A stretch of DNA of 39,202 bases, taken from NCBI GenBank assembly GCA_947456525.1, contig CANGRI010000004.1:1-39202 (forward strand). The letters are read 5' to 3'. The stretch comes from Opitutia bacterium. Lineage in GTDB: Bacteria; Verrucomicrobiota; Verrucomicrobiia; Opitutales; UBA953. Both the position numbers and the translations under genes were made by a program. Under the pieces are notes generated by a model. That model searched no databases and was not told the origin of the DNA. It saw only the letters and a program-made list of their open reading frames with translations. Below are positions 1-39,202 of this stretch, in pieces. Numbering within the stretch: position 1 is the first letter of the stretch; the number at the start of each line of letters is the position of its first letter.

Positions 1-317
1 AGGATGACGGCCCCGCAGCCGTAGGCGTTGAGTCGCTTCGCGACCTCGTCGCCTTCATGGCCGTCGGCGAGTCCGCTGTAACCGCCGCCTGGGCAGATCA
101 GGATGAGCGGCGAGTTCGGCCGGGGCGAAGGCCAGGGGGTCAGCTCCGGGGCGAAGACGTTGCCCCGATGGCCCGGCGTCTTGGTGCCGTGGGGGTCCTG
201 CCCTGCCTTCATCGTCAGCGTCTCTCCCGGCGGCTTGCCCGGAAAGACGTCGAAGGTCGGCAAGGGTTCGGCCGTGAGCGTGAGGACGGCGAGGAACGAT
301 AGGAGCAGGGATCTCAT
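1..317 (-). CDS. Secreted alpha/beta-hydrolase esterase (3' part missing)
   Basis: The first 105 codons of a gene that runs off the left edge. The start ATG (317-315) overlaps the stop of the ABC permease upstream in an ATGA junction, so it is the last visible gene of the efflux operon. Residues 1-16 are a short hydrophobic signal peptide. A CPGGGY motif at residues 75-80 and a following HEG-x2-VA-x2-LN stretch match the oxyanion-hole region of acetyl-xylan/pectin acetyl-esterase-like and BD-FAE-type hydrolases. The nucleophile Ser and the catalytic His lie outside the window, so activity cannot be judged. Family knowledge suggests deacetylation of a sugar or polysaccharide in the periplasm or outside the cell; the actual substrate is unknown. 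Confidence 0.75.
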   Translation of the reverse strand, partial: MRSLLLSFLAVLTLTAEPLPTFDVFPGKPPGETLTMKAGQDPHGTKTPGHRGNVFAPELTPWPSPRPNSPLILICPGGGYSGLADGHEGDEVAKRLNAYGCGAVI

Positions 318-1600
318 TCGTGGCGGAGGGCTTCGATGGGGTCGAGATTGGCGGCGCGGAGCGCAGGATAGACGCCGGCGACGAGGCCGACGACCACGGA
401 AAATCCGAGTCCTTGGAGCATGATCTTCCAATCAAGGGTGGCCACCGCCTGGGTCGGGATGGCCTGGATCAGGATGAAATTCATCACCCAGACGATGCCC
501 ATCGAGACCGAAAGCCCGATGACGCCGCCCAGCACCGAGATCACCGCCGCTTCGGCGAGGAACTGCAGGAAGAGGTCCGAACCGCGGGCGCCGACGGCCT
601 TGCGGACGCCGATCTCACGGATGCGTTCGTTGATGGAGGCCAGCATCACGTTCATGATGCCGATGCCGCCGATGAAGAGGGAGATGGCGGCGACCCCGCC
701 GAGGGAAAGCTTGAAGGCCGATTCGGTCTTCTTGAACGACTCCAAGGTCTCTTCGTTCGTCGAGATGCTGAAATCCTTCAGGCCGTTGTGCATCTGCAGC
801 AGCGTACGCTCGAGCTGGTCGACGGTGTTCTGGAGATCGGCGGCGTCGCCGATGCGCAGGCCGAGACCGGTCAGGTGGTCGTTGCCGGTGAACTTCGCGG
901 TGGCCGTCGAGACGGGGATGTAGACGCCGCTGTTGCGCCAGCGCCACATGCCGCCCCCGCCCTTGGCGTTGGCCGAGCGGATCTGCACGCCCGCGCCTTC
1001 GATGTTATTCAGCAGGCCGACCACGACGAAGCGCTTGCCCTTGACGCGGATGACCTTGCCGAGCGGATCGACGTTCGGAGGGAAAAGGTCGGCGGCGATG
1101 GAGGAGCCCAGCACCACGACGTCGGTGCGGTGTAGGATGTCGAGGTCGCTGATGAAACGTCCCTGCTCCGGATCGACCCAACGCTTGGCGACCGGCAGGT
1201 AATCAGGAGTGCACCCCATGATGAGGGTGATGGCCTCGCGTCCTTCGAAGACGATCTTCTCGTAGCCCACGCGGACTTCCGGGGAGATGTTCCGCACGAG
1301 GGGGACCGTCGCGCGGATCTGCTCGACGTCGCGCATCGTGATGCCTTCGGAAAGCTCGGCGAGGTGCTCCTGGTCCTTCGGCAGCGCCTGGCGGTCGACG
1401 GTGATCTTCTCGATGCCGCCCATGGCGTCGACGAACTGGCGGAAATTGCCGACCATGCCCTGGACGACGGTGACCATCGCGACGAGCGAGGCCACGCCGA
1501 GGATGATGCCCGACATCGACAGCAGGGAGCGGACCTTGTTGGCCTGGAGTTCGCGCAGGCCGTTGACGATGGCCGGGCGGAGTCGGTCGAAGACCTTCAT
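314..1600 (-). CDS. MacB-type ABC transporter permease (MacB_PCD + FtsX)
   Basis: A 428-residue inner-membrane protein with the MacB layout. One membrane segment lies near residues 25-48, followed by a large periplasmic core domain and then three C-terminal helices of the FtsX type from about residue 300. The end, with PALRAANLDPIEALRHE, is the typical C-terminus of MacB/LolCE permeases. It starts inside the stop of the ATPase gene (4-base overlap) and ends inside the start of the esterase gene, so translation is probably coupled. Unlike E. coli MacB, the ATPase is a separate polypeptide. The family uses ATP-driven conformational change to push periplasmic substrates into a TolC-type duct. 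The substrate (antibiotic, peptide, lipid or siderophore) cannot be read from the sequence. Confidence 0.92.
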   Translation of the reverse strand: MKVFDRLRPAIVNGLRELQANKVRSLLSMSGIILGVASLVAMVTVVQGMVGNFRQFVDAMGGIEKITVDRQALPKDQEHLAELSEGITMRDVEQIRATVPLVRNISPEVRVGYEKIVFEGREAITLIMGCTPDYLPVAKRWVDPEQGRFISDLDILHRTDVVVLGSSIAADLFPPNVDPLGKVIRVKGKRFVVVGLLNNIEGAGVQIRSANAKGGGGMWRWRNSGVYIPVSTATAKFTGNDHLTGLGLRIGDAADLQNTVDQLERTLLQMHNGLKDFSISTNEETLESFKKTESAFKLSLGGVAAISLFIGGIGIMNVMLASINERIREIGVRKAVGARGSDLFLQFLAEAAVISVLGGVIGLSVSMGIVWVMNFILIQAIPTQAVATLDWKIMLQGLGFSVVVGLVAGVYPALRAANLDPIEALRHE

Positions 1601-2283
1601 TGGCGTCGGTCCTCCATGACCTTGCCGGCGCGCATCGAGATCACCCGGCGCGCCTTGGCGGCGACGCCGAGGTCGTGCGTGACGAGCACCACCGTGATGC
1701 CTTCCGCCAGCAAGGACCCGAGCAGGTCGAGGATGCGGTCCACGTTCTTCACGTCGAGGTTGCCGGTCGGCTCGTCCGCGAAGACGATGGCGGGATTGCC
1801 GACGATGGCGCGCGCGATGGCGACACGCTGACGTTCGCCGCCGGAAAGCTGGCTCGGGCGGTGGTCGAGACGATGCGACATGCCCACGCGTTCCAAAGCG
1901 TGCTTGGCCGCGGCTTCGTTCGCCGCCGGATCCGATTCGTCGCGATACAGCAGAGGCAGCGCGACGTTCTCGAGCACCGTGAGCCGAGGCAGCAGGTTGA
2001 AGGACTGGAAGACGAAGCCCACGCGGTTCGAGCGATACCAGGCACGACGGTCGGCGCTGAGCGAGGAGACCTCCTCGCCCTCGAAGACGATGCTTCCTTC
2101 CGTCGGCTGGTCCATGAAGCCGAGGATGTGCATCAGGGTGGACTTGCCAGAGCCGGACGGCCCGAGGATCGCCACGTACTCTCCACGGTCGAAATCAAGG
2201 TCCACGCCGTCCAGGGCATGGACGGTCTCATCGCCCATGCGGTAGGCCTTGCGCAGGCCGCGGATCGTGACGAGCGAACCCAT
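1597..2283 (-). CDS. MacB/LolD-type ABC transporter ATPase
   Basis: A 228-residue ATPase subunit. Visible motifs are Walker A GPSGSGKST near residue 41, the Q-loop around VFQSFNLLPRLTVLEN, the signature LSGGERQRVAIARA, Walker B IVFADEPTGNLD and the switch histidine in VLVTHD. The phrase ADEPTGNLD is characteristic of the LolD/MacB/FtsE group. The start codon follows directly after the stop of the adaptor gene with no gap, and the 3' end overlaps the permease by four bases, so adaptor, ATPase and permease are surely co-transcribed. It powers the permease at 314-1600. FtsE and LolD are less likely because the neighbours are a MacA-like adaptor and a TolC-like protein. Confidence 0.94.
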   Translation of the reverse strand: MGSLVTIRGLRKAYRMGDETVHALDGVDLDFDRGEYVAILGPSGSGKSTLMHILGFMDQPTEGSIVFEGEEVSSLSADRRAWYRSNRVGFVFQSFNLLPRLTVLENVALPLLYRDESDPAANEAAAKHALERVGMSHRLDHRPSQLSGGERQRVAIARAIVGNPAIVFADEPTGNLDVKNVDRILDLLGSLLAEGITVVLVTHDLGVAAKARRVISMRAGKVMEDRRQ

Positions 2284-3387
2284 TCAGCGCGCAGGGGTGG
2301 CGGCGGGACGGATGAGGCTGACGGTCTCGCCCGGCGCGAGGCCGGACACGACCTGCGACCAGCCGGCGTCGCTCAGGCCGAGCTTGATGACGCGGCGCTG
2401 CCATTCGCCTTCGGCGTCCTTCACGTAGGCGTAGCGCTCATTGCCTTCCACGAAGATCGCGGAGACCGGCACGGAGACGCACTTCGCGTCCTTGGCGATC
2501 AGGACGGAGATGTTCGCGCTGATGCCCGGGCGGGCGCCTTCGCCGGCCGGGAACGAGACCTGGCAGGGGAAGACGCGGAGGTCGGGCGTCTTGGCGTCAG
2601 GCGTGCCGAACGGCGCGAGGAAGGAAACCTTGCCCTTCTTCGTCAGGCCGGGAATCGAATCGAACGTGATGGTGGCCTCCGTGCCGAGATGCACGCGGGT
2701 GGCGGCGAACTCGTTCAGGTTGAGGTCGACGCGCAGGATGCTCACGTTCGAGATGCGCATCAGCGCGGTGCCGCTGTTGATCGACTGGGCGCCGATGACG
2801 ACCTGCCCTTCGACCAGCGCGTTGGAATCGGAGACCATGCCGTCATGCGGCGCGGTGATGACGGTCTTGCGGGTATTCTCCTCGGCCTTGTCGAGACGTG
2901 CTTGGGCGACGTCGCGTTGCAGCTTGGCGACCTCGAAGGCGGTGCGCGCATCCTGCTGCTCGCGGTCGGAGACGAAGCCCTGGGCGCGCAAGGCGTCGGC
3001 GCGCTTCAGGTCACGGGTGGCCTTCTCGAGGTTGAACTGCTGGAGTTGGACGTTCTGCCGGGCTTCGGACTCGTCCGCACGGACCAGCGTCGGATCCAGT
3101 TCGATGAGCGTGGCGCCCTTCTTGACGAGCTGGCCGTCCTTGACGTGGATCTTGCTGATCTTGCCGCTGACCTCCGCCTTGACATCGCTGAAAAGCACGG
3201 GGCGGACGAAGCCGGCCGCATCGACGCTCTCCTCGATGTCGCGCAGGGCGACCACGGCCTCCAGCGGGTTGGCCGGGGTCGCGGACGAGGAACGGGCGCC
3301 GCGCCCCTTCCTGGCGGACCAGGCGTACCAGCCGCCTGCCAGCAGGACGACGATCAGCGTGATGATGAGGGTTTTCTTGGACTTCAT
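2284..3387 (-). CDS. MacA/HlyD-family periplasmic adaptor
   Basis: A 367-residue membrane-fusion protein. A single N-terminal anchor (about residues 6-23) is followed by a beta-barrel/lipoyl half-motif near residues 75-100 (SEVSGKI-like; KDGQLVKKGATLIELDP). A helical hairpin of about 60-70 residues, rich in Gln, Arg, Glu and Ala, comes next. The second lipoyl half (TAPHDGMVSDSNALVEGQVV) and the barrel and membrane-proximal domains complete the fold. It joins the inner-membrane ABC pump to the outer-membrane duct. It overlaps the TolC-like gene by four bases and abuts the ATPase gene. The hairpin is of the short MacA type rather than the long HlyD type, which fits the MacB partner. Confidence 0.92.
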   Translation of the reverse strand: MKSKKTLIITLIVVLLAGGWYAWSARKGRGARSSSATPANPLEAVVALRDIEESVDAAGFVRPVLFSDVKAEVSGKISKIHVKDGQLVKKGATLIELDPTLVRADESEARQNVQLQQFNLEKATRDLKRADALRAQGFVSDREQQDARTAFEVAKLQRDVAQARLDKAEENTRKTVITAPHDGMVSDSNALVEGQVVIGAQSINSGTALMRISNVSILRVDLNLNEFAATRVHLGTEATITFDSIPGLTKKGKVSFLAPFGTPDAKTPDLRVFPCQVSFPAGEGARPGISANISVLIAKDAKCVSVPVSAIFVEGNERYAYVKDAEGEWQRRVIKLGLSDAGWSQVVSGLAPGETVSLIRPAATPAR

Positions 3388-4940
3388 TTAGATTCGGTGA
3401 AAGCGGGCAGAGGATCGGCCAGGTCGAGGCCGAGGCCGACCTGCTGTTCGGCGGCGTCCATCTTGAGGCCGTGCCGGGAAAGGATCGTGCCGTCGAGCCG
3501 GCCGACGCGGGCGAAGGCCACGCGCGCATCGAGCAAGGACTGCAGCCAGCTGACCTGCGCGGCATCGAAGGCGGCCTGAGCCTGGAGCACGCGCAGGATG
3601 TCGGACTGGCCGGCGGAATAGCGGGCGCGTTCGCCATCGTAGGACCTGCGCTGTAATTCCAGGCTGGCGCCGGAAGCCGTGACGCGGGCGCGCGCGGCCT
3701 CGAGGTCGCGCCAGGCGGCGCGCGCGGTGAAGACCAGCTCCTGCCGGACATTGGCGAGGAGCAGCTCCGCCTGTCGGCGGGAACGGGCCGCCGAACGCAG
3801 CGTCGCGGCGGACTCGCGGAAACCGATCGGGAAGCTCAGGACCAGGCTCGCCGAATTGCCCCAACCGGCCTGCTGCCGCAGCCGATCGTAGCCGGCGGAG
3901 AAACCGAGGGCCGGATCGGCGAAGGTGGAACTCGCGACCGTGAGATTGAGGCTGGGCTTGTCGTTCTGGGTCGCCTGATCGACGAGCGCGTCGGCCTGCG
4001 TCAGGTTGGAAAGCTGGATGGCCGTGGCGAAATCGAAGCCAGCCGCGATGCGGACCCATTCGCGGAAATCGGCGGGCGGGGGCACCGGGTCGGTCGGCAA
4101 GGGCAGCACGTCGATGCCCTTCTCGACGTCGGCGACATCGCCGCGGCCCAATCCGCGGCGCAGGGTCATCTCGGCGCCGTCGACGGCCTGCTGGGCGGAA
4201 AGCAGCGCGACGCGTTGCGTCGAGACGTCGGCTTCGGCCTGCAGTTCCTCGAGCAAGGTCGCGTCGCCGAGGGCGCGCTTGGCCTTCACCTGGGCGAGCA
4301 AGGATTCCGACGAGCGCAGGCTCGTCCCGCGCGCCGCGACCAAGGTGCGCGCACCGGCGAGGTTCCAGTAGGCGACCTCCGTGTCGCGGATCAGGTCGAG
4401 CGTCGCGGCACGCAGGGCCAGGCGACCGCGATAGGCGCTTTGGCGGGCGGAGATGAGCGTCGTCAGGTTGGCCGCCTGCCAGCCGCCGGCGAGCAAGGGC
4501 TGGGTGTAGGAGACCGACGTGCCGAGCTCGTAGGCGGAGGCCGTGCCGACGTCGCCGGACTCCGTCCAGGCCCTCGTCATGTTCGCGCCGACCGAGAGCG
4601 TGCCGCCCCAGGTGAAATGCTCGCTGAGACTGACGGCCGAATAGTGCGAACGGTCGGCCGGGTCGCCGACGCCCAGCTGCGTCGGGGTCCGGCTTCCGGC
4701 CAAAGTATTCGTCCAGCTGAAGCCGGGGTCGAACGCGGCCTGGGCGATCTCGACGCCCTCGAGGGCGTTCGCGCTGGAAAGCCGGGTGACGGCGAGGCCG
4801 AGATTATTGAGCAAGGCCCGGTCGATCGCCTTGTCCAAGGTCAGCGCCGAGGCCGGAGCGGCCGTCGACGCAGGCGCGCCGAGCTCGGCGCCACGGAGGG
4901 ACGCCGAGATCAGAAATGCCAGGGCGAGGACAAGACGCAT
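3384..4940 (-). CDS. TolC-like outer membrane efflux protein
   Basis: A 518-residue outer-membrane factor and first gene of the efflux operon. Residues 1-18 form a signal peptide ending near RGAE. The rest shows two related halves rich in heptad-like Ala/Leu/Arg/Gln helices (for example LDLIRDTEVAYWNLAGART and LVFTARAAWRDLEAARARV), as expected for the paired OEP domains of TolC trimers. No lipobox cysteine is seen, so it is TolC-like rather than an OprM-type lipoprotein. It ends in a four-base overlap with the adaptor gene. The start at 4940 is chosen because the signal peptide begins there; a terminator for the gene upstream and a possible promoter precede it. Confidence 0.9.
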   Translation of the reverse strand: MRLVLALAFLISASLRGAELGAPASTAAPASALTLDKAIDRALLNNLGLAVTRLSSANALEGVEIAQAAFDPGFSWTNTLAGSRTPTQLGVGDPADRSHYSAVSLSEHFTWGGTLSVGANMTRAWTESGDVGTASAYELGTSVSYTQPLLAGGWQAANLTTLISARQSAYRGRLALRAATLDLIRDTEVAYWNLAGARTLVAARGTSLRSSESLLAQVKAKRALGDATLLEELQAEADVSTQRVALLSAQQAVDGAEMTLRRGLGRGDVADVEKGIDVLPLPTDPVPPPADFREWVRIAAGFDFATAIQLSNLTQADALVDQATQNDKPSLNLTVASSTFADPALGFSAGYDRLRQQAGWGNSASLVLSFPIGFRESAATLRSAARSRRQAELLLANVRQELVFTARAAWRDLEAARARVTASGASLELQRRSYDGERARYSAGQSDILRVLQAQAAFDAAQVSWLQSLLDARVAFARVGRLDGTILSRHGLKMDAAEQQVGLGLDLADPLPAFTESK

Positions 4941-4954
4941 GCAGGGGGTAGTAC

Positions 4955-4984
4955 CTCATAGCGGGGTCTTTGTTCCCTCTGCAA
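4955..4984 (-). promoter_or_regulatory. Possible promoter of the efflux operon
   Basis: On the minus strand TTGCAG (4984-4979) and TATGAG (4960-4955) are separated by 18 bases, and the second box lies 14 bases before the tolC-like ATG. The -35 box matches the TTGC-type box seen before other operons here. The assignment rests on sequence likeness only. Confidence 0.35.
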
Positions 4985-5014
4985 AACAAAGCGGCGCACC
5001 TTTCGATGCGCCGC
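4984..5014 (-). terminator. Rho-independent terminator after the FKBP gene
   Basis: A perfect 8-bp inverted repeat, GCGGCGCA (4991-4998) and TGCGCCGC (5007-5014), with an 8-base loop. On the minus strand it is followed by TTTGTTTT (4990-4983). It lies 24 bases past the FKBP stop and ahead of the efflux operon, so it separates the two transcription units. Confidence 0.85.
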
Positions 5015-5037
5015 GTGCAAAGGACTGGATTCAGCCC

Positions 5038-5790
5038 TTACTTAGCCTTCGAGATCTCGACGAGCTCGACCTCGAATTCGAGGACGGACTTGCCGGGAAT
5101 CGGCCCCTGGCCCTGGTCGCCGTAAGCGATGGAGGACGGGCAATAGAGGACGATCTTGCCGCCGACGCCGATGAGCTGGACGCCTTCGGTCCAGGCCGGG
5201 ATCACGCCGCTGAGGGGGAACTCGGTCGGCTCGTTGTTGCGGGTCTTGGTGGAGTCGAAGACCTTGCCGTCGACGAGCTTGCCTTCGTAGCGGCACTTCA
5301 CGGTGGAAGCGGCGGTCGGCTTCACGTCGGAACCGGCGGCGAGGATCTTGTAGCGGAGACCGGAGGCGGTCTTCGTCACCGACTTGTCGGCGTCGATCTT
5401 GGCGAGGAATTCGTCGTTCTGCTTGCCCCACTTGCCGGCCTTGGCGTTGACGCGTTCCTGGAACATCGCGTCGGCGCCTTCGCCGAGCTCGGCGGGGTTG
5501 AACTTCGGCTTCTCGCCGCGCATCGCCTGGCGCACGCCGGCGAGGAAGAGTTCGATCTCCTCGTCGGTGAGCTCGAGCTGCGAGTTCACTTGCGGCATGG
5601 GGGACTGGCTGGCGATGGAGAAGCCAAGCATGGTCCAGGCCTGTTTGACCTGATCAGGGGTGAGCGGTTTCACGATTTTTGCGGGGGGAGGAGTGACGGG
5701 GGCCGGAGCGGCCGTATTGGACTTCGCCTCATCGGCGGCATGGAGAGACGCGACGGCGACGGCCAGCGCGGCGAGGACGGGGTATTTCAT
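5038..5790 (-). CDS. Periplasmic FKBP-type peptidyl-prolyl isomerase
   Basis: A 250-residue isomerase of the FkpA/Mip type. The start at 5790 is chosen because it opens a good signal peptide (MKYPVLAALAVAVASLHAAD); an upstream in-frame extension would run into carB. Residues 40-130 form an N-terminal helical region with an acidic Leu-rich stretch, as in FKBP_N dimerisation domains. The C-terminal FKBP domain (about 155-248) shows YEGKLVDGKVFDST, FPLSGVIPAWTEGVQLI, VGGKIVLYCPSSIAYG and a closing LEFEVELVEI. It should catalyse prolyl cis-trans isomerisation and act as a folding helper in the periplasm. It sits 22 bases after carB and may be read through from it. A strong terminator follows. Confidence 0.92.
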   Translation of the reverse strand: MKYPVLAALAVAVASLHAADEAKSNTAAPAPVTPPPAKIVKPLTPDQVKQAWTMLGFSIASQSPMPQVNSQLELTDEEIELFLAGVRQAMRGEKPKFNPAELGEGADAMFQERVNAKAGKWGKQNDEFLAKIDADKSVTKTASGLRYKILAAGSDVKPTAASTVKCRYEGKLVDGKVFDSTKTRNNEPTEFPLSGVIPAWTEGVQLIGVGGKIVLYCPSSIAYGDQGQGPIPGKSVLEFEVELVEISKAK

Positions 5791-5812
5791 GGGAAAGAAG
5801 TTCCTACCCGAT

Positions 5813-9055
<3,243 letters not shown>

Positions 9056-9068
9056 AGTGTTCCGCGGA

Positions 9069-9097
9069 CTGTCAGCGACCCTCGGAAGGTTGGTCAA
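9069..9097 (-). promoter_or_regulatory. Possible carB promoter
   Basis: TTGACC (9097-9092) on the minus strand, then 17 bases, then TGACAG (9074-9069), ending 13 bases before the carB ATG. The -35 box is good and the -10 box poor. It lies in the 119-base divergent gap between carB and folB. Confidence 0.3.
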
Positions 9098-9139
9098 GTG
9101 GGGACTTCTAACAATTGCGGGCGCACCGAGGGAAGGCGC

Positions 9140-9168
9140 TTGCAGGGGCGTCCCGGGCGGGCATTCAT
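9140..9168 (+). promoter_or_regulatory. Possible folB promoter with minimal leader
   Basis: TTGCAG (9140-9145), a 17-base spacer and ATTCAT (9163-9168). The -35 box starts exactly 35 bases before the GTG start of folB, which would place the transcription start at or next to the start codon. The -10 box is weak. Confidence 0.3.
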
Positions 9169-9174
9169 CGGGGC

Positions 9175-9537
9175 GTGGACATCATCAGGATAGCCGGCAT
9201 CAAGTCCTTCGGACACCATGGCGCCCTGCCCGAGGAGAAGCGTCTCGGCCAGCGGTTCACGGTCTCCGTCGACCTAGAGGTCGACACCCGTCCGGCGGCC
9301 GCCGCCGACGACCTGAAACTGACCGTCGATTACGCCCAGGTGATCAGGACGGTGGAGGCCCAGCTGACCGGAGCACCGGTCTACCTAATCGAGACGCTGG
9401 CCCAACAGATCGCCGCGCGTATTCTGGGCACTTTCGGAGTGGTCAAGGCCGTCACGGTCGAGGTCACCAAACCCTTCGCTCCGGTGGCCGCCGAATTCGA
9501 CGCCATTTCGGTCAAGATCCGTCGCGAGAGGGCGTGA
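9175..9537 (+). CDS. folB: Dihydroneopterin aldolase
   Basis: A 120-residue cytoplasmic enzyme that splits 7,8-dihydroneopterin into 6-hydroxymethyl-dihydropterin and glycolaldehyde in folate synthesis. The sequence opens with [20 protein letters not shown], in which the G-x-HG-x-x-x-EE pattern is the FolB N-terminal signature, and continues with [32 protein letters not shown] and VEVTKPFAP. The GTG at 9175 is chosen because the domain begins there at normal length; a TTG at 9115 would add 20 unrelated residues. The stop overlaps the start of folK (GTGA), so the two pterin enzymes are translated together. folE2 at 36833-37792 supplies the first step of the pathway. Confidence 0.93.
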
Positions 9538-10070
9538 AGGGTAATCCGCACCACTATATCCTCGGCCTTGGCAGCAACCTCGGCGACCGGGCTGATATCT
9601 TGGGGCAAGCCATCGGGCTTCTCGGGAAGCTCCCAGGAACCCGTATTTTGGCGATTTCAACGGCCGTCGACTCAGATCCAGTAGGATATGCCGACCAACC
9701 AAAATTCTTAAATATCTGCTTATCAGTTGTTTGTGATTTTAATCCAGACGAACTTCTGATCCATACCCTAGAAATCGAGCGTACTCTCGGCCGGGAGCGG
9801 ACCGCCAACCGTAACGGCCCCCGCACCCTAGACATCGACCTGCTCTTCTATGAAGGAGGGGCGTGGGACAGTCCGACGGTCACCCTCCCCCACCCTAGGT
9901 GGTCTTCCCGTGGGTTTGTCGTCATTCCACTAAGTAATCTCCTCCAGACCCCTGCCCTCGCCAAGGTCCCCGCCTGGGGTTCGCTGGCCGCGGAGGTCCG
10001 GTCCCTGTCCGTCGGAGGCCAAGGCCTCCGCGCATGGCAAGGCCCGACCCCCTGGAACAAGACTCCCTGA
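9534..10070 (+). CDS. folK: HPPK, 6-hydroxymethyl-dihydropterin pyrophosphokinase
   Basis: A 178-residue enzyme that transfers pyrophosphate from ATP to 6-hydroxymethyl-7,8-dihydropterin. It has the HPPK hallmarks: YILGLGSNLGDR near the N-terminus, ERTLGRER and the signature NRNGPRTLDIDLLFYEG, whose two Asp residues bind Mg, then LPHPR. The GTG start at 9534 overlaps the folB stop; the frame stays open upstream but that part is only the shadow of folB and carB. A stretch at about 9650-9790 is clearly richer in A+T than the surroundings and uses TTA, AAT and TCA codons. The 3' end overlaps comEC by 37 bases. Confidence 0.94.
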   Translation: MKGNPHHYILGLGSNLGDRADILGQAIGLLGKLPGTRILAISTAVDSDPVGYADQPKFLNICLSVVCDFNPDELLIHTLEIERTLGRERTANRNGPRTLDIDLLFYEGGAWDSPTVTLPHPRWSSRGFVVIPLSNLLQTPALAKVPAWGSLAAEVRSLSVGGQGLRAWQGPTPWNKTP

Positions 10071-11668
10071 CCCCCGACCGCGTCGGACACTGTCCGGCGC
10101 TCTGGCTCGCACTGCCGCTCCTGCTCGGCTGCGCGATCGATGCGGCGGCGGGCGTCCCGCCGGGACCTTGGCTGGCAGTCGGCTTGACCGCGGTCGCGAT
10201 CGGCTGGCTCAACCGCCGCCATACGCTGATCGCCGGCTACGCGATCGTCATCGCCGGCACGACGATCGGCGCGGCGTGGCATCAGCTCAGGCTCCCGCCG
10301 CAAGGACCCGTCTTCGTCCGCCGCCCGTTCGTGGAGGTCCCCATCCTCATCGAACACGCGACGCCGCGCAAGGACGGCGACGGGTGGACGGGCCTCGGCT
10401 GGATCACGGACCGCGACGGCGGCTATTTCCGCAGACGCGTCGCGCTTTCGGCGCATGGAGCCTGCCCCGCCGAAGGCGCCGAGCTGATGATGTCCGGCGG
10501 ACTGACGCCGATCGCCGCGGAGGCGGACGGCTTCGACGCGTGGCTGCGCTCCCAAGGCGCGACGCTGAAGCTGCGCGGCGGCCACGTGCTCGGCGAACTG
10601 GCGCGGCCTTCGCGCTTCGCGGTCTGGAGACAGGCGCAGCAGGCGCGGTTGGAAACATGGCTGCGCACGCTGGCCTGGGATGACCCCGAAGGCGGCGCGA
10701 TGCTCGCCGCGACGATGCTAGGGCGGACGGCGCTCCTGCCGGCGGACGCCAAGACGGCGTTCATGACGACAGGGACGCTGCACCTTTTCGCGATCAGCGG
10801 ACTACACATCGCCGGCATGGCGGCGGCCTTGCTCTGGCTGGCGAAGCGCGCACGCCTCCCGGAACTTCCCTCCGGGGTGGTCATCCTCGGCCTGCTCTGG
10901 CTCTACGTCGAGATCACCGGCGCCTCCCCGTCGTCGGTACGCGCCTGGATCATGGCCGCGTTCATCTGGGGCGGCCGCGCAGGCGAAAGAGACACGCCCG
11001 CCCTGCAGTCGCTCGCGCTCGCCTGTGCCACCACGCTCATCCTCACGCCGGAAGCGTGCACCGACGCCGGCTTCCAGCTGAGCTACGCGGCGGTGCTCGG
11101 CATCATCGCGGCCGGCGGGCCGGCGGCGAACCTCTGCGCACGACCGACGGAGGAAGAGCGGCTCACGCCGGCCGACACGCAGACCCCGACGCAGAAACTC
11201 CGATGGAAGGCGCGGAAGTTCCTGCTCGGAGGCCTGTGCGTTTCGCTCGCGGCCACCTTCGCGGGCACGCCGCTGACGCTCGGGCTCTTCGGCGCGGCGA
11301 GCTGGGGCGGCGTCTTCGTGAACCTCGTGCTCGTCCCCCTTTCCGAACTGCCGCTGATGCTGGGCATGGCTTCGGTCGCGTGCGGCGTGAGCGACTGGCT
11401 CGCCTGGCCGGCATCGTGGATCAACGGCCTCGCCGCGGCCCTGCTTCATGTGATGACCTGGATCGCGCAGGCGTGCGCCTTCGTGCCGACGATGAACCTG
11501 CGGCTCGCGCTGCCGTATCGTTGGCTCGGGCCGGCCGGCGGCGCGCTCCTCGCCCTCGCCTTCCTTTCGCAGGCCCAATCCAAAAGCATCGCCCGGCTGC
11601 TCGGCGTACCGGCGGCGACGCTCGGGTGCTGGTTGCTCCTCGTCTTTCTTCTACGAGCCTTATCCTGA
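10034..11668 (+). CDS. comEC: ComEC/Rec2-type DNA uptake channel, short form
   Basis: A 544-residue inner-membrane protein. The N-terminal quarter has three hydrophobic segments and a DUF4131-like soluble part. The central competence domain has the hallmark FAISGLHIAG at residues 252-261, followed by many membrane helices and the loop PSSVRAWIMA. ComEC forms the channel that carries single-stranded DNA across the inner membrane in natural transformation. The C-terminal metallo-beta-lactamase nuclease domain of longer ComECs is absent: the protein ends in a hydrophobic segment, and the next gene is unrelated. The start lies 37 bases inside folK, in another frame. Start and family are clear; competence of the host is inference. 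Confidence 0.88.
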   Translation: MARPDPLEQDSLTPDRVGHCPALWLALPLLLGCAIDAAAGVPPGPWLAVGLTAVAIGWLNRRHTLIAGYAIVIAGTTIGAAWHQLRLPPQGPVFVRRPFVEVPILIEHATPRKDGDGWTGLGWITDRDGGYFRRRVALSAHGACPAEGAELMMSGGLTPIAAEADGFDAWLRSQGATLKLRGGHVLGELARPSRFAVWRQAQQARLETWLRTLAWDDPEGGAMLAATMLGRTALLPADAKTAFMTTGTLHLFAISGLHIAGMAAALLWLAKRARLPELPSGVVILGLLWLYVEITGASPSSVRAWIMAAFIWGGRAGERDTPALQSLALACATTLILTPEACTDAGFQLSYAAVLGIIAAGGPAANLCARPTEEERLTPADTQTPTQKLRWKARKFLLGGLCVSLAATFAGTPLTLGLFGAASWGGVFVNLVLVPLSELPLMLGMASVACGVSDWLAWPASWINGLAAALLHVMTWIAQACAFVPTMNLRLALPYRWLGPAGGALLALAFLSQAQSKSIARLLGVPAATLGCWLLLVFLLRALS

Positions 11669-11670
11669 CC

Positions 11671-11699
11671 TTGCCAGTCGAAGGCCGGCGGCAAAAAGT
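11671..11699 (+). promoter_or_regulatory. Possible promoter of the 823-residue secreted protein gene
   Basis: TTGCCA (11671-11676), 17 bases, AAAAGT (11694-11699). The -35 box is exactly 35 bases before the ATG, so any 5' leader would be close to zero. No Shine-Dalgarno sequence is seen. Confidence 0.3.
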
Positions 11700-11705
11700 C
11701 GGGGC

Positions 11706-14177
11706 ATGTCCTCGTCTCCGCTCCGTTCGCTCGCCGCGTTCGCCCTGACCGCGCTCTCCGCCGCCGCCGCCCCGCAGGAATGGTCCGGCATCTATCCCGA
11801 ACTCGCTTATTTCAACAACGAAGGCGAGTGCGGTACCGGTGCCGTCGTGCCGTGGGCCGACCGGCTCTGGGTCATCACCTACGGCCCGCACCTGCCCTAC
11901 GGATCGAGCGACAAGCTCTATGAATTCACCGCCGACCTGACGCAGACCATCCGACCGGAGAGCGTCGGCGGCACGCCGGCGAACCGCATGATCCACAAGG
12001 AATCGAACCAGCTGATCATCGGTCCTTACTTCATCGGCGCGAACCGCGAGGTGCGCGTCATCCCGCCCAAGCTCATGCCCGGCCGTCTCACCGGCAACGC
12101 CCGTCACCTCGCCGACCCGGCGAACAAGGTCTACTTCGCCACCATGGAAGACGGCCTCTATGAGGTCGACGTCCGCACGCTCGCGGTCAAGGGCCTCATC
12201 AAAGAGATCAAGAACGTGCCGAAACCGGGACAGACCGCGGAGGTCAGCCCGGCGACGATCACCTCGACGCTGCCCGGCTACCACGGCAAAGGACTCTACT
12301 CCGGACAAGGATTCGTCATCCTCGCGAACAACGGCGAGCAAGGCGCCAAGGCCACCGTTGACCCGACCATCCCGAGCGGGGCGCTGGGCTCGTTCAACGG
12401 CGCAGGCAACTGGTCGCTCATCCGCCGCAACCAGTTCACCGAAGTCACGGGCCCTGGCGGACTCGAGGGCAACGCCGATCCCGCGAAGGACCCCGTCTGG
12501 ACGATCGGCTGGGACTTCCGTTCGCTGATCCTCATGGTCATGGAAGACGGGAAGTGGACGAGCTACCGTCTGCCCAAGGCCAGCCATACCTACGACGGAG
12601 CCCACGGCTGGAACACCGAATGGCCGCGCATCCGTGAGATCGGTGAACCGGGCCATAAGCTGATGACGATGCACGGCATGTTCTGGGATTTCCCGGCGGA
12701 TTTCTCGTCCAAGAAATCGGCCGGCATCGCGCCACGCTCGACCTACCTGAAGATCATCGGCGACTTCGCGCGCTGGAACGACCGGCTGGTCTTCGGCTGC
12801 GATGACGCCGCCAAGTCGGAGTTCCTGAACAAGCGCCCCATCAAGGGCACGCTGGGCGCGCCCGGCCAATCACAGTCCAACCTTTGGTTCACCTCGCTCG
12901 ACACCCCGGACAAGCTCGGACCCGCCCTCGGCCGCGGAGGCGTCTGGATCGACGAACCCGTCAAGGCAGGCGTGCCCTCGGATCCGTTCCTCCTCTCGGG
13001 CTTCGCCAAGCGAGCGGTCTTCCTGGGGCACGATGGCGGCCCGGAGACGACGTTCACCCTCGAAGTGGATGCGCGCGGCGACGGCCAGTGGTCCTCTGCG
13101 TTGACCGCCAAGCTCGCGACCGGAGAGGCCGGCCGATGGCTTGAGCTGCCCAGCACGATCCAAGGCGCCTGGGTGCGGGCTGTCGCCAGCCGCGACCTCG
13201 CGCATGGCACCGTCTTCTTCCAATATGCGAATCGTGACGGGCGCGGCATGAAGCCCGATGCGATCTTCGACGGCCTGAGCACCGCCGCCGAAAGCAATTC
13301 CAACGGCGCCTTCGTGCTCACGCGGGGCGGCAACCTCCGCACCCTCGGCGTGCTCAGCGCGCGGATCGCCGACGGCGAGACGAGGCCCGGGGATTTCTAC
13401 GAACTGACTTCCGAGATGAAACTCGTGAAGAACGCCGACGCCAAGGCCCGCGACTTCTTCCTAAAGAACACCGAGATGACACGCGGCGTCGTCACGGCCG
13501 ACGACGCCTCCGTCATCTACGTCGAAGGGGGCAAGCGCTGGCGCCTGCCCCGCTCGGAGTACGCCGCGTTCGACTCCCTGCTGGCCAAGGACACCTTGCG
13601 GAAGGCGCGCGAAGCGGTGACGGAGCGCGACCTGTTCCAGGCGCATGGCACGATGTATGAGCTGACGGCCGTCAACGCCGGCGGCGCCATCCGTCTCCGC
13701 CCGATCGCGACCAGCCCGCTCGCCGTGCACGACTTCTGCTCCTACCGCGGCCTGCTGGTGCTCACCGGCGTGAACGACGACGCCAAGACGGACAACCGCC
13801 ACATCATCCGCTCGGACGACGACAAGGCCGCGGTCTGGGTCGGCGCGGTCGACGACCTGTGGAAGCTCGGCAAGCCACGCGGACATGGAGGTCCCTGGAA
13901 GAACAGCGCCGTCGAAGCCAACAAGCCGTCCGACCCCTACCTCATGAGCGGTTACGACAAGAAGACGCTAACCCTGGCGAACCATGGAGAGGTCGCGACG
14001 ACGATCACCGTGGAGCTCGACGCGGCCGGCGACGGACGCTTCGCGGCCTACCGGAGCTTCCATCTGGCCCCGGGCGCCCAGGAGACCTTCGTCTTCCCCG
14101 AATGGCTCAACGCCTACTGGGTCCGCACGGTCTCGTCGGCCAAGACGAACGCCACGGCGCAGCTGACCTACGAATAA
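11706..14177 (+). CDS. Secreted protein of unknown function with an internal duplication
   Basis: An 823-residue protein that I cannot assign to a named family. Residues 1-21 are a signal peptide ending in Ala-rich sequence. The first 350 residues contain phrases typical of beta-propeller-like repeats (WADRLWVITYGPHLPYG; DGLYEVDVRTLAV). Two related modules follow, at residues 353-507 and 676-823. Both run from a D-F segment through a DDA pair and a K-LG-x3-G-x-GG-x-W motif, then PSDP-[FY]-L-[ML]-SG, a V/L-E-[VL]-DA-x-GDG-x-[WF] motif and a closing W-VR-x-V segment with a Q-Y ending. The pattern looks like paired beta-sandwich modules after a propeller. It is followed by another secreted gene. 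A glycan-related role is a guess. Confidence 0.8.
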   Translation: MSSSPLRSLAAFALTALSAAAAPQEWSGIYPELAYFNNEGECGTGAVVPWADRLWVITYGPHLPYGSSDKLYEFTADLTQTIRPESVGGTPANRMIHKESNQLIIGPYFIGANREVRVIPPKLMPGRLTGNARHLADPANKVYFATMEDGLYEVDVRTLAVKGLIKEIKNVPKPGQTAEVSPATITSTLPGYHGKGLYSGQGFVILANNGEQGAKATVDPTIPSGALGSFNGAGNWSLIRRNQFTEVTGPGGLEGNADPAKDPVWTIGWDFRSLILMVMEDGKWTSYRLPKASHTYDGAHGWNTEWPRIREIGEPGHKLMTMHGMFWDFPADFSSKKSAGIAPRSTYLKIIGDFARWNDRLVFGCDDAAKSEFLNKRPIKGTLGAPGQSQSNLWFTSLDTPDKLGPALGRGGVWIDEPVKAGVPSDPFLLSGFAKRAVFLGHDGGPETTFTLEVDARGDGQWSSALTAKLATGEAGRWLELPSTIQGAWVRAVASRDLAHGTVFFQYANRDGRGMKPDAIFDGLSTAAESNSNGAFVLTRGGNLRTLGVLSARIADGETRPGDFYELTSEMKLVKNADAKARDFFLKNTEMTRGVVTADDASVIYVEGGKRWRLPRSEYAAFDSLLAKDTLRKAREAVTERDLFQAHGTMYELTAVNAGGAIRLRPIATSPLAVHDFCSYRGLLVLTGVNDDAKTDNRHIIRSDDDKAAVWVGAVDDLWKLGKPRGHGGPWKNSAVEANKPSDPYLMSGYDKKTLTLANHGEVATTITVELDAAGDGRFAAYRSFHLAPGAQETFVFPEWLNAYWVRTVSSAKTNATAQLTYE

Positions 14178-14222
14178 TCGCAACCATCGGCCGTTTTCGC
14201 TGTTCTAGAAGTACCCCTCCTC

Positions 14223-14960
14223 ATGATGCTCCGCCTCCTCGCCCTGCTCGCCCTCGTCTCTCCGCTCTGCGCGGCCGACGCTCCCGCCACCCTGCTCGCG
14301 CAGCCGGACAAGGAGATCCTGAGCGACACGCTCATCAAGGATTCGAAGCCGGCCGAATGGAAGATCGCCAAGGGCAAGTGGGAGCGCACCGCCGAAGGCA
14401 TCCGCGTCGAGGAACTGCCGGCCGACAACCATGGCGCCGCCGGCCGCGTCCCGATGAAGCTGCAGGACTTCGTCGCCGCGTTCGAATTCCGCCTCGACGG
14501 CGCGAAGGTGGTCTCGCTCAGCATCAATGACGCCAAGGAACACGTGGCCCGCGTGATGATCACGCCGACGGCCTTCCGCGTGCAGAAGGACGACCATGAC
14601 CACGACGGACCCGACAAGGCCGTCGTGTTCCTGAACCAAGCGCAGGCGTTCGAGGCCGGCACCTGGCACAGCGTCGTGCTCGAGATGGTCGGCGACACCA
14701 TGGTCGTGACGATCGACGGCAAGTTCAGCGGGTTCGGCAGCAACGACCTATTCAAGGCCGAGAAGGCCAACCCTGGCTTCACCTGCGGCGGCCAGTCGGC
14801 CACCTTCCGCAATTTCGTGATCTGGAGCGCCAAGGCCGAACCCAAGTCCACCTGGAAAGAAGCCAGCGCCAAGATCGCCGAGGCCATGAAAGCCGCGCCC
14901 GCCCCCGCCGCGCCCGCCGCCAAGGGGAAGGCCAAAGGCAAGGCCGCCGCCGCCAAATAA
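14223..14960 (+). CDS. Secreted DUF1080-like (concanavalin-A fold) protein
   Basis: A 245-residue secreted protein. Residues 1-19 form a signal peptide (MMLRLLALLALVSPLCAAD). The middle resembles the jelly-roll domain of DUF1080/3-keto-disaccharide hydrolase proteins, with FEFRLDGAKVVSLSIND, a His/Asp-rich DDHDHDGPD loop, GTWHSVVLEMVGDTMVVTIDG and a closing ATFRNFVIW. The C-terminus is a low-complexity Ala/Pro/Lys tail (from about residue 222) that may bind acidic polymers. The start could be either of two adjacent ATGs. It lies 45 bases after the 823-residue protein on the same strand and may be co-transcribed with it. Many relatives in Verrucomicrobiota and Planctomycetota are tied to polysaccharide use; the role here is inferred. 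Confidence 0.75.
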   Translation: MMLRLLALLALVSPLCAADAPATLLAQPDKEILSDTLIKDSKPAEWKIAKGKWERTAEGIRVEELPADNHGAAGRVPMKLQDFVAAFEFRLDGAKVVSLSINDAKEHVARVMITPTAFRVQKDDHDHDGPDKAVVFLNQAQAFEAGTWHSVVLEMVGDTMVVTIDGKFSGFGSNDLFKAEKANPGFTCGGQSATFRNFVIWSAKAEPKSTWKEASAKIAEAMKAAPAPAAPAAKGKAKGKAAAAK

Positions 14961-15010
14961 GGTCCCGGCGGGCCGTTTTACGGGCAGGGAGTCATCTCCC
15001 CGCTTGCACC

Positions 15011-15043
15011 GAGGGAGGTTACGACCAAGTTCAAACCTCCCTC
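15011..15043 (+). promoter_or_regulatory. Perfect hairpin holding the only SD-like sequence before ribB
   Basis: A perfect 10-bp inverted repeat: GAGGGAGGTT (15011-15020) and AACCTCCCTC (15034-15043), with a 13-base loop. It ends four bases before the ribB ATG. The purine-rich GGGAGG is in the 5' arm, and the 3' arm next to the start is anti-SD-like. No T-run follows, so it is not a standard terminator. It may control ribB translation. Confidence 0.5.
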
Positions 15044-15047
15044 TTTC

Positions 15048-16124
15048 ATGAACGAGCCCTTCGACACCATCGAGGAAGCCCTAGCGGACATCGCCGCCGG
15101 GAAGCTCGTCATCGTGACCGACGACGAGAACCGCGAGAACGAGGGAGACCTCGTGATGGCGGCGTCCAAGGCCACGCCTGAGACCGTCAACATGATGATC
15201 CGCCACGCGCGCGGCCTCATCTGCGTGCCGACCGTCGAACATCAGCTCCGCCGCCTAGGCATCTCCCAGATGGTCCCGGAGAACCGCGAATCCCAGCGCA
15301 CCGCCTTCGCCGTCGCCGTCGACGCCGCGGAAGGCATCTCCACCGGCATCTCCGCCTACGACCGCGCGAAGACCATCGCGATCCTCGCCGACCCGCAGGC
15401 CAAGCCCGAGGCGCTCGTGCAGCCCGGCCACATCTTCCCGCTGCTCGCCCGACCCGGCGGCGTGCTGCAGCGCGCCGGCCACACCGAAGCCGCCGTCGAC
15501 CTCGCGTCGCTCGCCGGACTCCATCCGAGCGGCGTCATCTGCGAGATCCTGAACGAGGACGGCTCGATGGCTCGCCTGCCGGAACTCGTCGAACTCAAGA
15601 AGAAGTTCGGCCTTCACATGATCTCTATCGCGCAGCTCATCGAGTTCCGCCACCGCCGCGAACGCCTCGTCGAGCTCGTCGCCGAAAGCCCCTTCCAGTC
15701 CGCCTGGGGCGAATTCGCCCTGCGCGTCTATCGCTCGCTGCCGGACGGCCGCCAGCACCTCGTGTTCACGCTCGGCCAGCCGGACGAATCCCCGACGCTC
15801 GTGCGCGTGCAGCGCGAGAACATGCTCGGCGACCTCTTCCGCGGCAGCGCCTTCGGCGCCGGCACCTCGCTCGCTTCCAGCTTCGAAGCGGTGGCCAAGG
15901 CCGGCCGCGGCGTGATTGTCCACGTCACCCAGCCCTTCGGCGGCGTGCAGGCCGACCAGGCCGGCATCCGCCTCGGCGCCATGGACGCGCGCGACTATGG
16001 CATCGGCGCCCAGATCCTTTCTCATCTCGGGCTCCGCCGCATCCGCCTCATCACGAACAACCCGCGCAAGGTGGTGGGCCTGGGCGGCTACGGGTTGGAG
16101 ATCGTCGAGCAGGTTCCGTTCTAA
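15048..16124 (+). CDS. ribB: DHBP synthase with degenerate GTP cyclohydrolase II domain (RibBX-like)
   Basis: A 358-residue RibBA-shaped protein. The N-terminal half (about 1-203) is a sound 3,4-dihydroxy-2-butanone-4-phosphate synthase with DDENRENEGD at residues 25-34, DAAEGISTGISAYDRAKTI, and GHTEAAVDLASLAGLHPSGV followed by the catalytic Glu. It converts ribulose 5-phosphate for riboflavin synthesis. The C-terminal half keeps the RibA end (DYGIGAQIL; LITNNPRKVVGL; GYGLEIVEQVP). However, the cysteine cluster that binds zinc (C-x10-C-x-C) reads LGDLFRGSAFGAG from residue 260, with no cysteine, and about 20 residues around the catalytic RQEGRGIGL-type segment are missing. GTP cyclohydrolase II activity is therefore very unlikely. 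ribH follows 69 bases downstream. Confidence 0.93.
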   Translation: MNEPFDTIEEALADIAAGKLVIVTDDENRENEGDLVMAASKATPETVNMMIRHARGLICVPTVEHQLRRLGISQMVPENRESQRTAFAVAVDAAEGISTGISAYDRAKTIAILADPQAKPEALVQPGHIFPLLARPGGVLQRAGHTEAAVDLASLAGLHPSGVICEILNEDGSMARLPELVELKKKFGLHMISIAQLIEFRHRRERLVELVAESPFQSAWGEFALRVYRSLPDGRQHLVFTLGQPDESPTLVRVQRENMLGDLFRGSAFGAGTSLASSFEAVAKAGRGVIVHVTQPFGGVQADQAGIRLGAMDARDYGIGAQILSHLGLRRIRLITNNPRKVVGLGGYGLEIVEQVPF

Positions 16125-16193
16125 GGGGATTCCGGCCGTTTCCGCTTGCAGGAAGGTTCGGAACCGACTCCATCGGCCATCCGTTCTTCTGCC

Positions 16194-16730
16194 ATGAGCC
16201 TCGACAAGCCTACCCCTGACGCCATCGATGGCGCCGAACTCCGCTTCGCCATCGTGTCGGCAGGCTACAACGCGGAACTCGTCCAGGCCCTGAAGAAGAA
16301 CGCCATCAAAGGCCTCCGCGGCGCCGGCGTCCCCGCGGCCTCCATCGTCGAGATCGCCGTCCCCGGCTCGGGCGAGATCCCTTTCGCCGCCTACATGTCC
16401 GCCATGACCGGCGACTACGATTGCGTCATCGCCCTCGGCGTCGTCATCGCCGGCGATACTCCGCACCACGAGATCATCGCCCATTCGACCGCCACCGCCC
16501 TCCAGGACGCGGCCATCCGCTCCGAGGTCCCCGTGATCAACGGCATCGTCGTCACGAACAACCGCGAGCAGGCCGTCGCCCGCTGCCAGGGCTCGCTCGA
16601 CCGCGGCACCGAGTTCGCCCATGCCGCGCTCACCATGGCCCGCCATCGCATCACGCTCGGCGAACGCCTCGACCAGGTCGAGGAAGAGGAACGCAAGCGC
16701 GGCGGCCAGGAACCTTTCGCCCAGAACTGA
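16194..16730 (+). CDS. ribH: 6,7-dimethyl-8-ribityllumazine synthase
   Basis: A 178-residue enzyme that joins the DHBP product of RibB to the ribitylamino-uracil intermediate. It shows the four family blocks: FAIVSAGYNAELV, AVPGSGEIPFAA, ALGVVIAGDTPHHEII and VPVINGIVVTNNREQA. The catalytic His lies in the PHH segment. The usual PGAFE reads PGSGE here. The ATG at 16194 (MSLDKP) is chosen since an in-frame upstream extension to 16146 is not family-like. The last 25 residues (EEEERKRGGQEPF) form a charged tail. The stop is three bases before the S10-NusB fusion gene, so the two are co-transcribed; ribBA-ribH-nusB order is common in bacteria. Confidence 0.95.
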   Translation: MSLDKPTPDAIDGAELRFAIVSAGYNAELVQALKKNAIKGLRGAGVPAASIVEIAVPGSGEIPFAAYMSAMTGDYDCVIALGVVIAGDTPHHEIIAHSTATALQDAAIRSEVPVINGIVVTNNREQAVARCQGSLDRGTEFAHAALTMARHRITLGERLDQVEEEERKRGGQEPFAQN

Positions 16731-16733
16731 CCG

Positions 16734-17516
16734 ATGGACAACGACTCGCCCATTTCCGCCTCCGCGCGCGCCAAGATCCGCATCCGGATCAAAGGCGTCG
16801 ACTACCGCATGGCGGACCAGACCGCCGCGGATATCATCGCCAGCGTGGTCGGTACCGGCGCCCGCATCTCGGGCCCCTTCCCCCTGCCTTCGCAGGTCGA
16901 AGAGCCTCGCACCGCGCTCCGCGAAGAGATCCGCAGCCACCGCCGCCTCATCGAGATCATCGGCTCCAGCCCGAAGACCGTCGACGCGTTCCGCCGCCAC
17001 AACATCCCGGCCGGCGTCGAGATCGCCATCGTCGCCCCCGAGGAACCCGTCGCACCGGATCCGGCCGCGCCGCCCGCGAAGCGCAACCGCCGCCACGACA
17101 GCCGCGTGGTCGCGATGCAGTTCCTCTGCTCCTGGGAAGTCCAGCGCCACGCCGACATGGTGACGGCCCTCTTCGACTTCTTCTCCGAGCGCCCGCAGCC
17201 CCGCGAATACTACGCCTTCGCCGAGGAGCTCATCCAGGGCGTCATCCGCGACCTCGCCCTCATCGACGAGATCATCGGGAAGTACGCCAAGAACTGGGCC
17301 TTCGGCCGCATCGCGCGCGTCGACCTCGCCATCCTGCGTATCGCCATCTTCGAGCTCATGCGCCGGACGGACATCCCTCCGGTCGTCAGCATCAACGAGG
17401 CCGTCGACATCGCGAAGGAATTCTCGACCGAGGAATCCAAGCGTTTCGTGAACGGCATCCTCGACAGCTACAAGGAAGAGCTGGGTCGCGACCCGCGCAA
17501 AGCCGAAGGCGGCTGA
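16734..17516 (+). CDS. nusB: S10 (NusE)-NusB fusion transcription antitermination factor
   Basis: A 260-residue protein, about 100-120 residues longer than usual NusB. Residues 14-100 match ribosomal protein S10: KIRIRIKGVDYRMADQTAAD, TGARISGPFPLP, EIRSHRRLIEII, PKTVDAFRRHNIPAGVEI. Between PLP and EIR there are 12 residues where E. coli S10 has 22, and the FTVL-x-SPHV core of the ribosome-binding loop is absent. Residues 101-120 are a Pro/Ala linker with a basic end. Residues 121-255 are a full NusB: VVAMQFLCSWEVQ, IARVDLAILRIAIFELM, PPVVSINEAVDIAKEFS, FVNGILDSY. NusB and S10/NusE form the heterodimer that loads on boxA RNA in rRNA antitermination, so this should be a one-chain NusB-NusE. The domain reading is direct; the function is inferred. 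Confidence 0.93.
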   Translation: MDNDSPISASARAKIRIRIKGVDYRMADQTAADIIASVVGTGARISGPFPLPSQVEEPRTALREEIRSHRRLIEIIGSSPKTVDAFRRHNIPAGVEIAIVAPEEPVAPDPAAPPAKRNRRHDSRVVAMQFLCSWEVQRHADMVTALFDFFSERPQPREYYAFAEELIQGVIRDLALIDEIIGKYAKNWAFGRIARVDLAILRIAIFELMRRTDIPPVVSINEAVDIAKEFSTEESKRFVNGILDSYKEELGRDPRKAEGG

Positions 17517-17520
17517 ACCG

Positions 17521-18423
17521 ATGGCGGGCTTCTTCGAGCGTCTGAAGTCCGGCCTGAGCCGCACGGCCGAGGCCGTGGCCAACCTGCTCGCGCGGCCGAT
17601 GGACGCCGAGTCGGCCGAACAGCTGCGTGAGCGCCTGATCGCCGCCGACTTCGGGCCGGCCACCGCCGACGAGGTCGTCGAAGCCGCTCGCTCCGCCTGG
17701 AAATCCGAAGCGGCGCTCCGCAAGACCTCCCCCGCCGAAGCCGCGGCCGAAAGCATCGTGCGCGCCCTCGGCGGCGACACCGCTGCCGCGCCGGCCCTTG
17801 CCAAGCCCCACGTGATCATGCTGCTCGGCGTCAACGGCGCCGGCAAGACGACCACCGCCGCGAAGCTCGCCTGGCGCTGGCGTCAGGAAAGCAAGACATG
17901 CCTGCTCGGCGCGTGCGACACGTTCCGCGCGGCTGCCGGCGAACAGCTTTCCGCCTGGGCCGACCGGCTCGGCGTCGAGGTCGTCGGCGGCGCCGCCGGC
18001 GCCGATCCGGCCGCCGTGGCCTTCGATGCCGTGAAGGCGGGCGTAGCCCGGGAGGCCGACGTCGTCATCCTCGACACCGCCGGCCGCCTCCACACCAAGG
18101 CGCACCTGCTCGAAGAACTCAGGAAAGTCGTCCGCGTAACGGCCAAGGCCCACGCTGGCGCGCCGCACGAAAAGTGGCTCGTCATCGACGGCTCGCTCGG
18201 CGCGAACTCGATCGAGCAGGCCCGCATCTTCCATGAAGCCGTCGGTCTCACCGGCCTGATCGTGACCAAGCTCGACGGCACCGCGCGCGGCGGCGCGCTC
18301 GTCGCCGTGGTCCGCGAACTCGGCGTCCCGGTCCGCTTCATCGGCATCGGCGAACAGCCGGCCGACCTCCAGCCCTTCGACGCACGCGCCTACGCCCGGT
18401 CGGTCGTCGGGCTGGCCGAGTGA
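17521..18423 (+). CDS. ftsY: Signal recognition particle receptor FtsY
   Basis: A 300-residue SRP-family GTPase that docks SRP-bound ribosomes at the inner membrane. An N domain (about 1-90) precedes the G domain, with P-loop GVNGAGKT at residues 103-110, then DTFRAAAGEQL, VILDTAGR, LIVTKLDGTARGG and the closing RFIGIGEQPADLQPFD. There is no acidic A domain, so it is a short FtsY, and the N-terminal amphipathic stretch (MAGFFERLKSGLSR) probably makes the membrane contact. The usual G-x-x-G-QN segment before the G4 motif reads GSLGAN here. It starts four bases after the S10-NusB stop and belongs to the same operon. Confidence 0.96.
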   Translation: MAGFFERLKSGLSRTAEAVANLLARPMDAESAEQLRERLIAADFGPATADEVVEAARSAWKSEAALRKTSPAEAAAESIVRALGGDTAAAPALAKPHVIMLLGVNGAGKTTTAAKLAWRWRQESKTCLLGACDTFRAAAGEQLSAWADRLGVEVVGGAAGADPAAVAFDAVKAGVAREADVVILDTAGRLHTKAHLLEELRKVVRVTAKAHAGAPHEKWLVIDGSLGANSIEQARIFHEAVGLTGLIVTKLDGTARGGALVAVVRELGVPVRFIGIGEQPADLQPFDARAYARSVVGLAE

Positions 18424-18466
18424 GGTTGTCTTGCCAGCGAGGGCGCCTCGCCCCAGCGTGACCTCA
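18421..18466. repeat. Nested inverted repeat between ftsY and aroB
   Basis: Outer arms TGAGGT (18421-18426) and ACCTCA (18461-18466) enclose inner arms GCGAGG (18437-18442) and CCTCGC (18446-18451), with nearly the same centre. The outer arms hold the ftsY stop codon and the first base of the aroB ATG. A TTGCCA box (18431-18436), 35 bases before aroB, lies between the left arms and could be a -35 element. No T-run follows. Confidence 0.45.
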
Positions 18467-19563
18467 TGTCGGCCGAGACCGTCACCGTCCAGCTAGGCCA
18501 GCGCTCCTACCCCGTCCGCATCGGGGCCGGGATGCGCCAGGAAGCCTTGGCCGTGGCCGAACGCCGCGTCGCCTCGGGCCAGAAGTGCGTCGCGATCACC
18601 TCGCCCGGAGTCGCCGCGGCCCAGTCCGGCTTCACCGCGCAACTCGCCCGCCTGATGCCCGTCCTCGTGACCGCGTCCGACGGCGAGACCGCCAAGTCCG
18701 CCGCCGAACTCGCGCGCGTCTGGGACTTCCTCGCCGCCAACGGCGTCGCCCGCGACGGTGCCGTCTTCGCCTTCGGCGGAGGCGTCGTCGGCGACCTCGC
18801 CGGTTTCGCCGCGGCCTCCTATCAGCGAGGCGTCGATTTCTATCAGGTTCCCACGACCCTCCTCGCGATGGTCGACAGCTCCGTCGGCGGCAAGACAGGC
18901 ATCAACCTCGCCGCGGGCAAGAACCTCGTCGGCAACTTCCACCAGCCCACGGCCGTCTTCGCGGACACCGACCTCCTGGCGACGCTGCCGCCGCGCGAGT
19001 TCGCTGCCGGGATGGCCGAAGTGATCAAGCATGGCATCATCGCCGACGCCGACCTCTTCGGCCTGCTCGAGCTGAATTCGCCGCTCGCATGGAGCCATCC
19101 GCTGCTGCCGCGCGTCATCCGCCGCTGCGTCGAGATCAAGGCGGCCGTCGTCGCCGGCGACGAGCGCGAGACGAGCGCCCAAGGCGGACGCGCGCTCCTC
19201 AACCTGGGGCACACCTTCGGACATGCCATCGAGGCCACCGCCGGTTACGGCACCTACCTGCACGGCGAAGCCGTCGCGATCGGGCTGGTGATGGCCGCGC
19301 GCCTTTCCGCCGAGCTCAGGCACTGCACCGCCGCCCAGGCCGAACAGGTCGAGGCCACGCTGAAGTCGCACGCCCTGCCCGTCGCCCTGCGCTCGCCGTT
19401 GCCGCTTGATCCGATGCTCGCCGCGATGCGTCGCGACAAGAAGGTCCGCGGCGGCAAGCTCCGGTTCGTCCTGCAGGACGGCATCGGCGCGGCCAGCACC
19501 GCCGACGACGTCCCCGAGGATGCGGCGGTCCGCTCCCTCCTCGCCGGCGGCGCCGCGCGCTGA
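18466..19563 (+). CDS. aroB: 3-dehydroquinate synthase
   Basis: A 365-residue enzyme that closes DAHP into 3-dehydroquinate, step two of the shikimate pathway, with NAD and a divalent metal. Clear signatures are GGGVVGD at residues 104-110, GFAAASYQRGVDFYQVPTTL, MVDSSVGGKTGIN, AGKNLVGNFHQP, MAEVIKHGIIAD (metal Glu) and LNLGHTFGHAIE (metal His) with YLHGEAVAIG (metal His). Length and motif order are normal. It follows ftsY by 42 bases with a nested inverted repeat between. The start lacks a Shine-Dalgarno sequence but has a TTGCCA box at -35, so it may have its own leaderless transcript besides read-through. Confidence 0.97.
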   Translation: MSAETVTVQLGQRSYPVRIGAGMRQEALAVAERRVASGQKCVAITSPGVAAAQSGFTAQLARLMPVLVTASDGETAKSAAELARVWDFLAANGVARDGAVFAFGGGVVGDLAGFAAASYQRGVDFYQVPTTLLAMVDSSVGGKTGINLAAGKNLVGNFHQPTAVFADTDLLATLPPREFAAGMAEVIKHGIIADADLFGLLELNSPLAWSHPLLPRVIRRCVEIKAAVVAGDERETSAQGGRALLNLGHTFGHAIEATAGYGTYLHGEAVAIGLVMAARLSAELRHCTAAQAEQVEATLKSHALPVALRSPLPLDPMLAAMRRDKKVRGGKLRFVLQDGIGAASTADDVPEDAAVRSLLAGGAAR

Positions 19564-19573
19564 GTCCGGCCGC

Positions 19574-19602
19574 TTGACCAGGCAGGTCAGGAGGTCTTGG
19601 AT
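19574..19602 (+). promoter_or_regulatory. Possible promoter of the amidohydrolase-like gene
   Basis: TTGACC (19574-19579), 17 bases, TTGGAT (19597-19602). The -35 box is 34 bases before the ATG at 19608. An AGGAGG at 19589-19594 is 13 bases from the ATG, further than usual for a ribosome-binding site. Confidence 0.35.
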
Positions 19603-19607
19603 ACCGC

Positions 19608-20483
19608 ATGCCCCTGAAGCTGACGTTAGCGCTGCTCGGCCTGGCCGCGATGGGGTCAGGGGCCGAGACGCCTGAGCCCAGATCCGGCGAGTCCGGCTTC
19701 GTCCGCTACTGGCCGGGCGAACTGCCGGTCGTGATCTCCGTACCGCATGACGGCGCGCGGACCACGGCCGAAATCCCGGACCGAACGAACGGCGTGACCG
19801 TCCGCGACAGCCATGCCGCCGCGCTGGGGTTCGCCCTCCGCGACGCCTTGGTCGCGCGCTTCGGCAAGGCGCCGCATGTCGTGGTCTGCGAGCTCTCCCG
19901 CAAGAAGGTGGACTGCAACCGGGCGATCGCCGAAGGAGCGGGCGGCGACCCGAAGGCCGAGAAAGTCTGGCGTGAATACCATGCGTTCATCGATGACGCC
20001 GAGCGGGCCGTCCTCGCGAAGGCTCCGAACGGGCTTTACCTTGACGTCCATTCGCACGGCCATCCGAAGAAACGCATCGAGGTCGGCTACCTGCTCAAGC
20101 CCGCCGACCTCCGCCTGCCGGACGAACGGCTCGATGCGTCCGTCGCGACGCGCTCCTCGATCCGCTGGCTGAGCCAACGCACCCCGTCGACGTTCGCCGA
20201 ACTCGTGCGAGGCGAGACCAGCCTCGGGGGCCTTTTCGCCGCCCGCGGCCTGGCCGCGATCCCATCGCCGGGGGAGAAGCTCCTGGCCGAGGATCCTTAC
20301 TTCAACGGCGCCTACGACATCGAAGCCCATGGCTCGCGGGAAAAGTCGCAGCTCGACGCCGCCCAGCTCGAGGTGCCGGTCACGATGCGGGACACGCCGG
20401 AACATAGGACGGCGACGGCGACGGCCATCGCCGAAGCGCTGGAGACGTATTTCTCCAAGCACTTCCAGCAGAAGCTGCGCTGA
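19608..20483 (+). CDS. Secreted N-formylglutamate amidohydrolase-like protein
   Basis: A 291-residue member of the FGase/HutG-like zinc amidohydrolase family. Residues 1-19 are a signal peptide (MPLKLTLALLGLAAMGSGAE), which is unusual because classical HutG is cytoplasmic. Family blocks are PVVISVPHDG near residue 45 (zinc His and Asp), a later R-D-SHAA, SRKKVDCNRAI and GLYLDVHSHGHP (zinc His). Classical HutG frees glutamate from N-formylglutamate in histidine breakdown, but no hut gene is nearby. A periplasmic version could act on another amide, perhaps peptidoglycan or an N-acyl amino acid; this is inference. It ends six bases from the convergent lipoprotein gene, with no terminator seen between them. 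Confidence 0.82.
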   Translation: MPLKLTLALLGLAAMGSGAETPEPRSGESGFVRYWPGELPVVISVPHDGARTTAEIPDRTNGVTVRDSHAAALGFALRDALVARFGKAPHVVVCELSRKKVDCNRAIAEGAGGDPKAEKVWREYHAFIDDAERAVLAKAPNGLYLDVHSHGHPKKRIEVGYLLKPADLRLPDERLDASVATRSSIRWLSQRTPSTFAELVRGETSLGGLFAARGLAAIPSPGEKLLAEDPYFNGAYDIEAHGSREKSQLDAAQLEVPVTMRDTPEHRTATATAIAEALETYFSKHFQQKLR

Positions 20484-20489
20484 GCCTGG

Positions 20490-20720
20490 TTACTGCTGCG
20501 GTCCGACGGCCGGCTTGGCGGCGCGCCAATCGCCCTTAAGCAGACGCTGGTCGTTCTTCTCGTTGGCCGCGCGCACGCGGTCCTCGAGCGAACCCTCGCC
20601 GGCGGACTGACCGGAGAGCGCCGCGGCGGCGGGCGTCTTTTCGGAGACGAACGAGCGGTCTCCCACCGGGCTGGCGCAACCGACGAGAAGGAGGAAGGAA
20701 AACAGGGACAGGGTCTTCAT
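20490..20720 (-). CDS. Small predicted lipoprotein
   Basis: A 76-residue protein. The ATG at 20720 opens a lipoprotein signal (MKTLSLFSFLLLVGC) with lipobox LVGC and the acylated Cys at residue 15; a longer in-frame reading would overlap the phosphoglucomutase gene. The mature part is short, polar and Ala-rich (LEDRVRAANEKNDQRLLKGD) and matches no family I know. It begins four bases after the phosphoglucomutase stop, so it is co-transcribed with it. Expected location is the outer-membrane inner leaflet (residue after the Cys is Ala, not Asp). No function can be read. Confidence 0.7.
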   Translation of the reverse strand: MKTLSLFSFLLLVGCASPVGDRSFVSEKTPAAAALSGQSAGEGSLEDRVRAANEKNDQRLLKGDWRAAKPAVGPQQ

Positions 20721-20724
20721 AAGA

Positions 20725-22665
20725 TTATTTGGCGCGGCGCTTGGCGTCGGACTCGAGCCAAGCCCGGAGGGCGAGGGCCGAATTGCGGGCGCGCTCGCGG
20801 GCGGCGGCAAGGTCGTCGGCGTCGGCGACCTCGGCCTTGGTGAAGGAATAGAACTTAACCTTGGGCTCGGTGCCGGAAGCGCGGACCGCGATGCGGCGGC
20901 CGTCGGCCAGCTCGGCGAGGATGAATTCCTCGGGCGGCACGCGGTCGCCCTCGGCGTCGAGCACCTTGTCCCGCTCGTAATCCGTGACGCGGACGACCTT
21001 CGAGCCGTCGATGACGGCGGGCGGGGTCGCGCGCCAGGAGGCGACGATCCGACGGATGCAGGCGGCTCCCTCGGCGCCTTCGAAGGAAAGGTTCAGCAGG
21101 TCCTCATGGTGGGCCCCGTAGCTCAGGTGCAGCACGTCGAGCGCGTCGAGGAGCGTGCGGCCGCGGGAGCGGAGCAACGCGGCGAACTCGCACAGCATGA
21201 CCACCGTCGCGTTGGCGTCCTTGTCACGGACGGCATCGTCGGCGAGATAGCCGTAGCTTTCTTCGGCGCCGAGCAGGAAGAGCGTGGAGTAGCGCAACGC
21301 GAGCGGAGCGCGGCGGCGCAGCGGCAGCGCCGGGGCGTCCGGGCCCGCGCCCTCGACGAGGCGGCGCGTCCAGTTCTCGAGCTTGCGGGCGATCCACTTG
21401 AAGCCGACGAGCGTCTCGACGCAGCGGATGCCATGGCGGGCGCAGATCGCGGCGACGAGCGGGGTCGTCACGAGCGACTTGACGACGGCGGCGTTGGCGG
21501 AGCCGGCCTCGGGAAGAATGCCGGCGTCCTTCAGGGAGGAGATGCGGAATTCCGTCAGCAGCGCGGCGACTTCGTTCCCGTTGAGCAGGCGATGGCCGCC
21601 CGCGGGCAGCGGACAGGCCACGCCGACGCGGTCGGAATCAGGGTCGGTGGCGAGGATGAGGTCGGCGTCGATCTCGGCGGCGAGCTTGAGGGCGAGGGCG
21701 AAGGTGCTGGCGTTCTCCGGATTCGGCGAGGCGACGGTCGGGAAGCGGCCGTCGTGCTCGCGCTGTTCCTCGACGACGTGGGGATCGATGCCCACGCGGC
21801 GCAGCGCGGGAACGACCATGACGTCGCCGGTGCCGTGCACGTTCGTGTAGACGACCTTCGGCGTGTGGCGCGAGATCACCTCCGGGTCGAGGACCACGCC
21901 GGCGAGGCGGGCGAGGTAGGCATCCTCCGCGGCGGCGGGCACGGTCAGCACGCGGGAGACATCCTTCTCGAGATAAGGAGCGACATCGGCCGGGCCGAGC
22001 TTGCCGACTTCGGCGACGATCGCGACGTCATGCGGAGGAAGCACCTGACCGCCGTCACCCAGGCAGCACTTGAAGCCGTTGTCGTGGGAAGGATTGTGGC
22101 TTGCCGTGATGACGACGCCCGCATGCGCGCCGAGATGACGGACCGTGAAGCTCAGCTGCGGGGTCGAACGCGCGCCGGCGAAGAGATAGGCTTCGCCGCC
22201 GAGCTCGCTCCAGGCTCCGGCGATGAGTTCGGCGAAGTGGCGGGAGAAATGACGGACGTCGTGCGCGACGACGAGACGGGCGCCGGGCTGGGTCGCCGAG
22301 ACATGCTTCCAAAGGCCGATGACCGCGCGCAGGACGTTGATGTCGTTGAGGCAGGCCGAACCGATGGCGGCGCGGACCGGGAGCCCCTGAGGGTCGAGCT
22401 CGTTTGAGGCGGAGACCCGGCCGACGGTGCGGCCGCGCATGCCACCGGTACCGAAGGCGATGCCCTTATAGAAACGGTCTTCGATCTCGGCCCAGGCCCC
22501 GCGGTCGCAGAGGTCCTGCAGGGAGGCGATCGCCGAGGCCGGCAAAGCCCCGGAGCGCAGCCAATCTCCGGCGTTGGTCAGGCTGGAGGCGGAGATCTGC
22601 CCCTTGCCTTGGGCAGCCTGGAGAAGCGAAAGGACGGCGGCGGAAGCGCTCATGAGTCCACCCAT
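20725..22665 (-). CDS. Phosphoglucomutase/phosphomannomutase family protein
   Basis: A 646-residue alpha-D-phosphohexomutase of the long PGM2/PgcA-like type. The four domain signatures are present: GTGGMRG early; the phosphoserine loop ITASHNPSHDNG with Ser189; the metal loop ATDPDSDRVG near residue 337; the sugar loop GAEESYGYL; and the phosphate loop RASGTEPKVKFY at the end. It should interconvert glucose 1- and 6-phosphate (or mannose or ribose phosphates) for glycogen or cell-envelope sugars. The ATG at 22665 is chosen because a GGGAGG lies six bases upstream; an ATG 12 bases later is also possible. It is followed by the small lipoprotein gene and faces the TPR-like gene across a G-rich 88-base gap. 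Confidence 0.92.
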   Translation of the reverse strand: MGGLMSASAAVLSLLQAAQGKGQISASSLTNAGDWLRSGALPASAIASLQDLCDRGAWAEIEDRFYKGIAFGTGGMRGRTVGRVSASNELDPQGLPVRAAIGSACLNDINVLRAVIGLWKHVSATQPGARLVVAHDVRHFSRHFAELIAGAWSELGGEAYLFAGARSTPQLSFTVRHLGAHAGVVITASHNPSHDNGFKCCLGDGGQVLPPHDVAIVAEVGKLGPADVAPYLEKDVSRVLTVPAAAEDAYLARLAGVVLDPEVISRHTPKVVYTNVHGTGDVMVVPALRRVGIDPHVVEEQREHDGRFPTVASPNPENASTFALALKLAAEIDADLILATDPDSDRVGVACPLPAGGHRLLNGNEVAALLTEFRISSLKDAGILPEAGSANAAVVKSLVTTPLVAAICARHGIRCVETLVGFKWIARKLENWTRRLVEGAGPDAPALPLRRRAPLALRYSTLFLLGAEESYGYLADDAVRDKDANATVVMLCEFAALLRSRGRTLLDALDVLHLSYGAHHEDLLNLSFEGAEGAACIRRIVASWRATPPAVIDGSKVVRVTDYERDKVLDAEGDRVPPEEFILAELADGRRIAVRASGTEPKVKFYSFTKAEVADADDLAAARERARNSALALRAWLESDAKRRAK

Positions 22666-22716
22666 ACTTACCCTCCCGGGGGCGGGGACAAGCCCGTAGG
22701 CGGGGGGAGGCGGGGG

Positions 22717-22745
22717 TTGACACAATCGGTCCTTTCCCAAGGGTT
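22717..22745 (+). promoter_or_regulatory. Possible promoter of the TPR-like gene
   Basis: A perfect TTGACA (22717-22722), 17 bases, then AGGGTT (22740-22745). The -35 box begins 37 bases before the ATG. Directly upstream is a run of G tracts (22678-22716). The -10 box is poor. Confidence 0.35.
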
Positions 22746-22753
22746 GACCCCCC

Positions 22754-23476
22754 ATGCCTGAAGATAGTTCCAACAAGCAGCCCCCGGCCGGCGACGACCG
22801 TAATCTCGTCGTCGTCGACGAGGATTTCGTGAATGCGGACACCGAGGACCGCCTTTGGCTCTTCTGGGAGCGCAACAAGGGCGTCATCGTCAAAGGCACC
22901 GTCGCCGTCGTGGTCGGCATCCTCGCCTACCTCGCCTACTTCTTCTGGAACGAAAGCCGCCGCGAAGCCCTCGGCGAAGAATTCACCGCCTGCCAGGATG
23001 AGGCCGCCCGTCGCGCCTTCGCGGTCGCCCACCCGGGCGAGCCCCTCGCCGCCGTCGCGCTGACGGACGTCGCCGACGACCTCAAGAAGGCCGGCAAGTT
23101 CGCCGACGCCGCCAAGGCCTACGACGAAACCAACCGTCTCGCCGGTCTCGCCGGCAAGGCACCCGCGATCGCCGCCCTCGGCACCCGCGCCCGCCTCTAC
23201 TCCGCCCTTTGCCGTCTCGAAGCCGGTGAAGCCGGCGCCGACAAGGCCGTCGCCGTCGTCGCCGACGACGTGAACGCCCCGGAGACCCTCCGCGGCTTCG
23301 CGATGCTGACGCTCGCCAACCTCGCGGTCGCCAAGGGCGACACCGCCGAAGCCACCAAGTGGCTCAACGCGATGGACAAGAAACTCCGCGCCGGCCACGT
23401 CTGGAAGTCCGACAAGGAAGCGCTCGTGCAGTCCGAGCCTTCGCTGATCGCTCCGGCCGCCCCGGCCGCGAAGTAA
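22754..23476 (+). CDS. Single-pass membrane TPR-like protein
   Basis: A 240-residue protein with a soluble acidic N-terminus, one membrane helix at about residues 44-65 and a periplasmic domain rich in Ala-based helical pairs (LADVADDLKK-like; KFADAAKAYDETNRLAG; LANLAVAKGDTAEATKWLNA). The layout and the DRLWLFWERNKG segment before the helix resemble YfgM-type tetratricopeptide proteins, which work with the SecYEG/PpiD chaperone net at the inner membrane. The last ten residues are Ala/Pro-rich. It is a single-gene unit: a TTGACA box lies upstream and a strong hairpin terminator follows. The role is by analogy only. Confidence 0.75.
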   Translation: MPEDSSNKQPPAGDDRNLVVVDEDFVNADTEDRLWLFWERNKGVIVKGTVAVVVGILAYLAYFFWNESRREALGEEFTACQDEAARRAFAVAHPGEPLAAVALTDVADDLKKAGKFADAAKAYDETNRLAGLAGKAPAIAALGTRARLYSALCRLEAGEAGADKAVAVVADDVNAPETLRGFAMLTLANLAVAKGDTAEATKWLNAMDKKLRAGHVWKSDKEALVQSEPSLIAPAAPAAK

Positions 23477-23496
23477 GCGAGCCGAGAGAGCCTCAG

Positions 23497-23525
23497 AAAA
23501 GCCCCGGCGATGCCGGGGCTTTTTC
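23497..23525 (+). terminator. Strong rho-independent terminator
   Basis: AGCCCCGGC (23500-23508), loop GAT, GCCGGGGCT (23512-23520), then TTTT. An AAAA run precedes the left arm, so it could work in both directions. It ends the TPR-like transcript and isolates the following ABC operon. Confidence 0.93.
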
Positions 23526-23647
23526 GTCGGCCGGGTGAAGCCGCCGACCTCTATTCTCCTTGCCAATAAAGGGCGTTCGGCGTGTCTTCTTCCTACCCGT
23601 TCGCATGGTGCCGACGGGTCGTACCCCATCCTCCCGGAGCCCGACAC

Positions 23648-24634
23648 ATGAACGAAGCAGCGCCCCTCCCGGAAGCCGCCGTCGTGGCCGAAAAACTGAC
23701 CAAACGGTACGGGTCGCTGACCGCGGTGGAAGACCTGAGTTTCTCCGTGGCGCCAGGCGAGATCGTCGGCTTCCTCGGGCCGAACGGCGCCGGTAAGTCG
23801 ACGACCATGCGCATCCTCTCCGGCACGATGTCCGGCACGTCGGGACGCGCTTCGATCTGGGGCGTCTCCGTGGCGCTGGATCCCGCCGGCGCCAAGCGCC
23901 ACCTGGCCTACATGCCGGAGAACAACCCGCTGCCCGAGGAACTGCGCGTCGAGGAATACCTGACGCTGCGCGCCCGCCTCAAGGACGTCGACCCGGCGCG
24001 CGTCGACGAACGCGTCCGCAAGGTCATGGATGACTGCGACCTCACCCGGCGCGCGTCCGGCCGCCTGATCGGCCAGCTCTCGAAAGGCTTCCGCCAACGC
24101 GTCGGCATCGCCGACGCGTTGCTCGCGGAGCCCCGCGTCGTCATCCTCGACGAACCCACCATCGGCCTCGACCCGCACCAGATCCTCGGCATCCGCGACC
24201 TCATCCGTTCTCTGCGCGGCAAGATGGCCGTGCTCATCTCGAGCCACATCCTCCATGAGGTCGAACAGGTCTGCGACAAGGTCGTCATCATCAACCGCGG
24301 CCGGCTCGTCGCGCAGGGGCGCACCGAGGACCTGCGCCGCGAACTGCTGCCGGAAGCGAGCTTCACCGTCGTGACGCGCGCCGACGAGGCCGCGCTGCTC
24401 GCCGCATGCCGCGCGACGGAACCCGCCGCGACGGTCTCCGCCCTGCCCTCCGCCGAAGGCTGGAACAGCTTCCGCATCGCCTTGCCCGCCGGCTCCGCCG
24501 CGCGCGAGACCCTCGCCGGCGCGCTGATCGCCGCCGGCATCACCCTGCGTGAGATCGCCGAAGACCGCTTCGGCCTCGAGGACATCTTCCTCGCCGCCAC
24601 GCGCCGCGCCCCGGGAGAGGTCCGCCGTCCCTGA
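23648..24634 (+). CDS. Gld-type ABC transporter ATPase
   Basis: A 328-residue ABC-2 type ATPase. Walker A GPNGAGKST is at residues 44-52, signature LSKGFRQRVGIADAL near 147, Walker B VVILDEPTIGLDP, and the switch His in LISSHILHEVEQV. A C-terminal domain of about 90 residues (EASFTVV onward) resembles the regulatory tail of GldA/NatA/CcmA-like proteins. The ATG at 23648 is chosen because the fold begins there; an upstream in-frame GTG at 23582 adds a Pro/Arg-rich piece of poor quality. The stop shares one base with the permease start (TGATG). It drives the permease at 24634-25395. A TTGCCA box at 23560 may mark the promoter, which would leave a leader of about 50 bases. Confidence 0.92.
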   Translation: MNEAAPLPEAAVVAEKLTKRYGSLTAVEDLSFSVAPGEIVGFLGPNGAGKSTTMRILSGTMSGTSGRASIWGVSVALDPAGAKRHLAYMPENNPLPEELRVEEYLTLRARLKDVDPARVDERVRKVMDDCDLTRRASGRLIGQLSKGFRQRVGIADALLAEPRVVILDEPTIGLDPHQILGIRDLIRSLRGKMAVLISSHILHEVEQVCDKVVIINRGRLVAQGRTEDLRRELLPEASFTVVTRADEAALLAACRATEPAATVSALPSAEGWNSFRIALPAGSAARETLAGALIAAGITLREIAEDRFGLEDIFLAATRRAPGEVRRP

Positions 24635-25395
24635 TGCGCCACTTCCGCACGTTGCTCGCGCATGAACTGCGCTCCGCCGCGGTCTCCTGGAACACGTGGG
24701 CCGCGGCCGGCCTGTTCCTTGCGCTCATGGGCGGCATCCACTTCTTCGCGCTCGTCGAAGGCAGCCGCGCGCCGAGCGACCGCACGCCCGTCGAGTCGAC
24801 GCTCTGGTTCTTCTGGCTCCCGCTGCTCTGCGTGCTGCCGCTGCTGACCATGCGCACCTTCGCCGAAGAACGCCGTTCCGGCACGCTGGCCGCGCTGCTC
24901 ACCACCCCGGCGAGCGCCGCGGCGGTCGTCTGGGCGAAGTTCCTCTCGACGTGGATCGTCTGGGTCGTGTTCTGGCTCCTGTTCACGCTCTTCCCGTTCC
25001 TGACCGTGCAGCGCCTCGGCACGCCCGGCGACCTGCGCCTCGGCGATCCCTCGATCCTCTGGGGCGGACTCTGCTTCATCGCCGTCAGCGGGCTCCTCCA
25101 TGTCGCGATCGGCATCCTCTGCAGCTGCGTGACGCGCTCGTCGGCGCTCGCCGCGCTGCTCGCCTTCATCAGCCTGCTGGCGATGACCGCCGCGGGCGGC
25201 GCGCTGGAATCGCTGCCGATCGAAAGCTGGGAATGGCTCGGCTGGCTCCGCGAACCCGCGGCCCATCTGCGTACGTTCGGCCACCTGCAGGATTTCGCCG
25301 CAGGCATCCTGGATTCGCGACCGATCGTGCTCTACGGCACCGGCACGCTGCTCTGCCTTGGCTTGGCGATATTATCCGTGGAGGGGCAGGAATGA
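24634..25395 (+). CDS. ABC-2 type permease (GldF-like)
   Basis: A 253-residue membrane protein with six hydrophobic segments. It opens with FRTLLAHELRSAAVSWNTWA, a cytoplasmic start typical of GldF/ABC-2 permeases that lead into helix 1. The conserved coupling segment LLTMRTFAEERRSGTLAALLTTP is in the second loop. It pairs with the preceding ATPase, and the next gene starts two bases after its stop, so the order ATPase, permease, GldG-like is that of gldA-gldF-gldG clusters. In Bacteroidota these clusters affect gliding; in other phyla their role is open. Substrate unknown. Confidence 0.87.
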   Translation: MRHFRTLLAHELRSAAVSWNTWAAAGLFLALMGGIHFFALVEGSRAPSDRTPVESTLWFFWLPLLCVLPLLTMRTFAEERRSGTLAALLTTPASAAAVVWAKFLSTWIVWVVFWLLFTLFPFLTVQRLGTPGDLRLGDPSILWGGLCFIAVSGLLHVAIGILCSCVTRSSALAALLAFISLLAMTAAGGALESLPIESWEWLGWLREPAAHLRTFGHLQDFAAGILDSRPIVLYGTGTLLCLGLAILSVEGQE

Positions 25396-25396
25396 C

Positions 25397-26905
25397 ATGG
25401 CCCCGATCCGCGACGACTTCGGCTCCGTCCGACCTATCCGCCGGCTGAACCGCCTGACGCAGGCCCTGCTCGCGATCGCGCTGGCGGTCGTCGTCAACTT
25501 CCTGGCTTCGCTGCCCGAGTTCCGCCTCCGTCACGACATCACCGCCGACCGGCGCCACTCGCTCGCGCCCGAGTCGGCCGAGACCGTGCGCGCCGCCGGA
25601 CGCCGCAGCCCTGTCGGGGTCGGCCGTAACCAAGGATGGGTGAAGGCCGTGCTGCTCACGAACGACCCCTCCGAGCCGGCCCAGGTCGTGCGTTCGCGCC
25701 TGCTCAAGCTGCTCGACTCCTACGTGGTGGAATCCGGCCGCAGCGGCCCGGTCTGGTTCTCCGTCGAACTCGCCGGCGCCGGCCGCAACGCCCCTTTGCT
25801 GTCGGAACTCGCCGCCCGTCATGGCGCGCCCGACGCGTCGGTCGCCCTCATCCTGACCTGCGGTTCTCGCGCCAAGTACGTTAGCTATCGGGAACTCGTG
25901 ACGAAGGAAGGCGGCTTCCGCGGAGAAGAAGCCGTGACCTCCGCGCTCATCGAGGTCACCGAGGACAAGGCGGCGGTCTGCTATGTCACGACGGGGCACG
26001 GCGAGCTCGGCGTCGAAGACGCCCTGCCGGAACGCGGCATGTCCCTGCTTTCGCGCCAGCTGCGGAACCGCAACTTCGAGGTGCGCCAGCTGAACCTCGC
26101 GATGGTGGCCGAAGTGCCGCGCGACGCCGCGATGGTGATGATCGCCGGACCGCTCACCCCGTTCTCCGCGTCCGAGAACGCCCGCCTCCGGAACTACCTT
26201 TACGAGCGCAATGGCCGCGTGCTCGCCATGCTCGACCCCGGCCGCGAACACGGCCTCGAACAGACCCTCGCCGAATGGGCCATCTTCTCGCCCGACGCCG
26301 AACTGCAGGAGCCCGACCCGGCCCGACGCACGACGGACGGCGACATCGCCCTGATCCGTCTCGAGGAAAAGGAACATCCGCTCACCAAGGTGCTCAAAGA
26401 GCAGAATCTTCCGCTCATCGCGGCCCGGATCCGTCCGGCCCGCTTCGACGAAGGCAGCGCCCCGGACAGCACGCTGGGCGTCTGGCAGCTCGTCTTCTCT
26501 TCCGACGCCGCCTGGGGCGAGACCGAGCCGGCCCGCCGGCCCGTGAAGTTCGACCCGGACCGCGACCAGCCGGGGCCCGTCTGCCTCGCCGCCGCGGCGG
26601 AACGGGCCACCGGCATCCGCAAGGGCGTCGGCGGCGCCGGCGGACGCCTCGTCGTCATCGGCACCTCGCAGATCGCCGCCAACCAACGCCTGAACCGCGG
26701 GGGCAACCGTGCTTTCGTGACGCAGTGCGCCGCCTGGCTCACCGACCGCGACCGGGCGGTCTCATTGCCGGCGCGCTCCGAAGGCGAGTATCAGCTCAAC
26801 GCGACCGCCGCCGACTTCTGGGCTCTGGCCCTCCGCTTCTCGCTGATTCCGCTGGCCGTCCTCGCAGTCGGGCTTGCGGTTTCCGTGTGGCGTCGCAGAA
26901 GTTGA
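25397..26905 (+). CDS. GldG-like ABC auxiliary protein
   Basis: A 502-residue protein of the ABC-transporter auxiliary family (GldG-like). It has one membrane helix near the N-terminus (about residues 20-40), a large periplasmic part and one helix at the C-terminus followed by a basic WRRRS end. Family-like segments are FRLRHDITADRRHSLAPES (the GldG D-x-T-xx-[KR]-x-[YH]-SLSPxT motif), VCYVTTGHGE and VMIAGPLTPFSASENARLRN. The periplasmic domain is thought to resemble a substrate-binding or glutamine-amidotransferase-like fold. The ATG at 25397 follows the permease stop by one base. The next gene begins seven bases after its stop. Confidence 0.85.
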   Translation: MAPIRDDFGSVRPIRRLNRLTQALLAIALAVVVNFLASLPEFRLRHDITADRRHSLAPESAETVRAAGRRSPVGVGRNQGWVKAVLLTNDPSEPAQVVRSRLLKLLDSYVVESGRSGPVWFSVELAGAGRNAPLLSELAARHGAPDASVALILTCGSRAKYVSYRELVTKEGGFRGEEAVTSALIEVTEDKAAVCYVTTGHGELGVEDALPERGMSLLSRQLRNRNFEVRQLNLAMVAEVPRDAAMVMIAGPLTPFSASENARLRNYLYERNGRVLAMLDPGREHGLEQTLAEWAIFSPDAELQEPDPARRTTDGDIALIRLEEKEHPLTKVLKEQNLPLIAARIRPARFDEGSAPDSTLGVWQLVFSSDAAWGETEPARRPVKFDPDRDQPGPVCLAAAAERATGIRKGVGGAGGRLVVIGTSQIAANQRLNRGGNRAFVTQCAAWLTDRDRAVSLPARSEGEYQLNATAADFWALALRFSLIPLAVLAVGLAVSVWRRRS

Positions 26906-26912
26906 CGTGCTC

Positions 26913-28748
26913 ATGCGGATCTCCCGCACCACCGTCATCCTGCTGGTCGCCAACCTGATCGCCTTCGGCTTGGTCTGGAGGGCCACCTCTGGCCATCAGC
27001 CGACCGCGGTCAGCCAGACCCAGCTCTTCCCGTCCACCCCCGCCAAGGTCGCCCTGAGCGAAGGACCGGAACGCATCCTCCTCGAAAAACGCAACTCCGC
27101 CTGGCGGCTCATCGAGCCCTTCGAGTGGACGGCGAACATCTGGTCCGTGCAGCGCCTCCTCGACGAACTCCGCTTCGTCAGCCCGGAAGGCGGGTTCGAC
27201 GCCGGAGAAGCGAAGGCCAACGGATCGAGCCTCAAGGATTACGGGCTCGAGACCCCGCGCTGGACGCTCAAGGTCACCTCGGAATCGGGCAGCACGGTCG
27301 AGGCGAAGATCGGCATCCAGCCATCGACCAACCGGCACTTCCTGCTCACCGCCGACGGCAAGCGCATCATCCCCTTGCCCGAAGCGATGGCCGCGGCCCT
27401 CGCGGCCAAGCCGGAAAGCTATCGCGTGGATAAGATCTTCGAGATCGCCGACTTCGAGGCCCGCGCCGTCTCCGTCCGCCACCGCCGGAAGGACGGCGAA
27501 GTCGTCACCGGGCTCAACTCCGAAGCCCGCCCGCGCGTCGGCCGCCGCGTGCAGCTTCCCGAATGGCGCTTCGAGACGCCTTACGACGCGCTCGCGGACG
27601 CGGACGCCACGACGCGGGCCATCGCCGACCTGACCAACCTGCGCGCCAACAAGTTCGTCGCGCTCGCGGATGACGTGACCGGACTGACCACCCCCGTGCT
27701 GCGGCTCTCGCTCGAGGGCAACGCCCGTCGACAGGTGCTGCTCGTCGGCAATCCGGCGCCCGGACAGCCCGCCCTGCTCTGCGCGAAACTGGAGGAGAAC
27801 CCTTCCGTCTTCCTCATCGAAGCCCGCCTGCTGAACGACTGGTTCGCCGCCCGCGAGACGCTGGCGGCCTCGCGTCCGGCCGACTTCGATCCCGCCCTTG
27901 TTACCGGACTGACCATCGCCTCCGGCGGACGCTCGATCACCATGCACCGCCTGGATGGCGCCGGCGCCGAGGCCCGCTGGGAGATCCCCGTCGCGCCCGG
28001 TTCCACCGTGACCAAGCGACGCGAAGCCGACGCGAAAGTCGTCGCCCGTTTCCTTGACGCCGTCGCGCAGTTGCGCGCCGTGCGCCGCAAATCCTCCGCC
28101 GGCGTGAGCGTGCCCGCGGTCATGGCGCTCACCAATCCCGGCACGACGTCGGTCCAGACGCTCGAACTGGAGTTCGGCGCGGAACGCATCCTCCTCAGCT
28201 TCACGGACGATCCGGATAAAGGCGCCGGCACGCGCGTCGTCCATGCCAAGGGATCGCCGCTCGCCGCCGTCTGCGACATCTCGCTGCTCAACGGCGGCTA
28301 CCAGAACGTCGAACCGCAGGCCTGGCGCAAACGCGCCGTGGCCGAACTGCCCCAAGGCGCGCGCGTCAGCGGCCTCCGCCTCACGTCCCGCGCCGACGGC
28401 AAGGTCCTCGGCGAAGCCCGCCTCGGCCCCGACGGCAACTGGGCCGGCTCCGGAAGGCTCGATCCCGTGAATTCCCGACGGCTCGCCGTCGGTCTCGCCG
28501 AGGTGCGCGCCGCGGAATTCCCCGGTCGCGACGTCGGCTCGGGCGGATGGAAATTCGAGGTCCGCGTGACGGACCAGGCCGCGACCGGCGGAGCCGCCGC
28601 CAGCGAGACGTTCCGCACCTACCTCTGTTCGGCTCCGTTCAACGCGCGCTCGCTGCTGATGCGCGACGACGCCGATGACGACGACTTCATCCTCGAGGCC
28701 GGCCTTGCCGACATCCTGATCCCTCTCTTGGCCGAACCCGGGCGATGA
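26913..28748 (+). CDS. DUF4340-containing membrane-anchored protein
   Basis: A 611-residue protein with an N-terminal membrane anchor (about residues 7-25) and a long periplasmic part. Typical DUF4340 phrases are present: VALSEGPERILLEKRNSAWRL, SLKDYGLETPRWTLKV, GIQPSTNRHFLL, YRVDKIFEI, and a second round with RFETPYDALADADATTRAIA and LTTPVLRLSLEG. It therefore probably holds two tandem copies. DUF4340 proteins usually sit next to GldG-like ABC operons, as here, but have no assigned function. The ATG at 26913 is preferred over a GTG six bases upstream. Its last codons overlap the AsmA-like start in an ATGA junction. Confidence 0.85.
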   Translation: MRISRTTVILLVANLIAFGLVWRATSGHQPTAVSQTQLFPSTPAKVALSEGPERILLEKRNSAWRLIEPFEWTANIWSVQRLLDELRFVSPEGGFDAGEAKANGSSLKDYGLETPRWTLKVTSESGSTVEAKIGIQPSTNRHFLLTADGKRIIPLPEAMAAALAAKPESYRVDKIFEIADFEARAVSVRHRRKDGEVVTGLNSEARPRVGRRVQLPEWRFETPYDALADADATTRAIADLTNLRANKFVALADDVTGLTTPVLRLSLEGNARRQVLLVGNPAPGQPALLCAKLEENPSVFLIEARLLNDWFAARETLAASRPADFDPALVTGLTIASGGRSITMHRLDGAGAEARWEIPVAPGSTVTKRREADAKVVARFLDAVAQLRAVRRKSSAGVSVPAVMALTNPGTTSVQTLELEFGAERILLSFTDDPDKGAGTRVVHAKGSPLAAVCDISLLNGGYQNVEPQAWRKRAVAELPQGARVSGLRLTSRADGKVLGEARLGPDGNWAGSGRLDPVNSRRLAVGLAEVRAAEFPGRDVGSGGWKFEVRVTDQAATGGAAASETFRTYLCSAPFNARSLLMRDDADDDDFILEAGLADILIPLLAEPGR

Positions 28749-31465
28749 AACCGAAGCCGGCCAGTTCCCCCTTCCGCAGGTTCCTGCGCGGGCTGACGAA
28801 CACGTGCCTGCTTCTGCTCCTTCCGGTGCAGCTCACGCTCTGCTGGATCGCGAACCTCGACCACCCGACCAAGCTGCCCGACTTCCTGACGGAACGCTTC
28901 TCCGCGCGGCTCGCCGAAGGGGGTGTGCGCCTGCAGGCCCGCAGCTTCTGGATCCTGCCCGACCTCACGCTCGCGGCCGACGACATCACGGTCGGCGTCG
29001 ATGGCATGACGGATGACGTCTTCACCGCCTCGCGAGCCGAGCTCGCCGTGAATCCCGCCTTGCTGCTCGCCGGACAGTTCGAGCCGACGCAGGTGCGCGT
29101 CGCCGGCGCGCGCCTCTGGTGTCCCGCCTCCGTCGCGCGCGGCGGCGTGCGGCGTACGCTGATCGACGAACTGACCATCGACGTCACCAAGGAAGGACGT
29201 TGGGTGAACCTGCGGTCGATCCAGGCGCGCGGCGGAAAGATCACCTGCCACCTCTCCGGCGAAGTCCCGGCGGGCTTCCTGCGTCTCGAAAGTTCGGGCG
29301 GGGAGACCCAGCCGCTCTCCCGTCGCCTCGCCGCCGCATTCGGCCACATGGAGACCGCGATCGACATGGCCGAACGGTCCGGCGGAGCCTCGGTCTCCTT
29401 GCGCTGCCAAGGCAACAGCGACGGCAGCGCCACGCTCGGGATGCTCGCGGTGCTCGGCAATGATTGGGCCGACGGCGGCCTGGGCCTGATCCAGGCGCGC
29501 GGGCTCAACCTGCGCGGCGCGGTGAAACTCGGCGCCGACGGCCGGATCTCCGAATGGCGGATCGACGGCGGCGCCCGGGAGATCGCATGGAACACCCTCA
29601 CCGCCGCCCGCCTCGACATCCATGCGCAAGGCAAAGGACGGAAAGAAGACGCCATCGCCGACCTGACGCTCGCGCAGGCCAGGTTCGCCGGCATGGAGCT
29701 GCTTCGACTGACGCTGCGGGCCCAGCCGACCGCGGGCAGCGACCACATCGGCTTCCATGTGCTCACGGCCGAATCGACGGCGGAGGGCGGCGCGGTCATC
29801 GGACGCGACGGGGCCATGACCGCCACGGTCGACCATGCGAACATTTCGGGCGCCGAGCTCGCGGCGCTGCCTCAGGTCGGCGTGCTCATGCAGGCGGCCG
29901 GCATCGACGTGCGCGGCCAGATCCTCCTTCGTGAGGTCAACGCCGACTTCACCGCGAAATCCGAACTGAGCAAGGCGACCGGCGAACTCGCCGCCACGGG
30001 TTTCCGCGGCCTCGGACTTTCGGCCGAGGCCATCTCGCCGGGCCGGGACTTGCCCCTGCGCGCCCGCTTCGACTTCGAACCCGGCCGCGCGACCGCGCCG
30101 CTGCGCCTGCGCGACCTGCGGCTGGCCTCGGTGACCGGCGAAGCGGATTGCGAACTCAAGGCCGGCGGGGCGTTCATGCTCCACCTCAACGGCGAGATCG
30201 CCCCGGCCAGCCTCGACCGCGTGCTCGGAGAATGGTGGGTGTCCCTCTGGAGGCTTTTCCTCGTCCGCGAGAATCCTTACGCGTTCATCGACGTCGAAAG
30301 CCACTGGGGCGCTCAAAAGAGCGTGACCAAAGGCCGCGTGCTCCTGAACCGCTTCGACTTCATGGGCGCGCCGTTCCGCCACGTCGAGGTCATCGTCGAC
30401 GCCAACCCCAAGCAGACGTTCATCGGCCTGCATCGTCTGGATGGCGGCGACTCGGCGGCCGACGGAAGCGTGGAAGGTTCGGCGACGTGGGATTGGTCGA
30501 AGCCCGTCGCGCTGGCCGGACCCGTCGTGCGCGCCGAAGGCAACCTTCAGCCGTGGATCGCCGCACGCTGCGCGGGCAAGGAGTTAGGCGAATCGCTGCG
30601 CGGCCTCGTGCTTCCGCCCGAGCATCGCTTCACGTTGCTGCTGACTCCGGGCAAGAAAGGGCCCGATGTGAAGACCACGATTTCCTGCGATGGCGCCTTC
30701 TCCGCCTGGGGCATCTCCGGTCGCGGCCTGGAAGCGAGCACCGAGAACATCGAAGGCGGCCTTCGGGTCCGCACGAAGCTCGGCCTCGCCGAAGGCGAAG
30801 CCACGCTGACCCTGGATGGCGACCCGCTCCATCAGACCAAGTTCGCCCTGGGGCTGCGTGGGTGTGAGCCCGCCCAGATCGGGCAGCTGCTCGGCGACCT
30901 GAATACTCCGAAGTCCAACCCCGAGGCAACCAAACCAGCCGCCAAGGCGAAGTCGGGCGGCAAGCTCGACCTGGATTTCAACGGGCAGATCGACCTCGAG
31001 AACCCACGCCAACTCAGAGGCCTCGGGCGGTATGCCATCACCGACCCCGAGCTCAAGAAGGTGCGCGTCCTCGGCGGCATTTCCAACGTCTTGGAAGCCC
31101 TCGGCGTGGGCGCGACGACCTACGAACTCACCCAGGCTAAGGGTACCTTCGGGTGCTTGGGCGGCCGGGCTTACTTCCCGGACATGGCGATTACCGGCAA
31201 GCAGTCCCGCCTGGACCTGGCCGGCGAAATCGACCTCAAGGCGTCGACCCTGGACTTCGAAGGGGATTTCTCCCTACCCCTCAAAGGGGGCTTCAACCCC
31301 CTCGAGCTCCTGAACCTGAATCGGGCCCTGGTCAGCTTAACCAAAATCAAGCTGAAAGGGCCCATTTCTAAGCCAGAAACCAGCGCGTTGCCGACCCTTA
31401 AAGATATCATTAACCCTAAGAAGGACAGCAAGTTAGGTAGGATTCCTGAAGGAATTCAGGAATGA
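28745..31465 (+). CDS. AsmA-like envelope protein
   Basis: A 906-residue protein with one membrane anchor (about residues 18-36) and a long beta-rich periplasmic body, as in the AsmA/TamB/YhdP superfamily. Alternating hydrophobic strands recur throughout, and the last 150 residues (DLDFNGQIDLENPRQLRGLG, YELTQAKGTFGCLGGRAYFP, LAGEIDLKASTLDFEGDFSL) are typical of the AsmA C-terminal domain. Such proteins form grooves that move phospholipids between inner and outer membranes. It starts inside the DUF4340 stop, so it is the fifth gene of the Gld-like operon. Its last 150 bases are richer in A+T than the rest, and a 9-bp hairpin covers the final codons. Confidence 0.83.
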   Translation: MKPKPASSPFRRFLRGLTNTCLLLLLPVQLTLCWIANLDHPTKLPDFLTERFSARLAEGGVRLQARSFWILPDLTLAADDITVGVDGMTDDVFTASRAELAVNPALLLAGQFEPTQVRVAGARLWCPASVARGGVRRTLIDELTIDVTKEGRWVNLRSIQARGGKITCHLSGEVPAGFLRLESSGGETQPLSRRLAAAFGHMETAIDMAERSGGASVSLRCQGNSDGSATLGMLAVLGNDWADGGLGLIQARGLNLRGAVKLGADGRISEWRIDGGAREIAWNTLTAARLDIHAQGKGRKEDAIADLTLAQARFAGMELLRLTLRAQPTAGSDHIGFHVLTAESTAEGGAVIGRDGAMTATVDHANISGAELAALPQVGVLMQAAGIDVRGQILLREVNADFTAKSELSKATGELAATGFRGLGLSAEAISPGRDLPLRARFDFEPGRATAPLRLRDLRLASVTGEADCELKAGGAFMLHLNGEIAPASLDRVLGEWWVSLWRLFLVRENPYAFIDVESHWGAQKSVTKGRVLLNRFDFMGAPFRHVEVIVDANPKQTFIGLHRLDGGDSAADGSVEGSATWDWSKPVALAGPVVRAEGNLQPWIAARCAGKELGESLRGLVLPPEHRFTLLLTPGKKGPDVKTTISCDGAFSAWGISGRGLEASTENIEGGLRVRTKLGLAEGEATLTLDGDPLHQTKFALGLRGCEPAQIGQLLGDLNTPKSNPEATKPAAKAKSGGKLDLDFNGQIDLENPRQLRGLGRYAITDPELKKVRVLGGISNVLEALGVGATTYELTQAKGTFGCLGGRAYFPDMAITGKQSRLDLAGEIDLKASTLDFEGDFSLPLKGGFNPLELLNLNRALVSLTKIKLKGPISKPETSALPTLKDIINPKKDSKLGRIPEGIQE
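31442..31463 (+). repeat. Hairpin at the end of the AsmA-like gene
   Basis: ATTCCTGAA (31442-31450), loop GGAA, TTCAGGAAT (31455-31463), a perfect 9-bp stem that ends in the first base of the stop codon. No T-run follows. It may be a processing or stability element between the ABC operon and accB. Confidence 0.5.
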
Positions 31466-31469
31466 TGGG

Positions 31470-31499
31470 TTGATTTACCCCCCGCTCACCCTGTATCAG
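31470..31499 (+). promoter_or_regulatory. Possible accB promoter
   Basis: TTGATT (31470-31475), 18 bases, TATCAG (31494-31499). Both boxes match four of six consensus bases. It sits in the 65-base gap before accB and would give a leader of about 25 bases that contains the GGAGG at 31518-31522. Confidence 0.4.
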
Positions 31500-31530
31500 A
31501 GAGGGACACCCCCTCACGGAGGACATTACC

Positions 31531-32004
31531 TTGGACCTAATTAAGATTAAACAAGTCGTGGATTTGATGAAGAAGTCGGACCTTTCCGAGTTCGAAATCC
31601 AGGACCAGGACTTCAAGCTGCGCATCAAGCGCGACCTCCCTGGTCGTGCCCCGATCGCGGCCCAGGCCGCCCCTGTGGCGGCCGCCCCCGCCCCCGTGGC
31701 TGCGGCGCCGGCCCCTGTGGCTGCCGCCCCTGCCCCGGCCGCCCCCGCCGCCGCGGACCCCAGCATCAAGCTGGTCACTTCCCCGATGGTCGGCACCTAC
31801 TACGCCACCCCCTCCCCTGAGAACCCGCCCTTCGTCACCGTAGGCTCCCCGATCAAGGCCGACTCCGTCGTCTGCATCATCGAAGCCATGAAGGTGATGA
31901 ACGAGATCCAGTCGGAAATCTCCGGTACGGTGGTCGAGTGCCTCGTCGCCAACGGCACCTCGGTCGAATTCGGCCAGCCTCTCTTCCGCGTGAAGGTCAG
32001 CTGA
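31531..32004 (+). CDS. accB: Biotin carboxyl carrier protein of acetyl-CoA carboxylase
   Basis: A 157-residue BCCP. Residues 1-35 are the conserved N-terminal helix region ([20 protein letters not shown]). Residues 43-75 are an Ala/Pro hinge made of repeated APVAAAP units. The biotinyl domain (80-157) has the EAMKVMNE motif with the biotinylated Lys121. BCCP carries CO2 from AccC to the carboxyltransferase, the first step of fatty-acid synthesis. The start is a TTG: GGAGG lies eight bases upstream and the family N-terminus begins there; no ATG fits, as the next one would cut the helix. accC follows 16 bases after the stop. Confidence 0.95.
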
Positions 32005-32020
32005 GCGCGAACACCCGAGC

Positions 32021-33397
<1,377 letters not shown>

Positions 33398-33415
33398 GCG
33401 GCCTCGCCGCCGACG

Positions 33416-34366
33416 ATGAGCGCCCCGCAGCGCCCGACTCCTGCCACCACCGCCCGCCTCAGAACGGGCGGTGACTGTTTACGCTTCGCCAACCGGCTCT
33501 TCAAGTCGGCCGGCATCGCCCACGGCCAGGGCTTCGTGAACGCGGAGGAAGAATCCCTGACGCTCATGGGCCACGCCACCGGGCTGCCCTGGGAGAAGCT
33601 CCCCTCCTGCTTCGAACGCGCCCTGACGGTCAAGGAGAAGGCCTCCTTTCTCTCGCTGATCGAACGTCGCGTCTTCGATCGCACGCCGACCGGGTACCTC
33701 GTCGGCGAAGCGTGGCTGGGCGGGCTCCGCTTCCGCGTCGACGAGCGCGTGATCATCCCGCGCTCCTACTTCGTCGAGCTGATCCCCGAGGCCATCCCGC
33801 AGTGGCTGCCTCCGGTGGCGGCGGTGACCGACGTGGCCGACATCTGCACAGGCTCGGGCTGCCTCGCCATCCTGCTCGCGAAGCGCTTCCCGAAGGCGCA
33901 CGTCCATGCCACCGACCTTTCGGCCCAGGCGCTCGAAGTCGCGGCCCTGAACGTCGCCGACCATAAGCTTGCGAAGCGCATCACGCTGCACGAGACGGAT
34001 ACGATGACGGCGCTGGTGAAGGGCCCGAAGTTCGACCTGATCCTCAGCAACCCTCCTTACGAACCCGAAGGCATCTACCGCCGGCTGCCGGCCGAGTTCA
34101 AGAAGGAGCCCAAAGGTTCGCTGGTCTCGGGCAAGGACGGCCTCGACGTCATCCGCAAGCTGCTCGCGCAGGCACGCGAAACCCTCAAGCCGCACGGCAT
34201 CCTCGTGATCGAGGTCGGCGGACTCCAGAAGGCGATGCACCAGGCTTGGCCGAAGCTGCCGATCCTCTGGCTGCCGACGGCCGACGGCTCCGACTGCGTG
34301 TGCCTGATCCACGCCTCGGACCTGCGACGTGAGCTGCCGTCACCAGGCGCGCGCCGCGGGCGTTGA
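33416..34366 (+). CDS. prmB: Ribosomal protein L3 glutamine methyltransferase (PrmB)
   Basis: A 316-residue SAM-dependent N5-glutamine methyltransferase. The N-terminal part (ERALTVKEKASFLSLIERRV) is the PrmB/HemK helper domain. RTPTGYLVGEAWLGGLRF and VDERVIIPRSYFVELI favour PrmB over PrmC. The catalytic domain has motif I VADICTGSGCLAILLA, then VHATDLSAQALEVAALN and the substrate motif SNPPYEPEG. PrmB methylates a glutamine of ribosomal protein L3. The gene follows accC by 18 bases and probably shares its transcript. Its last 27 bases overlap the end of the convergent nuclease gene. Confidence 0.9.
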   Translation: MSAPQRPTPATTARLRTGGDCLRFANRLFKSAGIAHGQGFVNAEEESLTLMGHATGLPWEKLPSCFERALTVKEKASFLSLIERRVFDRTPTGYLVGEAWLGGLRFRVDERVIIPRSYFVELIPEAIPQWLPPVAAVTDVADICTGSGCLAILLAKRFPKAHVHATDLSAQALEVAALNVADHKLAKRITLHETDTMTALVKGPKFDLILSNPPYEPEGIYRRLPAEFKKEPKGSLVSGKDGLDVIRKLLAQARETLKPHGILVIEVGGLQKAMHQAWPKLPILWLPTADGSDCVCLIHASDLRRELPSPGARRGR

Positions 34367-35287
34367 TTCAAGCCGGTCCTGCGTCGGCCTGGGCAGTTTC
34401 GGGAAGAAATCCAAGCCGGTCAGTTCTTCGATGCGCCTGATGCTCACGACGTAGCGCGTCAGCTCGGCGTCACGCCACTTCTCCTCATGCGGCACGAGGT
34501 AGGCGATGGCGCGGATGCCGTGGGCGGATTCCTCATACTCCGAGATGACCATCCAGAAAGCGGACGGCACCGGCAGACGGCCGACCTTCTTTTCAGGCGG
34601 TGACGTGAAGACCGGGCCGACCTGCACCCAGACGGTGCCATAGCGTTCGACGTAGCGCTTCATGATACGCTGCTCCATGTCCTTCCAAAGGCCCGCGTTC
34701 AACGCGTGCAGCTGCGGGACGACGTTGCTGAGCAGGAACGTCTCCTTCTGCGCCTCTTCGCCGTAGCAGACCGAAATCGCATAGTTCGGCGAAAGGTGTC
34801 CGCGATCGTACCCTGAGCGGACATATTCCGAGGTCACCACGTGCGCGTCGGTTCGCGGGTCGGGCTTGAAACTGGCCGGGCGGTCGCGATGCACCTCTTT
34901 GTAAGTGAACACGCGATAGGACGACCAGCGGGGCGAAGGCAGCGTCTCGTCGTAACCGACCGAGTAGCCACGGTTCACGAGATGCTTGAGTCCGAGGCGG
35001 TCGGCCGGCTCGCCATAGGGCGCCGTGGCGTCCTTGTCCGGGGCCGGCGCCGGGACGATGTCGCCCCTCACGGCTTCGGTGCGATCGGCCAGGCGGTCGA
35101 GCGCGTCGACCACCTTGCGCGGCGTCGTCCCGTCCTCGCGGACCGTGTCGACCGCATCGAGCACGCGGTGCTCGATGGCGACCTTCTGCGGACGCTCCGA
35201 AAGGTAGTAGACGATACCCAGCACGCCGGCCGAAAGCAGGACGAGCAGGCAGACCCAACCGAGGAAACGCAGCAGGTTGCGGATCAT
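34340..35287 (-). CDS. Membrane-anchored DNA/RNA non-specific endonuclease
   Basis: A 315-residue nuclease of the NUC1/beta-beta-alpha-Me type. One N-terminal membrane helix (about residues 9-28) is followed by an Arg/Asp-rich spacer and the nuclease domain. The catalytic DRGH motif is at residues 161-164 in SGYDRGHLSPNYA; His164 is the general base and a downstream Asn in LLSNVVPQLHALNAGLW completes the metal site. The fold ends with YLVPH and a V-S-I-RR-IEELTGLDFFP segment typical of the family. The domain should face the periplasm and cut DNA and RNA without sequence preference. It is the last gene of a three-gene minus-strand cluster and starts one base after the DUF2752 stop. Confidence 0.9.
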   Translation of the reverse strand: MIRNLLRFLGWVCLLVLLSAGVLGIVYYLSERPQKVAIEHRVLDAVDTVREDGTTPRKVVDALDRLADRTEAVRGDIVPAPAPDKDATAPYGEPADRLGLKHLVNRGYSVGYDETLPSPRWSSYRVFTYKEVHRDRPASFKPDPRTDAHVVTSEYVRSGYDRGHLSPNYAISVCYGEEAQKETFLLSNVVPQLHALNAGLWKDMEQRIMKRYVERYGTVWVQVGPVFTSPPEKKVGRLPVPSAFWMVISEYEESAHGIRAIAYLVPHEEKWRDAELTRYVVSIRRIEELTGLDFFPKLPRPTQDRLESTPAARAW

Positions 35288-35288
35288 G

Positions 35289-35711
35289 TCAGCGCGTCAG
35301 ATAATAGCACTGCCAAGCCCAGTGGGCGAGTAGCACGATCACGAAAAGGATACGCAGGCGGCGCTCGGCCGCCGGCTCGACGACGAGCCGGAGCCGGAGC
35401 GTGTCGCGACGAACCCAGAAGACCGCGGAGTAGGTCGTCCAAGCGGCCGCCAGCATCACCACGAGGAAGAATCCGGGATGAAAAAGGAAGGCCTGGCCGA
35501 AATCCAGGTGCACCAGATTACGGGCGCAGCGCGTGCCGCCGCACCCGAGGCAAGGCAAGCCCGTCAGGCGATGGAAGATACACTCCGGAAGCTGGATCCC
35601 CGTCCCGAACCAGATCCACGCGAAGAGCGCTCCGCCCAGGAATACCGCCGGCCAGACGAGCTCGTGGTTGAGTTCGCCGGGAAAGGCAGGTCTGCGGATC
35701 AGGCGAAGCAC
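35289..35711 (-). CDS. DUF2752 membrane protein
   Basis: A 140-residue integral membrane protein with three hydrophobic segments. The DUF2752 signature is clear: CIFHRLTGLPCLGCGGTRCA, followed by a hydrophobic stretch with FHPGFF. The three-cysteine cluster C-x2-C-x-GGTR might bind a metal or form disulfides. The start is GTG at 35711, four bases after the GYF-domain gene stop; the nuclease gene follows one base later. Function is unknown in the family. Such genes often sit beside GYF_2 or TM2 proteins, as here. Confidence 0.82.
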   Translation of the reverse strand: MLRLIRRPAFPGELNHELVWPAVFLGGALFAWIWFGTGIQLPECIFHRLTGLPCLGCGGTRCARNLVHLDFGQAFLFHPGFFLVVMLAAAWTTYSAVFWVRRDTLRLRLVVEPAAERRLRILFVIVLLAHWAWQCYYLTR

Positions 35712-35714
35712 CGG

Positions 35715-36611
35715 TCAGTGCGCGAACTTGCCGGCAAACGACAGCCCGATCAGGGATAGCGGGGCGGCGCAACAGCAGCAGCAAAGGACGAACCAGACGA
35801 AGCAGTAGATGCCGAACTGGGCCCAGGGATTGACGCCGGTCGCCGCGCCCAAAGCACGGAAATAGAGGAGGCAGGCGGGAATCAGGAAAAGCGCGCTGAG
35901 GGCGAGCTGCGCCACGAAGCTGAAGCCGAGCAGCTGCAGGGGCGCCATCAGTACGGCCAGGACCGTAGAGGCGAGCAGGGTGGCCGCGGCGGTCCGTTCC
36001 ACGGAAATCCGGAAGCGGAAAATGCGCTGACCGACCCAATGCAGCAGCGCGAAGAAGGCGTACATCAGCGGAACGAAAGCCAGCCCCATGACCGTGCCGA
36101 AGAGCGTGACCCAGACGGGGGTCGGATCAGCATGCGCCATCCGCTCAGCCGCCTTACTCACTTCCGGTATGTTCAGGCTTCGGAGCAAATCGGCCAGCTG
36201 GGCGTTCTTGTCGCCGAAAACAAGGACGTTGATCGTCTGGAAAGGCAGCGAGATCAGCACGCCCACGTAACAGAAGACGAGCCAGTCGCCGAAGGCGTAG
36301 CGCCCGGTCGAGAGAATCGAAGGGCTTGCGACCGACTGCTTGATCGTCGCGAAGAAAGAACCGAGCGACTTACCTTGCTCCCACGGAATCATCGAGGCGA
36401 CAGGGGCTTCCGCCGGAGCGGCGCCAGGCGAAGGCGGAGGCACGCCGACGCCGCGGAATTCGGGCCAGTCGCCGAGCGGCGTCCAGGCCGGCAGGCCTTC
36501 GCGCCAGGCGAGGTCGGAGGCGAGGAAGCGGCCCGACTGCAGGCCGGCGACGATTTCTTCGGGGGCGAAGATTCCGAGCTGGGCGGAGTTACGGGCGACG
36601 TGGATTTGCAT
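35715..36611 (-). CDS. GYF_2-domain membrane protein
   Basis: A 298-residue protein. Residues 1-52 are a GYF_2 (DUF4339-like) domain: MQIHVARNSAQLGIFAPEEI, SGRFLASDLAWREGLPAWTPL. A Pro/Ala linker and then a membrane region with about five helices follow (YIP1/DUF-like). The last helix holds a run of five Cys (LCCCCCAAP). The ATG at 36611 is chosen because the GYF fold starts there. GYF-type domains bind proline-rich peptides in eukaryotes; in bacteria they often join membrane regions of unknown role. It heads the cluster with DUF2752 and the nuclease. A TTGCGA box lies 34 bases upstream. Confidence 0.82.
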   Translation of the reverse strand: MQIHVARNSAQLGIFAPEEIVAGLQSGRFLASDLAWREGLPAWTPLGDWPEFRGVGVPPPSPGAAPAEAPVASMIPWEQGKSLGSFFATIKQSVASPSILSTGRYAFGDWLVFCYVGVLISLPFQTINVLVFGDKNAQLADLLRSLNIPEVSKAAERMAHADPTPVWVTLFGTVMGLAFVPLMYAFFALLHWVGQRIFRFRISVERTAAATLLASTVLAVLMAPLQLLGFSFVAQLALSALFLIPACLLYFRALGAATGVNPWAQFGIYCFVWFVLCCCCCAAPLSLIGLSFAGKFAH

Positions 36612-36616
36612 GACTT

Positions 36617-36645
36617 TGAGTAATCGGGGAGTCAGTGGCTCGCAA
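36617..36645 (-). promoter_or_regulatory. Possible promoter of the GYF/DUF2752/nuclease cluster
   Basis: TTGCGA (36645-36640), 17 bases, TACTCA (36622-36617) on the minus strand, ending five bases before the ATG. This would give a transcript with almost no leader. No Shine-Dalgarno sequence is seen. Confidence 0.35.
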
Positions 36646-36668
36646 GCCAAGGCCGACCGGATACGTTG

Positions 36669-36698
36669 AGCCCGCCTCCCCGAAAAGGGCGGCGGGCT
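36669..36698 (-). repeat. Hairpin after tRNA-Arg
   Basis: AGCCCGCC (36669-36676) and GGCGGGCT (36691-36698) pair fully, with a further CCC/GGG inside after one mismatch. It lies seven bases past the tRNA 3' end. There is no T-run on the minus strand, so it may be a 3' processing signal or a weak terminator. Confidence 0.45.
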
Positions 36699-36705
36699 GC
36701 GAAAG

Positions 36706-36783
36706 TGGTGAGGAGGGCGGGACTCGAACCCGCGACCCGCAGCTTAGAAGGCTGCTGCTCTAATCCAACTGAGCTACCCCCTC
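36706..36783 (-). tRNA. tRNA-Arg (anticodon UCU)
   Basis: The minus strand folds as a full cloverleaf. The acceptor arm GAGGGGG pairs with CCTCCTC (one G-T pair), the D arm is GCTC/GAGC, the anticodon arm is GCAGC/GCTGC with loop CTTCTAA, giving anticodon TCT for AGA. The T arm GCGGG/CCCGC has loop TTCGAGT. The discriminator is A and the CCA end is encoded (36708-36706). A promoter-like pair of boxes ends eight bases upstream. Confidence 0.97.
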
Positions 36784-36791
36784 GTAAAGTG

Positions 36792-36820
36792 ACCGTATGA
36801 CGGCCACCACGGATGGGCAA
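36792..36820 (-). promoter_or_regulatory. Probable tRNA-Arg promoter
   Basis: TTGCCC (36820-36815), 17 bases, TACGGT (36797-36792) on the minus strand. The expected start about seven bases downstream falls at the tRNA 5' end (36783). Because that end is fixed by the cloverleaf, this site is the best local support for TTGCC-type -35 boxes in this genome. Confidence 0.5.
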
Positions 36821-36832
36821 GCCGTCAGCCGA

Positions 36833-37792
36833 CTAGCAGATCAGGTCTCTGAAATTGCTGAAATCCGCCGAAAGGCCGCTCGGCATGCCCTTGTTGATCA
36901 CCGAGACGGCGTCATGGGAATGGAGGGACTCGAGGTGCGAGCAGGCGATGACGAAGTCGCGCACGCGCGCATCGGCGTCGAACTGCTCGTAGACGACGCG
37001 CGCGGCGTCCTCGACGAACTTGGAATAGGCGCCGTTGAGCTCGGCGAAAGCCTGCTCGTCCTCGCGCTTCACCATGACCTGGGTCTCGGTCTGGAGGCCC
37101 TTAAGGCAGAGTTCCTTCATATCCTCGACGAAGAGGGCGCGGCCAGGGGCGACCTCGGCGACCACGCGGGCCTTGGAGCGCTGCGAGTGCGGGATACCGT
37201 AGGCGGAACGTTCTTCGCGGGCGTGCTCGGTGAGCTCGGCGGAGCAAGGGCAAGCCGACGAATAGACGAAGTCGAAATGGACGTAGCGGCGCAGACGGTC
37301 GAGGTCGTCGATCGTGCCTTCGAGCACGGCGCGATAATACTGCCAGCCTTCGAGTCCGGAACGGAGGGACTTCTGCAAGATCGGGTAGCGGAACTCGACG
37401 AGGATACGGGCGCGGCTGCAGTCGAGATCCTTCTTATAGCGGATCAGAATCTCCTCGAGGAGCTCATGCGAAAGCACGCGGTCCTTGAACTCATAGAACG
37501 TCCGCATGATGCGGGACATGTTGATGCCCTTGCGGTCGGCCGCAAGGGACACGGAACCGGTGATCGTGCACTCGAGGGGAAGCGGCTTGCCGTCGCGCGT
37601 GGCGACGAGCATCGGCAGGCGGAAGCCGGAGATGCCGACGTGCTGGATCGGCACGTTGGCTCCCTGGATCAGGGAGGCATCCTTGTTCTGCATGTCCGGC
37701 AGCGTGGCGCGATACGCGTCATCGGCCCGGAAGTTCCGGTCGTAGCGGCGGGAAAGGTCCCGGCTGCGGGGCGGATGTTCGGCGCGGCTCAT
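36833..37792 (-). CDS. folE2: GTP cyclohydrolase FolE2 (type IB)
   Basis: A 319-residue enzyme that makes dihydroneopterin triphosphate from GTP, the entry to folate. It is the COG1469 type, unrelated in sequence to FolE. Marks are [24 protein letters not shown], the GINMSRIMR segment (usually GTHMSRF), [13 protein letters not shown] with metal-site Cys181 and Cys183, [17 protein letters not shown] and [11 protein letters not shown]. FolE2 can use Mn or Fe where FolE needs zinc, so it is often made under zinc limitation; no Zur site is evident. It lies between tRNA-Thr and tRNA-Arg on the same strand, with a hairpin and T-run in the 64-base gap after tRNA-Thr. folB and folK at 9175-10070 supply later steps. 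Confidence 0.95.
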
Positions 37793-37798
37793 GACAGG

Positions 37799-37827
37799 AA
37801 GGTTGGAGGAAAAGCCCGGACGGGCAA
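37799..37827 (-). promoter_or_regulatory. Possible folE2 promoter overlapping the hairpin
   Basis: TTGCCC (37827-37822), 17 bases, AACCTT (37804-37799) on the minus strand. The -35 box lies exactly 35 bases before the folE2 ATG and inside the loop side of the hairpin at 37813-37834. The -10 box is weak. Confidence 0.3.
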
Positions 37828-37834
37828 ACGGGCT
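37810..37834 (-). terminator. Possible terminator after tRNA-Thr
   Basis: On the minus strand AGCCCG (37834-37829) can pair with CGGGCT (37818-37813), followed by TTTTCC. The same right arm can instead pair with the nearer GCCC (37825-37822), so two exclusive hairpins are possible. It would end the tRNA-Thr transcript before folE2. Confidence 0.45.
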
Positions 37835-37856
37835 GCTTGAAAATTGCCCCCTGCGC

Positions 37857-37932
37857 TGGAGCCACCTGCCGGATTTGAACCGGCGACATTCTCATTACGA
37901 ATGAGATGCTCTACCAGCTGAGCTAAGGTGGC
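37857..37932 (-). tRNA. tRNA-Thr (anticodon CGU)
   Basis: The minus strand gives a complete cloverleaf: acceptor GCCACCT/AGGTGGC, D arm GCTC/GAGC, anticodon arm TCTCA/TGAGA with loop TTCGTAA and anticodon CGT for ACG, T arm GCCGG/CCGGC with loop TTCAAAT. The discriminator is T and CCA is encoded (37859-37857). A TTGATT (37977-37972) upstream may be its -35 box, but the -10 is poor. Confidence 0.97.
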
Positions 37933-38042
37933 GTCGCAGAGGACCGATGAAGATGGGCAGCCCGGGGCGGAAATCAAGCCTTGGCGACGCGGGAATGCCC
38001 TCGCCAGCCCCGTAACTTACCGCAAATTACCCCGAAAGCCCC

Positions 38043-39149
38043 ATGCGAGCCGCCATAATCGCCCGCCAGTTCGACGTCCAGGGAAGGCTCGTGAGCGTCG
38101 AGCCCTACGGCTCGGGCAACGTCAACGACACTTATCAGGCGATCTTCCGGACGACTTTCTCCGAGCAGCGCTTCATCGTGCAACGCATCCGGAAGTCGGT
38201 CTTCCCGAACCCGGAAGTGATCATGCAGAACATGCGCGTGCTCACGGACCACTGCCACGCGAAGCTCGAGGCAGAGGCCGAAGGCGCGGACCGCATCTGG
38301 CAGCTCCCGAAGATCATCCAGACGAAGGCGGGCGAAGACTGGGTCACCGACCCGGAAGGCGACCTCTGGCGAGCGATCTCGCAGATCGCGAGCGCCCATG
38401 CCTACGAGAAGGTCCGCGACCCGGAGCACGCCCACGAAGCCGGCATCGTGCTCGGACATTTCCATCGCATGGTCAGCGACCTGCCGGCCGAGAAGCTGGG
38501 CTATGCCCTGCCCGGCTTCCACATCACGCCGGGCTATCTCGCGAAGATGGATGCCGCGCTCGCCACGCCGGGCGGGCAGGAACGTCTCAGCGACTCCGTC
38601 GAAGCCAAGCGCGCGGTCCGCTTCGTCGAGGCGCGTCGCGCCCGCTGCTCGGCGCTCGAGGACGCGCGGGCCCGCGGTGAACTGGGCCTCCGCACCACGC
38701 ACGGCGACCCGAAGGTCGGCAATATCATGATCGACGAGGCGACGGGCCGCGGCACCTGCATCGTCGACCTCGACACCGTGCAGCCCGGCCTGGTGCATTA
38801 TGACATCGGCGACGCCACCCGCTCGGTGTGCAATCCGGCCGGCGAAGACGCCGCCGAGCTGGGCAAGGTGATGTTCGACCTCGAGCTTTTCAGCATGATT
38901 TACAGGGGTTATCAGGCCCATGCGAAGGATTTCCTCAGCCAGGCGGACCATCGCTATCTCTTCGACTGCATCCACCTGATCCCGCTCGAACTCGGCATCC
39001 GCTTCCTCGCGGACCATCTGGCCGGGGACGTGTATTTCAAGGTGCGCTATCCCGGCCACAACCTCCGCCGCGCCTTGGTGCAGTTCAAGCTGGCCGAAAG
39101 CATCGAGGCCCGCGAACCGTCCATCCGCAAGGTGCTGGGCGAATCCTGA
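38043..39149 (+). CDS. APH-fold sugar kinase (NahK-like)
   Basis: A 368-residue kinase of the aminoglycoside phosphotransferase fold. The N-lobe has GSGNVNDTYQAIF and RFIVQRIRKSVFPNPEVIMQNM, which match N-acetylhexosamine 1-kinase (NahK)-type proteins. The catalytic loop THGDPKVGNIM has Asp222 as base and Asn227, and VDLDT (Asp242, Asp244) binds Mg. It probably phosphorylates a free sugar such as an N-acetylhexosamine at C1. It is not a likely drug-resistance gene: the QRI and VFP-x-P-E blocks belong to the sugar-kinase branch. It is divergent from tRNA-Thr, and its stop shares one base with the next start (TGATG). Confidence 0.83.
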   Translation: MRAAIIARQFDVQGRLVSVEPYGSGNVNDTYQAIFRTTFSEQRFIVQRIRKSVFPNPEVIMQNMRVLTDHCHAKLEAEAEGADRIWQLPKIIQTKAGEDWVTDPEGDLWRAISQIASAHAYEKVRDPEHAHEAGIVLGHFHRMVSDLPAEKLGYALPGFHITPGYLAKMDAALATPGGQERLSDSVEAKRAVRFVEARRARCSALEDARARGELGLRTTHGDPKVGNIMIDEATGRGTCIVDLDTVQPGLVHYDIGDATRSVCNPAGEDAAELGKVMFDLELFSMIYRGYQAHAKDFLSQADHRYLFDCIHLIPLELGIRFLADHLAGDVYFKVRYPGHNLRRALVQFKLAESIEAREPSIRKVLGES

Positions 39150-39202
39150 TGATCGCCGAGCTGCCCGCCCTCTCGCCGACCGTCTGGGTCGCCGTCGTCC
39201 TC
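39149..39202 (+). CDS. Start of an unidentified gene (cut by window end)
   Basis: An ATG at 39149 overlaps the kinase stop by one base and opens 18 codons (MIAELPALSPTVWVAVVL) to the window end. The last residues are hydrophobic, so it may start a membrane protein. Too little is present for any call on the family. Confidence 0.5.
   Translation, partial: MIAELPALSPTVWVAVVL

Follow-up and report, generated by a model that had tools for sequence, protein, structure and literature searches.

The gene at 16734..17516 on the forward strand of the window, the 39,202-nucleotide stretch of Opitutia DNA analysed here, encodes a protein of 260 residues (plus stop) in which a ribosomal protein S10 domain and a NusB domain share a single open frame. 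To our knowledge, bacteria in which antitermination has been studied use S10 for two jobs, as a ribosomal protein and as NusE. A reading made from the letters of the DNA (hereafter the sequence-only reading) had proposed a dedicated single-chain NusB-NusE. We infer from comparative and structural predictions that this is still the best-supported functional reading, and we give odds of about two in three to a natural single-chain NusB-NusE that acts in boxA antitermination, rpsJ retaining the ribosomal role. Its docking geometry, boxA/RNA binding, antitermination activity and independence from the S10 level are likewise what we infer for such a protein.

The fusion gene and its surroundings

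The S10 (NusE) domain occupies residues 14-100 (16773..17033, +) and the NusB domain residues 120-255 (17091..17498, +). In Pfam, Ribosomal_S10 (PF00338) matches residues 16-99 over profile positions 1-97 of 98 (E 5e-12; 46.4 bits, cut-off 21.2), and NusB (PF01029) matches residues 122-246 over profile positions 2-131 of 133 (E 2.7e-32; 112.4 bits, cut-off 23.1). Both domains are full-length in this protein, and the two profiles, which the sequence-only reading had suggested searching, uphold its placement of S10 at residues 14-100 and NusB at 121-255. Against NCBIfam, the NusB equivalog TIGR01951 matches residues 120-249 with 132 bits, above its cut-off of 88.35. The bacterial rpsJ equivalogs TIGR01049 (57.9 vs 72.75 bits) and NF001861 (64.8 vs 85 bits) both fall below theirs, with rpsJ homology spanning residues 12-99. 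Searching PDB sequences with phmmer reached S10 chains (1.2e-16) and NusB chains (3e-21) independently, and Foldseek matched the first domain to S10 chains including 2kvq and 3d3b_J. Between the two domains lies a proline-rich linker (residues 101-119; 17034..17090, +) to which AlphaFold2 assigns low confidence, with mean pLDDT of 53 for residues 101-110 and 61 for residues 111-120.

The ATG of the fusion lies 3 bases past the stop of ribH, which encodes lumazine synthase (16191..16730, +, start approximate; PF00885, 131 bits). Further upstream is a synteny marker that we take to be ribB/ribBA-like (15048..16124, +). Downstream are an SRP-type GTPase gene, presumably ftsY (17521..18423, +; PF00448, 234.7 bits), and a second synteny marker, presumably aroB-like (18466..19563, +). 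The order ribB-like, ribH, S10-nusB, ftsY-like, aroB-like is retained in fused loci, and the upstream ribB-like order is also retained in six of the seven unfused rows from the genus.

An internal start yielding free NusB is unlikely in the window, which has no in-frame start codon from codon 39 to 124. Seventeen fused ORFs were surveyed for such starts and 16 could be placed (L034 lacks the search motif); the 16 have no start in common between their S10 and NusB parts. In most, an ATG occurs within the first NusB helix, at 128 or 130, and several have a GTG or TTG at 106-107. All five ORFs examined from the second fused clade carry a GTG at codon 98, and in that clade this codon could conceivably still act as an internal start.

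The shortened loop, the NusB interface and the predicted structure

The sequence-only reading had described a shortened ribosome-binding loop, and the alignment agrees with it. Residues 53-64 (16890..16925, +) provide 12 residues between the PLP and EIR blocks where E. coli S10 has 22; the loop core is absent, with E. coli positions 50-58 missing. The core is likewise absent from all 37 distinct fused S10 domains. In one of the fusions (L140, genome G018), 17 loop columns are gone (E. coli 44-60) and the EIRTH block reads AGRRH; its S10 part has decayed much further, but D14, R16, D19 and Q20 are retained.

In the 3D3B structure, as described in PMC8341153, NusE residues H15, R16, D19 and V26 contact NusB residues Y18, L22, E75 and E81. 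The window protein carries the motif D-Y-R-M-A-D at residues 23-28 (16800..16817, +), which aligns with E. coli S10 D14-D19 and includes the NusB-contacting positions 15, 16 and 19. D14, R16 and D19 are each kept in 37/37 distinct fused domains, V26 in only 10/37, R31 in 3/37 and K30 in 0/37. More broadly, 54 sites are at least 95% constant across 45 canonical S10 rows, some of them identical; 19 of these sites are retained in at least 90% of the 37 distinct fused domains and 35 are not. Two replacements, L10I and K89R, occur in every one of the 37. Canonical S10 rows from the genus keep Y15 and R16 in 27/27 and D19 in 25/27, and these proteins could still bind NusB. A relaxation of the canonical genus S10 (D19E in 2/27, Q20H in 7/27) is unconvincing, since Q20 varies in 2 of 18 rows from other families and the rows repeat.

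On the NusB side, Cys132 (codon 17127..17129, +) stands at the position of E. coli NusB Tyr18. Across 41 fused NusB rows, repeats and near copies included, this position is Cys in 28, Tyr in 12 and Val in one; it is Tyr in 20 of the 21 unfused rows that have a letter there (repeats included, three gap rows set aside). The E75 position is Gly in the window NusB, and the E81 position is Asp in all 41 fused and all 24 unfused rows. Loss of Tyr18 would fit a relaxed need for affinity after tethering, a NusB that no longer takes up free S10, or an altered docking. Two changes on the tree might be enough to account for the pattern, which is suggestive at most.

AlphaFold2, run on two fusions, gave a confident joint model; a fold prediction was among the checks that the sequence-only reading had proposed. 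The window protein (39 rows) gave a pLDDT of 83.4 and the divergent L056 protein (29 rows) 82.8, with a pTM of 0.83 in both cases. In Foldseek, the S10 part matches NusE of 2kvq (TMt 0.89, rmsd 1.2) and 3d3b_J (TMt 0.80), and the NusB part matches 3r2c_B (TMt 0.88), with a range of 0.86-0.88 on the NusB-NusE-boxA complex structures 3R2C/3R2D. Given domains of roughly 88 and 136 residues and a low-confidence linker, a pTM of 0.83 predicts a fixed relative placement. This predicted placement may be that of 3D3B, and the models may echo training on NusB-S10 complexes.

The fused S10 part is under purifying selection within clades. By a counting method (Nei-Gojobori) applied to chosen sequence subsets, its dN/dS is 0.076 among 12 window-like sequences (66 pairs), 0.072 in their nearest sister groups (4 pairs) and 0.041 among seven second-clade sequences (21 pairs); the NusB part gives 0.030, 0.031 and 0.060 for the same subsets. 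Canonical rpsJ gives 0.044 (45 pairs, 10 sequences). Across sub-clades (3 pairs, dS near 0.7), dN/dS is 0.33 for the S10 part and 0.067 for the NusB part.

A dedicated single-chain NusB-NusE is partly borne out: the retention of D14, R16 and D19, the missing loop, the purifying selection and the joint AlphaFold2 model all point to it, and the frequent loss of Tyr18 and the absence of the S10 domain from one sub-lineage complicate it. The changed interface, in which 29 of 41 fused NusB rows lack Y18 and 10 of 37 fused S10 domains keep V26, might instead mark an autoinhibitory or decoy domain that occupies NusB, excludes free S10 and lowers antitermination or makes it conditional. The failure of 35 of the 54 canonical-constant sites to be kept in 90% of fused domains would also suit a decoy. 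We consider this unlikely: the S10 domain is under purifying selection, its contact motif in alpha1 is retained, and PMC10578931 states that E. coli S10 is active without its loop.

Less likely still is a fused domain that tethers the protein to NusG or RNA polymerase and adds a contact, with NusB pairing with ordinary S10 in trans. NusE contacts RNA polymerase via alpha1, alpha2, beta1 and beta4, on a surface that lies opposite the NusB face and overlaps the NusG-CTD site (PMC4642336), and all four elements are present in the AlphaFold2 model. The pTM of 0.83, however, suggests that the domain has a fixed place in cis, and a tether would not need the NusB-facing D14, R16 and D19 to be invariant.

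Distribution, separate S10 genes and history

A fused-type S10 hit is present in 38 of 55 genomes of the genus, including the window's own, and internal stops occur in none of the 38. Of the other 17, 13 show the canonical type of S10 alone, one of these hits being partial, and four show neither type. NusB was looked for in 31 of the 38 carriers: it lies in the same frame as S10 in 30, and in G024 contig ends cut through the gene. Wherever the in-frame S10-NusB was found (30/30 genomes), it is the sole NusB-family match. Loci from named records span both domains in 35 of 78 cases (L032-L066). Those relatives that bear names are MAGs of uncultured Opitutae, and lake-type sample labels are attached to many of them. 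Two records titled Polynucleobacter and Akkermansia (L033, L046) carry the Opitutae locus at 98% and 83% identity, and these bin names are probably mislabels.

Unfused NusB, in frames of 167-176 aa, occurs in seven genus genomes (G006, G017, G156, G292, G296, G300 and G308). All but one of these are small, at 1.3-1.5 Mb and 83-96% complete, the exception being G156 at 2.3 Mb and 99% complete; the 16 carriers that are at least 90% complete measure 1.9-2.7 Mb. NusB was not found in G005, G007, G019, G021, G030, G034, G035 and G302, all of which are incomplete genomes. In 12 of 20 other-family genomes of the order, a long frame of 339-500 aa, presumably RsmB, gives a further NusB-domain match; 0/37 genus genomes searched show one. 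Among phage records, 33 match part of the fusion query and none covers 80% of it. The ten listed of these 33 lack annotation; one of them matches the S10 half of the fusion and the others the NusB half. Bacterial contamination may account for some of the phage-record matches.

The sequence-only reading also asked for a check that a separate rpsJ with a full loop exists in the same genome. A canonical S10 accompanies the fusion in 31 of 38 carriers, and in the one carrier checked (G033) its gene sits between fusA and rplC-rplD; the genome of the window, 64.6% complete in 144 contigs, showed no second S10. The separate rpsJ is upheld in most carriers. In a phylum sample of 240 genomes that includes the window's own, each genome has at most one S10 match (233 with, seven without), and a second S10 was seen in none of the 239 others; besides the window's genome, the only member of the genus in this sample is the unfused G156. 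A strongly decayed fusion may escape such a search, as the G018 fusion scores only E 7.8e-4. The seven carriers that show no separate rpsJ, the window's genome among them, might suggest that the fused protein still serves the ribosome as S10. These seven are only 61-85% complete, however, and canonical S10 is present in 16/16 carriers that are at least 90% complete; with the loop that enters the 30S subunit also gone, we reject a ribosomal role as highly improbable. An assembly chimera or frameshift artefact, for which a fragmented, incomplete source genome of 144 contigs might be blamed, is ruled out for practical purposes by recurrence of the fused-type S10 in 38 of 55 genus genomes without internal stops, NusB in frame in 30 of them, a constant ribH-S10nusB-ftsY order and purifying selection on both parts.

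In a concatenated tree of neighbour genes and NusB, the fused clade L056-L063 is sister to the unfused L067-L070 plus G006, with support of 100/100 and 99/100 in two runs. A neighbour-gene tree constrained to hold all fused rows together is rejected (AU p 0.019; 6e-6 with G156 added), and the history therefore requires either a second gain or one or more losses. In the S10 tree (75 columns), all fused domains fall on one side of a branch with a support of 50/99, which is not strong. In this tree, which is weak, they adjoin the genus's own rpsJ with a support of 79/94, and the L140 branch is very long. The window S10 domain has a mean identity of 48.7% to genus rpsJ and 43.8% to rpsJ of other families; for L056 and L140, genus rpsJ is no closer in identity than the rpsJ of other families. 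The lineage's own rpsJ is the probable source of the fused domain, an origin that is supported, though not strongly. The shared loop deletion, together with L10I and K89R in 37/37 each, argues for a single fusion origin. The simplest reading would have the domain gained once from the lineage's own rpsJ, early in the genus, and then lost in the unfused sub-clade, with G156 representing either the pre-fusion state or another loss. Since the S10 domain is absent from one well-supported nested sub-lineage, it is dispensable there, and the unfused NusB of seven genus genomes indicates that it is not needed genus-wide.

A putative single-chain NusB-NusE and its known counterparts

NusG scores above cut-off in six of eight carriers searched, the other two (G000 and G004) having only a diverged NusG-like protein; NusA scores above cut-off in five of the eight and is partial in the other three. 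Nine of ten genus genomes searched, all but G020, encode a further NusG-like protein that is diverged (E 3e-16 to 8e-11; for example L182, G000:C2:26565-26978). It occurs in fused and unfused lineages alike and is perhaps a specialised NusG paralogue. A search for 16S matched 0/37 genus genomes and also missed 5 of 14 control genomes; 16S was found in one of 57 genomes searched, from another family. The only 23S found in a carrier sits at a contig end, and no rRNA leader could be read for boxA.

In the single-chain NusB-NusE that we favour, a copy of the lineage's own rpsJ would have been inserted in frame ahead of nusB, and the inserted S10 would have been stripped of its 30S-anchoring loop. 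The S10 domain would dock in cis on the NusB domain, and the docked pair would form the boxA-binding half of the antitermination complex that also contacts RNA polymerase and NusG, with ordinary rpsJ keeping the ribosomal job. The partner would always be present 1:1, and antitermination would neither depend on nor report the free S10 pool. For E. coli, PMC10578931 states that S10 without the loop is still active in antitermination. The same paper describes overexpressed loop-less S10 raising flagella number only with nusB, wild-type S10 being without effect, and proposes that the level of non-ribosomal S10 sets the amount of the antitermination complex. PMC4642336 reports that NusE of E. coli is very unstable on its own. 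A bolder version, which we hold tentatively and at somewhat less than even odds, is that this lineage split the two jobs of S10 for good: a fused, loop-less NusE would carry out antitermination next to a fused NusB without the tyrosine that catches free S10, and rRNA transcription would be uncoupled from ribosomal protein supply.

The sequence-only reading knew of no description of this arrangement, and we found none of an S10-NusB fusion in a search that covered part of the literature, bioRxiv preprints excluded. A natural single-chain, loop-less version whose locus is fused in some close relatives and unfused in others would be a clean experiment on the need for S10 sharing, and the fusion offers a ready-made NusB-NusE for structural work.

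Four known systems invite comparison. RsmB-type proteins also contain a natural NusB-like domain, and their models match the NusB part of the fusion weakly; there the partner is a methyltransferase acting on 16S rRNA and the role is rRNA modification, whereas the partner here is S10. Canonical ribosomal S10 (rpsJ, uS10) is homologous to the fused domain, which adjoins genus rpsJ in the best tree (79/94). The fused domain differs from it in lacking the loop core, in 35 of the 54 constant sites, whose retention among fused domains falls short of 90%, and in being joined to NusB. The NusB-NusE complex with boxA RNA (3R2C; with dsRNA, 3R2D), which we take to be from A. aeolicus, superposes on the NusB part with a TMt of 0.86-0.88; it comprises two chains with RNA bound, whereas the fusion is a single chain whose RNA binding is putative. 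The fourth is E. coli NusB-NusE(S10) (PDB 3D3B, 3D3C and 3IMQ), in which the same two folds are seen and loop-less S10 sits on NusB, the form used for structural work according to PMC4642336. That pair has two chains, a man-made deletion and an S10 shared with the ribosome, whereas the fusion is one natural chain accompanied by a second, ribosomal rpsJ. By analogy, the fusion can be regarded as a natural counterpart to NusB carrying the engineered, loop-less NusE.
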